Positions 1-64,000 of a stretch of DNA of 64,000 nucleotides are shown in pieces. Numbering within the stretch: the stretch's first letter is position 1; the number at the start of each line of letters is the position of its first letter. Origin of the DNA: Bacillus massiliglaciei (GTDB lineage: Bacteria > Bacillota > Bacilli > Bacillales > DSM-1321); assembly GCF_900098925.1 (NCBI RefSeq), contig NZ_LT622359.1:412152-476151 (forward strand), given 5' to 3'. Position numbers and translations under genes: made by a program. The notes under the pieces are model-generated. The model saw only the letters and a program-made list of their open reading frames with translations. It was not told where the DNA came from and ran no database searches.

Positions 1-549
1 CGCCCGGCATGGGTGCAGTCTATAGGGTGAGAGTCCCGAACCATGAAGGCAGTAGTAATGGTTAGCTTAACGCAAGGGTGTCTGTGGTGACGCAGAATCT
101 GAAGGAAGCGAGCGGCAAACCTCCGGTCTGAGGAACACGAACTTCATATAAGGCTAGGTACCATTGGATGAGTTTGCACAACAAAACGAAGTCCTTACTG
201 CCGAAGGTGGTACAGAGTAAATGAAGCAGATAGATGGAGGGAAAGACTGTACTCTTACCCGGGGAGGTCTGATTGGAACGCCAAGTTCCCTTGGTAACCT
301 ATCCAGCGATGGACAGCTGAACAATCAGAAGTCAGCCGAGGTCATAGTACCATTCCAACTCGAGATGGAATGGGAAGGACTGAACTATTAGGAAGAACGA
401 GAACTAGGCATATAATTCCTGTATAGAAGCAGACAATCCGAAAGGACTTACTTGAAGGAGGAAGTGGTGAATTCCACAGGGGACTTCATGAGGGTGGAGC
501 AGGAATAACATAATTAGATTTCTACGTTCACGTCGAAAGGAAATATCAC

Positions 550-1809
550 ATGTTAATGGATCTGATTCTGTCACGGGAAAACTTAATAGAAGCACTTAAA
601 CGTGTGGAGAAGAACAAAGGGAGTCACGGCATAGATGGAATGTCCGTAAAATCCCTACGAAGACATCTCTATGAGAACTGGGAAACTCTTTGTGATTCAT
701 TAAGGGAAGGTACCTATCAACCTAACCCAGTCCGTCGAGTCGAAATCCCGAAACCGAACGGTGGAGTAAGATTACTAGGAATACCTACCGTGACAGACCG
801 GTTCATTCAACAGGCTATCGCCCAAGTTCTAACCCCACTTCTTGACCCAACCTTCTCAGAACATAGTTATGGGTTTAGACCAAATAGAAGAGGTCATGAT
901 GCGGTTCGTAAAGCAAGGGAATATATAAGTGAAGGTTATAGATGGGTGATTGACATGGACTTGGAGAAATTCTTTGATAGAGTCAATCATGATAAGTTAA
1001 TGGGGATATTAGCAAGTAGAATCCAAGACCGGCTGGTCTTGAAACTTATACGGAAATATCTCCAAGCAGGAATTATGATGAATGGTGTAGTCTATGATGC
1101 AGAAGAAGGAACACCACAAGGAGGTCCACTGAGCCCCCTTCTTTCGAATATCCTTTTGGATAAACTTGATAAAGAGTTAGAAAGGAGAGGTCACAAGTTT
1201 GTCCGCTACGCCGATGATTGTAATATTTACATGAAATCGAAGAAAGCTGGAGAACGAGTGATGAACTCAATTACATGCTTTATTGAGCAGAAATTAAAGC
1301 TCAAAGTAAATAGAGAAAAGTCAGCAGTTGATCGCCCGTGGAAACGAAAGTTTCTTGGCTTTAGCTTTACGGTCAATAAGAAACCGAAGGTTCGAATAGC
1401 CAATGAAAGTATTAAAAGGCTTAAGGCTAAAATACGGGAGTTAACCTCCCGTTCTAAACAAATTCCTATGGAAGTTAGAATCGAGAAACTAAATCAATAT
1501 CTAACGGGATGGTGTGGATATTTTGCATTGGCTGATACACCAAGTAAATTTAAAGAATTTGATGAGTGGATTAGACGGAGACTCCGTATGCTTGAATGGA
1601 AACAATGGAAGAAACCGAGGACAAGAGTAAGAAAACTCAAAGGTCTAGGTGTCCCTGACCAAAAGGCATATGAATGGGGAAACTCCAGAAAGAAATATTG
1701 GAGAATAGCCTGTAGTCCAATCTTACACAAAACCCTCAATAACTTGTATTGGAGTCACCGAGGGTTGAAAAGTTTATATAATCGATATGAATTTCTGCGT
1801 CAAACTTAA
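550..1809 (+). CDS. ltrA: Group II intron reverse transcriptase/maturase
   Basis: This 419-residue multifunctional intron protein copies intron RNA into DNA and helps the RNA splice. The N-terminal RT domain shows the conserved block PNGGVRLLGIPTVTDRFIQQ and the YADD active site (Y220-D223), followed by the maturase (domain X) helices. The protein ends at about the length of endonuclease-less forms. No C-terminal HNH zinc or histidine cluster is visible, so target entry would not use an own endonuclease. ATG at 550 follows an AAAGGA site at good distance. It is intact and lies inside the intron, so its expression depends on the host transcript or an internal promoter. Confidence 0.95.
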   Translation: MLMDLILSRENLIEALKRVEKNKGSHGIDGMSVKSLRRHLYENWETLCDSLREGTYQPNPVRRVEIPKPNGGVRLLGIPTVTDRFIQQAIAQVLTPLLDPTFSEHSYGFRPNRRGHDAVRKAREYISEGYRWVIDMDLEKFFDRVNHDKLMGILASRIQDRLVLKLIRKYLQAGIMMNGVVYDAEEGTPQGGPLSPLLSNILLDKLDKELERRGHKFVRYADDCNIYMKSKKAGERVMNSITCFIEQKLKLKVNREKSAVDRPWKRKFLGFSFTVNKKPKVRIANESIKRLKAKIRELTSRSKQIPMEVRIEKLNQYLTGWCGYFALADTPSKFKEFDEWIRRRLRMLEWKQWKKPRTRVRKLKGLGVPDQKAYEWGNSRKKYWRIACSPILHKTLNNLYWSHRGLKSLYNRYEFLRQT

Positions 1810-1810
1810 T

Positions 1811-1883
1811 GGAACCGCCGTATACCGAACGGTACGTACGGTGGTGTGAGAGGTCGGGGGTTAATCACCCCCTCCTACTCGAT
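1811..1883 (+). ncRNA. Group II intron domains V and VI
   Basis: Just after the maturase stop, a 34-nt hairpin (about 1813-1845) pairs ACCGCCGTA with TACGGTGGT around a GAAC tetraloop. This is the shape of catalytic domain V. A second G/C-rich hairpin (GGGGG..CCCCC, 1856-1872) then leads into TCCTACTCGAT, the likely domain VI branch-point arm and intron 3' end. Exact boundaries are inferred. Confidence 0.75.
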
Positions 1884-1992
1884 TGCCTAATATCTTAATA
1901 ACTGAAATATGTATCGTTTTATACCAGATTAGATATTAGATTATTTTTAATATAATTATTATTCTTTAAAGAATAAATTTTCAGAAAAAATA

Positions 1993-2020
1993 TTGTAAAA
2001 TAGACATAATGATGTAATAA
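1993..2020 (+). promoter_or_regulatory. Possible sigma-A promoter of the dpp operon
   Basis: TTGTAA (1993-1998), a 16-nt spacer and TAATAA (2015-2020) lie 43 bp upstream of the first ABC gene in AT-rich DNA. It is the best match in the 180-bp gap after the intron, but such matches are common in AT-rich sequence. Confidence 0.35.
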
Positions 2021-2063
2021 TTAGTAAAACTATATCAGTGATTCACCATGAAGGAAGTGAAAC

Positions 2064-3068
2064 ATGAATAGGCCAATTATAGAAGTGAAGAAACTTAACA
2101 CGAGTTTTCGCACGGAAGAGGGAGAGATCCCGGTGGTTAACTCGATAGATTTTCATGTCAATCCTGGGGAAGTATTGGGTGTTGTAGGCGAATCAGGCTG
2201 CGGAAAGAGTGTCACCTCTTTATCCATTATGGGATTGCTGCCTAAGCAGACAGGAAAAATTGAAGGTGAAATTCTTTTTAATGGAAAAAATATTGCCAAT
2301 GCTTCAGAAGCGCTAATGCGGAAAATTAGGGGCAATGAGATAGGAATGATCTTCCAAGAGCCGATGACGAGTCTAAACCCAGTTTTTACAATAGGAGAAC
2401 AGCTGATTGAATCGCTTCGCATACATAGAAAATGGGATAAAAAACAGGCCCGAAAGAAAGCTGTTGAAATGCTTAAAATGGTCGGCCTTGGACGGGCTGA
2501 AGAGCTTATGAAGGAATATCCTCATCAACTGTCCGGCGGGATGAGGCAAAGAGTAATGATTGCGATGGCGATGATATGCGACCCAAAGCTATTGATAGCA
2601 GATGAGCCGACAACTGCCCTGGATGTAACAATACAGGCACAGATTCTCGAGCTCATGAAAAAGTTAAACCAAGATACGGAGACAGCAATCATGATGATTA
2701 CACATGATTTGGGTGTGGTAGCTCAAATGTGTCAGAGAATCATCGTTATGTATGCAGGGAGGATTGTGGAAGAAGGGTCCGTGCAAACGATTTTCCAAAA
2801 TCCGAAGCATCCTTATACAATTGGGCTGATTCAATCTATACCGGATATGAGGACAAAAAAGGACAGGCTCTATTCCATACCGGGCAATGTGCCAAAGCCA
2901 AGTGCTAAACAGCTTGGCTGCCAGTTTGCTCCGCGCTGTGAGCATGCTATGGAGCAATGCCTGAGCAAGACTCCGGACCTGAAGGATTTTGAAGACGGGC
3001 AGAGAGTGCGATGCTGGCTGTATGAAGAGGGGAAAGGGGCAGCGAGGCATGAATCAAACATTAGTTAA
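2064..3068 (+). CDS. dppD: Dipeptide/oligopeptide ABC transporter ATPase, DppD/OppD type
   Basis: This 334-residue ATPase is one of two that power a peptide importer at the cytoplasmic face of the membrane. It has a Walker A (GESGCGKS), an ABC signature (LSGGMRQR), a Walker B ([12 protein letters not shown]) and the C-terminal oligopeptide-family extension with the Cys-containing CQFAPRC segment. GGAAGTGA precedes the ATG. It is the first gene of a D-F-A-B-C operon, the order of the B. subtilis app operon. Its stop overlaps the next start by 20 bp, implying coupled translation. The substrate is inferred from the receptor gene downstream. Confidence 0.93.
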
Positions 3069-4017
3069 AGTTGAAAATTTAAAGAAGCATTTCCCGATCA
3101 AGGGAGGAGTTCTTGGGAAGACAGTTGGTGAAGTGAAAGCAGTTGACGGCTTATCCTTTTCCATTCAAAAAGGGGAGACCTTGGGATTGGTGGGGGAAAG
3201 CGGCTGCGGTAAATCAACGACAGGAAGGCTGCTGCTCAGACTTCTGGAGCCAAGTGATGGGAAGGTATATTTTGAAGGACAGGATATAACAAGCCTGTCC
3301 GCTTCTGAAATGAGAAAGAAAAGAAGGGAAATGCAAATGGTCTTCCAGGATCCATTTGCATCTTTGAATCCCCGTCATACTGTGGAAAAAATTCTTGAAG
3401 AACCGCTGATTGTACATGGAATGAAGAGTAAGGCAGAACGTAAGCAGCGCGTTAAGGAACTGCTTGAGGTAGTTGGTCTGAGCAGTTACCATGCAAAGCG
3501 CTACCCGCATCAATTCAGCGGAGGGCAGCGCCAGAGAATTGGCATTGCAAGGGCATTGGCAGTTAATCCGAAATTAATTATAGCGGATGAGCCTGTATCG
3601 GCTCTTGATGTTTCCATACAGGCACAAGTGTTGAACCTTCTGCAGGATTTACAGGAAGAGTTTGATCTCACTTATCTATTTATTGCTCATGATTTAGGGG
3701 TTGTGCGTCACATATCTGACCGGGTAGGCGTGATGTACCTCGGCCATATTGTCGAACTCTCGGAAAGTGAGGAATTATATGAGAACCCGCTGCATCCTTA
3801 TACACAAGCTCTTCTGTCAGCCGTACCGATACCGGATGTAGAGTATGAGGGGAATCGGGTTGTTCTGGAAGGTGATGTTCCGAGTCCTTCCAATCCGCCG
3901 GCAGGCTGCCCGTTCCATACAAGGTGTCCGAAAGCGATGGATGTTTGCAGTGCAGTGAAGCCGCCTCTTGCGGAGCATGAATCAGGTCACTACGTCGCTT
4001 GCCACTTATATACGTGA
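3049..4017 (+). CDS. dppF: Dipeptide/oligopeptide ABC transporter ATPase, DppF/OppF type
   Basis: This is the second ATPase of the importer, 322 residues from ATG 3049. I prefer this start to an in-frame ATG at 2989 because GGGGAAAGGGG lies just upstream and the conserved family sequence begins at [11 protein letters not shown]. The Walker A is GESGCGKST, the signature is [15 protein letters not shown], and the Walker B is [12 protein letters not shown]. The C-terminal region has the oligopeptide-family Cys pattern (CPFHTRC). It overlaps dppD by 20 bp and is followed 42 bp later by the receptor gene. It is expected to form the DF heterodimer under permeases B and C. Confidence 0.93.
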
Positions 4018-4059
4018 AAGTGATGTATACATAAATTTGAATAATTAGGGGGAAATGCT

Positions 4060-5667
4060 TTGAAAAAGACATTATCGTTATTATTAACGAGTATCCTTGC
4101 CATTTCGCTTGCGTTGGCCGGCTGTTCGTCTTCCGAAACAGGAGGGAGCGGCGGCAAGAGCAGTGAAAAAGGCGGCGGAGTTTTAATTTATGGTAAAGGC
4201 GGCGATGCGGTCGGACTGGATCCAGCCACTGTAACAGATGGGGAATCTTTCATTGTCACAGAACAAATTATGGATACCCTTGTAAATTATGAGGAAGACA
4301 GCATGGAAATTACGGAAGGACTTGCTGAAAAGTGGGAGATTTCAGATGATAATAAAACGTATACATTCCATTTGCGTCAAGGAGTGAAATTTCATGATGG
4401 CACGGATTTCAACGCAGAGGCAGTCGTGAAGAACTTCCAGCGTTGGGCAAAGAGCCATGATGAAGCAAAATTTGCTTATTATCCATCGATGTTTGGCGGT
4501 TTTGAAGGAGATGAAGGGCATGTAATCAAAGAGGTAAAAGCGACAGATGAAAATACAGTAGTATTTACTTTGACGCGTCCTCAAGCTCCATTCCTGAAAA
4601 ATTTGGCGATGAGCCCGTTTGCAATCGGAAGTCCGACAGCATTTGAAAAAGATGCAGAGAAGTTTACGAAAGAGCCGGTGGGAACGGGACCATTTAAGTT
4701 TAAGTCATGGAAACAAGGCGATACCATCGAAGTAGTGAAGAATGAAGATTACTGGAGAGAGGGCTATCCGAAATTAGACGGTGTTACGTTCAAAGTTATT
4801 AAAGATAACTCAGCCCGCCTGAATGCATTGATCAAAGGGGAAATTGACTTGATGGATGGATTAAATCCAAGTGATATCAGCAAGGTCAAAGGGGACAGCG
4901 ATCTTCAATTAATTGAACGTCCGTCCATGAACGTTGGCTACCTTGGTTTCAATGTTGAAAAGGAACCGTTTAATAATAAAGAGGTGCGGCAAGCTGTTTC
5001 TCATTTGATTAATAAGCAAGAAATCATTGATACCTTCTTCGAAGGGACTGCAGACCCTGCGAAGAACCCGATCCCGCCTTCTATCAGCGGATTCAATGAT
5101 AGTATAGAAGATTATGATTACGATGTTGAAAAGGCAAAAGAACTGCTGAAGAAAGCAGGTTACGAAGATGGTTTTGATATGGAGCTTTGGGCTATGCCGG
5201 TCCCTCGTCCATATATGCCAAATGGACAAAAAGTAGCTGAAGCGATTCAGGCAAGCTTGAAACAAGTAAATATCAATGCAGAAATCAAAACATTTGAATG
5301 GGGAGCATATCTAGAAAAAGTTCAGGCAGGAGAAGCTCAATCATTTATGATGGGCTGGACTGGTGACAATGGAGATGCTGACAACTTCATTTATACGCTG
5401 CTTGATAAAGATAACATTGGTTCGAATAACTATGCACGCTATGCCAATGACGAGGTTCATGATCTATTGATTAAAGCCCAGTCAACACCGGATGAAGAAG
5501 AACGCAATAAGCTTTATGAAGAAGCACAAGTAATCATTCATGATGAAGCACCTTGGGTTCCGCTTGTATATTCTAAGCCTCAGCTGGCTGGATCTAAAGC
5601 TGTGAAAGGATTTGTGCCGCATCCAAAAGGTTCGCAATCCTTTGAAAATACTTCTTTAGATAATTAA
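4060..5667 (+). CDS. dppA: Peptide-binding lipoprotein, DppA-like
   Basis: A 535-residue receptor lipoprotein (SBP family 5) that delivers ligand to the permease. The TTG start sits behind AGGGGGA. A lipoprotein signal ends in LALAGC, so Cys22 should be lipidated and the protein anchored outside the membrane. DppA-type landmarks include the WAMPV-RPY-PN block, FEWGAYLEKVQAGE, and GWTGDNGDADNF. These match E. coli DppA more closely than OppA, suggesting dipeptides or a similar small ligand. The ligand itself is inferred. A hairpin directly after the stop separates it from the permease genes, a common way to make more receptor than permease. Confidence 0.92.
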   Translation: MKKTLSLLLTSILAISLALAGCSSSETGGSGGKSSEKGGGVLIYGKGGDAVGLDPATVTDGESFIVTEQIMDTLVNYEEDSMEITEGLAEKWEISDDNKTYTFHLRQGVKFHDGTDFNAEAVVKNFQRWAKSHDEAKFAYYPSMFGGFEGDEGHVIKEVKATDENTVVFTLTRPQAPFLKNLAMSPFAIGSPTAFEKDAEKFTKEPVGTGPFKFKSWKQGDTIEVVKNEDYWREGYPKLDGVTFKVIKDNSARLNALIKGEIDLMDGLNPSDISKVKGDSDLQLIERPSMNVGYLGFNVEKEPFNNKEVRQAVSHLINKQEIIDTFFEGTADPAKNPIPPSISGFNDSIEDYDYDVEKAKELLKKAGYEDGFDMELWAMPVPRPYMPNGQKVAEAIQASLKQVNINAEIKTFEWGAYLEKVQAGEAQSFMMGWTGDNGDADNFIYTLLDKDNIGSNNYARYANDEVHDLLIKAQSTPDEEERNKLYEEAQVIIHDEAPWVPLVYSKPQLAGSKAVKGFVPHPKGSQSFENTSLDN

Positions 5668-5672
5668 TTTAT

Positions 5673-5712
5673 ACAAACGGGGAGTATGGCTCCATCCATG
5701 CTTCCCGTTTGT
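5673..5712 (+). terminator. Hairpin between receptor and permease genes
   Basis: ACAAACGGGGAG at the left arm pairs with CTTCCCGTTTGT at the right arm, followed by TATTCCTTTTT. It probably terminates a fraction of transcripts after the receptor gene, since the co-directional permease genes follow within 70 bp. Confidence 0.75.
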
Positions 5713-5777
5713 TATTCCTTTTTGAACACTAAAGAATCATGCATTATATGTTTTGACAGAAAGCAGGTGAAGGTCTT

Positions 5778-6782
5778 TTGTTTTCTTATACAATACGGCG
5801 TTTAGGCTCACTAGTCCCTGTCTTATTAGGGATGGCATTTATCGTGTTTATGATGATTCGGGCAATACCCGGTAATCCTGCCCAAATTATTTTAGGACAG
5901 CAAGCCACAAAAGAAGCAGTAGCAGCAATGACTAAGGAGCTGGGGCTTGATCAGCCGTGGTTCATTCAATTTGGATCTTATTTAAAAGGACTTCTGACAG
6001 GAGACCTGGGAGTGTCATTGAAAACGAGAACACCAATTACTGATGAAATATGGCCCTATTTGGCCGCTACATTGGAGCTGGCTCTCGTTGCGATGATAAT
6101 AGCTATCGTAATTGGCGTCAATGCGGGCATCATTTCAGCCTGGTTCCAAAATTCCTGGTTTGATTATGCGGCCATGATCATCGCTTTAATCGGCGTGTCC
6201 ATGCCAATCTTTTGGCTGGGGCTGATGGAACAATACTTGGTTGCAATTCACTGGGACTTGCTTCCGACAACAGGCCGGGATAATATCCGGGATCCTGTAG
6301 CAGCGGTGACCGGTCTATATTTAATAGACACCCTGGTAAATGGGCGCGTTGATCAATTTTTTGAAGTGATTAAGCATCTAATCTTGCCCGGTATCGCTTT
6401 GGCGACGATTCCAATGGCCATTATTGCCCGAATGACTCGATCATCGATGCTTGAAGTTATGCGTTCTGATTTTATAAGGACTGCCCGTGCCAAAGGAATG
6501 AAGATGTTCTGGGTTGTGTATAAGCATTCCCTCAGAAATGCTTTAATCCCTGTTGTCACAGTCATCGGTCTTCAAACTGGACTGCTGCTGGGCGGGGCGA
6601 TCCTGACGGAGACGATTTTTGGCTGGCCGGGAATCGGAACTTATATTTATGAAGCAATCAATTATCGGGATTATCCCGTCATTCAGTCTGGGATTTTGGT
6701 TATTGCATTTTTATTTGTCATGATTAACTTGATTGTTGACTTGCTGTATGCAGCTATCGATCCAAGGATTAAGTATAAATAA
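5778..6782 (+). CDS. dppB: Peptide ABC transporter permease, DppB type
   Basis: A 334-residue integral membrane subunit of the importer. It starts with TTG after an AGGTGAAGG site. The N-terminal segment MFSYTIRRLGSLVPVLLGMAFIVFMM is typical of DppB/OppB, and several further hydrophobic helices follow. The EAA loop that contacts the ATPases is visible as RTARAKGM. It ends LLYAAIDPRIKY, a typical DppB terminus. Gene C starts 12 bp after its stop. It is slightly longer than many family members because of a loop around residues 160-190. Confidence 0.93.
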   Translation: MFSYTIRRLGSLVPVLLGMAFIVFMMIRAIPGNPAQIILGQQATKEAVAAMTKELGLDQPWFIQFGSYLKGLLTGDLGVSLKTRTPITDEIWPYLAATLELALVAMIIAIVIGVNAGIISAWFQNSWFDYAAMIIALIGVSMPIFWLGLMEQYLVAIHWDLLPTTGRDNIRDPVAAVTGLYLIDTLVNGRVDQFFEVIKHLILPGIALATIPMAIIARMTRSSMLEVMRSDFIRTARAKGMKMFWVVYKHSLRNALIPVVTVIGLQTGLLLGGAILTETIFGWPGIGTYIYEAINYRDYPVIQSGILVIAFLFVMINLIVDLLYAAIDPRIKYK

Positions 6783-6794
6783 GGAGGGGAAAGT

Positions 6795-7697
6795 ATGCCT
6801 GAAGTTGTAACGAATACACCGCCGCTCATACCTCCTCAAGCGGCAGAGGAAAAGGCCGTATCGCCATGGAAAGAGGGATGGAAAAATTTCAAGAAAAACA
6901 AGATAGCGCTGGTTGGGCTTTGCATTGTCCTGTTTTTTATCCTGTTGGCTATTTTTGCTCCATTGATTGCCCCGCATCCATATGATGTGCAGAAGCTCAG
7001 TGAGAAGCATCTTGCCCCATCTGCTGACCATTGGTTTGGAACGGATGAATTTGGCCGTGATATATTAAGCCGAATTATCTATGGTTCGCGGCTTTCATTA
7101 TGGGTTGGTTTTTTATCTGTTGCAGGGTCGGTCGTAGTGGGATCATTCCTGGGGATTATTGCCGGATACTATGGCAAAATCATAGATACAGTCATTTCCC
7201 GGATTTTTGATATTATCCTGGCTTTTCCAAGCATCCTGCTGGCGATTGCCGTTGTTGCTGTCTTGGGACCGTCGTTAAGAAATGCATTGATTGCCATTGC
7301 AATTATTAATGTTCCTACTTTTGGAAGGCTGCTCCGTTCAAGAGTATTATCTGTTAAAGAAGAGGAATTCGTAACCGCAGCGAAGGCGATTGGGATGACT
7401 GATGCACGAATTCTTGTCCATCATATTCTTCCTAACAGTCTTGCCCCTATCATTGTTCAAGGCACCTTGGCGATCGCTACCGCCATTATTGAATGCGCAG
7501 CACTTGGTTTCCTGGGGCTCGGAGCACAGCCTCCTACACCGGAATGGGGGAAAATGCTGGCAGATTCTCGGGAATTTATCATTGAAGCACCTTGGACTGT
7601 GCTTTTTCCGGGACTGGCGATCATGCTGACCGTTTTAGGCTTTAACCTAATGGGAGATGGGCTGCGTGACGCACTTGACCCTCGAATGAAAAATTAA
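6795..7697 (+). CDS. dppC: Peptide ABC transporter permease, DppC type
   Basis: A 300-residue second permease subunit. A cytoplasmic N-terminus (about 30 residues) leads into WKNFKKNKIALVGL and the first membrane helix, as is typical of DppC/OppC. HWFGTDEFGRDILSRIIYGSR is the family hallmark, and the EAA-loop region contains TAAKAIGM. AAGGAGGGGAAAGT precedes the ATG, 12 bp after dppB. It is the last gene of the operon and is followed by a strong hairpin at 7759. Confidence 0.93.
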   Translation: MPEVVTNTPPLIPPQAAEEKAVSPWKEGWKNFKKNKIALVGLCIVLFFILLAIFAPLIAPHPYDVQKLSEKHLAPSADHWFGTDEFGRDILSRIIYGSRLSLWVGFLSVAGSVVVGSFLGIIAGYYGKIIDTVISRIFDIILAFPSILLAIAVVAVLGPSLRNALIAIAIINVPTFGRLLRSRVLSVKEEEFVTAAKAIGMTDARILVHHILPNSLAPIIVQGTLAIATAIIECAALGFLGLGAQPPTPEWGKMLADSREFIIEAPWTVLFPGLAIMLTVLGFNLMGDGLRDALDPRMKN

Positions 7698-7758
7698 AAT
7701 GGCATTGCCGTTGAAAAGAGAAGAGAAAGACTCTCTTTTATCTATTCCATCATACTCT

Positions 7759-7788
7759 GAGGCCTGCTGATGTTCAGCAGGCCTCTTT
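7759..7788 (+). terminator. Terminator of the dpp operon
   Basis: A perfect 12-bp stem, GAGGCCTGCTGA with TCAGCAGGCCTC, around TGT and followed by TTT. A weaker hairpin with AAGAG/CTCTT arms lies just before it at about 7716-7738. Confidence 0.9.
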
Positions 7789-7957
7789 GCTATGGGTCTA
7801 TCAGCAGAGGTTTTTATAGAAAAATAATAGATTTAGCCTAGTAGATTATAAGAGGGGCAGGGACTTTTTGTCCTTAAACATTTCAGGTAAATTGTGGTAT
7901 TTTTAATTATAGGTAAATAATTCTAAAAATTCAAACATTGAAAGGGAGGAAAAATCC

Positions 7958-10900
7958 TTGTTTAAACGCAGCTTGTCTATTTTCGCCATCATTATGCTCG
8001 TATTTACGGCAAGCGTTTCCGCAGCTGCTCCGCTTTCTAAAGAACCAACTGGCAGTACGGACGCGGGAAAGAAAAACAGTAAGATCACTCAGCTAAAGAA
8101 AGAAGAGCTGGACAAAAAGTATAAGAGTGATGATGAGGTCCGGGTTGTGGTAGAACTGCAGGAGGCCCCGGCAATAGAATATGCAACTAAAAAGGGCAAG
8201 CGGTATAAGGATTTACCGAAAGCAAAGAAAAAAGAATTAAAAGCACAAAAGCTGGAAAGACAGAAAAAAGTAAAAGCGAAAGTAAAAGAAAAGAAAATCG
8301 GGTTTAAAGAGCTTGAGAACTTTACAACTGTAGTTAATGGTTTCAGTGCTGAAATGAAATATGGAAAAATTGTTGAGATTGAATCGATCCCTGAGGTCTC
8401 TGCCGTACATATTGTAAATGAATATGAGCGTCCTAAGGATAAGCCGGATATGATCTATAGCAAAGAACTGGTGCAGGCACAGGAGGCATGGAGAGATTAT
8501 GGGTATACAGGGGAAGGGATGGTTGTCGGGATTATTGATACAGGAATCGACCCTTCTCACAGGGATATGGTATTAAGTAATGAAGAGGAAGCTGAGCTGA
8601 CTGAGAGTGAAGTGTATGCCTTGAAGGAAACAGACGGCCTGAGAGGAAACTATTATACCGACAAAGTGCCATATGGATATAACTATATGGATGATAATGA
8701 AGAAATTCTGGATTTGGGAGAAGGCGCTTCTATGCATGGAATGCATGTTGGCGGAACGGTAGCTGCCAACGGAGATGAAGAAAACGGGGGCATCAAAGGT
8801 GTCGCACCTGAGGCCCAGCTCCTTGCCCTGAAGGTATTCGGGAATGATCAGGATGAGCAGACAACATGGGGAGATATCTATATTAAGGCAATCGATGAGG
8901 CCATTGTACTCGGTGCAGATGTACTGAATATGAGCTTGGGCTCCACAGCAGGATTTGTATCACCTGAAGATCCTGAACAGCAGGCTGTTGCAAGGGCTGT
9001 TGATAATGGGATATTAATGTCGATTTCCTCTGGGAATTCAGCGCATTTTGGAAACGGATTTGCAAACCCGGATACAGAAAATCCAGATATAGGTGTAGCG
9101 GGCACTCCCGGACTTGCCTACGATTCTTTGCAGGTAGCCTCCCTTGAAAACAGCTTTTTGGATTTGGATGCTGTTACATACACTGTTAACGGAGAGACGT
9201 CTAAAGCCCCTTATATGTCTGCAAGCAGTGTGCATCCTAATTCCTTGGAGGAAAAGGTCTATGAACTGGCCTATGCAGGCATAGGTACACCTGAAGAGCT
9301 GGAACAGGCTAATGTCAAAGGGAAGTTTGCTTTAATTCAGCGGGGCACTCTCGCATTTACAGAAAAAGCCCTGAATGCTCAGGCAGCAGGAGCAGCAGGT
9401 GTCATCATTTACAATAATGCTGATGGATTTATATCGATGGTCACTGATCCAAATATCGTGATTCCGCAGCTTTTCATGCTGAAGGCAGACGGAGATCAGC
9501 TGCAGCAGGCCTTAGCTGCCGGTGAGAAAGTTACGGTAACCTTCAATGGAGAGAAGACGAAGGCGGCTAACCCGGAAGCTGGGAAAATGAGTTCGTTCAC
9601 TTCATGGGGAACAGCACCTAACTTGGACTTCAAGCCGGAGATCACGGCACCCGGCGGTCAGATTTATTCAACGCTCAATGATGACAAGTATGGCATGATG
9701 AGCGGGACATCTATGGCGGCTCCGCATGTTTCCGGAGGAGCAGCGCTGGTGCTGGAAAGAGCAGATCAAGAATTTAAGCTGGAAGGCTTCGATCGCGTAA
9801 ATTTAGCTAAAAACCTTATGATGAATACCTCCCAGCCGCTGATTGATAAGGGAATCGTGAATGAAGCCTTAGAATGGGACATCCCCTATTCTCCTCGCCG
9901 GCAGGGAGCCGGTGTGATGCAGCTGCACTCGGCCCTTTCAACTCCTGTTGTCGTTACAGAGGCTGATAAAAAGGAAGCAAAAGTAGCTTTAAAAGAAGTG
10001 GGAAATACGTTCAGCTTTACCTTGAAGGCTGAAAACCTCAGCGGCAAACCAGTGGAATACGATGTAGCTGGAAACGTACAAACGGATTTTGCCATCGAAG
10101 GACAATTGGGCTATTTAGCTAATGAATTGGAGGCACAAAAAATTATCGGTGCCACGATTCAAATCAATGGCTCTGATAAAAAAACGATTGAGGTTCCGGC
10201 AAATGGGTCAGTCACGTTCAAAGTGGATGTCGACCTGTCAAAAGCAAAAGTTCTTGGGGATGATTTAGAAACCCAGGTTCCAATTGACTCTGTTTTCCCA
10301 AATGGCTACTTTGTTGAAGGATATGTTACGTTAACCGACCCGGCTGACACAAATCCAGAACTAAATGTTCCCTATGAAGGTTTCAAAGGGAAATGGGATA
10401 AAGCTCCAATTCTAGACGAAACCAAATATGATAAAGAGTCGTTCTATGGAATGGGTGGTATGGTCACGACCATTGATACAAATACTTTCGATTATCTTGG
10501 CTATGATCCGGTTGCCCAGACGTTCAACAGCAAGTTCATTGCCATTTCTCCGAATAATGACGGAGTGCAGGACGATCTGATTCCGGTCATGTCTTTCCTA
10601 AGAAATGCAGAAAGTGTTGAGTACAGTATTTTGGATGCGGCGGGACGCTCATTAAGAAAAATTAGGACCGACCAGTTTGTTACCAAGGATTATTATGATG
10701 AAGGAAGAGGCAGTTACTACAGCATTCTGGAGAACAGCAGATGGGATGGGAAAATCAATAATCAAACGGCCAAAGACGGGTACTATTATTATGAAATCAG
10801 AGCTTTACTTGATTATGATGGTGCAGAATGGCAGACTTATAAATTTCCTGTGAAGGTTGATACTGCTGCCCCTTCTTTAAAAGCAGTGAAACAAGGCGAT

Positions 10901-11692
10901 ATGCTTGAAATAAAAGGAACAGATAATGCAGGAGGCTCAGGAATTGCCTATTATGATATTGAAGTGGACGGCAAATCAATTTTGACAGAGCCGCTCTCTC
11001 CTAAAATAAAGGAATATAGTTTAAAAGAAATCGAGGGCAGGAAAGTACAAGTCATTGCTGCAGATTTTGCGGGCAATGAAACATCGGTGAAGGTAAATAT
11101 GGATGAGGGAGCAGAAGAAGCGGATACAGCCGGTCCTGCAGTCCATATTACAGCACCTAAAACCTTAAGTATAACCAATAAAAAGAAAGTGGAAATTACA
11201 GGCTATATTGAAGAACCATCTGGTTTGAAAGAGTTTAAGATTGACGGAAAGAAAGTGAAAACAAATTATGATGAAGGGCAAAAGCGCTATGTTTTTACCC
11301 ATAAGCAAACATTTACGGATGGAGTGCAAGGCTTCACAGTGACAGCTGTGGATAAAAAAAATAATACCAGCACATTTAAAAGAACCATTATGGTGGATTC
11401 TGAAAAACCAAGGCTGATCATAAGTAATATCCCTCAAAAGGTCAGCGCCGAGGATGGAACAGCTAAAGTAAACATGAAGGTACAGGATAATTTTGATGAA
11501 ATCCGAGTGTATGTTAACGGCAGTGAAGTGTTCAGCCAAGCCTTTAAAGAACCTTATGAAATGAGAGGGTTCAGTAAAACAATCAAAAACGTTGAATTGC
11601 CTATAAAACCTGGAAAGAATCAATTTGAAATCCTAGTTACCGATCTTGCAGGAAATCAAACCAAGAAAAAGATTGCCATTAAGGCAAAATAA
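7958..11692 (+). CDS. Very large secreted subtilisin-like serine protease (Vpr/lactocepin type)
   Basis: A 1244-residue exported S8 protease. TTG at 7958 follows AAAGGGAGGA. A signal peptide of about 24 residues is followed by an I9-like propeptide rich in Lys. The catalytic triad is D194 (GIIDTGID), H260 (HGMHVGG) and S585 (GTSMAAP). A PA domain is inserted between His and Ser (around residues 450-520, AAGAAGVIIYNNADG). After the catalytic unit come Fn3-like and FlgD/Ig-like beta domains, ending in repeated Ig-like modules (residues about 970-1244). No LPxTG sorting signal is visible, so it is released or held non-covalently. The HGMH form with a PA insert is as in cell-envelope proteases. 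It stands alone between two terminators. Confidence 0.92.
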   Translation: MFKRSLSIFAIIMLVFTASVSAAAPLSKEPTGSTDAGKKNSKITQLKKEELDKKYKSDDEVRVVVELQEAPAIEYATKKGKRYKDLPKAKKKELKAQKLERQKKVKAKVKEKKIGFKELENFTTVVNGFSAEMKYGKIVEIESIPEVSAVHIVNEYERPKDKPDMIYSKELVQAQEAWRDYGYTGEGMVVGIIDTGIDPSHRDMVLSNEEEAELTESEVYALKETDGLRGNYYTDKVPYGYNYMDDNEEILDLGEGASMHGMHVGGTVAANGDEENGGIKGVAPEAQLLALKVFGNDQDEQTTWGDIYIKAIDEAIVLGADVLNMSLGSTAGFVSPEDPEQQAVARAVDNGILMSISSGNSAHFGNGFANPDTENPDIGVAGTPGLAYDSLQVASLENSFLDLDAVTYTVNGETSKAPYMSASSVHPNSLEEKVYELAYAGIGTPEELEQANVKGKFALIQRGTLAFTEKALNAQAAGAAGVIIYNNADGFISMVTDPNIVIPQLFMLKADGDQLQQALAAGEKVTVTFNGEKTKAANPEAGKMSSFTSWGTAPNLDFKPEITAPGGQIYSTLNDDKYGMMSGTSMAAPHVSGGAALVLERADQEFKLEGFDRVNLAKNLMMNTSQPLIDKGIVNEALEWDIPYSPRRQGAGVMQLHSALSTPVVVTEADKKEAKVALKEVGNTFSFTLKAENLSGKPVEYDVAGNVQTDFAIEGQLGYLANELEAQKIIGATIQINGSDKKTIEVPANGSVTFKVDVDLSKAKVLGDDLETQVPIDSVFPNGYFVEGYVTLTDPADTNPELNVPYEGFKGKWDKAPILDETKYDKESFYGMGGMVTTIDTNTFDYLGYDPVAQTFNSKFIAISPNNDGVQDDLIPVMSFLRNAESVEYSILDAAGRSLRKIRTDQFVTKDYYDEGRGSYYSILENSRWDGKINNQTAKDGYYYYEIRALLDYDGAEWQTYKFPVKVDTAAPSLKAVKQGDMLEIKGTDNAGGSGIAYYDIEVDGKSILTEPLSPKIKEYSLKEIEGRKVQVIAADFAGNETSVKVNMDEGAEEADTAGPAVHITAPKTLSITNKKKVEITGYIEEPSGLKEFKIDGKKVKTNYDEGQKRYVFTHKQTFTDGVQGFTVTAVDKKNNTSTFKRTIMVDSEKPRLIISNIPQKVSAEDGTAKVNMKVQDNFDEIRVYVNGSEVFSQAFKEPYEMRGFSKTIKNVELPIKPGKNQFEILVTDLAGNQTKKKIAIKAK

Positions 11693-11695
11693 CAG

Positions 11696-11779
11696 AAAAA
11701 GCAGCTCCCATTGGTATGGATCCCAAAAAGTTCAATTTGACTTTTTGAGACCGCCACACTTTTGGGCAGCTGCTTTTTT
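11696..11779. terminator. Long nested hairpin between convergent genes
   Basis: Outer arms AAAAAGCAGCT and AGCTGCTTTTT (plus CCCA/TGGG) enclose an inner hairpin, CAAAAAGT (11724-11731) with ACTTTTTG (11740-11747). A-runs on one side and T-runs on the other allow termination in both directions, serving the protease gene and the convergent helicase gene. Confidence 0.75.
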
Positions 11780-11797
11780 GTCTAACCGGACATCCAT

Positions 11798-14746
11798 TTA
11801 TTGAAGGGAAACGAGTTCTTTGATTTCATCGGTGGAAAGCTCTGTAATCCAATTCTCTCCGCTGATAATCTCATCATTCAGTGCCTGCTTTTTATCAATC
11901 ATCTGGTCAATTTTCTCTTCTAATGTACCGGTACAAATCAATTTATGGACATGAACAAACCGTTTTTGACCAATTCGGTAGGCACGGTCAGTAGCCTGGT
12001 TTTCAACAGCCGGATTCCACCAGCGGTCATAATGTATCACATGGTTGGCGGCTGTCAAATTCAAGCCGGTGCCGCCGGCTTTTAAGGAAAGGATGAAAAT
12101 AGGGAACTCTCCGTTTTGGAATTTCTCAATCATCTCATCACGCTGTTTTTTATTGGCGCTCCCATTCAAAAATGGAACAGAAATTTTATATCGATTTTCG
12201 AGAAGCTCTTTAATCATTTCACCCATTCCGATATATTGTGTGAAAATCAGGCAGCTTTCCTTTTGTTCCTGCACACTGTCAATTAATTCCAAAAGCTTCT
12301 CGAGTTTACCTGACCGGCCGGCCGCTTTTGATAAGGGAGAATCTGTTTCTTTTAAGTATAGGGAAGGGTGATTGCAAAGCTGTTTGAGTTTATTCAGCAT
12401 CTGCAAAATGATTCCCTTTCGTTCGAAGGAAGAAAGCTGCTCAATATCCGCAAACGTATCTTTAATCAGCTGTTCATAAAGAGAGGCCTGTTCAGATGTA
12501 AGCGGGACAAACTCTTTCTGTTCCTGCTTAGCCGGTAAATTCAAGGCGACTTCTTGATCCTGCTTGGTGCGGCGCAGTAAGAATGGCTGTATCAGCCGCT
12601 GCAGTTCCTTGATTTTATCCTTTTGCTCTTCCCGTTCAATCGTAGCCACATATTTTTCTTGGAATTGCCCAAGTGTTCCAAGGTACCCTTTATTAATGAA
12701 ATCAAAGATGGCCCAAAGCTCGCTGAGACGGTTCTCCATAGGAGTGCCGGTCAGAGCTACATGATGGCGTCCCTGCAGTTTGCGGACCGCACGGGATTGC
12801 TTTGTTTGAGAATTTTTTATATTTTGAGCTTCATCAAGGATAATAGAACTCCATTTTTGAGATAAGAGTTCTGTCTGATCCTGATGGGTCAGGCCGTAGG
12901 AAGTCAGCACAACATCATATCCTTCAAGGGCTTCTTTAAAACGCTCTCCTTTGGCGCGGTTATTGCCATAGTGAAGCAGAACATTCAGGTCTGGTGCGAA
13001 TTTTTCCAGTTCTTTTTGCCAATTGCCAAGGACAGAAGTAGGGCAGACAATTAAGGCTGCCTGATTTTCGGAAGGTTCCGAAGTATGGACGTCTGCTTCG
13101 AGGGCATCCCTATTCTCTTTCCGTATCAGAGTCTTCTTCTCTGTCCTTCCATCACCGGAGGCACTTGGTTTTGCCCATTCTGTCTGTTTGATATGGAGCA
13201 GGTACGTGATAACTTGAATGGTTTTTCCAAGACCCATATCATCCGCAAGACAAGCTCCAAAACCGTGATCACGAAGGAAAAGAAGCCAGCTGACGCCAAG
13301 TTTCTGATAAGGCCGGAGATCGCCCTGCAGAGAAGCCGGGACAGGAACAATCGGAATATTTTTTGTTTCTCGAAGCCGGCCCACCATTTTGCGGAGTTCC
13401 TGGTTTAATTCAAACTGAATGCGGAGAAGCTCATTCGCATCTTCGTCTTCCTCTTCCGTCTCCTCAGAACCTTGCAGGAATTCCTGCTGAAGCAGGTCCG
13501 TGAGCATCAGACCTTTTTCGTTTGCGGTCTCCATCATTTCCTGGATTTGTTTGATAAAGGCAGGATCGAGCTTTACCCATTGTCCGCGAACATAAATCAA
13601 TCTTCGCTTCTCGTCTACAAGCTTTTCAAATTCTGCTTCGGAGAGCTCCTCGCCATTCACCGAAAAACGCCAATCGAAATCCATTAAGGCCTGCAATCCG
13701 ACGTAAGCAGGACCGCGGGTGCTCTGGTTTTTCACTTTTGCTTTCACTTTTAAGGAGGATTCCTTTAAAGCCATCCACCAAGACGGCAGCAGAATTTCCA
13801 TACCAAGGAATAGCAACTTTTCGCTTGCCTCTGTCAGGAAGTCCCATGCTTCCATTTCATTTAAATTCTGCTTTACTTTTCCGTCTTCTTCCAGCCAGGG
13901 AATTAACTTGAGCAAGCGCTGGATAAATGTATCGACCTCAGGACGGAATTTATTCCAGCCCCTCGGAAGCCGTTTGGAGGTGAAGGTTTCCAAAATATTT
14001 TCGTCCTTTTTGGAACGGAGGATGACCTCCAGCTTCCATGGGCCGATTCCTTCCGGCGGTTCAGTAAGGCGAAGACCGACGGAGAAGGGCTTTTTATCCT
14101 CCTCGAGACCGATCCAGGTACGCCAGCTTTCCCGGTCAAAATAGGCCTGCAGTTCTTCGGGTGAAAGACGGCTGTCCCTGAGCGCTTCTGTGGCTTCCGT
14201 CCAGTGCTTCCCTGTAGGAGAATATTTCTGCATATACATATTGGCCGCATCGTTATACCATTTTTGTACAAAAGTCCTATTTGTCATGGAATGGGATTGA
14301 TCAAAGTCAGGGATTACGGGCTCTTCCCAAAAAGAGTGGAGAAATTCTTCCTCTACCTCTTCAGGGAGTTCCCAGGCCAGTTTATTTTGCTGAAGGCTCG
14401 AGAAATCAGGGATTGTAATCCCGTTTTCAATGGATTCATGTAGAACAGGAGCAGCTGCAAGACATACAGAGGAAAGCTCAGACCATTCCCAATCAACGAA
14501 GGAGTTGAAGCTTTCTTTGGCAAATAAGGTAAGCAGACCCCATGCGTCGACCGTGAAAAATGCTTGGCCGTCCACCGTGTCGATCGTTAATTTTGTTCCA
14601 TAGTAACTGGTGTCATCCCAATTGAAAAGCAGCCTGCGGACATAGGTTGAATGTAAATGCCGGCCTGTTTCATCAATGATAGAGAGGCGGTACTGCCCGT
14701 TATCCATCATGGCGATTTTGGTTTGGAGTTTCCCTGGATTAAACAT
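11798..14746 (-). CDS. SNF2/SWI2-family DNA helicase-like ATPase
   Basis: A 982-residue ATP-driven DNA translocase resembling B. subtilis YwqA. The N-terminal half (about residues 1-450) is the bacterial SNF2-associated domain. The ATPase core follows: DDMGLGKTIQ (motif I), ILDEAQNIKN (DEAQ, motif II), LTGTPMENR (III), LKAGGTGLNLT (V), and NQATDRAYRIGQ (VI). The start codon lies within the last 8 bp of the SWIM-domain gene, so translation is coupled. SNF2 proteins remodel protein-DNA complexes. Its precise target in bacteria is not established; the partner gene suggests a nucleic-acid complex. Confidence 0.93.
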   Translation of the reverse strand: MFNPGKLQTKIAMMDNGQYRLSIIDETGRHLHSTYVRRLLFNWDDTSYYGTKLTIDTVDGQAFFTVDAWGLLTLFAKESFNSFVDWEWSELSSVCLAAAPVLHESIENGITIPDFSSLQQNKLAWELPEEVEEEFLHSFWEEPVIPDFDQSHSMTNRTFVQKWYNDAANMYMQKYSPTGKHWTEATEALRDSRLSPEELQAYFDRESWRTWIGLEEDKKPFSVGLRLTEPPEGIGPWKLEVILRSKKDENILETFTSKRLPRGWNKFRPEVDTFIQRLLKLIPWLEEDGKVKQNLNEMEAWDFLTEASEKLLFLGMEILLPSWWMALKESSLKVKAKVKNQSTRGPAYVGLQALMDFDWRFSVNGEELSEAEFEKLVDEKRRLIYVRGQWVKLDPAFIKQIQEMMETANEKGLMLTDLLQQEFLQGSEETEEEDEDANELLRIQFELNQELRKMVGRLRETKNIPIVPVPASLQGDLRPYQKLGVSWLLFLRDHGFGACLADDMGLGKTIQVITYLLHIKQTEWAKPSASGDGRTEKKTLIRKENRDALEADVHTSEPSENQAALIVCPTSVLGNWQKELEKFAPDLNVLLHYGNNRAKGERFKEALEGYDVVLTSYGLTHQDQTELLSQKWSSIILDEAQNIKNSQTKQSRAVRKLQGRHHVALTGTPMENRLSELWAIFDFINKGYLGTLGQFQEKYVATIEREEQKDKIKELQRLIQPFLLRRTKQDQEVALNLPAKQEQKEFVPLTSEQASLYEQLIKDTFADIEQLSSFERKGIILQMLNKLKQLCNHPSLYLKETDSPLSKAAGRSGKLEKLLELIDSVQEQKESCLIFTQYIGMGEMIKELLENRYKISVPFLNGSANKKQRDEMIEKFQNGEFPIFILSLKAGGTGLNLTAANHVIHYDRWWNPAVENQATDRAYRIGQKRFVHVHKLICTGTLEEKIDQMIDKKQALNDEIISGENWITELSTDEIKELVSLQ

Positions 14747-16358
14747 CGATTAGCTTTCCCCTTTTTAATTCTTCTTGAAATGCACGCAGCCGCTTAGTTG
14801 AATCGGTTACATACTCCAGATATTTCTCGAATTTTTCTTCTTCTTTCAGCTTCTTATGAATGGTGCGCATTTTTTTCAGATATCGGACAGCCTGCTTGTA
14901 TGCAGGGCGGTTCTTCAGTGATACTTTTTCCTGTACAGCATGATAATACAGCGGAAGAATCAGCTCAGGCTGTTCGGAGACAATGGTTTTGATGGAATCA
15001 TTGCTGATTAAATCAATACTGATTTCCGAAAATATATGCATTTCCACCCACTTTTTATACTGTCTCTGTTCAAATAGGAAATTTGCATAATTCCAGTAAC
15101 TGTGCGGCAGAGCTGCTTTATAGAATTTATCCAGCAAATCAGTTCGTTTCAGTTTATAAGAAATGCTGGTGACAGGGCTGGTGAAGGTTCTGACAAAATC
15201 AACGCGCTTATAGTAATCCGTCATTCGGGCCAAATAAGCTTTGATATGGCTGTTGATATATTCAATGAATGGAATAGTCCGGGATTCTTCAAGGAAATTC
15301 AGCCAATAAAATATATACGGGCAATGATCCTCTGGCAGCTCTTTAAGCAGTTCAATGGCTTGCGCGTCCTGGCCTTCTAATAAAAACAGATGGATCGCTG
15401 CAAGTGTATGGGAATTTCTAATAACGGTGCCGGGATATTGTTTGGAACGCTGGTTAAGGATTCTTTCCAGTTCTTGACCGCGCCATTCCGGCTTTGTAAA
15501 AAGATAGCTCCATAGCTCGCGGTATAAATCTACCCGCTCATATTCAAGGCCGTCTTCCCCTTGAAGGAGCTGAGCGACATCATCTTTAATACTTGAAACA
15601 AATGGATCAAAGGCAAACGGTCTTGCCTGCCGGCTAAGGCCGCGAATCAGTTCGTGCGCTTCATCCGCAAGGTCATTGGCAAGGGAATAAAAGAAACGCA
15701 CACTCTGCGGCTCCTTATCATGCAATTGAATCAGTTTGGCCGTTTCCAGGAAGGTGCAGAAAAGGGTAGTGAACTGATAGAGGCTCCGCCATTCAGTCTC
15801 CATGGGAGCCTTGGACTGCAGCTTTTTAAAATAGCTTCTCAGGTGATCTTCCAGCAAATATACCGGCAGATTGATCTTTGGAGTAATCTGCTCTTCAAAT
15901 GTACGGCGGACAAATGATTTCCAGGAAGAGTAATCCCTTCCAAGTGCAGTTTTTTCCTCTGTTTGTTCCTTTAAGATCTCACTGGCCCGCTTGATTCCTA
16001 AATCAGCAGGCAGAGCATTTTCTGATGAACGGCTGATTTTCCAGTCATTTACCCATTTAAAAACACTAGCCTGTTCACTGTAAACAGAAAAGAATAAAGC
16101 AAGCTGATGCCTGCAGATACCTGTTTCATTACCAGAGCAGCTGCCGCCCAGAGGGGATGTAATATCAATCGTAACCTGATAGGGCTGAATATCCTGTACC
16201 GTAGCTGTTATATAATCAAAACCGTCTTCCCTTTTTTTATCATAAACTAATTCCTGAAAATAAAGCTCTAAGGCTGCCTGTACCATGTCGGCATCGGTTT
16301 GGTCTTCAGGATTAAAAAAGGATTTCCATTCTTCTGCGTATACTAAATTGGCTTCCAT
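14739..16358 (-). CDS. SWIM zinc-finger domain protein, partner of the SNF2 ATPase
   Basis: A 539-residue cytoplasmic protein, like B. subtilis YwqB. The only recognisable motif is a SWIM-type finger near residues 70-95 (CSGNETGICRH). The canonical form is CxCx(n)CxH; here the first Cys is replaced by Gly (GSC), so zinc binding may be altered or lost. The rest is helical and charged with no motif I recognise. AGGAGGCG precedes the ATG. It overlaps the SNF2 gene by 8 bp, and the pairing is conserved in Bacillus. I infer DNA binding or recruitment for the ATPase. Confidence 0.85.
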   Translation of the reverse strand: MEANLVYAEEWKSFFNPEDQTDADMVQAALELYFQELVYDKKREDGFDYITATVQDIQPYQVTIDITSPLGGSCSGNETGICRHQLALFFSVYSEQASVFKWVNDWKISRSSENALPADLGIKRASEILKEQTEEKTALGRDYSSWKSFVRRTFEEQITPKINLPVYLLEDHLRSYFKKLQSKAPMETEWRSLYQFTTLFCTFLETAKLIQLHDKEPQSVRFFYSLANDLADEAHELIRGLSRQARPFAFDPFVSSIKDDVAQLLQGEDGLEYERVDLYRELWSYLFTKPEWRGQELERILNQRSKQYPGTVIRNSHTLAAIHLFLLEGQDAQAIELLKELPEDHCPYIFYWLNFLEESRTIPFIEYINSHIKAYLARMTDYYKRVDFVRTFTSPVTSISYKLKRTDLLDKFYKAALPHSYWNYANFLFEQRQYKKWVEMHIFSEISIDLISNDSIKTIVSEQPELILPLYYHAVQEKVSLKNRPAYKQAVRYLKKMRTIHKKLKEEEKFEKYLEYVTDSTKRLRAFQEELKRGKLIDV

Positions 16359-16765
16359 ATCTAACGCCTCCTGTTCGTGGTTCAGTTTGCTTTATATAAA
16401 AACCAAAGGCTTTTTTCGCATGCTTCATTATGATTCAATTCAAGTGGCATTTTGTTAGAGGCAGTTAAGTTAGTTCATTGCTTTTGGTCCCGTGGTTCCT
16501 GACCGATAACCTGCATACCATCAATATCGTCTATAATGGACGGTCTTAAAACAGGTGATCTCTTGAAACACGGCCGGCTGACCCGGGCTAAAAATACTCA
16601 TCTATTTATTATACTGCATTTTGCGAATAAAATTTAGCTCCAAGCATGGATTGGAAAAAACGGTGTAAGCATCGATTTGCTTTTTTTGCAGGAAGGAGGG
16701 AATCTATTGAGAGAGCAGGAGGGAGACATAATAAATAGCCATCCCTTTGACGAGCAGGGAGTGGC
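16359..16765. other. Intergenic region between SWIM gene and PlcR-like regulator
   Basis: About 400 bp with no convincing large gene. It holds a short hairpin followed by T7 on the + strand (AAGCATCGATTTGCTT, 16667-16688). It also holds a strong ribosome site, GGAAGGAGGG (16691-16700), before the small reading frame described at 16707, and the terminator of the regulator gene at 16737-16768. Confidence 0.5.
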
Positions 16766-16781
16766 TTATGAATGGATTTGA
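16707..16781 (+). CDS. Possible 24-residue peptide with a strong ribosome site
   Basis: TTG at 16707 lies 6 nt after GGAAGGAGGG and opens a frame encoding MREQEGDIINSHPFDEQGVA followed by YEWI. It converges with, and overlaps by 16 bp, the 3' end of the PlcR-like regulator gene. No promoter is evident and I do not recognise the peptide. It could be a real small protein or a chance combination of a purine-rich stretch with a TTG. Confidence 0.25.
   Translation: MREQEGDIINSHPFDEQGVAYEWI
16737..16768 (-). terminator. Terminator of the PlcR-like regulator gene
   Basis: On the minus strand AGCCACTCCCT pairs with AGGGATGGCT (one bulge) and is followed by ATTTATTAT. It sits at the stop codon of the regulator gene. 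Confidence 0.55.
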
Positions 16782-17662
16782 TCTTCAATTTCCCAAGATT
16801 TAAGTTTTTGTTTAATAAATGCAGTAAATCGGTAGTTTTTCTGAAGCTCAAAAAGGAAGAGAGCTTTGGATAAATAATTTTTTGCTTCCGTATAATTCCC
16901 TAGCAATTCGAGATTGTAGCCAAGCTGGTAATGCAGTTCAGCAAGCAAATAGAGATGATCCTCCCGCAGACACCATTTTATGGCATCATAGCAGTACTGT
17001 ATGGATTCCTCGTATTTTAAAAGCCTTGTGAGGACACGTGCGGTGTTATAAAAAAGCCGGGCCCTGATTGATTTATCATTCAGGAAGGGAAGGACTTTTA
17101 AATGATGAAGAGCATCTTTATAGGCAGCCAGTGCTTCCGCATATCTTTTTTCTTCAAAATAGAAAACCCCTCTGGTAAGCAATAATTCAATCTCTCTTTC
17201 CGAATATAATTTCTCGGAGGACTTAGTGAGAGATATTGCTTCATCCAACAGGGAGAGTGCTTTATCTACATTTTTCTTCATTTCATATTCATAAATGGCT
17301 TTATGCCAAAGCAGGATCTGATAGTTCTTATTATTTTGCAGAAACAGGGGATTCTTTTCTTCCACTTTTACAATATCCCGGATATCTTCGTAATTCATAT
17401 TCCTCCGCGCCAATTTAAGCTGATTGAACACTTCTTCTACATAATCCAGTCTTGGTGTCATTCCGATATCGAAGAAGTAGTTCACATCTACCCCCAGCTT
17501 CTGAGAGATCAGATAGAGCGTGGAAGCATAAGGATAAACATCGCCCTTTTCGATCTTGCTGATTTGGGCCTGTGTACAGATTCCTTCGGCGAGCTCACCC
17601 TGTGAAAGACCTGCCTGTTTCCGTAATTCTTTTATTTTTTTTCCGACGGCTGAAAAGTCCAT
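16766..17662 (-). CDS. PlcR-like RRNPP transcriptional regulator (HTH plus TPR)
   Basis: A 298-residue cytoplasmic regulator. The N-terminal XRE-type HTH (residues 6-60) contains LSQGELAEGICTQAQISKIE, close in pattern to PlcR of B. cereus (LTQKQLSENICHQSEVSRIE). It is followed by about five helical TPR-like repeats, the peptide-binding part of the RRNPP family. The length matches PlcR (about 285) rather than NprR or Rap (over 370). AAGGAGAG precedes the ATG. The gene is divergent from a 39-codon secreted peptide gene with a PapR-like ending, which identifies the probable ligand. The members PlcR, NprR and Rgg bind an imported signal peptide and then control promoters. That this one does so with this peptide is inference. 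Confidence 0.88.
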   Translation of the reverse strand: MDFSAVGKKIKELRKQAGLSQGELAEGICTQAQISKIEKGDVYPYASTLYLISQKLGVDVNYFFDIGMTPRLDYVEEVFNQLKLARRNMNYEDIRDIVKVEEKNPLFLQNNKNYQILLWHKAIYEYEMKKNVDKALSLLDEAISLTKSSEKLYSEREIELLLTRGVFYFEEKRYAEALAAYKDALHHLKVLPFLNDKSIRARLFYNTARVLTRLLKYEESIQYCYDAIKWCLREDHLYLLAELHYQLGYNLELLGNYTEAKNYLSKALFLFELQKNYRFTAFIKQKLKSWEIEDQIHS

Positions 17663-17683
17663 ATGGTTCTCTCCTTAATATTC

Positions 17684-17697
17684 CTATAGTTATATTT
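17684..17697 (-). promoter_or_regulatory. AT-rich box A upstream of the PlcR-like gene
   Basis: CTATAGTTATATTT lies 22 bp upstream of the regulator start. Its exact reverse complement is box B before the peptide gene. Read in the direction of each gene, both promoters carry AAATATAACTATAG. It could be the regulator's operator or a shared promoter element. Confidence 0.5.
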
Positions 17698-17790
17698 TTA
17701 TCGGAGAAGCAGAGCATGGTAAGGTAATGAAAGTATTTGGACACGGCTTAGAAAGATAGCCGTAAAAACACGGCCTAACATTGTATGTTT

Positions 17791-17804
17791 AAATATAACT
17801 ATAG
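17791..17804 (+). promoter_or_regulatory. AT-rich box B upstream of the peptide gene
   Basis: AAATATAACTATAG is the exact inverted copy of box A (14 of 14) and ends 53 bp before the ATG of the peptide gene. The 93-bp spacer between the two boxes must hold both divergent promoters. The known PlcR box (TATGNAANNNNTNCATA) is not present in this form. Confidence 0.5.
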
Positions 17805-17857
17805 AATTTATTTCTATCAAAACCAATATTTATAAAAGAAAAAAGGAGGATGTACCT

Positions 17858-17977
17858 ATGAAAAAAAATGTCAAAGGTTTCGTTGTTTCATTTCTTTTAG
17901 TTGCTGGTTTAGTCTTAATTGGCGGCGTGTCTCCTGCAGAATTGCCAAGTGTATATGAGCTGCCGTCTGTCTACTGA
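17858..17977 (+). CDS. PapR-like secreted signal peptide precursor with tandem ELPSVY
   Basis: ATG at 17858 follows AAAGGAGGA at ideal spacing. The 39-residue product has a Lys-rich start (MKKNVKG), a hydrophobic Sec-type segment (FVVSFLLVAGLVLIGG) and the C-terminus SPAELPSVYELPSVY. The B. cereus PapR signal is ADLPFEF; AELPSVY fits the same A-[DE]-L-P-x-x-[FY] pattern, and the hexapeptide is repeated at the very C-terminus. It faces a PlcR-like regulator gene across a shared control region and has its own terminator. I infer export, processing and re-import as a pheromone. The repeated codons differ at every position (GAA/GAG, TTG/CTG, CCA/CCG, AGT/TCT, GTA/GTC, TAT/TAC), so the peptide sequence itself appears selected. 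Confidence 0.85.
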   Translation: MKKNVKGFVVSFLLVAGLVLIGGVSPAELPSVYELPSVY

Positions 17978-18015
17978 TTTTATCGTTTCTCTTTCAGATT
18001 TTATACAAAAAGATT

Positions 18016-18056
18016 AAGTCTGCCCCACGAGGATTCTTCTTGCGGCAGACTTTTTC
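18016..18056 (+). terminator. Terminator of the peptide gene
   Basis: AAGTCTGCC pairs with GGCAGACTT across a 19-nt loop and is followed by TTTC. It makes the peptide gene a short monocistronic unit. Confidence 0.85.
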
Positions 18057-18202
18057 GTACCCTCTTTACATCTATTGGCTTCCTTATTCTTTTAAGCATA
18101 TTCCTTTAGTTATAATAGGTAAAGTTTCGTGAGCTGAAGGGATAAATGTTCAGTTTTTTCAGGAAATGGAGCCGCTTACAGCCGCGCAGGCAGAGCGCTT
18201 TT

Positions 18203-18227
18203 ATTTGATATAGTAAATGTATCAAAT
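18203..18227 (+). promoter_or_regulatory. Inverted repeat before the 18242 gene, probable operator
   Basis: ATTTGATA and TATCAAAT are perfect 8-bp arms around a 9-nt spacer, ending 14 bp before the start codon and touching the ribosome site. Dyads of this size fit a dimeric repressor. Which protein binds it is unknown. Confidence 0.5.
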
Positions 18228-18241
18228 CAGAGAGGTGTGAG

Positions 18242-18571
18242 ATGATGGAAAACGTTTCTATGAAAGTAATACCCTCTTTTTATGACGAGGAATGTGCGAT
18301 TGTTTTTTCGTTCTCCTTCAGTGAGGAAGCGAATAAGATTGGTGAAGCAGTTATCTATACATGCAATGATACAAAGTATACAGGACCTGATCAGTCAGCA
18401 TTGTATTCAGCCCCAAGCTCCTGTGAAAAAATAGCCTATATAAAAAAATTCTCCATTATGGATGAGTATAAGGCTTTGACTATGAAAAAAATCCAGCATT
18501 TTATGAACATAATCGGCATTCAGCGATGTATCAGTGATGTATACGGCAAAGAATTCGGACAGGTAAATTAA
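18242..18571 (+). CDS. Hypothetical 109-residue protein
   Basis: I do not recognise this family. ATG 18242 (or 18245) follows AGAGGTG. The product is cytoplasmic, with no signal peptide or membrane helix. The N-terminal half looks like beta strands (VIPSFYDEECAIVFSFSF) and the C-terminal third like helices (MKKIQHFMNIIG). Four cysteines are scattered without a clear metal motif. It lies just downstream of the PlcR-PapR-like pair, with a strong dyad over its ribosome site and a terminator right after its stop. It is therefore separately controlled; a target of the neighbouring circuit is only a possibility. Confidence 0.6.
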   Translation: MMENVSMKVIPSFYDEECAIVFSFSFSEEANKIGEAVIYTCNDTKYTGPDQSALYSAPSSCEKIAYIKKFSIMDEYKALTMKKIQHFMNIIGIQRCISDVYGKEFGQVN

Positions 18572-18578
18572 ATGTCAA

Positions 18579-18612
18579 AAGACCCATGACCGATACACAG
18601 TCACGGGTCTTA
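18579..18612. terminator. Bidirectional terminator after the 18242 gene
   Basis: AAGACCCATGAC pairs with GTCACGGGTCTT (one mismatch) around CGATACACA. On the minus strand the hairpin runs into TTTTGACATTT, so it can also end a transcript from the small minus-strand frame at 18610-18744. Confidence 0.8.
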
Positions 18613-18744
18613 TCCTTGCTTTTTAGCGGATAAGCGTTTTCTTCTGATAAAGTCACTCATTCGCTGACGGTCCGTTAGGTTATTAGATTTTTGTGTATCT
18701 CGAAAAATAGTCTTTCTCGAACTTTCCGCAGTGGCTGCTCTCAT
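18610..18744 (-). CDS. Candidate 44-residue basic protein
   Basis: This is a short frame in an otherwise gene-free stretch. It begins MRAATAESSRKTIFRDTQKS and ends DFIRRKRLSAKKQG, strongly basic and soluble. AAAGGAG lies 12 nt before the ATG, slightly far. The stop codon abuts a bidirectional terminator, as expected of a real gene. A copy of the AAATATAACT box (18843-18856) lies about 100 bp upstream in the same orientation. I do not recognise the family. Confidence 0.4.
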   Translation of the reverse strand: MRAATAESSRKTIFRDTQKSNNLTDRQRMSDFIRRKRLSAKKQG

Positions 18745-18842
18745 GATTGTGAATGGCTCCTTTGCTGCATATTCTGTTTAACTAGTACCCCTTTTTTAAC
18801 TGATCAAACATCTTTCATTTATTTTTTTTATGTAAAATATGC

Positions 18843-18856
18843 TTAGAGTTATATTT
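18843..18856 (-). promoter_or_regulatory. Box D, further copy of the AT-rich box
   Basis: TTAGAGTTATATTT matches box A (CTATAGTTATATTT) at 12 of 14 positions. It is oriented toward the candidate small gene at 18610-18744. A less perfect copy (CTTTAGTTATAATA, 11 of 14) lies at 18104-18117. In AT-rich DNA some such matches arise by chance. Confidence 0.35.
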
Positions 18857-19088
18857 TTTTGCAAAAAACCTGCTCTTCATCATAAATGGCTGTCTATTAT
18901 CGCTGAAAACCTTTAGAAACGCAATTCTTACGAGTTTATTAGCTATGGAAAACATGATTAAATAAATGTATTCTTATACGGCTTATCGGCTGTAGAAGAA
19001 CTTCATTGGAGTTTACGGAATTAAACCATAACGGTTTCTCGTATTTCCTGATTTTCATGAAGACCCTTAGTTACTAGTTACCTGCAGT

Positions 19089-19149
19089 GAAGAGGTATTA
19101 CCCAACACCTCTTCGATGGCCCGCCGGCATTTGCCAGCGGGATTTTTTT
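19089..19149 (+). ncRNA. Two stacked hairpins with terminator: leader or small RNA
   Basis: GAAGAGGT pairs with ACCTCTTC (19089-19114). Five bases later CCCGC-CGGC pairs with GCC-GCGGG and runs into seven T (19120-19149). The second hairpin is a standard terminator although no gene ends here, and the CorA-like gene starts 75 bp downstream. This fits a small RNA terminus or a regulated leader. I do not recognise a known riboswitch; the conserved M-box core is absent. Confidence 0.5.
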
Positions 19150-19223
19150 AGTTAAGACGGTTCGTTTGCTTTTTTAGGCTGAGGGGAATAATAAAGTAAT
19201 AATAATGCAGGGAGGGTGGGCTC

Positions 19224-20687
19224 ATGAGCGGCACAGGTGAAAAGCTGCAAGCACAGACCCATGACCATACAGTTAAACGTGCCAAATTCCAATTTCTTTT
19301 TCCGTTTATGCTGGATGATAAAGAAGACATTGAAAAATTAACGGGAAAATTACGGAAGGAAAACTTTATCTTTTTCGATTTTAAAGATTTGGACCTTCAG
19401 CAGGCCTTCTACGGAGGAGACAAAGTTTCGCACAGGAAGCTCGAAAAATCTTTTATGCCGAATATTGAACCCTTGTTATTCCCTGGCTCACAGCATGATA
19501 AGGAAGGGATTCGCAGATTTTCCAAGAAATTTGAATTGGAATGCCGTTTGACTTCTTCACAGCTTGATACTCCTTTTTTTATAGAATCCACTGATGTTTT
19601 CCTCTGCCCATTCCGGATCGGTATGGTGAACATCCGCGTCCGTCTTCCGGAAAATATTTCTTATCTGGATGCCGTGTCTTTCGGTGACATTTTTCGGGTA
19701 TTAGAGCCGATTACGGAAGATGAAGAGCAAATCGAAGTGATGGCAGGCGGGGAAACATATGAGGAAGTAAAGAAATTTATTTTTAAAAAACTGCTTCCGC
19801 CGATCGATGCCTATTTAGAAGATGATCCGGAGTTAGATCCTTCTTATTTTGGGAGTCTTCCTTTTTTCGTCGATGAAAGGATGTATGTCATCAGTTATAT
19901 CAATCTCGATTCAGACAGTTACATATCAAAAATGGAACTTTACCGGGCAGCAGATCTCGAGGGGCATAGAGTGGATGACGAGAAATATGAAGGTGCAAGG
20001 AACCAGCGATATATAGATCGGTACTGTGAGAATATTGTGTACGACCGCTGGGCAGATGAGACGTATATCATCATGAGTGAATATCATTTTTCCTGCCTCA
20101 CCAAAGCAGAAGGGAAGAAGGAGCAAAATCTGGCAGGTCGTTTATATGGTGAATATTTCTACTCCGTTCTGCTTTTTTATTATTATAAAATCATTTTATT
20201 GAAACTTTCGCATGACCATTCTCAAATTGAAATAGAGAAGGGAAAAAGGAGTACAGAACGTCTGATTTTGATGATTACTCAGTTCACAGCAAAATACTAC
20301 ATACCGGAAGTCAACAGCACGGCCTCGGGGAAAGAGATATTCAGCAAATTGAAAGCAACCTTTCTGATTGATGAACTTTACCGGGATGTAAAGGAAACGC
20401 TTACCTTCCTTTATCAAAATCAAAATAACATATCCGGGAAGAGTATGAACTATTTGCTGCAAATTTTAACGATTTTTACTACGATTTCGGGTATTTTTGG
20501 GATGAATCTTGTCATTGAGGATTGGAAAGGCAAGATGGATTGGGCCAAAATGAATGATTACTCCGTGTTTGAGTGGATTGCGGTATTGGTCACTACCACA
20601 GGTGTGGCCGTATCACTCATTCTTGGTCTCATATTTTTGAAAGACTGGATGGTCGAGAAGAAATCCCGCAAAAAACAAATTTTATAA
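19224..20687 (+). CDS. CorA-superfamily divalent cation transporter
   Basis: A 487-residue membrane protein with a long cytoplasmic N-terminal domain and two C-terminal helices. The CorA signature is present at the end of helix 1: GIFGMNL with G426-M427-N428. Helix 2 (WIAVLVTTTGVAVSLILGLIF) is followed by a basic tail. This topology and the GMN motif define the CorA Mg/Co channel family, although the N-terminal 400 residues are longer and divergent from standard CorA (about 320). GGGAGGGTGG precedes the ATG. The ion is uncertain. A terminator-like leader lies upstream. Confidence 0.8.
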   Translation: MSGTGEKLQAQTHDHTVKRAKFQFLFPFMLDDKEDIEKLTGKLRKENFIFFDFKDLDLQQAFYGGDKVSHRKLEKSFMPNIEPLLFPGSQHDKEGIRRFSKKFELECRLTSSQLDTPFFIESTDVFLCPFRIGMVNIRVRLPENISYLDAVSFGDIFRVLEPITEDEEQIEVMAGGETYEEVKKFIFKKLLPPIDAYLEDDPELDPSYFGSLPFFVDERMYVISYINLDSDSYISKMELYRAADLEGHRVDDEKYEGARNQRYIDRYCENIVYDRWADETYIIMSEYHFSCLTKAEGKKEQNLAGRLYGEYFYSVLLFYYYKIILLKLSHDHSQIEIEKGKRSTERLILMITQFTAKYYIPEVNSTASGKEIFSKLKATFLIDELYRDVKETLTFLYQNQNNISGKSMNYLLQILTIFTTISGIFGMNLVIEDWKGKMDWAKMNDYSVFEWIAVLVTTTGVAVSLILGLIFLKDWMVEKKSRKKQIL

Positions 20688-20691
20688 GATG

Positions 20692-20721
20692 TGTCCCGTT
20701 CTTGGATGGCGGGGCATTTTT
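20692..20721 (+). terminator. Terminator of the CorA-like gene
   Basis: TGTCCCG pairs with CGGGGCA (one G-T pair) around an 11-nt loop and is followed by TTTTT. Confidence 0.7.
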
Positions 20722-20773
20722 AATGGGGAAATTGTCGTTTTATTCGAGAAAATGTTAGAATAAGTGATTTCAT

Positions 20774-20802
20774 TTGCCAAAATCAGTATATATTTTGATA
20801 AA
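20774..20802 (+). promoter_or_regulatory. Probable sigma-A promoter of the PBP3-type gene
   Basis: TTGCCA (20774-20779), a 17-nt spacer and GATAAA (20797-20802) lie 38 bp before the ATG, just past the upstream terminator. Confidence 0.5.
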
Positions 20803-20840
20803 ATAACCTTAGAAGATTGAAGAGTTTATAGGGGGAAAGC

Positions 20841-22850
20841 ATGAAAAAACTACTTTTACTATCCAGCTTACTGTTCATCAGTGTATTATGGCTGGCGGGA
20901 TGTTCAGATGATGAACCAACGCCGGAAGAGCGATTTGCTGCTTATACAAACTTATGGAATAAGCAGGAATTCGCAAAAATGTACGATTACTTATCTGCCG
21001 ATACAAAGAAAAAGGTTTCATTAGAAGAGTTTACAGGCAGATATGAAAAAATTTATCAAGATATCGAAGTGAAAGACCTTCAGGTTAACTATAAGCAGCC
21101 AGAGGAAAGTGCTATAGATAAGGATGCCAAAAAAACATCTTTAAACTTTAAAGTGTCGATGAACACGATGGCTGGTCCTGTGGATTCTGATCATAAGGCC
21201 CGCTTAGTGAAAGAAGAAAAGGATGATAAAGAAAACTGGTATATACAATGGGATGAGAGTTATATTTTCCCTCAGTTACAGGCTGGTGAAAAGATCAGCA
21301 TTACTTCATATCCTGCCATTCGCGGAGAGATTGTCGACCGCAATGAACGGGGACTCGCTATGAATGGAACGGTGGCGGAAGTCGGAATTATTCCAGAACA
21401 AATGGCCAATGAAAAGGAAACCATCAGCCAGGCGGGAAGTCTTCTTCATATGACAGATGATGAAATCAATCAAAAACTCTCGCAATCATGGGTAAGACCG
21501 GGGGATTTTGTTCCGATTAAGAAGCTTGCGGCAGATGATACAGCGACTATAGAGAAGCTGACAGGGATTTCAGGCGTTTCTATCCATAATACAGAAGAGC
21601 GGGTATATCCGTATAAAGAGGCGGCGGCTCACTTAATTGGATATGTAGGACCCGTATCAGCAGAGGATTTAAAAAAAATGAAGGACAAGGGATATTCGGC
21701 TAATGATGTCATTGGAAAAAGAGGGCTTGAGCAAATCCTGGAAGATCGGCTGAAAGGGAAAAGCGGAGCGAAAATATACATTAAGGCTGAAAATGGTGAA
21801 GAGAAAGTCATAGCAGAACAGCAGGCGGAAGAGGGAGAAACAATTGTTTTGACAATTGATGCAGAGCTGCAAAAAGACATCTTCAATCAATATAAAGGAG
21901 ATAAAGGCTCGGCAGCAGCGATTCACCCTAAAACAGGAGAGACGCTGGCCCTTGTTTCAAGCCCGTCCTTTGATCCTAACAAATATGTGCTGGGAATCAG
22001 TGCGTCTGAACAAAAGGAATTAACTGACAATCCAGACAAGCCGCTAATCAACCGATTCAGTTCTGTTTTTGCTCCTGGATCGACAATGAAGGCTATCACC
22101 TCTTCAGTAGCTCTGAAAAACGGGGTAGACCCTAAAGAAGCTATCAGTATAAAAGGAAAAACGTGGCAGAAAAAGAATTGGAAAGACCATTCGATAACAC
22201 GTGTGGCGGATCCGGGAATCCCAATCGATATGCAGAAAGCGCTGATTTATTCAGATAACATTTATTTCGCGCAAAAAGCGCTCGGCTTGGGAACAAAGAA
22301 GTTCACAGAAGGACTAAAGGCGTTCGGATTTGAAGAAAAAATGCCTTTTGACTACCCCATTACTTCATCTAAAATTGGTGACATAAGCTCAGAAGGAAGG
22401 CTTGCCGACAGCGGCTACGGTCAGGCACAAATTCAAATGAGCGCTATACATTTGGCGTCTGCGTATTCCGCCTTTTTAAATGAAGGAAATATGCTCGCTC
22501 CGTCCTTGATTGTCAAAGATAAGATGGAACCGAAAGTCTGGAAGAAGAATGTCCTTTCTGCAGAGCAGGCAGATTTGGTCAAGAACATGCTAACACAGGT
22601 AGTTGAAAATCCTCACGGAAGTGCCCATAAATTGAATGGGCTGGATATCCCGCTTGCTGCTAAAACAGGAACAGCGGAAATCAAAGCTTCCAAAAATGCA
22701 AAAGGAACTGAAAATGGCTGGATCGCCGTCATGAATACTGAAAACCCTGAACTGCTTATGACCTTAATGGTAGAAGATGTGAAGGACAGGGGAGGAAGCA
22801 AAGCAGCGATTGCCAAAGCAGAACCGATCTTAAAGAAATATGTAAAATAA
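20841..22850 (+). CDS. pbpC: Class B penicillin-binding protein, PBP3 type lipoprotein
   Basis: A 669-residue transpeptidase that cross-links peptidoglycan outside the membrane; B. subtilis PbpC is the same length. The N-terminal lipoprotein signal ends LAGC. A MecA-N/NTF2-like domain (about residues 25-145) and the PBP dimerisation domain follow. The transpeptidase domain has S414-T-M-K, the SDN motif (YSDNIYFAQ) and K608-T-G. This domain order also characterises PBP2a of MRSA, and family members tend to have low beta-lactam affinity; whether this one does cannot be read from sequence. GGGGGAAAGC precedes the ATG. It is monocistronic. Confidence 0.93.
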   Translation: MKKLLLLSSLLFISVLWLAGCSDDEPTPEERFAAYTNLWNKQEFAKMYDYLSADTKKKVSLEEFTGRYEKIYQDIEVKDLQVNYKQPEESAIDKDAKKTSLNFKVSMNTMAGPVDSDHKARLVKEEKDDKENWYIQWDESYIFPQLQAGEKISITSYPAIRGEIVDRNERGLAMNGTVAEVGIIPEQMANEKETISQAGSLLHMTDDEINQKLSQSWVRPGDFVPIKKLAADDTATIEKLTGISGVSIHNTEERVYPYKEAAAHLIGYVGPVSAEDLKKMKDKGYSANDVIGKRGLEQILEDRLKGKSGAKIYIKAENGEEKVIAEQQAEEGETIVLTIDAELQKDIFNQYKGDKGSAAAIHPKTGETLALVSSPSFDPNKYVLGISASEQKELTDNPDKPLINRFSSVFAPGSTMKAITSSVALKNGVDPKEAISIKGKTWQKKNWKDHSITRVADPGIPIDMQKALIYSDNIYFAQKALGLGTKKFTEGLKAFGFEEKMPFDYPITSSKIGDISSEGRLADSGYGQAQIQMSAIHLASAYSAFLNEGNMLAPSLIVKDKMEPKVWKKNVLSAEQADLVKNMLTQVVENPHGSAHKLNGLDIPLAAKTGTAEIKASKNAKGTENGWIAVMNTENPELLMTLMVEDVKDRGGSKAAIAKAEPILKKYVK

Positions 22851-22872
22851 AATGTTGGTATTGTTTAGTTTT

Positions 22873-22919
22873 CAGGCGCTCATTCACTATGGTTTTGAAT
22901 GAGCGCCTGTTTTGTGAAT
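22873..22919 (+). terminator. Terminator of the PBP3-type gene
   Basis: CAGGCGCTCATTCA pairs perfectly with TGAATGAGCGCCTG and is followed by TTTTG. The core GGCGCTCATT stem recurs in the terminator at 24593. Confidence 0.9.
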
Positions 22920-22983
22920 AAGAATAGTAGGGTAATTAAATATTACTAGTTTTTTTATTATCATCAAAGAAAAGAGGAACACC

Positions 22984-24204
22984 ATGAGAATGTTAACCAA
23001 AAAAGTTATTTACTTATTCTTTAGCAGTTTCATTTTTGCAATGTGTTTGAGCGGCACGAATTCAGCTGATGCAGCGAATCCAGTTTATACGATAAAGCCG
23101 GGAAGTAAGCCTGCTGATACATCCATGTTAAAATTTTCGACGTATAATACCCATACGAAACACTATTATCTGCTGCGCTCCTATCTCGAGAAACTTGAAC
23201 AAAAGGGAGGAGGATCCCTTGTTCTGACAAAAGGAACGTATACAATCAGTAACACCCTTTATGTGCCTTCAAATGTCACGATACGTCTTAAGGACGGAGC
23301 TAAGCTTGTAAAAGGAAACCAGACAGGCACTTCGAAGTTCAAGGCTTCCACATCTATGTTTCAATTGATACGGCCTTCGAAATCCAAGAAAAAGGCAGTA
23401 TTTGGTCTTCACCAAGGAGAGAAAAATATCAGCTTTATAGGGGAAGGCAATGCATCTGTTGATTTGAAATATTTGAAGGACAGGATTGCAATCATTATGG
23501 GGCATAATCAAAATATAAAGGTAGAACATCTTACATTTAAAAACATGAACTCCGGCCATTTTATTGAAATGGATGCTTCGAACGGAGTGAAGATACAAAA
23601 CAATACATTTCAGGATTCCAAAGCCTCTGCGAATAAAGTGAAAGAAGCGATTAACATCGATACACCAGACCGGTCAACAAATGGCTGGAGCCAGGAATGG
23701 AGTAAGTTTGATAAAACGCCTAATCAGAATGTTCTTATTGAAAAAAATAGTTTCAAAAATTTAGACCGCGCTGTGGGAACTCATAAATATTCAGGCGGTA
23801 AATATCATAATAAAATTATCATTCGAAATAATAAAATCGAGAATACCCGATCAGATGCAATCAGGGTCTTGAATTGGTCCAATTCAATTATCGAAAAAAA
23901 TTCTTTTTTGCGTGTAGCAAATGGAAAACCTGGTATAAGAGGAATACTTGCGAGCGGGACTAAAAACCCTCTATTCCAAAAGAACACCTTCTCAAAAGTG
24001 GGAAGGGCGATGCAATTTATGGCATGGAAGAATGATGGACCGGGTTCTCAATACGCCATTACTTATAACCGGCTAAGCAGCGCCAATAAGAAAGCATTGA
24101 TGACCAACCATGCTCTTCTAACGACTGAATCGTTCATACGGATTAATAAACAATATAAGGAATATGTGAAGAATACGGAAAAAATCCAAATTCAAACAAA
24201 ATAG
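22984..24204 (+). CDS. Secreted right-handed parallel beta-helix protein
   Basis: A 406-residue exported protein. A signal peptide ends at about residue 31 (TNSADAA). From residue 70 a series of short strands with Asn-rich turns (NVTIRLKDG, GVKIQNNTF, NVLIEKNSF, KIIIRNNKI, SIIEKNSF) forms a parallel beta-helix of the pectate-lyase/PbH1 type. Such folds usually bind or cut polysaccharides, but no catalytic signature of a specific lyase family is clear. AGAGGAA precedes the ATG. Terminators on both sides make it monocistronic. The substrate is unknown; cell-wall or exopolysaccharide is a reasonable guess. Confidence 0.8.
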   Translation: MRMLTKKVIYLFFSSFIFAMCLSGTNSADAANPVYTIKPGSKPADTSMLKFSTYNTHTKHYYLLRSYLEKLEQKGGGSLVLTKGTYTISNTLYVPSNVTIRLKDGAKLVKGNQTGTSKFKASTSMFQLIRPSKSKKKAVFGLHQGEKNISFIGEGNASVDLKYLKDRIAIIMGHNQNIKVEHLTFKNMNSGHFIEMDASNGVKIQNNTFQDSKASANKVKEAINIDTPDRSTNGWSQEWSKFDKTPNQNVLIEKNSFKNLDRAVGTHKYSGGKYHNKIIIRNNKIENTRSDAIRVLNWSNSIIEKNSFLRVANGKPGIRGILASGTKNPLFQKNTFSKVGRAMQFMAWKNDGPGSQYAITYNRLSSANKKALMTNHALLTTESFIRINKQYKEYVKNTEKIQIQTK

Positions 24205-24214
24205 AACTGGATCA

Positions 24215-24251
24215 AGAAAGCATTCTTGCTGTTCAGGCAAGAATGCTTTCT
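24215..24251 (+). terminator. Terminator of the beta-helix gene
   Basis: AGAAAGCATTCTTGC pairs perfectly with GCAAGAATGCTTTCT around TGTTCAG, followed by GTCTTT. Confidence 0.9.
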
Positions 24252-24332
24252 GTCTTTGTTCATATACTCATAAAGAACGGTCGGCATCACTAAATTCTGA
24301 ATTGATTTTTTTATAATGAAAGGAGAATGAGA

Positions 24333-24581
24333 ATGCAGCAGAAGAATGCCGGTTTGGCCGCCATTTTAAGTTTTTTCTTTTCGGGCCTGGGTCAAATCTA
24401 TAACGGCCATATTGGAAAAGGAATCTTATTGATTATCATCCAGGTCATTAATGTATTTCTTATGTTTATTCTTATTGGATTCATTACATATCCACTCTTT
24501 TGGATGTATGGTATGTATGATGCATATCAATCAGCGGACCGCTATAATCAGCAATTACAGCAGGAGAATAGTCAATTATAA
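24333..24581 (+). CDS. TM2-domain small membrane protein
   Basis: An 82-residue protein with two membrane helices. The N-terminal segment LAAILSFFFSGLGQIYNGHI with KGI after it is the TM2-domain pattern, and the C-terminus is Gln-rich and cytoplasmic. I chose ATG 24333 because AAAGGAG lies 7 nt upstream; an in-frame ATG at 24327 is too close to it. The function of TM2 proteins in bacteria is not established. Confidence 0.8.
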   Translation: MQQKNAGLAAILSFFFSGLGQIYNGHIGKGILLIIIQVINVFLMFILIGFITYPLFWMYGMYDAYQSADRYNQQLQQENSQL

Positions 24582-24592
24582 AATTATATGCT

Positions 24593-24621
24593 GGCGCTCA
24601 TTCTAAGTGGAAATGAGCGCC
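24593..24621 (+). terminator. Terminator of the TM2 gene
   Basis: GGCGCTCATT pairs with AATGAGCGCC, followed by TATTTC. The stem has the same core as the terminator at 22873-22919. Confidence 0.75.
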
Positions 24622-24656
24622 TATTTCATGAACTGGCAGGAAGAACAGAATCATCT

Positions 24657-26066
24657 CTATTCCTTTTGAAGCTGTCCGGGAGTAAATGGAATGTTAGCAG
24701 CTGAGGCGATGATCCGGGATATGTCTGTATTTTCGAGGACCCCGTTAATTTTTTCGCTGCCGGGCCCTGTTGCAAAAATCGGAACCATATTAGCAGTATG
24801 TCCGCCGGTAGAACTTGCGGAGCGGGTTGAAAAACCAGCCGTTCCTGCTTTAAACCAGCTGGCAATTGTACTGCCGATCATCCAGTCAATTTGATGCTGG
24901 GGATAGACCATCCCCCGGTTTTCCTTAACTTGCTCAATAAAATGCTGTGCTTCTTTTTCAGATAAATTGATTTGGGCATATTTTTTAAAAATAGCGGCCG
25001 TCTGTTCTGGATCCATTGTTCCGTCCCGTAAAGGCTTAAGCTGTTTAGCCATATATTCCGTACTGACACGGAGTTTTTTCAAGGCGGGAATATTCATGGA
25101 TTCAGTAGCGGATATCCCCATTGTTTCATGGTCGGCCAACACAATAATCAAGGTATCCTGTTTATTTTTAGCCCAATTCATTACTGACTGAACAGTTTGG
25201 TCAAATTCAATCGTCTCTTTCCAGATACCGGTTAGATCAGCGGCATGGGCTGTATGATCAATTCTTCCTCCCTCGGCCATTAAGAAAAAACCCCTGTCTT
25301 CCTGTGACAGCGTCTCGATGGCCTTTAAGGTCATTTCGCTTAAAGAAGGTTCGTCGGAATGGTATTCTTCTCTGTCTAATTTGAAATTCATATAGGATGG
25401 ATGAAATAATCCAAGGAGCTTCTTCGTTTTTTTAAGCTGATTCAGTTCACTTCGATTTTTAACGAAACGGTAACCATCCGCTCTAAATTGGTCAACAAGA
25501 TCCTGGCCATTCTGCTTGTCCGGTGAAAAAAACTTCGCTCCGCCGCCAAGAATCACATCGATTTTATGATGGTAAAGCTGTCTGGCTATATCAGCACTGC
25601 CAGTCCAGCGATTCGGAACACTCGCGCCAAAGGCTGCCGGAGTGGCATCAACGACCATGCTGGTGGTAACCAGGCCTACTTTCCTTCCAGCAGCCTGAAA
25701 GGCATCCAAAATACTGTCGACCTCTTGGCCGCTCTGATCGACTCCCAGCGATTCATTCTTTGTTTTAACGCCTGTCGCAATCGCCGATCCTCCTGCAGCC
25801 GAATCTGTGACAAAATTATTAGCTGAATAGGTCTTCATCAGGGCTGTATGTTCCAGCTTTTCCACATTAAGCGTACCTGTTTTGCCATATTCGAATTGCC
25901 TGGCTATCTCCAGCTGTCCTATTCCCATTCCATCCCCAATAAGGAGAATGACGTTTTTGGCGGCAGGAGGGGTTTCGGCATAAGCGAATGACGGACAGGA
26001 GCAAAAAAATAAGAGGGCCATGATCAGACCGCATGCAAGTAAATAGTGGGTTCTTCTTGTTTTCAT
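24657..26066 (-). CDS. phoA: Secreted alkaline phosphatase
   Basis: A 469-residue PhoA-family metalloenzyme that releases phosphate from esters outside the cell. The signal peptide runs to about residue 30 (SFAYA). Metal and active-site blocks are present: LLIGDGMG (Asp ligand), VTDSAAGGSA (nucleophilic Ser), VDATPAAFGA, GRIDHTAHAAD, LADHETMG, and the late STGGHTANMVP with a zinc-ligand His. The length matches B. subtilis PhoA/PhoB (about 460). GGAAGGAAC precedes the ATG. In Bacillus such genes are PhoP-controlled. I saw only weak TTAACA-like repeats upstream, so phosphate control is not shown here. Confidence 0.93.
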   Translation of the reverse strand: MKTRRTHYLLACGLIMALLFFCSCPSFAYAETPPAAKNVILLIGDGMGIGQLEIARQFEYGKTGTLNVEKLEHTALMKTYSANNFVTDSAAGGSAIATGVKTKNESLGVDQSGQEVDSILDAFQAAGRKVGLVTTSMVVDATPAAFGASVPNRWTGSADIARQLYHHKIDVILGGGAKFFSPDKQNGQDLVDQFRADGYRFVKNRSELNQLKKTKKLLGLFHPSYMNFKLDREEYHSDEPSLSEMTLKAIETLSQEDRGFFLMAEGGRIDHTAHAADLTGIWKETIEFDQTVQSVMNWAKNKQDTLIIVLADHETMGISATESMNIPALKKLRVSTEYMAKQLKPLRDGTMDPEQTAAIFKKYAQINLSEKEAQHFIEQVKENRGMVYPQHQIDWMIGSTIASWFKAGTAGFSTRSASSTGGHTANMVPIFATGPGSEKINGVLENTDISRIIASAANIPFTPGQLQKE

Positions 26067-26152
26067 CGTTCTGTTCCTTCCGCTGTTTTGTTAGTTAGTA
26101 TATGCAAAAAGCTCGGAAACAACGAAGAAGAAACATTTTCCTGGGTACGCAA

Positions 26153-26186
26153 AAAGGGGACGTCTCTAATGATGAGAGTCCCCTTT
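26153..26186 (-). terminator. Terminator of the LCP gene
   Basis: On the minus strand AAAGGGGACTCTC pairs with GAGACGTCCCCTTT (one bulge) and runs into TTTTTGC, 46 bp after the stop of the LCP gene. Confidence 0.85.
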
Positions 26187-26231
26187 ACATATAAGTTATT
26201 AATCAAACGATTAATTAACGGATTCAAGAAC

Positions 26232-27164
26232 TTATGGAAGCTCCAGCTGTTCTTTTAAACCGGCCTGTATTTTCTGTTTTTCTTCTTCTGATACGATCAG
26301 ATACCAAAGGCCGTCGATTCTTTGCCCTTCCCCTTCAATCGTCGTTTGCTCTATATGCCCGAGCGCCGGTTTGTAATGATTTTGGATGCTCAGCATTTCA
26401 TCAAAGGACAGATTTGTTTCTACATTTTTTCCAAGCGCTTTAAAAATATCTTGATAATTCGTTAAGGAGGAGAGGCTTGCTCCTTTTTTCATGATGGCTT
26501 GTATCACCTGACGCTGGCGCATTTGTCTGCCGTAATCCCCGCGGGGATCTTCCTTCCGGATACGGGAATAAACCAATGCTTCTTCCCCGGATAACGTTAA
26601 CGTGCCTTTTGGATAGCTAAAACCGCCATGTGATAAATTCATGTCATTTTCAACGGTCACTCCATCAACAGCATCGACAATATCTTTGAAGCCTTCCATA
26701 TTCATCTTCACATAATAGTCGATAGGGATATCGAGGAAAGCTTCAATTGTATTAATAGCCATAGGAATTCCGCCATATGCATAAGCATGGTTCATTTTCT
26801 CTGTGCTATTGTGACCGACAATTTCTGTACGGGTATCACGCGGCAGGCTTAGCATTTCAATGGATTCCTTCTTAGGATTTACTGTCATGACAATCATTGT
26901 ATCAGAGCGTCCCCTGTCTCCTTTTCGCTCATCCACTCCCAGAATGAGCAGCGAGAAGGGGTCCTGCCGTTTGAATTTAAGGTCTTCTGCTCTTTTATCG
27001 CTTTTATAATCCGTTCCCTGCATCGTGCTAACAGCGTCTTTTAATGATTGATAAAAAGAGGCTGCATAAATTCCCCCGCCGATTAAGAGAATTAAAAATA
27101 TAATGCCTATTACTTTTCTTTTTCTGCCTTTTTTCTTTTTCTTTTTATGGTAATCTGATCTCAT
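26232..27164 (-). CDS. LCP-family (LytR-CpsA-Psr) wall polymer ligase
   Basis: A 310-residue membrane-anchored enzyme of the family that transfers lipid-linked teichoic acid or similar polymers to peptidoglycan. A very basic cytoplasmic start (HKKKKKKGRKRK) precedes one helix (VIGIIFLILLIGGGIYAA). The LCP domain shows LLILGVDERKGDRGRSDTM, SLPRDTRTEI, and the Arg-rich YSRIRKEDPRGDYGRQMRQR. I chose ATG 27164 because AGGGGGATAA lies just upstream; 16 further upstream codons are open but lack a ribosome site. With the LCP gene at 44728 this gives two paralogues in the window. Confidence 0.9.
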   Translation of the reverse strand: MRSDYHKKKKKKGRKRKVIGIIFLILLIGGGIYAASFYQSLKDAVSTMQGTDYKSDKRAEDLKFKRQDPFSLLILGVDERKGDRGRSDTMIVMTVNPKKESIEMLSLPRDTRTEIVGHNSTEKMNHAYAYGGIPMAINTIEAFLDIPIDYYVKMNMEGFKDIVDAVDGVTVENDMNLSHGGFSYPKGTLTLSGEEALVYSRIRKEDPRGDYGRQMRQRQVIQAIMKKGASLSSLTNYQDIFKALGKNVETNLSFDEMLSIQNHYKPALGHIEQTTIEGEGQRIDGLWYLIVSEEEKQKIQAGLKEQLELP

Positions 27165-27236
27165 TTTTTTATCCCCCTGTTTATATCCCGCCATTTTATA
27201 TGGGTCTTTCACTATTTCAATGGAGGGAGGACAGAC

Positions 27237-27344
27237 TTATATGCTTTCTTGTCTATATTCTTTATCAATTTTTTCAATATATTCTATGGTATATAAAAAG
27301 CCGGTTGGATTTTTCCGCAGTGCATCAAATAGAGCCCATTTCAT
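27237..27344 (-). CDS. Possible 35-residue small protein upstream of the LCP gene
   Basis: The frame begins MKWALFDALRKNPTGFLYTI and ends EYIEKIDKEYRQESI, with ordinary Bacillus codon use and composition. No ribosome site precedes the ATG; instead TATTATAAT overlaps it, so it would have to be leaderless or the tail of a decayed gene. The opposite strand has an open frame here with a better ribosome site but an unlikely composition. Confidence 0.25.
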   Translation of the reverse strand: MKWALFDALRKNPTGFLYTIEYIEKIDKEYRQESI

Positions 27345-27540
27345 TATAATACGTGAAAGGGGCAGCTGTAATTTTTAAGTTACCATCTTTAATAGAATCG
27401 GCAGGAGTGTTCATAAGTTTAGGGATGAAAGAAACCCTGGAATGAATTATGGAGTTTAAATAATAGCAGGAAGTGGGAATAAAATACAAAAGATGAAAAA
27501 GTGAAGGCAGCAGAAGGAGACTGGCTGAATGAAGAAAATA

Positions 27541-27568
27541 AAAAACGGACTGAGAAAGCCCGTTTTTT
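27541..27568. terminator. Terminator of the LysM-NlpC/P60 gene
   Basis: AAAAACGG pairs with CCCGTTTTTT around a 10-nt loop. A-tract and T-tract flanks allow use in either direction; on the minus strand it follows the stop by 10 bp. Confidence 0.8.
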
Positions 27569-27578
27569 GAACATATTT

Positions 27579-28814
27579 CTATAATCTTTTATAGCCGATG
27601 ATTTTAGGATTCCAGTAGGAATTGCTTGTATCACTGATCATAACCCCTTGGCTGGAGCTGGCATGGATAAACTGTCCGCCGCCAAGGTAGATTCCCATAT
27701 GAGAGATAACAGATTTGTTTGATCCAGTAGCAAAGAATATTAAATCTCCTCTTTGAGGGGATGAAACACTCTTTCCTAAATCATAATAAGTGGAAGAGGA
27801 AACTCTTGAAATCTGATAGCCTGCTTGTTTAAAGGTATAGTAGATAAATCCGCTGCAGTCAAATCCGGATGGACTGGCTCCTGCCCATGAATAGGGCGTT
27901 CCGATTAGTTTTTTAGCTTCAGCTACTACTTTTTCAATGCTGGCATTGGAAGAAGCAGTAGTGCTGCTCACCTTTCGGGCAGGTGTATTGGAAGCGGCAC
28001 TCGCGCTGCCAGTTAATTTCAGTTTTTGGCCGACTCTTATCAAGTCAGAGCTTAGCCCATTAATAGACTTAAGTTTAGATACAGTGGTTCCCTTATTCTT
28101 AGCGATTTTGGAAAGGCTGTCCCCCGCTACAACAGTGTAAGTGCCAGACGGAGAATTACTGGAAGAGCTGCTGGCTGGCTTAGCAGCAGATGTATTGGAA
28201 GCCGCACTTGCACTGCCAGTCAATTTCAGTTTTTGGCCGACTCTTATCAAGTCAGAGCTTAATCCATTAATTGATTTCAGTTTAGATACAGTAGTTCCCT
28301 TATTTTTAGCGATTTTGGAAAGGCTGTCTCCCGCTACAACAGTGTAAGTGCCAGACGGAGAATTACTGGCTTGCTTAGCAGCAGATGGAAGGGAAGCGGT
28401 CGTTGTTTGTTTCGTTTTCGAAACAACGAGCTTATCTCCGGCATATATTCGATCGGATGTTAGGCTGTTAAGCTGTTTAAGCTCTCCAAGAGTTAAATCA
28501 TGCTTATTAGCGATTTTAATTAATGTATCTCCAGAAACGATTGTATAGGTAGCAGAAGTTGTTTTTTGCACTGTTACTTGGGCCTGCTTGGCTTTAGAAT
28601 CAGATGATGAAACAACTAGCTTTTGATTTACTAGAATTAAATCAGAGCTTAAGTGGTTCCATTTCTTTAAATTGCTGACAGTTGTCTTTTTTTCGTTGGC
28701 GATTTTTGATAAAGTGTCGCCTTTTTTTACTGTATATGAACTTGCAAATGCCGAATTGGCAAAAGCAGTCGAAAGAAGGGCCGCCGCAGAAAATGTGACA
28801 ATACTCTTTTTCAA
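27579..28814 (-). CDS. LysM-repeat NlpC/P60 D,L-endopeptidase
   Basis: A 411-residue secreted cell-wall hydrolase of the LytF/CwlS type. It starts with TTG after GGGGTGAAA. A signal peptide (to about residue 24) is followed by four LysM modules that bind glycan, at about residues 26-70, 89-132, 155-198 and 224-267; the last two are identical in their core. The NlpC/P60 domain occupies the last 115 residues with the catalytic Cys in GFDCSGF and His in ISHMGIY and FIHASS. It cuts the D-gamma-glutamyl-diaminopimelate bond of stem peptides. Ser/Ala-rich linkers join the modules. Confidence 0.92.
   Translation of the reverse strand: MKKSIVTFSAAALLSTAFANSAFASSYTVKKGDTLSKIANEKKTTVSNLKKWNHLSSDLILVNQKLVVSSSDSKAKQAQVTVQKTTSATYTIVSGDTLIKIANKHDLTLGELKQLNSLTSDRIYAGDKLVVSKTKQTTTASLPSAAKQASNSPSGTYTVVAGDSLSKIAKNKGTTVSKLKSINGLSSDLIRVGQKLKLTGSASAASNTSAAKPASSSSSNSPSGTYTVVAGDSLSKIAKNKGTTVSKLKSINGLSSDLIRVGQKLKLTGSASAASNTPARKVSSTTASSNASIEKVVAEAKKLIGTPYSWAGASPSGFDCSGFIYYTFKQAGYQISRVSSSTYYDLGKSVSSPQRGDLIFFATGSNKSVISHMGIYLGGGQFIHASSSQGVMISDTSNSYWNPKIIGYKRL
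27985..28373. repeat. Tandem duplication of a 207-bp LysM unit
   Basis: Two direct copies, offset 207 bp (about 27985-28166 and 28192-28373), differ by few, mostly synonymous substitutions and encode LysM modules 3 and 4 with their linkers. The near-identity points to recent duplication or ongoing gene conversion. Confidence 0.85.
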
Positions 28815-29029
28815 ATCATTTCACCCCATAATATGTCTTTTTAACCATTTTAGCAATAAAAGGCGGGGGAATAACATTACAATTATATTACATTATGGAA
28901 ATAGAGAGAAAAAGATGAAAAGAAGTATAATATAATAGTAATTAAGAACTATATTCGTAAAGTCGCAATATGTCTGAAGATGGTTAGAGAAAAGAAAAAC
29001 CTTGATGAAGGCTTTTCATCAAGGTTTAC
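28815..29029. terminator. Gap holding the terminator of the second subtilase gene
   Basis: AAACCTTGATGAA pairs with TTCATCAAGGTTT (28997-29026); on the minus strand it runs into TTTCTTTTC just after the subtilase stop. The rest of this 215-bp gap should carry the promoter of the LysM-NlpC/P60 gene, but no single clear promoter stands out. Confidence 0.75.
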
Positions 29030-31138
29030 TTAGCGAACTAATTTGTATTTTGGACCTTTCACAATCTTGCGATTACCTGCAGGATCAATCAGCTCCATTT
29101 GAAATTGATAGTTTCCGCTTGCGGCTGTCTGTCCTTTAGAATTTTTTCCGTTCCAGGTTACGGTATGACTGCCTTTATTAAATGCCTTTTTCGTATAAAG
29201 GGTTTTTATTTGTTTTCCGTCTTTTATTTGAACAATGGATATATTGGCATTTACGGATTCAGATACGGTCCATTTTGCAGATGCCGACTTGTTCTTTGGT
29301 TTAAAAGAGGCAGCGGCATTCTTAATGACGGCCGAAGGTGCTTTCGTATCGAGAGCGATTCGGACAGCTGCCTGCTTGCTTTGGCGGCCGGCAGCATCAG
29401 CAGCCTGGAGTTTCAACTCATAGATGCCATCCTTCACTATTTTTCCTTTGCTGTCTTTCCCGTCCCATACCAGAGAATGGCTGCCTCCCTCGAATCCTTT
29501 ATTCACAAGCAGGCTTTTTTGTTCCTTGCCTAGATTATTATAGATCGCAGCGGACAGAGCCGCTTTTGTATTCAGTGACAAATCAATGTTCAGTTTTTTG
29601 GTCACTGAAGGAGAAAAAGAATATTCCTTTTTTGCTGCTTTGATTTCGGGAGTCACTTCGTTTTTTAAGCCGAAAGAAACACCTTTATAGGCCGAGTGCC
29701 TGGAGTTATTTATTTTGACTCTTAATTTATATGTCCCAGTGGGGGCAAAGGAGCCATCATCCTTTTTTCCATCCCATTTGACCGTATAGGTGCCGCCGTC
29801 CCAGCTTTTATTCGTCACTAGTTTTTTTATTACCTGATCTTTCGAATTTTTGATATAGACAGAGAGCTTAACTCCATTTTCTGTTTGAAAGGAGTAAGAC
29901 ATCTTGTTTTTTCCGTTAGCTGTCAGTGAGCTGCTGGATTTTGTGATTGTTGATATCGGATCAGGTGTTTTTGCCAGTACTTTAGAGGCATCGAGTCTGC
30001 CTGCTCCAAAGTGTGCATCCCAGCCTTTTGGACCTAAGTCAATACTGGATGACTTTAGAATTTTCAAGATCTCATTTGGAGTAAGAAAGGGATCTTTCGA
30101 TAAAATGAGAGCTGAAATGCCGCTTACCATCGGAGCGGCCATAGAAGTTCCGCTCATAAAACCGTATTTATTGCCGGGAAGGGTAGAGTAGATATCCGAA
30201 CCTGGTGCAGATAGGTCGATATAGCTTCCATAATTTGAGAAAGGAGCTGCCCGGTCTTTTTGATCGGTCGCACTAACGCCAATTACATTTTTAAATGCGG
30301 CGGGATACCTGAGTTTAGAAGTGTGCTCATTTCCAGCCGCCGCAACAATGATAATTCCCTTTTTATAAGCCCGCTGTATAGCCTGATCGAACTCTTCATT
30401 ATAATCTTCTGTTGTTAAACTCAAATTAATGATATCCGCTCCGGAACGCGAAGCATATTCAATGGCATCAATGATTGTGTAAATATCTGCCTCGTTATCT
30501 TTGAACACGTTGATGGGCATCAATTTTACTTCAGGCACAATGCCGGCTGTTCCGCTTTTGTTCATGGAAGCGGCAATGATTCCCGCTACATGCGTTCCGT
30601 GCTCATTGGAGGGAAGCGTCGTTTTTTTTGTAATGATATTATAGGGCTTGATAAAACTTCCTTTTAATTCAGGGTGGCTCATTTGAACCCCGCCATCAAT
30701 AAGCGCAATTTTGATGCTGCTGTTTCCTTTTGATGTATCCCAAACTGTTTCCATGCCAATCTTTTTGGCATACCACTGTTTTGCAAATCCGCTGTCAGCA
30801 GGAATATAGCTTGGTTTCACTTCATTATTAAGCTCGGCTCTTTGGACTTCAGGGAAAGATAGCAGGATGTTGATCATGTCATTCTTATTTTTATCAGAAG
30901 ATATAGAGACGAGAGACAGATTAATTGCTCCAATGGACTGTATTTCTTTAGCATGGACGGAGCTGAGGATCGACTGCTTCCGTGTATCGCTGATAGGGTG
31001 TCTGAATTTGACCATCAGCTCTGAGTCTGCATTATCCCTATCTAAAAATGGACCGGGTGCTGCAGTTGATGCTAAAGACGTAAGAGGGATAGAGAAACTG
31101 AACAAAAGAATGAGAAGCAAAATAGTTAGCTGCCGCAT
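29030..31138 (-). CDS. Secreted subtilisin-like serine protease with FlgD/Ig-like repeats
   Basis: A 702-residue exported S8 protease, distinct from the one at 7958. The signal peptide ends near residue 24 and a short propeptide follows. The triad is D148 (ALIDGG), H180 (HGTHVAG) and S332 (GTSMAAP), with the oxyanion Asn in AAAGNEH. The C-terminal 300 residues contain three similar FlgD-like beta modules, each with a WDGK or WNGK core (TVKWDGKKDDG, SLVWDGKDSKG, TVTWNGKNSKG). These probably mediate surface or substrate contact. AAGGAGATATAG precedes the ATG. It is monocistronic. Confidence 0.92.
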   Translation of the reverse strand: MRQLTILLLILLFSFSIPLTSLASTAAPGPFLDRDNADSELMVKFRHPISDTRKQSILSSVHAKEIQSIGAINLSLVSISSDKNKNDMINILLSFPEVQRAELNNEVKPSYIPADSGFAKQWYAKKIGMETVWDTSKGNSSIKIALIDGGVQMSHPELKGSFIKPYNIITKKTTLPSNEHGTHVAGIIAASMNKSGTAGIVPEVKLMPINVFKDNEADIYTIIDAIEYASRSGADIINLSLTTEDYNEEFDQAIQRAYKKGIIIVAAAGNEHTSKLRYPAAFKNVIGVSATDQKDRAAPFSNYGSYIDLSAPGSDIYSTLPGNKYGFMSGTSMAAPMVSGISALILSKDPFLTPNEILKILKSSSIDLGPKGWDAHFGAGRLDASKVLAKTPDPISTITKSSSSLTANGKNKMSYSFQTENGVKLSVYIKNSKDQVIKKLVTNKSWDGGTYTVKWDGKKDDGSFAPTGTYKLRVKINNSRHSAYKGVSFGLKNEVTPEIKAAKKEYSFSPSVTKKLNIDLSLNTKAALSAAIYNNLGKEQKSLLVNKGFEGGSHSLVWDGKDSKGKIVKDGIYELKLQAADAAGRQSKQAAVRIALDTKAPSAVIKNAAASFKPKNKSASAKWTVSESVNANISIVQIKDGKQIKTLYTKKAFNKGSHTVTWNGKNSKGQTAASGNYQFQMELIDPAGNRKIVKGPKYKLVR

Positions 31139-31318
31139 CTATATCTCCTTGTATGTTTAATAGTTTAATTGATTTTCAACTTATTATATTACATTTCTTT
31201 TACATGTACAGCATTTAAATGTGTAAATTTCTTACAAATATCTGATGGTTGATAGAAAGATCCCTTTTACGCGTCATTGTTGCGGAAAGCAGGGGAGTGA
31301 GGGAAATGGAGTCACAAA

Positions 31319-31344
31319 AAAGAGGCGCTGTACATGCGCCTCTT
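31319..31344. terminator. Terminator of the tagD-tagB operon
   Basis: AAAGAGGCGC pairs with GCGCCTCTTT around TGTACAT, with A-runs to the left that become a T-run on the minus strand. It lies 18 bp after the TagB-like stop. Confidence 0.85.
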
Positions 31345-31361
31345 TCGTTTAATTAAGATAT

Positions 31362-32531
31362 CTATTTTTTGAAAAGAACATCTACCAGATTTTTGCTGGA
31401 GGAACCTGTTGAATATTGATTCCATTCATTCCTGAATGGAATAATCTTGTCTGTTTTCAGGTCATTATCCCTGATCTTCTGAATAATCTCTAAAGTCTCA
31501 GTCACGACTGGACCCGGCATTGATTGATGGTAGTCTTCCCAAAATCCGCGCTCTTTCTCATAGCTTTTAAGATCATAAGCAAAAAAGATCATCGGTTTTC
31601 CTAACAAGGAGTACTCAAAGGGAAGTGAAGAATAATCCGTAATTAACAGGTCAGCCGCAAGAAGCCACTCATTCACAGGAAACTCATTGCCGATCGTATA
31701 TACAAAACCGGGATATTTTTCTGCGAAACGATTCGTGGCAGAAACAGCTGGATGCAGCTTCAGCAAGACTGCATAGTCTTCATTTGCCAGTTCTTTATAG
31801 AGTAAATCTATATCAAGACCTAGCTGATACCCTTCATGTAAGTCACTTTCTCGATAAGTAGGGGCATACAGCAGTGTTTTCTTATGTGTCAGTTCAGGAA
31901 ATGATGCATAAATTTTATCGAGGGCAGACTGTCGGGCAGCCATATCGAAAAAGAAATCCGTTCTGGGAATGCCGGTTCTAAGTATATTATTTTCTTCAAT
32001 ACCAAAGCTCTCTTTAAAGATACCGGCCATTTTTTCGGATCCGATGGTAACATAATCAAATTGCTGATACACGTTTTTAAACCGTTTCTGTGCTTTTTTG
32101 CTTCGGAACTTTACAGAGGGATCCTGAAGCCCAAATTTCTTTACAGCTCCGGCTGCATGCCAAACTTGGGTGCATGTGACTTCTTTTTTAAAAGAGACAG
32201 CCGAAAGAAATCCAAAATAATTATCGACAATAATCCATCGGGAAGTGGCAAGATGAAAAATGGATCGCAGCATCTCTATTATATGAAGACTCTCAAAATG
32301 AAGGACGATGGTATCTCCATCGTCCTTCATTTCAATCTTGCTTTTTCCTTTATTTAACACAACTCTTTTAACAGGTGCTTGCTGTCTGACCATTTCCTCC
32401 AACACAAACTGGCAATTTTCGCCGATTGAAGAAACGAAAGTCGCTTTGTTTTTAAGCGGAAAAAGCTTGCATAGAGAAAAAAGCAGGTTAAAGCAGAAAA
32501 GATAGATTCCAATAACAAAATCTTTAGCCAT
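31362..32531 (-). CDS. tagB: CDP-glycerol glycerophosphotransferase, TagB-like
   Basis: A 389-residue, membrane-associated GT-B enzyme that adds the first glycerol phosphate to the ManNAc-GlcNAc lipid primer of wall teichoic acid. The N-terminal hydrophobic stretch (IGIYLFCFNLLFSLCKLF) suggests membrane contact. Family motifs are present: CTQVWHAAGAVKKFG, LLYAPTYRESD, KLHPAVS and LLITDYSSLPFEYSLL. The short length fits TagB (about 381) rather than the polymerase TagF (about 750). The start overlaps the end of tagD by 8 bp. Assignment to TagB rather than another primase such as TarF is by size and context. Confidence 0.82.
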   Translation of the reverse strand: MAKDFVIGIYLFCFNLLFSLCKLFPLKNKATFVSSIGENCQFVLEEMVRQQAPVKRVVLNKGKSKIEMKDDGDTIVLHFESLHIIEMLRSIFHLATSRWIIVDNYFGFLSAVSFKKEVTCTQVWHAAGAVKKFGLQDPSVKFRSKKAQKRFKNVYQQFDYVTIGSEKMAGIFKESFGIEENNILRTGIPRTDFFFDMAARQSALDKIYASFPELTHKKTLLYAPTYRESDLHEGYQLGLDIDLLYKELANEDYAVLLKLHPAVSATNRFAEKYPGFVYTIGNEFPVNEWLLAADLLITDYSSLPFEYSLLGKPMIFFAYDLKSYEKERGFWEDYHQSMPGPVVTETLEIIQKIRDNDLKTDKIIPFRNEWNQYSTGSSSKNLVDVLFKK

Positions 32532-32922
32532 TTTTGACTTCTAATAAATCATTTTTGATCTGTGAAGTAGAAATACCAACTGTGCGCGGTAAATAAACAA
32601 CTTCGCATACATCTTTAAGGTCGTCGAATTTTCCTTCCCAGTCATCTCCCATGACAAAGATATCAACGCCTTCCCGGATCACGTCTTCTCTTTTTTGTTC
32701 CCAGTTATTCTCAGGTATAACTTTATCAACATATCGAATGGATTCTAAAATCATCTTTCTATTTTCAAAACTATGATATGCCTTCTTATCTTTTAGAGCA
32801 TTAAATTCATCAGTTGAAATAGCAACAATTAAATAATCTCCAAGGTCTTTAGCGCGTTTTAGCAGATTAATATGACCCCAATGCAGTAAATCGAAAGTAC
32901 CGTATGTGATGACTTTTTTCAT
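32524..32922 (-). CDS. tagD: Glycerol-3-phosphate cytidylyltransferase
   Basis: A 132-residue cytosolic enzyme making CDP-glycerol from CTP and glycerol 3-phosphate, the donor used by the glycerophosphotransferases around it. The HxGH motif is in FDLLHWGHINLL and the second signature is RTVGISTSQI. ATG 32922 is preferred over one 18 bp upstream because AGGAGG lies between them at ideal distance. The length matches B. subtilis TagD (129). It is translationally coupled to the TagB-like gene. Confidence 0.95.
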   Translation of the reverse strand: MKKVITYGTFDLLHWGHINLLKRAKDLGDYLIVAISTDEFNALKDKKAYHSFENRKMILESIRYVDKVIPENNWEQKREDVIREGVDIFVMGDDWEGKFDDLKDVCEVVYLPRTVGISTSQIKNDLLEVKNG

Positions 32923-33063
32923 AACTACGCCTCCTAGCATTTTTAAAAACTATTTATATATTCGTTGGTTAAATTTATATTAATTATTCTTCTAATTATA
33001 ACGCATGTTCCTTACAAATAAACCACAAATATTTAACAATTTGCAGTCTAGTGTAACAAAAAG

Positions 33064-33085
33064 AAGCTGCCAAAAATCGACAGCC
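33064..33085 (-). terminator. Weak hairpin after the large TagF-like gene
   Basis: On the minus strand GCTGTC and GGCAGC form a short imperfect stem followed by TTCTTTTTG. It lies about 40 bp after the stop of the TagF-like gene. Confidence 0.4.
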
Positions 33086-33125
33086 AAACAAAAGGATCAT
33101 ACATTCAGTTTAGTTGAATAGAAGC

Positions 33126-36074
33126 TTATGAAGGCTGAATGTCATTTTGCCTTTCTACTGATGGATCCTGTAGGATATGGTTTAATATTCGCAGATTATT
33201 TTCTGTATCCTGATAAGTAAAAATCAACTTTTTCCTTGAGGTAACTTCGCGTTTTTCTTTGAAATTCCCTTTAACTATTTCCTCAATTTTCTTTAAAAGT
33301 TCATTTTGCGTGTAGACAATGTCACCCAAAAAAGTTTCTTCGATAGGTCTTAAAATTCCATTGGAAAAGAATAAATCTTGATCAAAATGATAATAAATCA
33401 CTGGTTTTCCCAGTAATGTGAAATCAAAAGAAACGGAAGAGTAATCGGTTATCATTAGACTGTTTTCTTTTAATAAATGCTGAACTGTTTTTGCTCCTAG
33501 TTTTACCAAATTGATCCTGGAACTGTTTAATTGAACATTTTCAATGATGTATTGCTGCATTCGATAATGTGGGTAGAAATTTAATGTTAGGTTATATTGT
33601 TCTAAAATTCTGGACAGTTCCTCTGATTGTAAAAAGGTAATGTATTTTTTGAAGTATAAAGACTTTAATAACTTTTCTTCATTATTAATCCATTCTCTCC
33701 ACGTCGGTATTAATAAAATTTCTCTTTTAGGGGAATGGTCTTTTTGTAATTCATCGAATCTGGCCAGTCCGGTTACGACAACTTCATTATTTGAATATCC
33801 CAGTTTTTTCTTTACTAATTTCTTTTCATGCTTAGATGAAACAATAAAAAGATCGAAAGGGTATTTATAAAACTTTTTATGATATTCGACGTTCTTTCTT
33901 CCCAATACTCCATGCTGCAAAAATACCTTTGTAGCCTCTCGGTAATTTTTTATTTGAATTCCTTTGAATGGAAGAAAATATTCTAAATCATGTGTTCCGA
34001 TTAGTTTTGAAGCACGCAGGCTTTTTTGGATATGTTTTTCGCTCCCGATGTAGAGCACATGGTCTGAATCATCTATTAGTCGTTCTTTATCCAGTGAATT
34101 AGGATCTATTACATAATAAATTTCTTTATCAGGAAGTGTTTTCCTGAGATAACGGAAGAAATGATAGCCATTATCCTGAGCAGTGTCGGGTCTTTCTCCC
34201 ACCAGCCATATATCATCTTCCGTTTTTTTATCAGAGAAATATTTAATCTCCTTATAGCTTTCTTTTGAATATCGAAAACTCTCCAATTTTAAATTTCCTT
34301 TTGGAGTAGTGGTTAAATGATACTCAATCATTTCATTTTTTGTCTCACTGCTGAAAGTTTCAAGTACGGCATCTTTAAAATAGGTAAACTCTTTTAACCC
34401 AATTTTTAATTTTCTGTTCACCACATCCTGATTTAGAAGGATATAAAAATCAAGAATTTCTTTGAAGTTGGGAACAAGACCGCCTAATTGATCGGTTGGA
34501 ATATCTACCCGAAATTGTTTTTGAGGCGAATCTGAACCTGATAAAATTTGTACAGGGAATTCTTTGGATTCCTCACTGAGTCTATTGAGAAGCATGATGG
34601 ACAGCTGATAATGGTTGCTTGCTCCTTCAATATTATTTGAAAAATAAGTGGAACCGTAAATTGATAATTTTTTGTCAGCTAGCACAACTTTATCTATATG
34701 CTTTTTAAAAGGGACTTTTGAATAGACAAAAGACATTCGCTTATTCTTCGTTAAATAAAACATGCAGTAATAATAGTCCGTCTCATTAAAAAAGGTTCGG
34801 TTTACAAGGTCTTGGCTGCTATTAATACTGTTTATTTTAATTCTATAGTTAAAAAATTGCCCTGCACATTTTTTACTTAAATAAACATCCCATCTCTTTA
34901 CATTTTCTGTGAAGTCAAAATTCAAGTCATCGTAATTTAGGGAAGCTTCTAATATAACTTTCTCTTCTGAAAGGGAAGCATGGATTGGAAAAGAGCGATA
35001 TTCGTTAGAATCTCTCTGTCTAAAGCGAAGGTAAAGGTTTTCTTTCTCTTTCAGTCCTGCTTTGAATGTTTCCATATCGAATTCTGCTTTAAAAGTGACT
35101 GTATCTGAACCGTAAGAAAGAGTAACCTCTTTTGGAACAATTTTTATATTAGTCGTTTTAGTGAAAAGTTTTCCATTTACGGAATAGGGTACAAAACGAA
35201 TTGCTTCCCGATGCCAGGAGATTTGAAATGAGTCCGCAAAAGGCTGTTGACCTTTAGGCTGATTTACATAGCAAGGAAAACTGCATTCGAAGTCTTCGTC
35301 TTTCAGCAGAATATAAGTATCCCACCTATCCTGAGGCAAAAAAGAATAATCTGCTAATTGCAGAGTTGCAGTAAATTTATTCTCGTAAATGTTCATAGGA
35401 GCTTTTAAAATATAAGTTCCCTTTCTTTTCTTTAGAAGTAAATGGTAACTTGCATTTGGGAAATTATCCTGTAAAAAGCCGTTCCAGATAGTACCCTCAA
35501 AAATCACTTCGTTATTCTCGTAAAGTATGTTTTCGATCTCGTTGGGTATATCGTAAAGTTCCTTAGCTTCTTGTTTATAACTGGCTCTATAAAAAATTCT
35601 TCCATGTCTGTCATACCGCAGCTTTAAAAGGAAGTCCGGAGTTTCAAAAAATGTGTTGGAAATCTCTTGATGTTTTTCTTTTTTAATCCGAACGTCAGCA
35701 GTTTTATTGCCAATTTTTATATAAAGGTGATAATTTTTCTTTTTTTCTTCAAGAACTAATTCTTTTTTATTAATAGTAAATGAATATAAAAAGCTTTCGC
35801 TATCTGAGTCCTTTACAAATCCTATTTTAGAGAAAGCTGTTTCTTTTTTTCGATTTAGAAAAATTAAAGATACATTCTTATGTGGATTGCGGCCAAGCAG
35901 ACTTTTTTTAATTGTGACCAAAAATTGCAGTTCTGTTTCATTTTCAGCAATATCCTGCAATTCGGAATAAGGCAATAAATTATTGATTACAAATTCTCTC
36001 AGGTTGTTCTTTTTTGTTGTAAATATTTTTTTAAATCTTTTTTTATAACGAGTAGATAATCTAAAGATGCTAAT
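33126..36074 (-). CDS. Large CDP-glycerol glycerophosphotransferase (TagF-like), probable ATT start
   Basis: A 982-residue polymerase-type enzyme of teichoic acid synthesis. The last 380 residues are the GT-B domain (FLQHGVLGRKN, LIPTWREW, LNFYPHYRMQ, LMITDYSSVSFDFTLLGKP). The N-terminal 550 residues form repeated beta-rich modules. The first ordinary start, TTG 35975, has no ribosome site. The frame stays open for 33 codons more, to ATT 36074, which has GGGAGGG 7 nt upstream. That extension (ISIFRLSTRYKKRFKKIFTT) is basic and amphipathic, fitting the membrane contact of this family. I therefore annotate from ATT; TTG 35975 or CTG 36002 remain alternatives. It differs from tagF in its long N-terminus. 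Confidence 0.8.
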   Translation of the reverse strand: MSIFRLSTRYKKRFKKIFTTKKNNLREFVINNLLPYSELQDIAENETELQFLVTIKKSLLGRNPHKNVSLIFLNRKKETAFSKIGFVKDSDSESFLYSFTINKKELVLEEKKKNYHLYIKIGNKTADVRIKKEKHQEISNTFFETPDFLLKLRYDRHGRIFYRASYKQEAKELYDIPNEIENILYENNEVIFEGTIWNGFLQDNFPNASYHLLLKKRKGTYILKAPMNIYENKFTATLQLADYSFLPQDRWDTYILLKDEDFECSFPCYVNQPKGQQPFADSFQISWHREAIRFVPYSVNGKLFTKTTNIKIVPKEVTLSYGSDTVTFKAEFDMETFKAGLKEKENLYLRFRQRDSNEYRSFPIHASLSEEKVILEASLNYDDLNFDFTENVKRWDVYLSKKCAGQFFNYRIKINSINSSQDLVNRTFFNETDYYYCMFYLTKNKRMSFVYSKVPFKKHIDKVVLADKKLSIYGSTYFSNNIEGASNHYQLSIMLLNRLSEESKEFPVQILSGSDSPQKQFRVDIPTDQLGGLVPNFKEILDFYILLNQDVVNRKLKIGLKEFTYFKDAVLETFSSETKNEMIEYHLTTTPKGNLKLESFRYSKESYKEIKYFSDKKTEDDIWLVGERPDTAQDNGYHFFRYLRKTLPDKEIYYVIDPNSLDKERLIDDSDHVLYIGSEKHIQKSLRASKLIGTHDLEYFLPFKGIQIKNYREATKVFLQHGVLGRKNVEYHKKFYKYPFDLFIVSSKHEKKLVKKKLGYSNNEVVVTGLARFDELQKDHSPKREILLIPTWREWINNEEKLLKSLYFKKYITFLQSEELSRILEQYNLTLNFYPHYRMQQYIIENVQLNSSRINLVKLGAKTVQHLLKENSLMITDYSSVSFDFTLLGKPVIYYHFDQDLFFSNGILRPIEETFLGDIVYTQNELLKKIEEIVKGNFKEKREVTSRKKLIFTYQDTENNLRILNHILQDPSVERQNDIQPS

Positions 36075-36585
36075 GATAATTCCCTCCCAACAAAGTGCAA
36101 ATGACCTTCCTAAACTGAAGATATTATTTATACCCTTATAATATTAAGCTGATCAATGAATAACTGTATTTCATTTGTTAAGTGTGGTTAATCTTTCTAT
36201 TATTCCCCAATATAAAGGAAAGACGTAAATATGTTATCGAAAAAAACATTTTTTGTCTATTTTATATAACCAGTTCGTAAGCCCTTCCAATACTTTTGGG
36301 AGAGCATATAAGAAGGAATAATAGCAGAGGCCATATGACGATAATTCTTTGTTCAGAGAAATTAAGTGGTATAATCACAATGTGATTTTTATCAGCAAAA
36401 GGAGAATAGAAAGTCGATAGTAAGTAACTTAAATCCGGTTATACCTTCTGTACTTGTATCGTTTTTATTGAAAACGAGCAAGAAAATATTTATATAAGAA
36501 GAAATAAGGATGATAGGCTTTTTGTTCTTTCAATAAAATGTTAAACCCCTCATACTATAAGGGTAATTGTTCAAAAGGAGTACCA
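36075..36585. other. Divergent control region between two TagF-like genes
   Basis: About 510 bp, AT-rich. It carries the ribosome site for the minus-strand gene (36082-36088) and an extended -10 promoter for the + strand gene (36347-36375) with a short palindrome at its start point. The resulting leader of the + strand gene would be about 200 nt. No gene of convincing quality lies within. Confidence 0.5.
36347..36385 (+). promoter_or_regulatory. Promoter with palindrome for the second TagF-like gene
   Basis: CTTTGT (36347-36352), a 17-nt spacer and TATAAT (36370-36375) preceded by TGG, an extended -10. TCACAATGTGA (36375-36385), a perfect 11-bp palindrome centred on A, covers the expected start point and could be an operator. 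Confidence 0.5.
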
Positions 36586-38688
36586 ATGATGGATAAATTT
36601 ATCAAAAATAAAATGGTCAAAGATATCTTTTTTGAAGATTCGACCATGTGTATTCAATTTTATTTTTTAAAAGAAAAAATGGATGAGTACGAAGGGGACA
36701 AAAATTTGTTGTTTCTTCCGAGAAATAATAACAGTCAATTAGCTGTGCCTATTTCTATTGTAGACTCCCAGGAATCCTTTGGAATTTATGAAGCGGCCGT
36801 TCCGCTTAAGGAGTATGAAACTATCTTTAATCACAGAGGAACCTGGGATTTGTTTTTAACCATAAATTCAGAAGAAGCAGAATCGGGAGACTCAAAAAGC
36901 TTTAGATTAAAGAGTAATTTTGAAAATCATGAATTACTTACCTTTGAGTATGAAGAAGGAAATGTGTTTTATCCATTTACAACAAATAAAGGGAATCTAT
37001 CCTTAAGATCCAGAAGGGGAAAGGTTAGGCTGTTTATAAATGATTTTTCTTTCACTGAGGAGACTTTAGGAATAGAAGGGTATTTTTTGAGACCGATGTC
37101 AGGCCTCACTATTCTCGAAAAGAAACTCATTGTAAGAAATCATGAAACAGAGGAAGAAAAGAGTTTACCCATCATTGATTTGGATGAAAAGGACTTAGGC
37201 AACAGCCTGTTAGTCGGTAAATGGAAATCCAATATAAACTTATTAAACTGGATGAATGTGGCATCGCACACCTATTATAAGTTTTATTTGGAATATACCT
37301 ATATGACGGATGAAGGGCTTCCAGAAACAAAGAGGACAGGCAGAATCAAATTTAAATCAAATTATCAAAAGATGCATAAACAGATTGAAACACGGAAGGT
37401 TAATGGTGTAAAAAAAGCGGTATTGATTAAGCCTACAAAAAAATCCAAATATTTATCAGTGCAAGTCTATAATTATAAATTAATTAAGGAATTGAAAAGG
37501 AAGATAGTGAATAAGGTGCTAAGAATTAAACGAGGATCAGCTGTCAAAAAAATGTATCAAACTGCTTTCAAATGGGTGGGGCTGCTGCCAGCTAAGAAAA
37601 ATTTAATCATGTTTGAAAGCTTTCTAGGAAAGCAGTACAGTGATAACCCGCGTGCGATTTATGAATATCTAAAGGAAAACAATCCAGAATATGAAATGCT
37701 TTGGAGTGTGGATAAAAAATTCATCCGCAATTTTGAAGGCAAGGATGTGCCGTATGTCCGAAGGTTTTCGGTTAAATGGTTATTTAAAATGGCGAGGGCG
37801 AAGTATTGGGTCAGTAACAGCCGTCTTCCATTATGGATTCCAAAACCCTCGCATACAACCTACCTTCAGACTTGGCATGGAACGCCGCTGAAAAGGCTTG
37901 CTTCTGATATGGAAGAGGTGCATATGCCGGGAACGAATACAGAGAAGTATAAAAGGAACTTCTTTAAAGAATCAAGGAATTGGGATTATCTAGTCTCTCC
38001 GAACCGTTATTCCTCTGAAATCTTTGCCAGAGCCTTTAATTTCGAAAAAACAATGATTGAATCTGGGTATCCAAGAAATGATGTTCTGTACACCGAGAAT
38101 AATCCAGAGAAAATTACTGCAATGAAAAAAAGATTTGGTTTGCCTGCGGATAAAAAAGTAATTCTTTATGCTCCTACTTGGAGAGATGACCAATTTTATT
38201 CAGTAGGAAAGTATAAATTTGACTTGGAATTAAATCTGGATCAGCTAAAAGAGGAATTAGGAGAAGAATATGTGATTGTTCTAAGGATGCACTATTTGGT
38301 TGCTGAAAATTTAGATCTGAGCTCACATACTGGTTTTGCTTTTGATTTTTCCAATCATGAGGATATTCGTGAGCTGTATTTAGTTTCAGATCTATTAATT
38401 ACAGATTATTCTTCCGTATTCTTTGATTACGCCAACTTAAGACGTCCGATGATTTTTTATGTATATGATATCGAAACATATCGGGATAAATTAAGAGGGT
38501 TTTATTTTGATTTTGAAAAGAAAGCCCCTGGTCCATTGACCAAAACAACAGAAGAAGTCATCCGCTATATTAAGGAAATTGATAATGGAAAGGCTCTTCC
38601 TCCTGAATTTGAGGAATTTTATAACAAGTTCTGTTATCTGGAATCAGGAGAATCCTCTAAAAAAGTGGTTGAAACAGTATTTCATTAA
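36586..38688 (+). CDS. CDP-glycerol glycerophosphotransferase, TagF/TarL-like
   Basis: A 700-residue teichoic acid polymerase-type enzyme. The C-terminal GT-B domain has YLQTWHGTPLKRL (the catalytic HGT motif), LYAPTWRDDQF, LRMHYLV and LLITDYSSVFFDYANL. The N-terminal 330 residues are beta-rich and resemble those of the divergent gene at 33126. The start is ATG 36586 or 36589, after AAAAGGAG; an earlier in-frame ATG at 36538 lacks a site. The length is near TagF of B. subtilis (746), so this is the better candidate for the chain polymerase. Whether it builds glycerol or ribitol phosphate chains cannot be read here, but tagD favours glycerol. Confidence 0.85.
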   Translation: MMDKFIKNKMVKDIFFEDSTMCIQFYFLKEKMDEYEGDKNLLFLPRNNNSQLAVPISIVDSQESFGIYEAAVPLKEYETIFNHRGTWDLFLTINSEEAESGDSKSFRLKSNFENHELLTFEYEEGNVFYPFTTNKGNLSLRSRRGKVRLFINDFSFTEETLGIEGYFLRPMSGLTILEKKLIVRNHETEEEKSLPIIDLDEKDLGNSLLVGKWKSNINLLNWMNVASHTYYKFYLEYTYMTDEGLPETKRTGRIKFKSNYQKMHKQIETRKVNGVKKAVLIKPTKKSKYLSVQVYNYKLIKELKRKIVNKVLRIKRGSAVKKMYQTAFKWVGLLPAKKNLIMFESFLGKQYSDNPRAIYEYLKENNPEYEMLWSVDKKFIRNFEGKDVPYVRRFSVKWLFKMARAKYWVSNSRLPLWIPKPSHTTYLQTWHGTPLKRLASDMEEVHMPGTNTEKYKRNFFKESRNWDYLVSPNRYSSEIFARAFNFEKTMIESGYPRNDVLYTENNPEKITAMKKRFGLPADKKVILYAPTWRDDQFYSVGKYKFDLELNLDQLKEELGEEYVIVLRMHYLVAENLDLSSHTGFAFDFSNHEDIRELYLVSDLLITDYSSVFFDYANLRRPMIFYVYDIETYRDKLRGFYFDFEKKAPGPLTKTTEEVIRYIKEIDNGKALPPEFEEFYNKFCYLESGESSKKVVETVFH

Positions 38689-38773
38689 GCAGCAGGAAGC
38701 GGAGGGAAGGCTGAAAATAGAGTTTGACAGCCTGCCTTCAAAACCACCACCTCCGTTTAACGCAGACAAGACA

Positions 38774-38812
38774 TTAAAGTTAAGGACGCTTTATAAGCGT
38801 CCTTAACTTTAA
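38774..38812. terminator. Shared terminator of two convergent teichoic acid genes
   Basis: TTAAAGTTAAGGACGC pairs perfectly with GCGTCCTTAACTTTAA around TTTATAA. The stop codon of the minus-strand glycosyltransferase lies within the right arm. Confidence 0.85.
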
Positions 38813-40329
38813 TTCAATTTGAAACCAATATTTGAGTTTATGGTTGTATAAAATTGGAATGTTCTCTTTTTATATTGAACCATAGCAGGATTTGTAATTG
38901 ATGCTTTTCGATATTCACTAAAAATAATGAACACTTCATAGCTCGATGATTTTAATTTGTCTAAAACATCCAAGTCCAAAATCACTTCTGCTGTCCCAGC
39001 CTCATTAATATTCAAAGGAAAGCGGTGTTCATTCAGTAAATCACTTCGGTCTCTCAGAACAATTTCACGAACAGTTTGTGCATCTTCTCCGTATACATCG
39101 AATTTTAAATGATAGGCACCTTTTTGAAATCTGCCATTCTGATAGACAGCAAGTAAAGGGACACGTATATACTGATCTGTACCCTTAAGAAAAGGGACTT
39201 GAAAATACGGAAGACTGTCGATGATTTCAAATTGTTTAACTTTCTCTTTTTTATTCCACTTGAATAATTTTTCCATTTCGTCATAGCGTTCGCTTTGAAA
39301 CAATTCATAAGCCTTTTTATTAATCGGGTGGAAAAATTGCTCAGTAAAATCGTAACTCAAATCTTTTGTTGTGTCTAAAACCTCTCTAAATTTATCTATA
39401 TAAGAGGTTTTATCTTCGCTTTTAAAGAAATGATGCCGATTGAATAAGCGAGTAATACAATCAAATTCATATAAGCGATTTAAGATGCTTTTTTCTTTGT
39501 GTATATCGAGATTCTTTTCTTTAACATACTTAATTACTTGGATATTGGTATCCATTTTCTCCATCACATCTGTCTGTTTCGTTAAAGATTCGTTATTTTC
39601 TTCAAGACGATTTAGATAATAAACAACATGCCTGGTCGTGGAAATTTTATGGCAGTGTATAAGCACGTCAATGAAAAATTGCTTATCTTCGGCATATTTC
39701 ATTTCAGGGAACCGGATATCATACCTTTTTAACAGGCTTGTCTTCATCATTCTGGCACGGGGACCAAGGTGCTGAAACATATGAGGGATTGAGAAGGGGG
39801 AGATTCCTCTTCTTTCTATCCAGGATTCATGTTCACCTATTATTTTATTGCCTTTATTTCCTACTTCTATGGTTTTTCCTACGATATAATCGTCGCCAGT
39901 TTGTTTGATAATCTTATAGAGGTTTTCTAAACCATCTGGTTCTAGCCAGTCATCCGCATCTAAAAAGGTGATGTAGGGGGATTTAGCCAGCTGGATTCCA
40001 TAATTCCTTGGTCCTGCTGGTGTGCCTGTATTATTTTGAAAGAAGACAATGATAATATTTTTGTATTGGTTGGCATATTCAAACAGGATTTCTCTCGAAG
40101 AATCCGTAGATCCGTCGTCGACAAGGATATATTCAATATTTTTAAAACCAATGGATTGATTTATTACAGAATCAATCGTTTTTCGCAAAAACTTCTCAGC
40201 ATTATAAACAGGAGTTACTACAGTTATCTTGCTCTTTTTAAATAACAAACCGTTATTTTTTATGTAGCGCCCTTCAGAGTTATAAATTATGTTATTCGAT
40301 TTTTCTAATTGTTGTAATGGATCTTCCAT
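38809..40329 (-). CDS. GT2 glycosyltransferase, TarS-like
   Basis: A 506-residue enzyme. The N-terminal GT-A domain has ITVVTPVYNAEKFLRKTIDS, YILVDDGSTDSS, a GTPAGPRN nucleotide-loop segment, and the metal-binding DADDW. A helical linker and a C-terminal beta-rich domain follow (from about residue 360). This plan resembles TarS/TarQ, which add sugars to wall teichoic acid chains. It sits between polymerase and export genes, which supports decoration of teichoic acid. The sugar is not predictable. GGAGGCAT precedes the ATG. Confidence 0.75.
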   Translation of the reverse strand: MEDPLQQLEKSNNIIYNSEGRYIKNNGLLFKKSKITVVTPVYNAEKFLRKTIDSVINQSIGFKNIEYILVDDGSTDSSREILFEYANQYKNIIIVFFQNNTGTPAGPRNYGIQLAKSPYITFLDADDWLEPDGLENLYKIIKQTGDDYIVGKTIEVGNKGNKIIGEHESWIERRGISPFSIPHMFQHLGPRARMMKTSLLKRYDIRFPEMKYAEDKQFFIDVLIHCHKISTTRHVVYYLNRLEENNESLTKQTDVMEKMDTNIQVIKYVKEKNLDIHKEKSILNRLYEFDCITRLFNRHHFFKSEDKTSYIDKFREVLDTTKDLSYDFTEQFFHPINKKAYELFQSERYDEMEKLFKWNKKEKVKQFEIIDSLPYFQVPFLKGTDQYIRVPLLAVYQNGRFQKGAYHLKFDVYGEDAQTVREIVLRDRSDLLNEHRFPLNINEAGTAEVILDLDVLDKLKSSSYEVFIIFSEYRKASITNPAMVQYKKRTFQFYTTINSNIGFKLN

Positions 40330-40673
40330 TTTTTATGCCTCCTTTTTTTAGGGATGCTGTTCCAAAAGTATGTGAAGTTCTAAAACAGTATTATACTCTC
40401 GTTGAAAAAATTTACAAAAAATAGTGTATAGCAGAAACGAAACCTATAATTGATATTATGAATAATAAGACATATAATTAGGTCTGGCTGTATAAAAGCA
40501 GGTATTTTTGCTTCTGTTTTTTTAATAGAGCAGATGATAGAAGTATCATGATGATTTATTGAAACCATTACCCTGTTTTTAGCCATATAAAGATAAAAAG
40601 ATGTTTTTTTTTAATAAATTCGCCCTTAAAGAGCACAATGTTTTAGAATTATGTGTTACAGGAAGGTCCGTGT
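40330..40673. other. Intergenic region before the teichoic acid exporter
   Basis: About 340 bp of AT-rich DNA between divergent genes. It must hold both promoters. A short hairpin (AAGCAGGTATTTTTGCTT, about 40497-40514) followed by CTGTTTTTTT on the + strand looks like a weak terminator or attenuator in the tagGH leader. I see no gene in it. Confidence 0.45.
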
Positions 40674-41498
40674 ATGATTATGAATTCAGCTTTGACGGTA
40701 TTAAAAGAACAAATCCGTAATTTTTATTTGATAAGAAGATTGTCTGTATATGAAATGAAAAGTGCCAATAATAATAATTATTTGGGGAACTTATGGGAGA
40801 TAATCAGCCCGCTTATTCAGATTTGTATTTTTTGGTTTGTGTTTGGTTTTGGAATCATGAATAGAGGAGAGGTAGAAGGAACTCCTTTCTTTCCTTGGCT
40901 GATTTCTGGGATTGTGGTGTGGTTTTTCGTTAATCCATCCATTACTCAAGGATCTAAATCGGTCTATTCACGTCTGAATTTGGTCTCGAAAATGAGCTTT
41001 CCGATGAGCGTGATCCCGACGTATGTTATCTTTGCTAAGCTTTATCAGCATCTGATGCTGCTGGCAGTCATTATTATTTTACTGGCTTTTACAGGCTATT
41101 ACCCTACAGAGTTTATTATACAGATTCCTTATTTTATGGCAGCTACAGTCATTCTGCTGTTGTCTATTGGTTTGATTACATCAACTCTTTCGACAATCAT
41201 CAGGGATGTCCATAATTTAATTACGTCGCTTATGAGAATATTGTTTTATTTGACGCCGATACTATGGGTGTTGAGTGATGAGCAAAAGGCAGATTATCCG
41301 TTGATTCATATGCTTATGATGGCCAATCCTTTTTATTATATTATAGAAGGATATAGGGCTTCGCTTCTTGGCAGGTCATGGTATTTCATCGATAATTGGG
41401 AATATACGCTTTATTTTTGGATCGTAATTCTTGTCTTGTTTTTTGTAGGTTCTTATCTGCATGTGAAATTTAGAGATCGTTTTGTCGATTTTAAATAA
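40674..41498 (+). CDS. tagG: Teichoic acid ABC exporter permease
   Basis: A 274-residue ABC-2 type membrane protein with about six helices that exports lipid-linked teichoic acid. The N-terminal amphipathic part (EQIRNFYLIRRLSVYEMKSA) and NNYLGNLWEIISPLIQICIF are typical of TagG/Wzm. I chose ATG 40674 because AGGAAGG lies 7 nt upstream; a GTG 21 bp earlier is in frame but lacks a site. The ATPase gene follows after 15 bp. Confidence 0.92.
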   Translation: MIMNSALTVLKEQIRNFYLIRRLSVYEMKSANNNNYLGNLWEIISPLIQICIFWFVFGFGIMNRGEVEGTPFFPWLISGIVVWFFVNPSITQGSKSVYSRLNLVSKMSFPMSVIPTYVIFAKLYQHLMLLAVIIILLAFTGYYPTEFIIQIPYFMAATVILLLSIGLITSTLSTIIRDVHNLITSLMRILFYLTPILWVLSDEQKADYPLIHMLMMANPFYYIIEGYRASLLGRSWYFIDNWEYTLYFWIVILVLFFVGSYLHVKFRDRFVDFK

Positions 41499-41513
41499 AC
41501 TGGAAGTGATGAG

Positions 41514-42311
41514 TTGGATAAATCAGTAATCGTCCAAAATGTGACGAAAAAATATAAACTTTATAATAAGAACTCAGATAAACTGCTCGATTTACTTTTG
41601 CCGAAGAGTTACGGCGAAGAATATTATGCTCTCCGCAATGTCAGTTTTGAAGCGGAAAAAGGTGATGTGATCGGGTTTGTAGGGGTGAATGGTTCAGGAA
41701 AATCCACTTTGTCCAATATTATTGCCGGAATCCTTCCGCCAAGCGGTGGAGAAGTGAAGGTCAACGGAAAAACGGCATTGATTGCTGTAAGTTCAGGATT
41801 AAATAATCAATTGTCAGGCCGAGAGAATATTGAATTGAAAATGCTGATGCTAGGCTTTGATAAAAAGAGAATTAAGGAATTAGAACCCGAAATCATTGAA
41901 TTTTCGGAGCTGGGCAAATTTATTGATCAGCCGGTTAAGTCTTATTCAAGCGGCATGAAATCACGGCTGGGATTTGCTATTTCCGTTAATATTGACCCGG
42001 ATATTCTGATTATTGATGAGGCTTTATCGGTAGGGGATAAAACCTTTGCGGAAAAATGCCTTGATAAGATGAATGAGTTTAAAGAACGGGGCAAGACGAT
42101 GTTCTTTGTCAGCCATTCAATTGGCCAGATGAAGAAATTTTGTCAAAAGGCGCTTTGGCTTGAATATGGAGAATTAAAGGCTTATGGGCCGATTGAAGAA
42201 GTCATGCCTCAATATGAGAAGTTTTTAAAAGAGTATAAAGCGATGTCTAAAAAAGAACAAAAACAATACCGTGAACAACAGATGGAAAAACGGAGCAAGG
42301 CCACTGTGTAA
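41514..42311 (+). CDS. tagH: Teichoic acid ABC exporter ATPase
   Basis: A 265-residue ATPase partner of TagG. Walker A is GVNGSGKST, the signature is YSSGMKSRLGF and Walker B is ILIIDEALSVGD. It starts with TTG after GGAAGTGATGAG. It is about half the length of B. subtilis TagH (527), which carries an extra membrane-anchored extracytoplasmic domain; here only the ATPase and a short Lys-rich tail are present. This is the form seen in most teichoic acid exporters. Confidence 0.92.
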   Translation: MDKSVIVQNVTKKYKLYNKNSDKLLDLLLPKSYGEEYYALRNVSFEAEKGDVIGFVGVNGSGKSTLSNIIAGILPPSGGEVKVNGKTALIAVSSGLNNQLSGRENIELKMLMLGFDKKRIKELEPEIIEFSELGKFIDQPVKSYSSGMKSRLGFAISVNIDPDILIIDEALSVGDKTFAEKCLDKMNEFKERGKTMFFVSHSIGQMKKFCQKALWLEYGELKAYGPIEEVMPQYEKFLKEYKAMSKKEQKQYREQQMEKRSKATV

Positions 42312-42343
42312 AAGGACAGGCAAGGTATTGCCTGTCCTTTTTA
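42310..42343 (+). terminator. Terminator of tagGH
   Basis: AAAAGGACAGGCAA pairs with TTGCCTGTCCTTTT around GGTA, followed by T-rich DNA. Confidence 0.9.
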
Positions 42344-42418
42344 CTTTATTAGATTCTTTTGACAAAGGCTTAAATAGAAAAATGCTAGCTGCGTTTATGA
42401 AGGGCTGAAGAGAAGGAA

Positions 42419-43150
42419 ATGAAGAATATAGTTGAAATACTATCCATACCTTTTACGAATACTACGAAAAAGAAATTTATAAAAGACGAGATTACTCCGA
42501 GGCTCAAACAAGAGAAAAAAACATTCATTGTTACCGCGAATCCGGAAATTGTGGAGTATGCCAACGATCATCCAAAATATAAGGACATCATTTGCACGGC
42601 CGATTATATTACTCCTGATGGAATTGGCGTAATCCTTGCTTCCCGCTGGATGAAAGAGCCCCTTCAGGAAAGGGTGTCTGGCTTTGATATGATGAAAGAT
42701 CTATTTTCATTGGCAGACAAAAACGGATTCAGTGTATATTTGCTTGGAGCGGAAGAAAGCGTGATTGAAGAGGCTGCTAACAAGGTTCAATTTGAGTACA
42801 CAAATATTGAACTGGCAGGGTACCATCATGGCTACATTGATATTAATGATGCCGGTCTTGCTAAGAAAATAGCCCGTCAGCGTCCGGATATTGTGTTAGT
42901 GGCACTTGGCTTTCCGAGGCAGGAAAAATGGATTCATAAGCATTATCATTTGTTTGAAAAAGGGATATTTATGGGTGTAGGGGGCAGCTTTGATGTACTC
43001 GCAGGGAAAGTGAAGCGGGCTCCTGTCTTCTGGCAGAAAGCCAACCTTGAATGGCTGTACAGACTGATTCAGCAGCCGGCCAGATGGAGAAGAATGCTTA
43101 TGCTGCCAAGATTTGCATTGAAAGTAATGATTAAGTCAAAGCGCCGTTAA
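42419..43150 (+). CDS. tagA: N-acetylglucosaminyldiphosphoundecaprenol ManNAc transferase
   Basis: A 243-residue WecG/TagA/CpsF-family (GT26) enzyme that adds ManNAc to GlcNAc-PP-undecaprenol, the second step of the teichoic acid linkage unit. Conserved blocks are ITPDGIGVILASRW, YLLGAEE and VALGFPRQEKWI. The length matches TagA/TarA (about 256). GAAGGAA precedes the ATG. It lies between the exporter and tagO, the first-step enzyme. The ManNAc epimerase (mnaA) is not in the window. Confidence 0.93.
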   Translation: MKNIVEILSIPFTNTTKKKFIKDEITPRLKQEKKTFIVTANPEIVEYANDHPKYKDIICTADYITPDGIGVILASRWMKEPLQERVSGFDMMKDLFSLADKNGFSVYLLGAEESVIEEAANKVQFEYTNIELAGYHHGYIDINDAGLAKKIARQRPDIVLVALGFPRQEKWIHKHYHLFEKGIFMGVGGSFDVLAGKVKRAPVFWQKANLEWLYRLIQQPARWRRMLMLPRFALKVMIKSKRR

Positions 43151-43462
43151 TGTCAGAATCCAGTTATGGAAGACATAAAGAATTTCAAAGCGAAAATTTA
43201 TACCGTGTTATATCATTTATAAAACAACGTTGATAAAAAAAGTGGATTAGGTAACCTTATTAATAAACTGATTACCTTTTAGGTCAAATAAAGCTAATTT
43301 TTTACAAAATAATATAAATCACTACTTTTAGTAGAGATTTAGCGGTAAAACGTTTATAATTTGTATTTGAGGATAAATAAGATTTGTTAAGATTTAATTA
43401 AGAAAACGTAAATATACTGTTTTGTGAATAGATAGCTTTATGTCGAATAAGAGGTGGAAAGA
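43151..43462. other. Upstream region of tagO
   Basis: About 310 bp without a gene. It contains TATAAT at 43355-43360 without a clear -35. CTACTTTTAGTAG (43322-43334) is a short dyad 20 bp further upstream. Poly-A/T stretches elsewhere show nothing else interpretable. Confidence 0.45.
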
Positions 43463-44512
43463 ATGTTAATAGTGGCCTTTTTGGTAGCATTGATCTTGTC
43501 CATTTTTCTGACTCCGTATGTCGGTAAATTGGCAATTAAAATAGGGGCGACTGATAAACCGAATGAACGGAAAGTCCACATGAAATTGATGCCTCGAATG
43601 GGCGGACTGTCCATCTTTATCAGTTTCATGATTGCCTTTTTCTTGTTTATCCCCCACACTGCCCTTCATATGCCTCTGCTGACAGGAGCGCTTGTGATTA
43701 TTGCGGTAGGGATTGCGGATGATATATATGAGCTTCGTCCGGCTCCTAAGTTTTTGGGTCAGATCGTTGCAGCTTTGATTATTGTTCTTTGGGGCGGTCT
43801 TGAAGTAGAATTCATTAAGCTTCCATTTGGCGGTGAAATCCAATTTGGAGTGTTCAGTATTCCATTTACGATTTTATGGGTCGTTATGATCATGAACGCC
43901 ATTAACTTTATTGACGGCCTGGACGGGCTTGCAGGCGGTGTGTCATCGATTGCGATGGTCACGATCGGTATTATGGCGCTTATTATGAATGATGTATTTG
44001 TTGCAGCTGTTGCTCTGATTACATTAGGAAGCACACTTGGATTTTTGAAATATAATTTTCATCCGGCAAAAATATTTATGGGTGACACAGGATCGATGTT
44101 CCTAGGCTTTATTATTGCCGTATTATCGTTATCAGGTTTTAAAAATATCACGGTTATTTCTTTGATTGTTCCAATCATTATCCTGGGTGTTCCTATTTCA
44201 GATACGTTCTTTGCCATTATACGCCGTCTTGTGCACAAAAAGCCAATTTCGGCACCGGATAAGTCGCATTTGCACCATTGCCTGCTGAACAGCGGATTCA
44301 CACATCGTCAGACCGTATTAATTATTTATGCGATGGCGGCATCATTTGGAATGGCGGCCATCATATTCTCCTTTGCTACAATGTGGGGAGCGCTCTTGAT
44401 TATTGCGGGTCTATTGCTGCTTATTGAACTGTTTGTGGAAAAAGTAGGTCTGATTGGCTCCGGCTATCAGCCGCTTTTGAAAATGCTCAGTGCGAGAAAT
44501 ATGAAAAAATAA
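43463..44512 (+). CDS. tagO: Undecaprenyl-phosphate GlcNAc-1-phosphate transferase
   Basis: A 349-residue polytopic membrane enzyme (MraY/WecA family) that starts wall teichoic acid and related polymers by loading GlcNAc-1-P onto undecaprenyl phosphate. Hallmarks are DKPNERKVH, NAINFIDGLDGLAGG, FLKYNFHPAKIFMGDTGSM (catalytic Asp), and the Mg/uracil-binding HLHHCLL. I chose ATG 43463 behind AGAGGTGG; a GTG at 43454 overlaps that site. In B. subtilis tagO also lies beside the LCP gene, yvyE and degS. Confidence 0.95.
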   Translation: MLIVAFLVALILSIFLTPYVGKLAIKIGATDKPNERKVHMKLMPRMGGLSIFISFMIAFFLFIPHTALHMPLLTGALVIIAVGIADDIYELRPAPKFLGQIVAALIIVLWGGLEVEFIKLPFGGEIQFGVFSIPFTILWVVMIMNAINFIDGLDGLAGGVSSIAMVTIGIMALIMNDVFVAAVALITLGSTLGFLKYNFHPAKIFMGDTGSMFLGFIIAVLSLSGFKNITVISLIVPIIILGVPISDTFFAIIRRLVHKKPISAPDKSHLHHCLLNSGFTHRQTVLIIYAMAASFGMAAIIFSFATMWGALLIIAGLLLLIELFVEKVGLIGSGYQPLLKMLSARNMKK

Positions 44513-44531
44513 TAGATTAGATGAATCATAG

Positions 44532-44566
44532 AAAAAAGCCTGTCCGTAAATGGACGGGCTTTTTTC
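44532..44566 (+). terminator. Terminator of tagO
   Basis: AAAAAAGCC(TGTCC) pairs with (GGAC)GGGCTTTTTT around a short loop: a strong bidirectional-looking hairpin with a T6 tract. Confidence 0.9.
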
Positions 44567-44690
44567 ATGCGAAGGCGGACGGCAGGAGAGACTGACGCAG
44601 AGCTTAGTTGTAGGTTTAGATATACAAAAGATTCTTGTTCGGTCCTTCCTGCCCTCGAACAGCCAAATGCGGATTTGGTCCATTATGCTG

Positions 44691-44723
44691 AAAAAGCCTG
44701 AATCCACATGGATTCAGGCTTTT
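44691..44723. terminator. Terminator of the TagV-like gene
   Basis: AAAAAGCCTGAATCC pairs perfectly with GGATTCAGGCTTTTT around ACAT, 5 bp past the stop of the minus-strand LCP gene. Confidence 0.9.
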
Positions 44724-44727
44724 TCTC

Positions 44728-45753
44728 TTATTGTCCGGCGGCAGACTGAGCGGATTCTGTTTCCGTCGTGCTTTCCGCAGGAGATAAGTTTAAATGAGAC
44801 TGCAGCTGAAGCTTCACATCTTCCACTGACGTTTCATCTAATTGATAATAATAGGTTCCGTTCAATGTTAAGTCACTGCCTTTAAGTTTAACTGTTTCCA
44901 GTTTAATTCCTGAATCAGCAGTTACATAATTGATGAATCCTTTCATTTGTGAAAAACGAAGATTCGTCGTCATATTGTCGCCAATTGCTTCCATTACATC
45001 TGTATATTTCGATACGGCCCCGACAGAGGTTCCTTTTGCCATAATGGCTTTTAGGATTTCCTGCTGTCTTTCACCGCGCTGAATATCGCTGTCTTGCTTT
45101 CTTGTTCTGGCCACAGCCAATGCCTCTTCACCATTTAAGGTTTGACGGCCTTCTTTCAGTACGATGGCACCCTTGTTATCTTTTGAATCTATTTCTTTTA
45201 GGTCATAAGGGACATCGACTTCTATCCCGCCCAGAGCATCAACTACATCCATGAACGCATTGAAGTTCATGCGGACATAATAGTCAACGGGGATATCAAA
45301 CAGTTCTTCTACTGTATCCATGGTTGCTTTTGGACCGCCGGCAGCATGGGCTGCATTGATTTTAGTCGTTGTATTTTTCGCTGGGATATATACATAGGAG
45401 TCACGCGGAATGCTCAGCAGCTTAACGGATTTTTGCTCTTTGTTAAAAGTGGCGAGCATCAAGGCGTCCGACCGTGAGTTTCCTTGATAATTCCGTCGCT
45501 CACTGTCATCGATTCCAATGAATAGGATAGAGAAATTATCTTTGAGAGGGTCAACACCGCCATCTCGTTTGGAAGAGGCTGAGACTGGGTCATAGGATTC
45601 ATCAAAGACATTTTTTGCATTCATCACAAGACTGGCTGCATAGGCGGAAGCACCAAGTACGATAACAAGAAGGGGAACAAGGAGGAACATAACTTTCCGT
45701 CTTCGTCTCTTCCTCGTTTTTTTAATTTTATAGACACGTCTAGTGGTAGACAT
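44728..45753 (-). CDS. tagV: LCP-family wall teichoic acid ligase, TagV-like
   Basis: A 341-residue membrane-anchored LCP enzyme that attaches teichoic acid chains to peptidoglycan. A basic N-terminus (KIKKTRKRRRRK) and one helix precede the LCP domain, with ILFIGIDDSERR, SIPRDSYVYIP, HAAGGPKATMDTVEELF and ARTRKQDSDIQRGERQQE. The C-terminus is Ser/Glu-rich. AAAGGAG precedes the ATG. Its position between tagO and yvyE matches YvhJ/TagV of B. subtilis, which is the basis of the name. Confidence 0.88.
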   Translation of the reverse strand: MSTTRRVYKIKKTRKRRRRKVMFLLVPLLVIVLGASAYAASLVMNAKNVFDESYDPVSASSKRDGGVDPLKDNFSILFIGIDDSERRNYQGNSRSDALMLATFNKEQKSVKLLSIPRDSYVYIPAKNTTTKINAAHAAGGPKATMDTVEELFDIPVDYYVRMNFNAFMDVVDALGGIEVDVPYDLKEIDSKDNKGAIVLKEGRQTLNGEEALAVARTRKQDSDIQRGERQQEILKAIMAKGTSVGAVSKYTDVMEAIGDNMTTNLRFSQMKGFINYVTADSGIKLETVKLKGSDLTLNGTYYYQLDETSVEDVKLQLQSHLNLSPAESTTETESAQSAAGQ

Positions 45754-45920
45754 ATTTCCTACTCCTTTAAAAATATAACAGGCAGGAATCGATCTTTTTC
45801 GAGCCTGTTCATCTATTTTTGAACTATAGCTAATTTTACAATGATTTCTCTGTTTCGTAAAACAAAAGTTTCATTTCAATCAAATTACAAGGAGATAAGG
45901 AACAGTCTGAAAGAAGGAGA

Positions 45921-46556
45921 TTAAAAAAAGTCTTCTTCTAAGTATAACTGTTCGCCTTCTGTAATCTTAGCCTGTCCGCTGGTCAATTCAACCATCCAAT
46001 CCTTATACCGAGGGATGGACTGCTCCTCTACAAAGACGTTAATCGTCACTTTATCCAGGTAAATGATTTCTTTTAATTGAAATTCAGAGGACCTTAATTC
46101 ATTTTCGAGTTTTCCGAGCAGCGGGTATTCGACCTCGACTGTGATAACTTTCACCAATTTTCGCTGGACGACGCCTGTGGCCGTAATGCCCTCGGATGCT
46201 GCTTTGCTGTACGCACGGATTAATCCGCCAGCTCCGAGCTTGATGCCGCCAAAATAGCGGGTCACAACGACTGTTGTATCCTTCAGATTCCGTTTCTTAA
46301 TGACTTCCAGGATCGGAACGCCGGCTGTTCCGGTCGGTTCCCCGTCATCCAGCGCTTTTTGGATCTGGTTCTGTTCTCCAATCATATAGGCCGAGCAGTT
46401 ATGAGTTGCATCCTTATGGATTTTCTTGATCTTCGCGATGAAGCCGAGGGCCTCTTCTTCGGTTTCTGTTCTTGAGACATGGGCAATAAATCGTGATTTT
46501 TCGATAATAATTTCATTATTTCCCTGTCCTTTTACTGTCAGGTAATTGGGCAGCAT
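45921..46556 (-). CDS. yvyE: YvyE/IMPACT-family protein
   Basis: A 211-residue cytosolic protein of the UPF0029/YigZ (IMPACT) family. The N-terminal domain carries KSRFIAHVSRTETEEEAL, CSAYMIG and DDGEPTGTAGVPILEVI, then RYFGGIKLGAGGLIRAYSKA, the family hallmark. The C-terminal domain is an EF-G-like DUF1949 fold. Eukaryotic IMPACT acts in translational control, but the bacterial role is not established. AAGGAG precedes the ATG. It diverges from degS across an 800-bp gap. Confidence 0.92.
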   Translation of the reverse strand: MLPNYLTVKGQGNNEIIIEKSRFIAHVSRTETEEEALGFIAKIKKIHKDATHNCSAYMIGEQNQIQKALDDGEPTGTAGVPILEVIKKRNLKDTTVVVTRYFGGIKLGAGGLIRAYSKAASEGITATGVVQRKLVKVITVEVEYPLLGKLENELRSSEFQLKEIIYLDKVTINVFVEEQSIPRYKDWMVELTSGQAKITEGEQLYLEEDFF

Positions 46557-47375
46557 GGATATTCTCCTTCCGGTTCCGAATGTTGTGGCTTCATTATAAG
46601 TCTTGCTTTAAAAAGTGGCAATTGGAGCCAGTACAGTTCTGTAAATTTCGCAAAATTAAAATTCCAATAATAAATATGTCGAATATACTGGTTTCAAGTT
46701 TGTAAAATCAGGGGATATGCGTAAAGGAATATTTTTTGAGAAAAATGATAAAAACCTCAATCCGGTGTTTTTCCTTAGGCGCTGGAATGGGTATTTGGAC
46801 ATTATAGAGTGTCAAATTGCCGAATTTTTGATTGATTTTGCTGTTTGATTGTCTGTATCATTCTCAATTAGGATAATGGATATATACAAAAAGGGAAATA
46901 TAATTGTTATAGTAAAAAAGACAGCTTATTTTTAAAAAAAGGATGTTATATAGGGACTTAGACAGGAAAGGAATGCTGCTTGATAATATTTCCATAGATG
47001 ATATGGATGATTTAGGGACAATTTCACGTCTTTTTCTGCTATATTTGTTACAATATATAATAAGATATCGTTGATTTTAGAAGCATTTATACTATCCAGC
47101 GTATTTGACAAATATAGAGAATGTAGATGAAGTCTGAAAATATGAGAATGCAGTCACTTCAGACTGATGGAAAATGGCTGTCTTATGAGAAAAGAGTCCC
47201 TTGTTTGGCCGAGGCCTCGCTTTGGCTGGCAATGAGCATTTTGCTAAGGGGTTCAGAGAGGCAGCGGTTTCACAGTTTGAGGCAGCGGGACTGTGTGTTG
47301 AAGATAGGACCTTCAGTATACATAACATATATGCATCAGCATGTACAATACTGCAGTTTTAGTGGGGGAATCTAT
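46557..47375. other. Long control region upstream of degS
   Basis: About 820 bp between yvyE and degS. The left 500 bp are AT-rich and show no gene. The right part, from about 47130, is more G/C-rich and contains a 53-codon frame (47201-47362) ending just before the degS ribosome site, GGGGG at 47364-47368. No clear promoter stands out. Confidence 0.45.
47201..47362 (+). CDS. Possible 53-residue protein directly upstream of degS
   Basis: A frame from TTG 47201 encodes MFGRGLALAGNEHFAKGFRE followed by AAVSQFEAAGLCVEDRT and a short tail ending ILQF. The composition looks protein-like and the stop lies 13 bp before the degS ATG, as in a coupled leader. The ribosome site is weak (AAGAG), and other frames through the same DNA are open too, so this may be chance or a remnant. 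I do not recognise it. Confidence 0.25.
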   Translation: MFGRGLALAGNEHFAKGFREAAVSQFEAAGLCVEDRTFSIHNIYASACTILQF

Positions 47376-48524
47376 ATGTCCATAAAAAAAGTAGATATTC
47401 AGGCCTTGGACATGATTTTGGAAACGATGGTAAGCACGGTAGGCGAAAGCAAAGATTCTATTTTTGAAATAGAGGAACAGTGCCGCCGTGATTATGAATC
47501 CCTGACAAGGGAGCTTGAAGAAATCAGGGCGAGGGTCGGAATCGTGATCATGGAAAGTGACGCATTGGATTCAAAAGCTCGATTTGCCAGAAAGCGTCTT
47601 TCCGAGGTAAGTATGCATTTTAACCAGTTTTCTGAAGAACAGGTGAGAGATGCATATGAACGCGCCCATAAGCTGCAAGTAGATTTACAGATGAACCGCC
47701 AGCTTGAAAAGCAGCTGAGGAACCGGCGGGATGACTTGGAAATCAGGATCAGGAGCCTGCAGCAGACAATCGAACGGGCTTCCCATCTTGTATCGCAGAT
47801 AACTGTTGTGCTTAATTATCTTACCCAGGATCTTAAACATGTAGGCGAAGTACTTCAGGAAGCTCGGCGGAAGCAGGATTTTGGTTTTAAAATTATCGAA
47901 GCTCAGGAACAGGAGCGCAAGAAGCTTTCGAGGGAGATTCATGACGGTCCTGCTCAAATGCTTGCGAATGTCATGATGCGCTCGGATTTGATTGAACGGG
48001 TACATAAACAGAATGGGCCGGATGCCGCCATGGTCGAGATCAAGAACCTTAAAGTGATGGTCCGAAATGCCTTATATGAGGTGCGGCGGATTATCTATGA
48101 CCTGCGTCCGATGGCTCTTGATGATTTAGGTTTGGTGCCTACCCTAAGAAAATATTTACAGACAACCGAAGATTATAATGAAGGCATTCATTTGAATTTT
48201 GTCAATTTGGGACAGGTCAAAAGGCTGCCGGGAGATATGGAGGTTGCTTTGTTCAGGCTTGTTCAGGAAGCCGTGCAAAACGCCTTGAAACATGCATCGC
48301 CTAAAAATATTCAAGTTAAATTATCGATTTCCAAAGAATCTGCGACCGTTGTTATTAAGGATGACGGAAAAGGATTTGATGCATCCGTCCAGAAAGCGGG
48401 ATCTTTTGGTTTAGTGGGAATGAAGGAAAGAGTAGAGCTCTTGGAAGGTGAAATGACGATCGATTCACAGCCGGGTGCCGGTACGCTTGTATTTATCCAA
48501 ATTCCTTACCATGATGCTAAATAA
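47376..48524 (+). CDS. degS: Sensor histidine kinase DegS
   Basis: A 382-residue cytoplasmic kinase/phosphatase of DegU. The N-terminal coiled-coil sensor domain (about residues 1-170) is followed by the HisKA_3 motif with the phosphorylated His (REIHDGPAQMLANVMMRS) and the HATPase domain (NALKHAS, DDGKGFD, FGLVGMKERV). It has no membrane segments, as known for DegS. I chose ATG 47376, with AGTGGGGG just upstream; an 83-codon upstream extension is open but not DegS-like. degU follows after 33 bp. Confidence 0.96.
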   Translation: MSIKKVDIQALDMILETMVSTVGESKDSIFEIEEQCRRDYESLTRELEEIRARVGIVIMESDALDSKARFARKRLSEVSMHFNQFSEEQVRDAYERAHKLQVDLQMNRQLEKQLRNRRDDLEIRIRSLQQTIERASHLVSQITVVLNYLTQDLKHVGEVLQEARRKQDFGFKIIEAQEQERKKLSREIHDGPAQMLANVMMRSDLIERVHKQNGPDAAMVEIKNLKVMVRNALYEVRRIIYDLRPMALDDLGLVPTLRKYLQTTEDYNEGIHLNFVNLGQVKRLPGDMEVALFRLVQEAVQNALKHASPKNIQVKLSISKESATVVIKDDGKGFDASVQKAGSFGLVGMKERVELLEGEMTIDSQPGAGTLVFIQIPYHDAK

Positions 48525-48557
48525 ATATTATTTGTTTTTTTATAGGAGGAAAAGCCA

Positions 48558-49241
48558 TTGAAGACTAGTATTGTCATTATTGATGACCATCAGCTATTCC
48601 GAGAGGGAGTAAAGCGGATATTGGATTTTGAAGCCAGTTTTGATGTTGTTGCAGAAGGGGATGACGGGAGCGAGGCGATCAACCTTGTAGAAACGTATCA
48701 GCCGGATGTAGTGATCATGGATATTAATATGCCGAATGTAAACGGTGTAGAAGCGACGCAAATGCTTGTAAGCCGGTATCCGGATACAAAAGTCATTATC
48801 CTTTCCATCCATGATGATGAGAACTATGTACAGCACGCCCTGAAGACAGGGGCCCAAGGATATCTGCTTAAAGAAATGGATGCTGATGCCTTGATTGAAG
48901 CAGTACGGGTTGTTGCGGACGGAGGATCCTATCTGCATCCGAAAGTTACGCATAACCTGGTTAAGGAATACCGGAGACTTGCTGTCGAGGAAGGTTCAGA
49001 AGGAGATACTGTCCATGCGCCTGAAATCAGACGTCCGCTGCATCTTTTGACTCGCCGTGAATGTGAAGTGCTTCAGCTGTTAGCAGATGGAAAGAGCAAC
49101 CGCTCCATTGGCGAGACACTGTATATCAGTGAAAAAACCGTCAAGAACCACGTATCCAATATTCTTCAGAAAATGAATGTAAACGACCGGACACAGGCTG
49201 TTGTTCTTGCCATTAAGAATGGCTGGGTCGAAGTAAAATAA
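48558..49241 (+). CDS. degU: Response regulator DegU
   Basis: A 227-residue transcription factor. The receiver domain has [16 protein letters not shown] and the phosphorylated Asp in [13 protein letters not shown]; the LuxR-type HTH is [21 protein letters not shown] with [17 protein letters not shown]. It starts with TTG after AGGAGG. In Bacillus, DegU controls exoproteases, competence (through comK), motility and biofilm. Two large subtilases and a competence gene in this window are natural candidate targets, though no DegU sites were identified. Confidence 0.97.
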
Positions 49242-49260
49242 GCAACTATACAAAAATACC

Positions 49261-49286
49261 GCCCCTCTTTTGGAGGGGCTTTTTTG
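49261..49286 (+). terminator. Terminator of degSU
   Basis: GCCCCTC pairs with GAGGGGC around TTTTG, followed by TTTTTT. Confidence 0.92.
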
Positions 49287-49400
49287 GCATACTGGCTCCT
49301 GTAAATTCAGCATATCAACGATTTAGTCGGTGCAATTGCCCGCTCTTTCCTTTAAAATAGTGGATTATGGATAAATATATTGTGAAGGATGGTTTTACCT

Positions 49401-50243
49401 ATGAAAACGGCGGTCGTTACAGACAGTACGGCATATTTGCCTAAAGAACTCCTTGAACGCCTGCATATACATATGATCCCTCTGCAGGTTGTTCTCCAGC
49501 AGGAAGTATACCGGGAGGAAATTGATTTAACTGCTGATCAGTTTTATGAGGAAGTGAAAAAGGAAGCAAAACTTCCAACCACTTCCCAGCCGCCAATCGG
49601 TCAATTTGTTGAATTGTTTGAGCAATTATCGAAAGAATATGACGCGGTCATTTCGATTCATTTATCAAGCGGAATAAGCGGTACCTACCAGGGAGCTATA
49701 TCTGCGGGAGAAATGACAGATGGCATTGACGTGTATGCTTACGATTCAGAAATAAGCTGCGGGGCACAGGGCTTTTATGTAGAAACAGCAGCGGAAATGG
49801 CGCTTCAGGGCAAAGAACCGAAAGAAATCATCGCAAGGCTTGATGAAATGAAGAAATCACTGCGGGCCTATTTTGTTGTGGATGATTTATCACATCTTCA
49901 GCGTGGCGGCCGTCTTAGCAGCGCCCAGGCCCTGATTGGAAGCCTGCTGCAGGTGAAGCCGATTCTGCACTTTAAAGATAAAGTCATTGTTCCATTCGAG
50001 AAAATCCGCACTCGGAAAAAGGCGATGAAGCGGGTAAATGAGCTGCTTGGAGAGGATGCAAATGCAGGCGGCAGCTACAAAGCGGTGATCATTCATGCTA
50101 AAAGGCTGAAGGAAGCCGAGGAATGGAAAGAGGAGCTGCACGCACAGTATCCAAATGTGGAGTTTGATATCAGCTATTTTGGTCCTGTTATCGGCACACA
50201 TCTTGGTGAAGGTGCGATGGGCTTAACTTGGTATCGAAAATAA
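49401..50243 (+). CDS. degV: DegV-family fatty-acid-binding protein
   Basis: A 280-residue cytosolic protein that in related species presents a bound fatty acid to FakA kinase. The family pattern is visible: AVVTDSTAYLP, PTTSQPPIGQF, ISIHLSSGISGTYQ and LQRGGRLSSAQALIG. I chose ATG 49401 with AAGGATGG upstream; ATG 49389 lies inside that site. The location between degU and comFA matches B. subtilis yviA. Confidence 0.94.
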   Translation: MKTAVVTDSTAYLPKELLERLHIHMIPLQVVLQQEVYREEIDLTADQFYEEVKKEAKLPTTSQPPIGQFVELFEQLSKEYDAVISIHLSSGISGTYQGAISAGEMTDGIDVYAYDSEISCGAQGFYVETAAEMALQGKEPKEIIARLDEMKKSLRAYFVVDDLSHLQRGGRLSSAQALIGSLLQVKPILHFKDKVIVPFEKIRTRKKAMKRVNELLGEDANAGGSYKAVIIHAKRLKEAEEWKEELHAQYPNVEFDISYFGPVIGTHLGEGAMGLTWYRK

Positions 50244-50250
50244 ACAGAGA

Positions 50251-50276
50251 AAGCCTGTCATATGACGGGCTTTTTT
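50251..50276 (+). terminator. Terminator of degV
   Basis: AAGCCTGTCA pairs with TGACGGGCTT (one G-T pair), followed by TTTTT. Confidence 0.88.
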
Positions 50277-50289
50277 GTTACTAAAGCAA

Positions 50290-50431
50290 GGAAGTGGATG
50301 ATTTCCACTCCAGGCTGCTCGCTTTCCGCGGGGAGGGCGGTGAGCCTTCTCGGCGTACCGCCTCCGGGGTCTCACCTGGCCCTCTAGTCCCGCAGGAGTC
50401 TCACACCTTTCGTTCCAATCTTCAGCAATCA
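50290..50431. repeat. Structured G/C-rich intergenic repeat
   Basis: This 140-bp stretch is much more G/C-rich than its surroundings and full of short inverted pieces (GTGG/CCAC, GGGCGGTGAGCC with GTCTCACC, GACCCC-type arms). The wording GCTCGCTTTCCGCGGGG ... CCCGCAGGAGTCTC ... CCTTTCGTTCCAATC is that of a dispersed repeat I have seen in many Bacillaceae intergenic regions. It encodes no protein. It sits in the gap before comFA; a regulatory role is unknown. Confidence 0.7.
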
Positions 50432-50559
50432 CAGTTTTTGGTTCAGGGTTTTGTTAATGAAATGCATTTCAACTTAAGTTGTGCTACGGCCTCTATATAA
50501 CCGAAAAAAGGATTTCTCATTTTTAGAGCGAATGGTTGTTAGGGAAAGGAGGAAGTGTT

Positions 50560-50985
50560 TTGCAAAATATCAGTTCAAAAGCTCTTTGTCTGCATTTAGC
50601 CGGCCGGCAGCTGCTGAGGAGTGAAATCCCGTTTCCGGATGACTCGTTGGACAGCGAATTCATAACCAAAACAAAAGGCATCATAAGAAAGAAGACAGGA
50701 TTTTTTTGTGAGAGATGCGGCAATCAAGACCGCCATCTGTTTTATAGCTTTCCCTGTCAAATCTGCGGCAAGGAAGCCTGCACTTACTGCCGTGCCTGCA
50801 TAATGATGGGGCGTGTGAGCGAATGTTCTTTCCTATATGGCTGGAAAGGGCCTAAAACCGAATTCCCCATCCTTGAGGAAGTCATGGCCTGGACCGGAGA
50901 ATTGTCAGATGGACAGCAAACGGCCTCCAACCGGGTTGTAAAGGCAGTAGAGAAGGGAGAGCAGCTCCTGGTATGGGCGGTTTGA
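50560..50985 (+). pseudogene. comFA: 5' fragment of comFA, split by prophage insertion
   Basis: Full ComFA (about 460 residues) is the DEAD-box ATPase that drives DNA uptake in competent cells. Only the first 141 codons are here. TTG 50560 follows AAAGGAGG. The Zn-binding Cys pairs are present (CERCG, CQICG, CTYCRAC), as is CIMMGRVSECS and ELSDGQQTASN. Homology stops at EQLLVWAV, exactly where the Walker A (CGAGKTE) should begin; two bases later the frame ends and prophage DNA starts. The product as it stands would lack the whole ATPase core. The remaining 3' part should lie beyond the far prophage end. Confidence 0.9.
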
Positions 50986-51005
50986 ATAGCCAACAATGAA
51001 TACCT
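50965..51005. other. Prophage attachment junction (attL) in comFA
   Basis: The host/phage boundary lies where ComFA homology ends: CTGGTATGGGCGGTTTG is still compatible with comFA (..L-V-W-A-V-C..), while GAATAGCC onward is not. A serine integrase gene begins its 3' end 35 bp later. The exact crossover dinucleotide cannot be read without the other junction. Confidence 0.7.
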
Positions 51006-51019
51006 AAAAAAATGTGTTA

Positions 51020-52372
51020 TTAAAAACGCCAATCAATTTTGACGTGATCATGTTCGATATAAATTTGTCTAATGCAACTTTGCACTATTGCTCTCTTGTC
51101 GGGGAAATCAAGTACATCTAAATTATGTTTTATGTTATCTAACATATCCTCAGAAATTATAAATGTGTCTTCTTCTTGTATGGTCTGCTTGTTGATTATT
51201 CGATTTTTTTCTTCGGTTAACTTCGATAATTGTTTCTCTAATAAATTATTATCGATTTTCTCATTGGTATATAGCTGGATCAAACGTTCAATTTTTCTGT
51301 CAACATCTTTAAGGAGCTTATTATAATCTACAGTAGGTCTCTTTTTCTGATCAGTTGATTTTTTTAATAACATGTTTTTTAATTCTTCAAGTACTAAGGA
51401 CTCAATTTTATCTTTACTCCAGATTTTGTTTACACATTTAGTTTCATATTCGGACGGAAATCTACGTGCTTTACATATGTAATAATAATAATTTTTCTTA
51501 TTTTTCTTTGATATTCCAGTTGAATAAGCTACAAACGATTCACCACAGCAACTGCACCCCAATAAACCACTCAGGAGGCTTGTTTTAGCCTTATGAGCAT
51601 TATTACCCTTGTGGCGTCTCAGAAGGGCTTGTACGCGGTCGAATTGTTCTTCTGTGACTATTGGATCGTGTTGACCCTGGTAAAGCTCACCTGCAAACTT
51701 TACTTGTCCGATGTATAGAGGATTGGATAGGATATCTCTGTACCTTCTGAATCTCCAAACTGGATAACCTTCTTCTTTTAAGTTCTTTTGGACAATGGTT
51801 ATAGAGTGATATGCTTCATAAAGATCAAATGCTCTTTTTATGTGTTTTGACTCATCTTCCTTTAATACAAGATGGCCATCTACCCTGGCATACCCTGCAG
51901 GATCATAATCCCCGCCCATAACTCTCAAACCATTCTCTGCTCTTTTGATATGGCCCATTCGCATTCTTTCTGCAATAGTTTCTCGTTCTAATTGCGCGAA
52001 AACAGATAAAATTCCTATCATCGCTTTTCCGAATGGTGAGGAGGTGTCTAATGTTTCAGTAATCGATACAAAATCCACATCGTTTTTTAAGAAATGCTCT
52101 TCAATAAGTTCTAACGTATCTTTTTGTGAACGAGACAATCTGTCTAATTTATAAACAACAACCGCATCTATTTCCTTTAAATTTTTCAGCATTCTTTGCA
52201 AATCAGGTCTCTCCAGTGTGGATCCAGAAAATCCCCCATCGATATAAAAGTCCTGAACTTCCCAATTTTTCGCTTTGCAATACGCTTCTAATCGTTCTCT
52301 TTGAACTTCAATACTATAATTTTCAATCTGTTCCTGTGTACTAACTCGAATATATAGTGCAGCTTTAACCAT
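51020..52372 (-). CDS. int: Large serine recombinase, phage integrase
   Basis: A 450-residue serine integrase. The N-terminal resolvase domain has ALYIRVST (catalytic Ser11), GFSGSTLERPDLQRML, YKLDRLSRSQKDTLELI and FAQLERETIAERM. A recombinase domain (DUF/Recombinase, about residues 155-260) and a zinc ribbon (CSCCG ... C) follow, then a coiled-coil and a C-terminal tail. It closely resembles the integrase of Listeria phage A118, which inserts in comK. TGGAGG precedes the ATG. Its 3' end faces the attachment junction, as expected for attL. Confidence 0.95.
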   Translation of the reverse strand: MVKAALYIRVSTQEQIENYSIEVQRERLEAYCKAKNWEVQDFYIDGGFSGSTLERPDLQRMLKNLKEIDAVVVYKLDRLSRSQKDTLELIEEHFLKNDVDFVSITETLDTSSPFGKAMIGILSVFAQLERETIAERMRMGHIKRAENGLRVMGGDYDPAGYARVDGHLVLKEDESKHIKRAFDLYEAYHSITIVQKNLKEEGYPVWRFRRYRDILSNPLYIGQVKFAGELYQGQHDPIVTEEQFDRVQALLRRHKGNNAHKAKTSLLSGLLGCSCCGESFVAYSTGISKKNKKNYYYYICKARRFPSEYETKCVNKIWSKDKIESLVLEELKNMLLKKSTDQKKRPTVDYNKLLKDVDRKIERLIQLYTNEKIDNNLLEKQLSKLTEEKNRIINKQTIQEEDTFIISEDMLDNIKHNLDVLDFPDKRAIVQSCIRQIYIEHDHVKIDWRF

Positions 52373-52387
52373 TATGAACCTCCAATT

Positions 52388-53044
52388 TTAGAATTTAATA
52401 TTTAGAGGAGCCATGTACCAAACTAATTTTCCTTTAATATGGATTGGGTTAAATTCTTGCTCCTTTGAATTATAAAACTGAGTTGTATGTTTAGGGTTAT
52501 AGCTTTCTGGTTCTAAAGTAATTCCATCTTGGAATTTATAAAAACGTTTTAGAGTAGCGTCATAACCATTCACAGCCACTGCTGCGATATCTCCGTTCTT
52601 TACCTCTTGAGTTGGATCTATTAAAGCTAAGGCATCTGGAGGAACAACTTTATTCATGCTGTCCCCAGTAACTTTCACTAAAAAGGCATCAGGATATTTA
52701 TCAGCAATTTCAAACGGAACATTTACCCATTCTTGTACTGCTACCATTTCGATTGGAAGACCTGCTGCTATAGATCCAAGCAAAGGTACTGGTTTAGAAA
52801 AACCATCAATATTATGGTGTTTTAAACTAATTGGATTAACTTTTGAAGTTTTATCTTCTATAATGTCACTTTTTCTAATTCCAAAGTGATCTGCGATTTT
52901 TTGAATAGCTCCCATTCTTGGTTCTTTAATTCCGTTCTCCCAAGTTGAGACTGCTTTATCAGTAACCCCTGCAATCTCTGCAAGGTCTTTTTGGGAAAGA
53001 TTATGCATTTCTCTTAGTTTTTTTATATTTTTACCAATACTCAT
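52388..53044 (-). CDS. CI-like phage repressor with S24 self-cleavage domain
   Basis: A 218-residue lysogeny repressor. The XRE HTH (residues 6-60) has LSQKDLAEIAGVTDKAVSTWE. The LexA-like S24 domain has a probable Ala94-Gly95 cleavage site (SIAAGLP), S129 (VTGDSM) and K166 (ATLKRFY), so RecA-stimulated autocleavage and SOS induction are likely. GGGGGGG lies upstream of the ATG. The divergent control region to its right carries TCTACTT/AAGTAGA dyads, its probable operators. Confidence 0.93.
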   Translation of the reverse strand: MSIGKNIKKLREMHNLSQKDLAEIAGVTDKAVSTWENGIKEPRMGAIQKIADHFGIRKSDIIEDKTSKVNPISLKHHNIDGFSKPVPLLGSIAAGLPIEMVAVQEWVNVPFEIADKYPDAFLVKVTGDSMNKVVPPDALALIDPTQEVKNGDIAAVAVNGYDATLKRFYKFQDGITLEPESYNPKHTTQFYNSKEQEFNPIHIKGKLVWYMAPLNIKF

Positions 53045-53081
53045 TTTATATCCCCCCCGGTCTTCTGTTATTAAATATCAT

Positions 53082-53202
53082 AAACTAAAAGTAGAATATA
53101 TTCAACTTAAAGTCGAAAAAAATCTACTTTTAATATAGTAGGACACTTTTAAAGTAGAAAAAGTAGATAGATTTATTATTGACATTCTACTTTAAGTAGA
53201 TT
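53082..53202. promoter_or_regulatory. Repressor operator array between CI-like and Cro-like genes
   Basis: At least four related sites occur: TTCAACTTAAAGTCGAA (53101-53117), ATCTACTTTTAATATAGTA (53121-53140), CACTTTTAAAGTAGAAA (53144-53160) and the perfect dyad TTCTACTTTAAGTAGA (53185-53200). The shared half-site is CTACTTT. This is the classical arrangement of a temperate phage immunity region. Confidence 0.8.
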
Positions 53203-53207
53203 AATAT
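53179..53207 (+). promoter_or_regulatory. Phage rightward early promoter
   Basis: TTGACA (53179-53184), exactly 17 nt and TAATAT (53202-53207): near-consensus sigma-A. The spacer is almost entirely filled by the dyad TCTACTTTAAGTAGA, so repressor binding must block polymerase. Confidence 0.85.
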
Positions 53208-53241
53208 TTGGTTAAGCAAGATGAAAAGCGAGGTGATAACC

Positions 53242-53478
53242 ATGATACTCACTTTAAAACAAGCTAGAATGCTAAAGGGTTTTACACAACGCGACATAGC
53301 TAAACGTCTAGGGATTCACGTTCAAACTTATAGCAAGATGGAAAAGGATCCGGATAACGTAACTATCGGTGAAGCAAAAAAAATCTGTCGAATCTTAGAT
53401 GTAAGTTATGATTTTATTTTTTTTAACCATGACTCTACTTTAAGTAGAGAGAGGGAAGGGAGTTTACTTCAAAAGTAG
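53242..53478 (+). CDS. Cro-like XRE-family regulator
   Basis: A 78-residue HTH protein. Residues 4-60 form the DNA-binding fold (LKQARMLKGFTQRDIAKRLG, then IHVQTYSKMEK). I chose ATG 53242, with GAGGTGAT upstream, over ATG 53221, which has no site. It is the first gene of the rightward operon, divergent from the CI-like gene, which is the place of Cro. Its last codons contain a copy of the operator dyad (53433-53449). Confidence 0.85.
   Translation: MILTLKQARMLKGFTQRDIAKRLGIHVQTYSKMEKDPDNVTIGEAKKICRILDVSYDFIFFNHDSTLSREREGSLLQK
53433..53449. promoter_or_regulatory. Operator dyad inside the end of the Cro-like gene
   Basis: CTCTACTTTAAGTAGAG is a perfect 17-bp dyad and the same core as the promoter operator. 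A half copy (TTACTTCAAAAGTAGAG) follows at 53463-53479 just before the next gene. It could act as a distal operator for looping or a roadblock. Confidence 0.65.
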
Positions 53479-53492
53479 AGAGAGGTGGAGGG

Positions 53493-53729
53493 ATGAAAAT
53501 AAAACAGTCGTTTCAAATCATTAGCGTTTCGATTGATGGATTTGAATTTCAAGCACCTGAAGGGTTGGCTGAAGTTTTAAATAGGAACAACGCATGGGAG
53601 TATGTTGCTCCGGACGAAAAAAAGTCAAGTAGTTCTTTAATGCAAGAATATGACAGAAAAGTGGTTTATGAGAACGGGACGCTATCCACAGTGTTGACTT
53701 ATAAAGGAAAAGCTAAACAAATCTCGTAG
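53493..53729 (+). CDS. Hypothetical phage protein, 78 residues
   Basis: I do not recognise the family. AGAGAGGTGGAGG precedes the ATG, and it begins 15 bp after the Cro-like gene. It is soluble and mixed charged, with a probable beta-rich N-terminus (FQIISVSIDGFEF). Its place in the early operon suggests a small regulatory or host-takeover protein, but nothing in the sequence shows this. Confidence 0.65.
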   Translation: MKIKQSFQIISVSIDGFEFQAPEGLAEVLNRNNAWEYVAPDEKKSSSSLMQEYDRKVVYENGTLSTVLTYKGKAKQIS

Positions 53730-53738
53730 GAGGTAATC

Positions 53739-53852
53739 ATGGTCACTTTAACTACATTTGTATTTTGTCTTTTGTTGGCAAGCACGTTCAGTTTTATGTT
53801 AGGTGGAATCTTTGCTAGAGAGGAAATGAAAGGAGGTGAAAATAATGAATGA
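53739..53852 (+). CDS. Small single-helix membrane peptide
   Basis: A 37-codon frame, ATG 53739 after TAGGAGG. The N-terminal 25 residues are hydrophobic (LTTFVFCLLLASTFSFMLGG), followed by a short charged tail (REEMKGGENNE). The end overlaps the antirepressor start by 8 bp and carries that gene's ribosome site, so the two are coupled. Function unknown. Confidence 0.55.
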   Translation: MVTLTTFVFCLLLASTFSFMLGGIFAREEMKGGENNE

Positions 53853-54573
53853 AATCATCACCACGAATCAAAATGAACAGGGTGAAATTATTGTAAGCGG
53901 CCGGGAGCTTCATAAATTTCTGGAAGTTAAGACTGAATATCGAAAATGGTTCGGCCGAATGACCGAGTATGGATTTAATGAAAAAATTGATTTCCTAAGG
54001 GTGACCCAAAAATGTCCGACCCCTGGAGGAATGCAAGAAATTGTAGATCACCACATCAAATTAGATATGGCAAAAGAAATCTCCATGATCCAGAGAACGG
54101 AAAAAGGAAAGCAGGCCCGTCAGTATTTCCTGCAGCTGGAGAAACTATGGAACAGTCCAGAGATGGTAATGAAAAGGGCGCTTCAATTTGCTGATCAAAA
54201 AGTAATTGAGCTAAAAGAGAAAATTGCTTTGGATAAACCAAAGGTTCTGTTTGCGGAGGCGGTGGAGGTCTCACAGTCATCCATCTTGATCGGAGAGCTG
54301 TCAAAGCTGCTAAAGCAGAATGGAATTGAAATTGGGCAAAACAGGCTGTTTGAATGGCTGCGGGAGAAAGGATATCTCATTAAGAAAAAAGGAGAGATGT
54401 TTAACCTGCCTTCTCAGAAAAGCATGGATTTGGGTCTGTTTGAAATTAAAAAGAGAATTGTCAGCAATCCAGATGGGTCCAGTCGTACAACCAGAACGCC
54501 TAAGGTAACTGGAAAGGGTCAGATTTATTTCATAAATAAATTTCTTAACAATGAAATGAAAATAGCTGAGTGA
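53845..54573 (+). CDS. Phage antirepressor (AntA/ANT type)
   Basis: A 242-residue protein. The N-terminal AntA/AntB domain (about residues 1-100) has SGRELHKFLEVKTEYRKWFG and the C-terminal ANT/KilAC domain (about 130-235) has ELSKLLKQNGIEIGQNRLFE followed by WLREKGYLI. Such proteins bind the CI-type repressor or its DNA and favour lytic growth. ATG 53845 follows AAAGGAGGTG. It lies in the rightward early operon downstream of the Cro-like gene. Confidence 0.88.
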   Translation: MNEIITTNQNEQGEIIVSGRELHKFLEVKTEYRKWFGRMTEYGFNEKIDFLRVTQKCPTPGGMQEIVDHHIKLDMAKEISMIQRTEKGKQARQYFLQLEKLWNSPEMVMKRALQFADQKVIELKEKIALDKPKVLFAEAVEVSQSSILIGELSKLLKQNGIEIGQNRLFEWLREKGYLIKKKGEMFNLPSQKSMDLGLFEIKKRIVSNPDGSSRTTRTPKVTGKGQIYFINKFLNNEMKIAE

Positions 54574-54586
54574 GGAGATGAGAGAG

Positions 54587-54802
54587 ATGCCTGAAAGAAC
54601 GATCAAGTCTATAGAAGTAGATGCAAGAAGATGGGTTCATTCGATTGAGATTGGAAACAAATACGCAGACAAAATTGTTGAGGACATTATCGAGAGGGAC
54701 GGGCAATACATGCTGTTCGATCAAAACGATGAGCTGATTGCAGAAATCAATTTGCCGGTTTTGTGTGTGAGATATCAATATGATGCATTGGAGGTTTGCT
54801 AA
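54587..54802 (+). CDS. Hypothetical phage protein, 71 residues
   Basis: Unrecognised. ATG 54587 is 9 nt after GAGGAG (54572-54577); ATG 54578 in the same frame is too close. The product is acidic and soluble, with a pattern of two short helices and two strands (QYMLFDQNDELIAEINLP). It ends one base before the GTG of the SbcC-like gene and is probably co-translated with it. Confidence 0.6.
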   Translation: MPERTIKSIEVDARRWVHSIEIGNKYADKIVEDIIERDGQYMLFDQNDELIAEINLPVLCVRYQYDALEVC

Positions 54803-56320
54803 GTGAAGATTATCTTTAAAGCTTTGACCCTTACTAATTTTAAATCGCACCGTGATCTGACAGTTGAGTTTGGCGACACGACACAGATCACGGCGGATAA
54901 CGCGAAAGGAAAGACTACCGTTGTGGAGTCTATCCCATGGCTATTGTACGGCACTGATGCCACAGGAAGCAAATTGAATCCTGCGCCTATTACATACGAG
55001 GCAGAGGAGACGATGGTTTCACTTTTATTGGATATTGATGAAAAGTCTTTATTACTGGGCAGAGGCCTAAAGAAAGGCAAAACTGCGTATTACATCAACG
55101 AAGTGCCATCAAAAGCTGGCGAATTTAATGAGATTGTCGAGAACCTATTCACGAAGGATTTATTCCTATCGCTGTTCAATCCTCATTATTTTCCCTCTCT
55201 ACATTGGGAGAAGCAAAGGGCCACGTTACTGCAATATGTATCCTCTCCAGCAAATAAAGAAGTATTAAAGCATATGCCGGACGAGCAACACAAATGCCTA
55301 GCTGCTTTATTAAAAAAGCATAGTTTAGATGATATTAAGAAAATCCACGCTGAGAATAAGACAAGCCTGGACAAAAAATATATAGCTGCACAAAGCCGGA
55401 CAAAGACACTTAAAGAGCAGCTGGATAGGTTTTCCGATATTCAAGCTCCCATCGAATCATTGAAAGTGGAACTTGCACAAATAGATAAGCAGGTGCGGGA
55501 GAAAGAAAACCAGATGGATGACATATGGGATAAAAATCAGGATTTCAATAAGACTCAGGCTGAGATTTTGAACCTGCAGCAACAAATTGAAATGTCATTC
55601 GAGCGTTGGCAAAAAATAAAAACACAAGTTGCCCAGGATACTTGTGACATGTGTAAACAACCTTTGGATGAAGAAGCGGTTTCCGAGGTGAATGCGGAAA
55701 TCGAGCAACGCAAAGCTGATCACAGGAAGCAGCATAAAGAGCTTGTTAGCAAAAGGAACGAACTGCAAGAAAAATTAGCTGGCCTGGAATTTATCGATCC
55801 AGCTGTACTTAGAGAGGAAATCAAAAAGCTGGATGAATCAGGACAGCCATTGCGCTCTGCTATTAGAGAATATGCTGAGTTTAATAGATTACAAGAAGAA
55901 ACTGAACAAGCTAAGACAGATGAAAAAGACACACTTAAATCCCTCAATGAATCAATTTTCATCCTGGACAGTGTGAAGGCATTCAAGGCCAAGGAAGCCG
56001 AATTACAGGCTGAAAAAGTACAAGCTCTATTTGATACTTTATCCGTCCGCCTGTTTGAAGAACAGAAGAATGGCGAGTTGAAAAACACCTTTGAAATCGA
56101 ACTGGATGGTAAGCCGTACAGGACCCTGTCATTGTCCGAAAGCATCCGGGCAGGCTTGGAATTAAGGGATGTCCTTAGCCAGCAGAGTGACCTTGTTACG
56201 CCGGTTGTCGTGGATAATGCTGAGTCCATTACGAAATTTAAGGAGCCTATCGGACAGATGATATTAAGCCGGGTAGTTGCCGGGCAGGAACTGAAAATAG
56301 AAGGGAAGGATGCGGAATGA
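54803..56320 (+). CDS. SbcC/Rad50-like recombination ATPase
   Basis: A 505-residue ABC-type ATPase of the SMC/SbcC class. N-terminal Walker A is in ADNAKGKTTV. Long coiled coils (about residues 185-280 and 290-400) flank a zinc hook, C281-D-M-C284. The C-terminal half has the signature region (TLSLSESIRAGLELRDVL) and the Walker B (VTPVVVDNAESI), with Asn in place of the usual Glu-adjacent residue. It starts with GTG. The usual SbcD nuclease subunit is not adjacent; RecT and an MBL-fold protein lie 1-2 kb downstream, so I infer a phage recombination role. Confidence 0.85.
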   Translation: MKIIFKALTLTNFKSHRDLTVEFGDTTQITADNAKGKTTVVESIPWLLYGTDATGSKLNPAPITYEAEETMVSLLLDIDEKSLLLGRGLKKGKTAYYINEVPSKAGEFNEIVENLFTKDLFLSLFNPHYFPSLHWEKQRATLLQYVSSPANKEVLKHMPDEQHKCLAALLKKHSLDDIKKIHAENKTSLDKKYIAAQSRTKTLKEQLDRFSDIQAPIESLKVELAQIDKQVREKENQMDDIWDKNQDFNKTQAEILNLQQQIEMSFERWQKIKTQVAQDTCDMCKQPLDEEAVSEVNAEIEQRKADHRKQHKELVSKRNELQEKLAGLEFIDPAVLREEIKKLDESGQPLRSAIREYAEFNRLQEETEQAKTDEKDTLKSLNESIFILDSVKAFKAKEAELQAEKVQALFDTLSVRLFEEQKNGELKNTFEIELDGKPYRTLSLSESIRAGLELRDVLSQQSDLVTPVVVDNAESITKFKEPIGQMILSRVVAGQELKIEGKDAE

Positions 56321-56478
56321 AACGCGGCAAACGATTAACCGTCCGTCAGCATAAAGCCGTCCAAGCCATCGGGATTAAGGAAAGCAAAGACTGGCTCTTT
56401 CTTAAGCATCCAGAAGGGGAAAACATGACGATTATCCATCGGTATACAGGTCAGACCCGGGAGGTTCCGCATGAGTAA
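56317..56478 (+). CDS. Small phage protein, DUF6906-like
   Basis: A 53-codon frame, ATG 56317 overlapping the previous stop as ATGA. The sequence begins MKRGKRLTVRQHKAVQ, then GIKESKDWLFLKHPEG and IIHRYTGQTREV, matching small early phage proteins I know as DUF6906. It is basic and soluble. It overlaps the next gene by 8 bp. Function unknown. Confidence 0.7.
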   Translation: MKRGKRLTVRQHKAVQAIGIKESKDWLFLKHPEGENMTIIHRYTGQTREVPHE

Positions 56479-56698
56479 AGATCACATTGAGCACCCGGAC
56501 GTTACCCAGATTAGGAAAACGGGATATGCCAATATGGTCGCCCAGCCGGAGCATTCAGGTACAGATTACTTTGGCAATGAAATCCTAGAAGGGGATTCCA
56601 TCGTGCTTGATCCGGAGAATGGTGAGGCTGTTCCGGAAGATAGATTGGAAGATTACCTGATTGAAGCTAAAGGTTTCATATTCAAAATTGCAGATTGA
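56471..56698 (+). CDS. YqaI-like small phage protein
   Basis: A 75-residue acidic protein. The segment DYFGNEILEGDSIVLDPENG and the end LEDYLIEAKGFIFKIAD resemble YqaI of the B. subtilis skin element. The ATG lies within the end of the preceding gene, with GGGAGG upstream. It sits in the same early-operon position as in skin-like prophages, just ahead of recombination genes. Function unknown. Confidence 0.65.
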   Translation: MSKDHIEHPDVTQIRKTGYANMVAQPEHSGTDYFGNEILEGDSIVLDPENGEAVPEDRLEDYLIEAKGFIFKIAD

Positions 56699-56715
56699 TA
56701 GGAGGAGTTTAAATT

Positions 56716-57150
56716 ATGGCAAACAATATCATGGGGCTTGATTTAAAAATTGATGAAAAGTATATCGGAGAAATCGTACAAGGAGTAGTTCAATCAAGCA
56801 TTGCTGAAGCTTTAGGGAAAAAAGATGAACTTGTTAGCACAGCCATTAAAACAATGCTTATGACAAAAGTTGATAAGAGCGGTAAGGTAAGCAGCTACTC
56901 TAGTGATAATAAATATAACTTAATCGATTATCATGTCCACACGACTGTCACAGAACTTTGCAAGGAAATGGTTAAAGAAATTTTGGATGAAAACAGAGAA
57001 TCTCTTAAAGAAGAACTTAAGAGGCAGTTGTCAAGCCAAAGGAGTATTGAAGCCTTCACGAAAAGCATGATAGATAGCACAGTTGAAAATCTATCAAACA
57101 AGTGGAACCCTTCTCTGACAGTCAAATTTGATGAAGAAGATAGATATTAA
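56716..57150 (+). CDS. Hypothetical phage protein, 144 residues
   Basis: I do not recognise this family. TAGGAGGAG precedes the ATG. The product is largely helical, with long charged helices (residues 75-115, TVTELCKEMVKEILDENRES). It lies immediately upstream of recT. An accessory role in recombination or DNA binding is possible, but nothing specific is visible. Confidence 0.65.
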   Translation: MANNIMGLDLKIDEKYIGEIVQGVVQSSIAEALGKKDELVSTAIKTMLMTKVDKSGKVSSYSSDNKYNLIDYHVHTTVTELCKEMVKEILDENRESLKEELKRQLSSQRSIEAFTKSMIDSTVENLSNKWNPSLTVKFDEEDRY

Positions 57151-57164
57151 GGAGGAATTTAACA

Positions 57165-58097
57165 ATGGCAAACAATAATTCAATCGTTACTCAAAATACG
57201 GAACTTAATGAGTTACATCAGATCGGTGACTTCGGCGTTAATGAACTTATGACTATGAAAGAGACGGTAGGTAAAGATTTATCGATCCCACAGTTTAACC
57301 TCTTCATGTATCAATGTAATCGAATGGGGCTGGATCCATCACTAAAACATGCTTTCCCAATTGTGTATGGAGGAAAGATGGATATTCGGGTTTCATATGA
57401 AGGGCTGAAATCCTTGGCTCAAAAGTCTGAGGGATATCAAGGGATTTTCTCGCAAGTTGTTTGCGAAAACGAAATTGATGACTTCGATGTGGTTTTAAAT
57501 GATGAGGGTGAAATGGTTGGTGTAAAGCATAAACCGAGATTTCCTAGAGGCAAGGTGATGGGGGCCTATGCTATTGCCAAACGAGAAAATAGAAGTAATT
57601 ACGTAGTCTTCATGGATGTTTCAGAAGTTCAAAAATGGATGAAGATTAACGGCAAGTTTTGGAAACAAGATAATGGCGATGTGGACCCTGATATGTTCAA
57701 AAAACATGTAGGAACCAGAGCAATAAAAGGACAATTTGATATCGCGGACGTAGTGGTTGAAGGAATGGAGACTGTTACCGATGCTGCTGCCGTCCCTGAA
57801 TATAAACCGCAAGATCGCAAAGACATCACTCCTAACCAGGATCTTATCGATAAGCCTGTCAGTGAAGAAAAGAAGCCTGTTGAAGATCCAGAGATTAAGA
57901 GAATCCGCGGTGATGTGAGCAAAGCCTTTAAGCAGCTGGGCATCCCTAAAAAGGAACAGCTAGCTTATATCGCTAAACATGCTCCAAGTTTCCCAGAAAA
58001 CCCATCCCTTGCAGATTATGTTGGACTGCTGCAGCTGCTTGAAATGCACTTAGACATGCAGGAAGCGCAAAATTCAAGTAATGACGAGCTGGATTAA
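57165..58097 (+). CDS. recT: RecT-family single-strand annealing protein
   Basis: A 310-residue phage recombinase that pairs complementary single strands. Family blocks: LSIPQFNLFMYQCNRMGLDP, VYGGKMDIRVSYEGLKSLAQ and FKKHVGTRAIKGQF. The C-terminal 80 residues are low-complexity and charged. AAGGAGG precedes the ATG. Usually a 5'-3' exonuclease (RecE or YqaJ type) is next to it; here the neighbours are an MBL-fold protein 2 bp downstream and the SbcC-like ATPase upstream. Confidence 0.92.
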   Translation: MANNNSIVTQNTELNELHQIGDFGVNELMTMKETVGKDLSIPQFNLFMYQCNRMGLDPSLKHAFPIVYGGKMDIRVSYEGLKSLAQKSEGYQGIFSQVVCENEIDDFDVVLNDEGEMVGVKHKPRFPRGKVMGAYAIAKRENRSNYVVFMDVSEVQKWMKINGKFWKQDNGDVDPDMFKKHVGTRAIKGQFDIADVVVEGMETVTDAAAVPEYKPQDRKDITPNQDLIDKPVSEEKKPVEDPEIKRIRGDVSKAFKQLGIPKKEQLAYIAKHAPSFPENPSLADYVGLLQLLEMHLDMQEAQNSSNDELD

Positions 58098-58099
58098 TT

Positions 58100-58837
58100 A
58101 TGAAGGTAGACATCATAGCGAGTGGATCCAAAGGCAATGTAATAGCTATTCGTTCAGGAGAAAACACGATTTTAGCTGATGCGGGGATTCCTAAGACGCA
58201 AATTGAGAAAAGGCTATTGGAGGTCGGGATTCGTCCCGACTCCATAGATGCCATCTTTATCACTCATGCTCACTCAGACCACGTTAAAGGGCTGCCAATA
58301 GCCAATAAGTACAAGATTCCAGTCTATGCCTCTGAGGGCGAATGGAAAAGCATTAAAGGCGTGGACCCTGAGTTGAAACGAGTCATTAAAGGGAATCTGC
58401 AAGCTTTTAATTTTGATATAACGGTCTTTAAAACTTACCACGATGCTCATGAACCAATTGGTTTTGCCATTGTGGACAATGTTGGGGATAAAGTGTCTGT
58501 CTGTTTGGATACTGGCAAGGTGGACGAGGAAATGATTCAAGCCATGAAATACAGCAACTTTTTCATTATTGAATCCAATCACGAGCCGGCCATGGTTGAG
58601 TATTCTCAATATCCAAACAGCGTCAAAGCAAGGGTCTTATCTGATATCGGTCACTTAAGCAATAAGCAGACTGCGGAAGCCCTGGCCAAGTTGATTAAAG
58701 GAATCGGCGAAAAGATTTATCTGACCCACTTATCCAGCAGCAATAACTTCGCTGATCTAGCCAAGATGACAACTATTCGAGAGTTGGCCAGAAGAGGATT
58801 TAAAGCCAACAGAGATTATGAAATAGAGGTGTTTTAA
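58100..58837 (+). CDS. MBL-fold metallo-hydrolase (probable phage nuclease)
   Basis: A 245-residue metallo-beta-lactamase-fold protein. The metal motif HAHSDHVKG is clear, preceded by ILADAGIPKTQIEKRL; further ligands fit YHDAHEP, CLDTGK, IESNHE and YLTHLSSSN. The ATG is 2 bp after the recT stop and the next gene starts directly after its TAA, so it is part of the recombination operon. Proteins of this group resemble YycJ-type exonucleases; nuclease activity is inferred. Confidence 0.82.
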   Translation: MKVDIIASGSKGNVIAIRSGENTILADAGIPKTQIEKRLLEVGIRPDSIDAIFITHAHSDHVKGLPIANKYKIPVYASEGEWKSIKGVDPELKRVIKGNLQAFNFDITVFKTYHDAHEPIGFAIVDNVGDKVSVCLDTGKVDEEMIQAMKYSNFFIIESNHEPAMVEYSQYPNSVKARVLSDIGHLSNKQTAEALAKLIKGIGEKIYLTHLSSSNNFADLAKMTTIRELARRGFKANRDYEIEVF

Positions 58838-59260
58838 ATGAAAATTAAACTATTAAAAGATATTCATAAGCAAGGCAGAGGGAGAATTGCCAATAAAGGC
58901 GAGTTGTTTGAAGTACGTCAGTTGTATTCTCTTACTCTTTTAGACAGACGTTGGAAATACCAAGTTATAGATGGAGCATTATCAGGTGAACTATTTGATC
59001 CAGATGTTTGCCTGGAGATTAAGGAAGACGATGAGCAGCCTGCAGAAGATGTATTTACAGAGCAAGAAGTTGAAGATATCAAACTGCACTATATCGAGCA
59101 GCTGGATAAGGAAAAAGAGAAAAATGATCGTCTGATTCTGGCTGTCACTAATCTAATCAGGCTGATGGCAGAAAGAAACGGGCATGAACTTAAAATCGAT
59201 GAGCTTTTAACTTTAATGAAAGAGTCTCCTTTATTCCAGATCAACACTATTCAGAGATAA
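58838..59260 (+). CDS. Hypothetical phage protein, 140 residues
   Basis: Unrecognised. It begins directly after the MBL gene stop. The N-terminal 65 residues look beta-rich (MKIKLLKDIHKQGRGRIANK, GELFEVRQLYSLTL), and the rest is a helical charged region (YIEQLDKEKEKNDRLILAVT). It may be an adaptor between the recombination and replication genes; this is only positional inference. Confidence 0.65.
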   Translation: MKIKLLKDIHKQGRGRIANKGELFEVRQLYSLTLLDRRWKYQVIDGALSGELFDPDVCLEIKEDDEQPAEDVFTEQEVEDIKLHYIEQLDKEKEKNDRLILAVTNLIRLMAERNGHELKIDELLTLMKESPLFQINTIQR

Positions 59261-59277
59261 AGAACGGATGAAGCTTT

Positions 59278-60078
59278 ATGGCCAGTCCACAACTTAAAAA
59301 AGGATTTACACGAATTGCAAACGAGATTATGGAACACGTAATAAAGCTGCCATTCAATGGTACACAGCTTAGAATATTGCTCTTCATATGGAGATGTACC
59401 TACGGCTTCCAAACGACTGAGAATGATTTTTCTATAACATATATTGCTAAAAAGATAAATGCAAGCAGAAGCCAGGTTGATCGTGAATTAAAAGTTCTAA
59501 TAGATAGCCAGGTAGTTAATGTATTAGGAACAGGTGAAAAAGGGGCGAGGGTTTTGAGCTTTAATAAAAATTATGATGAATGGGGACAGCCGGAGAGCAA
59601 AAGGAAGTCCTCTCTTTCCTCCAATATAGAAAATAACGAGCAGGAAGAAAAGCCAAAAAAGAAACGTGCTGCTAAGCAAAAATACGGAGAAGATAACTCC
59701 TATTATAAAATGGCTCTTTATTTCCACGAGAAGGTGGCTGCTGTGGCGAAAGAGGCGGGCGTTGAGCATCTTATCAGAAAAGCAAATTTACAAACCTGGG
59801 CAGATGATTTTCGAAAGCTGGTTGAATTAGACGGTGTTACCAAAAAATTGGCCAAGGAAGTAATGGATTGGGTTGTGAAGGATTCATTTTGGAGAACGAA
59901 TGTCCTTTCTGCCAAGAAGCTCCGTGAAAAATTCGGGGATTTAGCAATCAAGATGAATACAGAAAAGAAACCAAAACAAGCCGCAGCTCCACAACGCAGG
60001 GATGCAAGGGACATAGATATCGAGTTTCAAAGATGGATAGCAGAAGGGAAGAATCCGGATGAATTTAACTGGAACTGA
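59278..60078 (+). CDS. Phage replication initiation protein (O/DnaD-like)
   Basis: A 266-residue protein. The N-terminal winged-helix domain (GFTRIANEIMEHVIKLPFNG, FIWRCTYGFQTTENDFSITYI, SRSQVDRELKVL) is that of phage replication protein O. A Lys-rich linker (EEKPKKKRAAKQK) leads to a helical C-terminal domain that should contact the helicase. The end overlaps the DnaB-like gene by 20 bp. It presumably binds the phage origin, which may lie within this gene as in other phages. Confidence 0.8.
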   Translation: MASPQLKKGFTRIANEIMEHVIKLPFNGTQLRILLFIWRCTYGFQTTENDFSITYIAKKINASRSQVDRELKVLIDSQVVNVLGTGEKGARVLSFNKNYDEWGQPESKRKSSLSSNIENNEQEEKPKKKRAAKQKYGEDNSYYKMALYFHEKVAAVAKEAGVEHLIRKANLQTWADDFRKLVELDGVTKKLAKEVMDWVVKDSFWRTNVLSAKKLREKFGDLAIKMNTEKKPKQAAAPQRRDARDIDIEFQRWIAEGKNPDEFNWN

Positions 60079-61360
60079 AATTACTGCAGAACAATCTGTT
60101 TTAGGTGCAGTGTTCCTGGATCCTGATGTTTTAGATCAAATAGCATTTTTAGAGGAAAGAGATTTCTTGCTTCCTAAGCACAAGGAAATCTATAAAGTTA
60201 TGAGATTCCTGGAAGAGAAGCAGAAGCCGGTGGATATCGTTACTGTGACCGATGCTTATGTCAAGTTTGGAGATATTGATAGAATCGGGGGCGTCACCTA
60301 TTTGTCAGAATTGGCCGCCTCCTGCCCTTCTACAGCAAACATAGAGCATTATGCTCGGATTATACGCTCTAAGGCCATGGAACGGCGAATAAAGAACACA
60401 GCACACATAATTGATGGAATGAGCCGGGATGATTATGAATCAGATGAAGAGTATTTTTCATATATTGAGCAGCTCATCACTGAATTACGGCCGCAGGACA
60501 ATTCTCAAATGCTCAGCTTTTCAGAAACGAAGGAAGAGTACTATACGCATTTAAAAACTCCTGCAGAGTATATAAAAACGGGATTTAAGGAGTTTGATAG
60601 ATGGGCGCACGGACTTTGGCGGGGGTGGTTATTTATCAGCGCCGGCCGGCCATCAGTCGGAAAAACAGCCATTGCGCTACAGCGAATTTATGGAGTCGCT
60701 AAACAGAATGAAGGGGTTGTCCTGGTATGGAGCCAGGAAATGAAACGTAACTCCTTGAAGGACCGGATGCTCTCTTCTTTAACTGGTATTCCATTTCAAA
60801 GGATTAAGATGAAGAACCTTAATGATAGAGAACAAGCCCTTTTAGATCGTGCATATGAGAACTTTGAATACCTTCCGATTTTTATGGAGGACAGCGCTGG
60901 TGTAACCATTGAGCATATAAAGGCTACGGCCAAACAGTTTAAGAAGAAATACGGAAAGATTGCCATGATCGTGGTGGATTATTTACAGATTATGAATATC
61001 CCACAGACAAAGGGAGATACCAGGGCGCTGGCAATTGGAAGAGTGACCGGTCAGGCGAAACAGATTGCAATGGAAATGAATTGCTGCTTCATGATGCTTT
61101 CCCAAATGACAAGGGACTCGGAAAAGGGAGGTATTCCAAGACGGCCGGTATTAGCAGATTTGAAAGAGTCCAGTTCCATAGAGCAGGACGCCGATGTGGT
61201 GGAGTTTTTATGGACCGAAGGGGAAACGTCCTCACACGGTAAAATCATCAATCAGACCTTTGCAAAGGGCCGTGACATTGGAGTGAATGAATTCAAGCTA
61301 CTCTTTCTGAACTGGAAACAAAAATTTGAAGAGCTTCCTTTAAAAAAGGATGAAAGTTGA
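60059..61360 (+). CDS. dnaB: Replicative DNA helicase, DnaB family
   Basis: A 433-residue helicase. The N-terminal domain (ITAEQSVLGAVFLDPDVLD) is followed by the RecA-like core: Walker A SAGRPSVGKTAIALQ, Walker B IAMIVVDYLQIMN, then MMLSQMTRDSEKGG and the LADLKESSSIEQDADVV segment. It unwinds the phage replication fork in place of the host helicase. ATG 60059 lies inside the end of the initiator gene with AGAAGGGAAG upstream. Confidence 0.93.
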   Translation: MNLTGTEITAEQSVLGAVFLDPDVLDQIAFLEERDFLLPKHKEIYKVMRFLEEKQKPVDIVTVTDAYVKFGDIDRIGGVTYLSELAASCPSTANIEHYARIIRSKAMERRIKNTAHIIDGMSRDDYESDEEYFSYIEQLITELRPQDNSQMLSFSETKEEYYTHLKTPAEYIKTGFKEFDRWAHGLWRGWLFISAGRPSVGKTAIALQRIYGVAKQNEGVVLVWSQEMKRNSLKDRMLSSLTGIPFQRIKMKNLNDREQALLDRAYENFEYLPIFMEDSAGVTIEHIKATAKQFKKKYGKIAMIVVDYLQIMNIPQTKGDTRALAIGRVTGQAKQIAMEMNCCFMMLSQMTRDSEKGGIPRRPVLADLKESSSIEQDADVVEFLWTEGETSSHGKIINQTFAKGRDIGVNEFKLLFLNWKQKFEELPLKKDES

Positions 61361-61374
61361 ACGGGGGAAGAAAG

Positions 61375-61959
61375 ATGCGTTTTGTAGGAATTGATCCATC
61401 CACTAAAACAGGATTCGTGGCAATGGATCCCGGCAGTATCGTTTTAAGAGGAAAAGAGCTGAAAGGCATCGGCTCTGAGGATCCTAAAAGGATTGTTACT
61501 TTAACACAAGAAATCATGGAGCATATACGCCCTGATGACTTTATCTGTATAGAAGGTGTGCCCTTTGATACCCAGAGGGCTGCGCAGGCAGGCTGGATAC
61601 ATGGGAGCATCCGTAATGCTTTGTATATGAGGAAAATTCCATATTATGAGGCGGCGCCTAATGCAGTAAAGAAATTTGTAAATGTTACCGGCTGGGAAGG
61701 TGAAGTTGGCCATAAAAGGAGATTGAAAGGTCCAGAAAAAAAGTTAGCTGTCATGAAGGCAGTCGAAGAACATTTCGGCTTTACTCACAGCAGTGACAAC
61801 GTGGTGGACGCTTATATTATGGCTGAAATTGCAAAGGCTATCAGGAGGGCAAAAAGTGGGTTATATCCCAAACTTTCATACCAGCGAGAGGTCATTGAAA
61901 ATATCTTAAATCCTCAGCCAAAAGCTAGAAAGCCGAGAAAGAAGGCTACCAAGGCATGA
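61375..61959 (+). CDS. RuvC-like Holliday junction resolvase
   Basis: A 194-residue RNase H-fold protein. Acidic catalytic residues appear in FVGIDPSTKTG (Asp), CIEGVPF (Glu) and SSDNVVDAYIMA (Asp pair). I chose ATG 61375 because GGGGGAAG lies just upstream; TTG 61357 is in frame without a site. The C-terminal 25 residues are basic. It resolves branched DNA from phage replication or recombination. It follows dnaB at 14 bp. Confidence 0.82.
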   Translation: MRFVGIDPSTKTGFVAMDPGSIVLRGKELKGIGSEDPKRIVTLTQEIMEHIRPDDFICIEGVPFDTQRAAQAGWIHGSIRNALYMRKIPYYEAAPNAVKKFVNVTGWEGEVGHKRRLKGPEKKLAVMKAVEEHFGFTHSSDNVVDAYIMAEIAKAIRRAKSGLYPKLSYQREVIENILNPQPKARKPRKKATKA

Positions 61960-62078
61960 CGGACAAACAGAAACGCAGGATCCGTAAGTCTCTGAAAAAG
62001 AGACAGAAGGAGCAACTGGCCAGGTCGTGGAGAAACATTTTTGTTAAATCTGGATATCTAAAAGAGGTGAAAAGCTGA
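61956..62078 (+). CDS. Small basic phage protein, 40 residues
   Basis: ATG 61956 overlaps the preceding stop as ATGA, and its TGA overlaps the next ATG. The product is extremely basic (TDKQKRRIRKSLKKRQKEQL), probably nucleic-acid binding. No family recognised. The tight overlaps at both ends argue that it is translated. Confidence 0.55.
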   Translation: MTDKQKRRIRKSLKKRQKEQLARSWRNIFVKSGYLKEVKS

Positions 62079-62293
62079 TGGCTTCTTATACCCAACCTGT
62101 CTTTATCCGCCGCCGGAAGAAGAGTGAGGCAGAACAAGCCATAAACGATCTTCTAGCCAGGGGATTTGAATTAGTGACTCCTTTGAGGCAGGAAATGGCA
62201 AGTGAGAAATTAGATCAATATTCTTTTGAGAAACGTTATACCAGTGAGGATTTTTCTTCCCCGTGGGTTGCTAAGCTGGTTCGGACAAAGTAG
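62078..62293 (+). CDS. Hypothetical phage protein, 71 residues
   Basis: Unrecognised. AGAGGTGAAAAG precedes the ATG. Residues 10-35 form a probable basic helix (RRRKKSEAEQAINDLLARGF). It is soluble. It belongs to the same tightly packed run of small early genes, and nothing in it shows a function. Confidence 0.6.
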   Translation: MASYTQPVFIRRRKKSEAEQAINDLLARGFELVTPLRQEMASEKLDQYSFEKRYTSEDFSSPWVAKLVRTK

Positions 62294-62322
62294 ACACACA
62301 CTATGCGTTAAAAGGAGATTTT

Positions 62323-62520
62323 ATGAGAATACAAACAGCATTAGATGAAAGCACTAACTTTTAATTTGCGGAAATTGATGGAGAAGATGGTGCAACAGCG
62401 ATAATCGTACAAAACGAGGAAGGCGAGTTTAACTTTTATTGCACTGCTGAACACGCAGAAGCATTGGTAAAACAACTTCAAAAGTACATCAATAAGCAAA
62501 AGTTAAAAGTCGTTAAGTAG
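62323..62520 (+). pseudogene. Small phage gene interrupted by an in-frame TAA
   Basis: ATG 62323 follows AAAAGGAG. The frame reads MRIQTALDESTNF, then TAA (62362-62364), then continues open as FAEIDGEDGATAIIVQNEEG with FNFYCTAEHAEALVKQLQ and more to TAG 62520. Composition and length after the stop are those of a real 65-residue protein. A single-base change (for example TAA from GAA, TAT or CAA) explains it. No alternative start with a ribosome site lies after the stop. Confidence 0.6.
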
Positions 62521-62562
62521 GACGAAGTTTGATTAAATAATGCGGAAAAAGGAGCGATTCAA

Positions 62563-63075
62563 ATGCAAGTATCAGTTAAAGCACATTTCAATAAACAGAC
62601 AAAGGATAGCAAAAAGGAGCTTGTTCAGTTCCATGTTAAAGGGGACGATGAGAAAAAGCCTGAATTGAGGGATCTTACCCGTGAAGTTGTCATCTTGGAA
62701 ATTGAGGGAGTAGAACAAAAATTACGCTGTGAATTTAATAAATCTACTAAAGACAGCAAAAAGACGGTTCTGGAGTTCATTGTCAAAGGTGATGCTTCTG
62801 CAGAAAATACATTCAACTTTTATAGAAAAGCAGGCTCGGACGTCTCTTTAACTATTGTCGAATCACAAATGAGTACAGATGATTTTGAGGAGAAGCATGA
62901 GGGCCTTGAATATAAAGTGGACAAGGATAGTACGGCATCTATTTCTCCTGATCAATTGTCCCTGGAAGATGTGGACGGCCAAGAAGATGAAGCAGCTGCG
63001 GGTCAGGATGAACCAGAGCAAAAGGAAGAAGATCCATTCGGGGATTATTATCCAGATGCGGATGAGCTAGATTAA
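62563..63075 (+). CDS. Hypothetical phage protein with internal repeat and acidic tail
   Basis: A 170-residue protein. Two copies of a motif occur: HFNKQTKDSKKELVQFHVKG (residues 8-27) and EFNKSTKDSKKTVLEFIVKG (about 58-77). The last 50 residues are strongly acidic and end DPFGDYYPDADELD, reminiscent of the acidic tails of single-strand DNA-binding proteins, though no OB-fold signature is evident. AAAAAGGAG precedes the ATG. Function unknown. Confidence 0.65.
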   Translation: MQVSVKAHFNKQTKDSKKELVQFHVKGDDEKKPELRDLTREVVILEIEGVEQKLRCEFNKSTKDSKKTVLEFIVKGDASAENTFNFYRKAGSDVSLTIVESQMSTDDFEEKHEGLEYKVDKDSTASISPDQLSLEDVDGQEDEAAAGQDEPEQKEEDPFGDYYPDADELD

Positions 63076-63184
63076 TAGGAATGGCCCTGGGCATACGCTC
63101 GGGGCTGAAATGAAAAATGCCAGGATTTCTCCCGGCCATGGTGTATGTTTTGGTGGAAATATTATACCACAGGGGGAGAATTTT

Positions 63185-63565
63185 ATGAGCAATCAATTAT
63201 CATTCTTTCCGGATGTTGACGAGAAGGAAATACGCTCCATTGTTGTAAAAGAACTTAAATTATTCCGAGCGCTTAAAATACAGCAGCTTAATAAGAAAGA
63301 GCTGAAAGAAAAAGGGATAACCATTGATATATTTCCAAAATTGAATGATAACGATCAGGAGAAGGAAATGAAGGTGCTCCATATGGAGAGAGCGCTGAAT
63401 AGTTTGGACTGTATCGAACGGCAAATCATAGAACAGAAATACTTAGCGATTGAACGTCAAAATGACATAGATATTTATTTGGATTTATGCCTGCAGAAAA
63501 CAGCTTATTACGAAAAGAAGAAGCAGGCTATTTTTATGATTGCTCATTGCTTGAATATTATTTGA
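63185..63565 (+). CDS. ArpU-family phage late transcription regulator
   Basis: A 126-residue protein of the ArpU/RinA-like group, which activates late (packaging and lysis) genes. Features are the acidic start, ERALNSLDCIERQIIEQKYL and DIDIYLDLCLQKTAYYEKKK, a sigma-70 region 4-like HTH. I chose ATG 63185 with AGGGGGAG upstream; an ATG 75 bp earlier opens the same frame without a site. It marks the transition from early to late genes. Confidence 0.8.
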   Translation: MSNQLSFFPDVDEKEIRSIVVKELKLFRALKIQQLNKKELKEKGITIDIFPKLNDNDQEKEMKVLHMERALNSLDCIERQIIEQKYLAIERQNDIDIYLDLCLQKTAYYEKKKQAIFMIAHCLNII

Positions 63566-63587
63566 TCTTTGGAAGGAGTGAGGGAAA

Positions 63588-64000
63588 TTGGAGCAGCTAA
63601 GCATTTTCGATTTTCTTGAACTTCAAACTCCAGTCAAACCTTTCCGCATAGAGGATGTACTTGAAAAGGCAAAAAAGATTGTAATGCCCATTCATAAAAA
63701 GGATTTTGATATTGTGGAGTACAGCATCAGAAGTTTTTGCCAAAACTATTATACTCCGGGTAACACAGGCAATGATGGGCCTAATGCCCATATGGATATA
63801 GCGTTGGATATAGGAAGTCATTATTGCGTTCTTACAATTATCAATAAAAATCTAGAAGAGTATAACAAAGGTATCTTTAATCCAAATAGAGTAAATAGAT
63901 GCTGGATATATAGATCGTGGAAAGAGATGAACGAGAAACCCCATTTATATGACGAAGAATTTAAAAGAAACCAAGATTTCACTTATAGTGTGGTCGATGG
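63588..64000 (+). CDS. Hypothetical phage protein, cut by the window end
   Basis: TTG 63588 after GGAAGGAGTGAGG opens a frame that is still open at 64000 (137 codons seen). It begins MEQLSIFDFLELQTPVKPFR, a start resembling small phage proteins with a clamp-binding QLxxFDF-like motif (QLSIFDF). The middle has NNTGNDG-type loops and many aromatic residues. I do not recognise the family. The 3' end lies outside the window. Confidence 0.65.
   Translation, partial: MEQLSIFDFLELQTPVKPFRIEDVLEKAKKIVMPIHKKDFDIVEYSIRSFCQNYYTPGNTGNDGPNAHMDIALDIGSHYCVLTIINKNLEEYNKGIFNPNRVNRCWIYRSWKEMNEKPHLYDEEFKRNQDFTYSVVD

What the first reader, a model, noticed from the sequence alone, without database searches (positions are those of the whole stretch)
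16766..17977. Predicted PlcR-PapR-like quorum-sensing pair with a doubled signal peptide
Seen: a 298-codon HTH-TPR regulator gene is divergent from a 39-codon gene encoding a Sec-type signal segment and the C-terminus AELPSVYELPSVY. Known: in B. cereus, PlcR is activated by the re-imported C-terminal heptapeptide of PapR (ADLPFEF). AELPSVY follows the same A-[DE]-L-P-x-x-[FY] pattern. Inference: this is a quorum-sensing circuit outside the B. cereus type, with a divergent rather than co-directional layout and two signal units per precursor.
Basis: partly seen in the sequence, partly recalled or inferred. Interest (0 to 1): 0.88.

Follow-up and report, generated by a model that had tools for sequence, protein, structure and literature searches.

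The report
Divergent PlcR-type circuit, repeated signal peptide
A soil bacterium of the Peribacillus type carries a gene pair that very probably lets cells sense their own numbers through a short secreted peptide, encoded twice in one tiny gene; related bacteria carry the same pair with one to five peptide copies.

Summary
In detail: a 298-aa HTH-TPR regulator (16766-17662, minus) stands divergent from a 39-codon gene (17858-17977, plus) ending ELPSVYELPSVY. By sequence and predicted fold the regulator is nearest to PlcR. In Peribacillus, 32 of 36 genomes hold an orthologue; 31 of these have an intact divergent peptide gene, one is frameshifted. Of 80 named relatives 56 have it, mostly with core [E/D]LPxx[Y/F/H] and 1 to 5 units per precursor. 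Units within a precursor differ by 184 synonymous and 0 non-synonymous codons (17 precursors); in the window all six codons differ silently. The core covaries with the TPR domain, not the HTH. A 16-bp palindromic box, not the B. cereus PlcR box, lies between the two genes and before a small GNAT-like gene, a membrane-protein gene and, in the P. simplex clade but not the window's genome, an oligopeptide-permease operon; all 79 exact copies in 36 genomes fall there, though a looser pattern is not enriched in the window's genome. Best reading: PlcR-type quorum sensing, new variant of a known kind. Repeated signals and opposite-strand layouts have precedents. Direction of control, mature peptide and output are untested.

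The parts
16766..17662 (-). PlcR-type receptor/regulator, 298 aa: HTH (about 1-66) and TPR domain (about 75-290)
   Evidence: Pfam HTH_3 1.2e-12 and RNPP_C 2.9e-11, both above cut-off; PDB PlcR 2.4e-16 for the single protein, 3.4e-27 by profile; model pLDDT 90.3, Foldseek ranks 1-5 are PlcR
17858..17977 (+). signal-peptide precursor gene, 39 aa, with Sec-type N-terminus
   Evidence: conserved divergent ORF. Signal sequence judged by eye and by a hydropathy filter; no signal-peptide predictor was available
17939..17956 (+). signal unit 1, ELPSVY
17957..17974 (+). signal unit 2, ELPSVY; all six codons differ silently from unit 1
17679..17694 (+). box TATTCCTATAGTTATA (palindrome TATnnCTATAGnnATA); begins 179 nt before the peptide start codon; 16 nt lie between it and the regulator start codon
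   Evidence: 7 matches at 6 places of the window with up to 2 mismatches, 4 of the places at this locus; 0.54 matches expected
17794..17809 (-). degenerate box AAATTCTATAGTTATA facing the regulator gene, 147 nt from its start codon
   Evidence: the stretch recurs with few changes in the genus loci printed. Weak as a box: over the 55 peptide loci the best site in this orientation has 2 to 6 mismatches
18016..18056 (+). terminator-like hairpin with T run after the peptide gene
   Evidence: read by eye; not scored
18099..18114 (+). box TATTCCTTTAGTTATA, 143 nt before the gene-3 start codon
   Evidence: the best site lies 142-155 nt from the start of the gene-3 match in 48 of 48 promoters examined
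18242..18571 (+). gene 3: 109-aa protein, GNAT-like predicted fold (weak match), no Pfam or NCBIfam match; beside the circuit in 50 of 80 named loci
18838..18853 (+). box TATGCTTAGAGTTATA, 386 nt before gene 4
   Evidence: similar placement in relatives
19224..20687 (+). gene 4: 487-aa protein with a C-terminal hydrophobic region and a GMN motif (CorA-like by eye only); no family match

Best explanation
This is a PlcR-type (RRNPP family) quorum-sensing circuit. Shown by sequence: a divergent receptor/precursor pair conserved in several Bacillaceae genera, repeated signal units under purifying selection, receptor-peptide covariation, and a shared palindromic box at the pair and at a few other promoters. 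Inferred: the 39-aa precursor is exported by Sec; signal peptidase cuts after SPA (residue 27) and an extracellular protease cuts between the units, releasing ELPSVY twice per molecule; an oligopeptide permease re-imports it; it binds the TPR domain of the regulator, whose dimer then binds the box and switches on the peptide gene (positive feedback), gene 3, gene 4 and, in the P. simplex clade, the opp importer operon. Repeat number would set signal yield per precursor.
For: Receptor family. Conservation: 32 of 36 genus genomes with an orthologue of at least 60% identity, peptide ORF intact in 31 of 32 and frameshifted in 1; 55 of 80 named loci by a strict filter, 56 with L090. Repeats: 184 synonymous, 0 non-synonymous codon differences among units of 17 distinct precursors. 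Covariation: TPR-peptide r = 0.285, P = 0.0002; HTH-peptide r = 0.068, P = 0.21; partial TPR given HTH r = 0.285, P = 0.0002; n = 41. Box: 79 exact sites in 36 genomes against 9 for the reversed pattern; by distance 31 lie between receptor and peptide gene, 30 at 100-1800 nt on the gene-3/gene-4 side, 18 before opp. Outside the genus, 32 of 34 peptide-bearing loci have the intergenic box with at most 1 mismatch (shuffle mean 0.015); before gene 3, 33 of 48 with at most 1 mismatch (shuffle mean 0.03), and all 48 best sites lie 142-155 nt from the start of the gene-3 match.
Against: No expression, peptide or binding data. 24 of 80 named relatives (regulators 51-61% identical) lack a recognisable peptide gene, and 6 of these keep a box within 1 mismatch. 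A looser box pattern with 1 mismatch is not enriched in the window's whole genome: 7 sites, 3 of them at this locus, against 11 for the reversed control. 15 of the 48 gene-3 promoter sites have 2 or 3 mismatches. PapR's Glu6, needed for PlcR activation (PMC6568020, passages), has no fixed counterpart here. Three sorts of precursor extend past the last unit (ELPGLYK, ELPSVFTKA, L091), so a free C-terminus needs further trimming there. The opp promoter has no box within 1 mismatch in 9 of 29 orthologues, the window's genome included (5 mismatches there; best of the nine 2, L154), and in the P. simplex clade the box is no more conserved than parts of its flanks (30 of 315 16-mers as conserved), so it counts as one event. 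One precursor (L006) mixes ELPGVY with three ELPGVH. Gene 3 also correlates slightly with the peptide before correction (r = 0.085, P = 0.044), and Mantel P values do not remove all effects of relatedness.
Confidence: 0.85

Rival explanations
1. Same circuit, opposite logic: the free regulator represses the box promoters and the imported peptide relieves repression, as I recall (from no call) for pneumococcal TprA/PhrA.
For: TprA2/PhrA2, described as PlcR family, also lie on opposite strands (PMC5436883, passages). Only 16 nt separate the main box from the regulator start codon, a place suited to blocking.
Against: The same box in the same orientation lies 142-155 nt before the gene-3 match and 142-143 nt before oppD, which suits an activator upstream of a promoter; the nearest solved relative, PlcR, is an activator (PMC2464732, abstract and passages).
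Confidence: 0.25
2. The signal is the undivided double unit (ELPSVYELPSVY), not two hexapeptides.
For: In the window the two units abut without a spacer.
Against: Spacers between units run from 0 to 10 residues and unit number from 1 to 5 in relatives, while the unit itself stays constant within a precursor.
Confidence: 0.07
3. The small gene encodes a secreted peptide with another job (bacteriocin, membrane protein) and the regulator answers to something else.
For: No experiment shows signalling. Some related regulators lack a peptide gene.
Against: Covariation of the core with the TPR domain and not the HTH; Leu-Pro and aromatic end as in PapR; silent-only divergence of short units.
Confidence: 0.05
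4. Chance small ORF and chance repeat.
For: None found beyond the small size of the ORF.
Against: 31 of 32 genus orthologues and 56 of 80 named loci carry it at a similar place.
Confidence: 0.01

Closest known systems
PlcR-PapR of the Bacillus cereus group
   Same: HTH-TPR receptor, full-length sequence and fold match; Sec-type precursor; signal with Leu-Pro and an aromatic end (PapR7 ADLPFEF, PMC6568020, passages); 16-bp palindromic box with TAT...ATA ends
   Different: Peptide gene divergent, not downstream; 1-5 units per precursor; box TATnnCTATAGnnATA instead of TATGnAnnnnTnCATA (PMC2464732, passages); no fixed Glu6; predicted targets few and different (gene 3, gene 4, opp). In B. thuringiensis CodY controls the Opp importer (PMC4701985, abstract)
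TprA2/PhrA2 of Streptococcus pneumoniae
   Same: PlcR-family regulator with the peptide gene on the opposite strand (PMC5436883, passages)
   Different: Other peptide (heptapeptide beginning VDLGLA), beside a predicted lanthionine-peptide cluster; no repeated unit mentioned in the passages seen
RRNPPA systems with repeated propeptides (Rap-Phr of phages phi3T and phi105; survey)
   Same: Several identical or near-identical mature units in one precursor; Phr copies are processed and active (PMC11343458, passages incl. abstract); up to six copies reported in AimR, NprR, PlcR and Rap subfamilies, 3 of 15 oversized PlcR propeptides with repeats (PMC9765709, sections 5 and 7 and passages)
   Different: Rap acts on protein targets, not as a DNA-binding regulator; the survey states that Bacillales systems encode the pheromone immediately downstream of the receptor, unlike this clade
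RRNPP_detector candidate clusters
   Same: Large set of receptor-propeptide pairs found by genome mining on both flanks, 21 new clusters; its Fig. 3 tallies gene orientation (PMC10075063, section 7 with legend, and passages)
   Different: Whether this clade is among them could not be checked: supplementary tables were out of reach, figures are not held, and the main text does not contain Peribacillus or Rossellomorea
AloR-AloP of Paenibacillus
   Same: Chromosomal receptor-peptide pairs found by genome mining
   Different: Peptide gene immediately downstream (PMC7425212, passages)

Membership tests
RRNPP (RNPP) receptors | N-terminal HTH plus C-terminal TPR domain, about 250-500 aa | tested here: met
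   Pfam HTH_3, several TPR models and RNPP_C above cut-off, 298 aa; 17 helices in the model
RRNPP (RNPP) receptors | adjacent gene for a small Sec-exported propeptide | tested here: met
   Conserved adjacent small ORF with basic N-terminus, hydrophobic stretch and ribosome site; export itself was not predicted with a dedicated program
RRNPP (RNPP) receptors | mature peptide binds the TPR domain | tested here: inconclusive
   Only indirect: peptide core covaries with TPR and not HTH
PlcR subfamily | closest to PlcR among solved RRNPP receptors | tested here: met
   Only full-length sequence hit is PlcR; Foldseek ranks PlcR 1-5, ahead of ComR, Rgg, PrgX, Rap
PlcR-PapR of the B. cereus type | papR downstream of and co-directional with plcR | tested here: not met
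   Divergent, 195 bp between start codons. The other PlcR-like pair of the same genome (L002) does have the downstream layout
PlcR-PapR of the B. cereus type | PlcR box TATGnAnnnnTnCATA at targets | tested here: not met
   A different 16-bp palindrome is conserved at the pair; I did not scan the genome for the PlcR box itself
PlcR-PapR of the B. cereus type | signal with Leu, Pro and an aromatic C-terminal residue | tested here: met
   [E/D]LPxx[Y/F/H] in 45 of 56 precursors; 8 have one residue more (such as ELPDNPY), 2 are ELPPML, 1 is PLPPVY; the filter itself asked for LP and Y, F, H or L
PlcR-PapR of the B. cereus type | import through an oligopeptide permease | not testable with these tools
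   Permease-type ATPase genes exist in the genome; import not testable
Repeated-propeptide RRNPPA systems | more than one signal unit per precursor | tested here: met
   23 of 56 precursors have 2-5 units, the window's has 2

The most novel reading that the evidence does not exclude
A Bacillaceae lineage of PlcR-type circuits in which signal dosage is set by the number of units in the precursor (1 to 5, changed at least eight times on the tree) and in which the regulator commands its own signal importer in one clade, a closed production-import loop; in a Niallia/Cytobacillus branch the divergent signal gene has been replaced by a box-linked small RNA, turning a quorum sensor into an RNA-output regulator.
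Probability: 0.3. Interest if true: 0.78.

Novelty: new variant of a known kind. Interest (0 to 1): 0.62.

Why it matters
It extends PlcR-type quorum sensing, known best as the virulence switch of the B. cereus group, to a family of soil and plant bacteria with its own box, its own signal alphabet and predicted targets that are not toxins. The natural series of 1 to 5 identical units in one clade is a ready test of why pheromone precursors carry repeats (dosage, or a route to new signals), and the opp link in the P. simplex clade predicts a testable self-reinforcing loop.

Tried and rejected
Family models for the peptide: no Pfam or NCBIfam match, so it was judged by conservation instead. Gene 3: no Pfam, NCBIfam or PDB sequence match; the weak GNAT-like fold match (best Foldseek E 1.4e-3) is not taken as an activity, since I see no acetyl-CoA loop motif in the alignment (by eye, motif recalled). 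Gene 4: no match in NCBIfam or PDB and only a sub-cut-off Pfam match (E 0.55); 'CorA-like' rests on a GMN motif seen by eye and recalled. The idea that the window's own genome controls opp through the box was tested and dropped (5 mismatches). The opp box as more conserved than its flanks: not supported. A wider regulon in the window's genome through one-mismatch boxes: not supported, 7 sites against 11 control. Mobile carriage: tblastn found only relatives under 60% identity, in 8 of 72,556 plasmid records (E limit 1e-20) and 3 of 50,697 phage records (E limit 1e-10), so nothing suggests that this pair is mobile; viral contigs were not searched. Rfam: the only matches in the window are far away, at 81-380. 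Published mention: six core hexapeptides searched as text strings gave one unrelated paper; searches for Peribacillus, Rossellomorea, Cytobacillus or B. simplex with PlcR or quorum sensing showed none on this circuit among the 20 of 249 and 15 of 180 papers listed; in the main texts searched, Peribacillus is absent from four RRNPP papers, Rossellomorea from three of them (31, 33, 87; not asked in 32). The library holds only open-licence papers and supplementary files could not be read.

Full report
Observation. The regulator ORF 16766-17662 is on the minus strand (298 aa) and the peptide ORF 17858-17977 on the plus strand (39 aa), divergent, with 195 bp between the start codons. The peptide has a basic start, a hydrophobic stretch, and ends in ELPSVYELPSVY. 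Both genes have good ribosome sites (read).

Receptor. Pfam gives HTH_3 (1.2e-12), TPR models and RNPP_C (2.9e-11, 43.7 bits against a cut-off of 26.5). Among solved structures the only full-length sequence match is PlcR: E 2.4e-16 for the single protein and 3.4e-27 for a profile of 47 relatives. The predicted model (mean pLDDT 90.3) matches PlcR 3u3w, 2qfc and 4fsc first in Foldseek (ranks 1-5, TM-score 0.61-0.67 by query length), then ComR, Rgg and PrgX.

Conservation. In the genus, 35 of 36 genomes have some match at E 1e-3 or better, many of these being HTH domains only, and 32 of 36 an orthologue of 60-100% identity. Of the 30 orthologue loci fetched first, 29 have the divergent peptide ORF; the exception L011 has it out of frame after an A run, in a genome rated 87% complete. 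The two remaining orthologues have it too (L203, L204), so 31 of 32 are intact. Titles of matching contigs place the genus as Peribacillus (the window's own record is unnamed). A strict filter finds the divergent peptide in 55 of 80, a relaxed one adds L090. The filter asks for LP and a final Y, F, H or L; the list, which asked for no motif, shows the same ORFs at this position. The 24 loci without one (regulators 51-61% identical) are mostly second copies in Rossellomorea and a Niallia/Cytobacillus branch. On a quick tree of 66 chosen receptors, rooted on nine more distant Peribacillus paralogues, the window's type is the other side of a supported branch (57 rows, SH-aLRT 99), rows without a peptide included; four of the nine paralogues also have a divergent peptide gene, so the layout may be older. 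Unit number changed at least 8 times and single/multiple at least 5 times (quick method, some long branches).

Signal units. The 56 precursors (55 plus the window) have 1 unit in 33, 2 in 16, 3 in 2, 4 in 1 and 5 in 4. 45 of 56 follow [E/D]LPxx[Y/F/H] (ELPSVY, ELPGLY, ELPSVF, ELPTQF, ELPTLF, ELPSEY, ELPSVH, ELPTIF, ELPPVY, ELPLMH and others), 8 have one residue more (such as ELPDNPY), 2 are ELPPML and 1 PLPPVY. Within multi-unit precursors, 372 codon pairs in 17 distinct precursors give 184 synonymous and no non-synonymous differences; pairs are not independent of one another, and the pattern that picks the units fixes L, P and the class of the last residue. In the window all six codons differ silently. 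So each unit is kept for its amino acids, and units of one precursor change together between species although their DNA does not.

Covariation. On 41 receptors thinned to over 6% difference, peptide-core distance correlates with TPR distance (r = 0.285, P = 0.0002), not with HTH distance (0.068, P = 0.21); given HTH the TPR value stays 0.285 (P = 0.0002). With gene 3 as background (n = 35) gene 3 alone gives 0.085 (P = 0.044), the partial TPR value is 0.246 (P = 0.0006) and the partial gene-3 value -0.057 (P = 0.79). The HTH is strongly conserved, which limits its use as a control.

Box. The intergenic region holds a 16-bp palindrome, TATTCCTATAGTTATA. In the window the pattern TATNNCTATAGTTATA has 7 matches at 6 places with up to 2 mismatches, 0.54 matches expected; 4 of the 6 places are at this locus. 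The pattern TATNCCTANAGTTATA occurs exactly 79 times in 36 genus genomes, the reversed control 9 times. By distance, 31 lie within 100 nt of the regulator start, 30 at 100-1800 nt on the peptide side, before gene 3 or gene 4, and 17 before an opp operon; the last also proves to be that opp promoter (G008). A looser pattern with one mismatch in the window's own genome is not enriched: 7 sites, 3 at this locus, against 11 control. Outside Peribacillus (my own division of the loci), 32 of 34 peptide-bearing loci have the intergenic box within 1 mismatch, shuffle mean 0.015; before gene 3, 33 of 48 within 1 mismatch, shuffle mean 0.03, the other 15 with 2 or 3 mismatches, and the best site of all 48 lies 142-155 nt from the start of the gene-3 match. 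Among the 25 loci without a strict peptide call, 7 have the intergenic box within 1 mismatch, one of them L090. The box has the length and TAT...ATA ends of the PlcR box (TATGnAnnnnTnCATA, PMC2464732 passages) but another core.

Targets. Gene 3 (18242-18571) is found at 50 of 80 named loci, all of which have the peptide (L090 by the relaxed filter); gene 4 at 17 over most of its length and a fragment at one more. Neither has a family match above cut-off. Gene 3 folds as a small GNAT-like protein (pLDDT 80, best Foldseek E 1.4e-3). The third predicted target is an opp-type operon, in the order D, F, B, C, A by position and by eye; NCBIfam names OppD/DppD-type ATPase and, for the part of the permease given, Opp4B, both under the curated cut-offs. 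Its box is exact in 17 and one mismatch off in 3 of 29 orthologues, at -142/-143, all 20 with OppD at least 90% identical to the query; the other nine, the window's genome included, have none within 1 mismatch (best 2, L154). Flanks are about as conserved, so this is one event in one clade; what speaks for it is the shared spacing with gene 3 and the lack of any other exact distant site in the genus.

Mechanism. The likeliest course is export by Sec, cleavage to ELPSVY twice per precursor, import by an oligopeptide permease, binding to the TPR groove and activation at the box, with positive feedback on the peptide gene. Pair, repeats, covariation and box are shown by sequence; export, cleavage, import, binding and direction of control are inferred from PlcR-PapR.

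Comparison. Repeated units are known in RRNPPA propeptides: up to six copies in AimR, NprR, PlcR and Rap subfamilies (PMC9765709, sections 5 and 7 read), and duplicated Phr units are processed and active (PMC11343458, passages). The same survey says that Bacillales encode the pheromone immediately downstream of the receptor (passage), which this clade contradicts. Opposite-strand layout exists in pneumococcal TprA2/PhrA2 (PMC5436883, passage). PapR needs Pro4, Glu6 and Phe7 (PMC6568020, passages): Pro and the aromatic (or His) end are kept here, Glu6 is not. CodY controls the Opp importer in B. thuringiensis (PMC4701985, abstract). I therefore file it as a new variant of PlcR-type quorum sensing, not as a B. 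cereus-type PlcR-PapR member.

Second circuits. The window's genome has another PlcR-like regulator (33% identity) with a co-directional peptide gene directly downstream that carries AKLPVQH twice (L002). Other Peribacillus paralogues have divergent DLPNQH (L189, L190, L191, L196) or ELPYEH (L198), or downstream DLPDQH (L194), GLPPQH twice (L199), and GLPAQH/GLPVQH four times (L192, relaxed filter, gene start not found). Of the 16 loci examined (two of them orthologues), 11 have such a peptide under one filter or the other; L193, L197 and L200 show none and L195 and L201 only chance-like ORFs.

Noticed in passing
L097 5665-5779, L098 5642-5749, L099 5645-5752, L100 5666-5770, L101 2977-3073 (minus strands); variants in L102 and L094, perhaps L078 and L088: In Niallia-type loci the regulator keeps its box but the divergent transcript looks non-coding: a 5' hairpin (shortened in L101), a strongly conserved stretch GAGTAGTCC..TTTATCTCC.AATTTTCT with an anti-ribosome-site CTCC, and a terminator hairpin. 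No Rfam match there. RNAalifold draws 26 pairs, none with a compensatory change in 5 sequences, covariation term unfavourable, so a small RNA is a guess from anatomy.
   Followed up: partly
G000:C16:615286-616122 (L002, L125): Second PlcR-like regulator of the window's genome with a downstream peptide gene carrying AKLPVQH twice.
   Followed up: partly
L208 (plasmid pBpOF4-01 of Alkalihalophilus pseudofirmus); L207 (Priestia megaterium plasmid): L208: a PlcR-like regulator with a divergent small ORF ending LDLPYIHT, beside YcaO-like and TOMM leader-binding genes. L207: a downstream small ORF ending MDLPYQH.
   Followed up: no
window 81-380: Two group II intron domain matches (Rfam RF02001 and RF01998) at the left end of the window.
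   Followed up: no
window about 2064-4014: Another oligopeptide/dipeptide permease-type ATPase pair, 44-47% identical to the boxed OppD, about 13 kb from the circuit.
   Followed up: no
window 18242-18571 and 50 of the 80 loci L039-L118: A protein family of about 90-120 aa, GNAT-like by predicted fold, without a Pfam or NCBIfam match, tied to the peptide circuit in several genera; in L084 it sits on the other side of the regulator.
   Followed up: partly
L065, 1898-999 nt upstream of the regulator: A second HTH regulator of the same type (METLDFSVIGNKIKEL...) stands near the circuit in Cytobacillus firmus.
   Followed up: no
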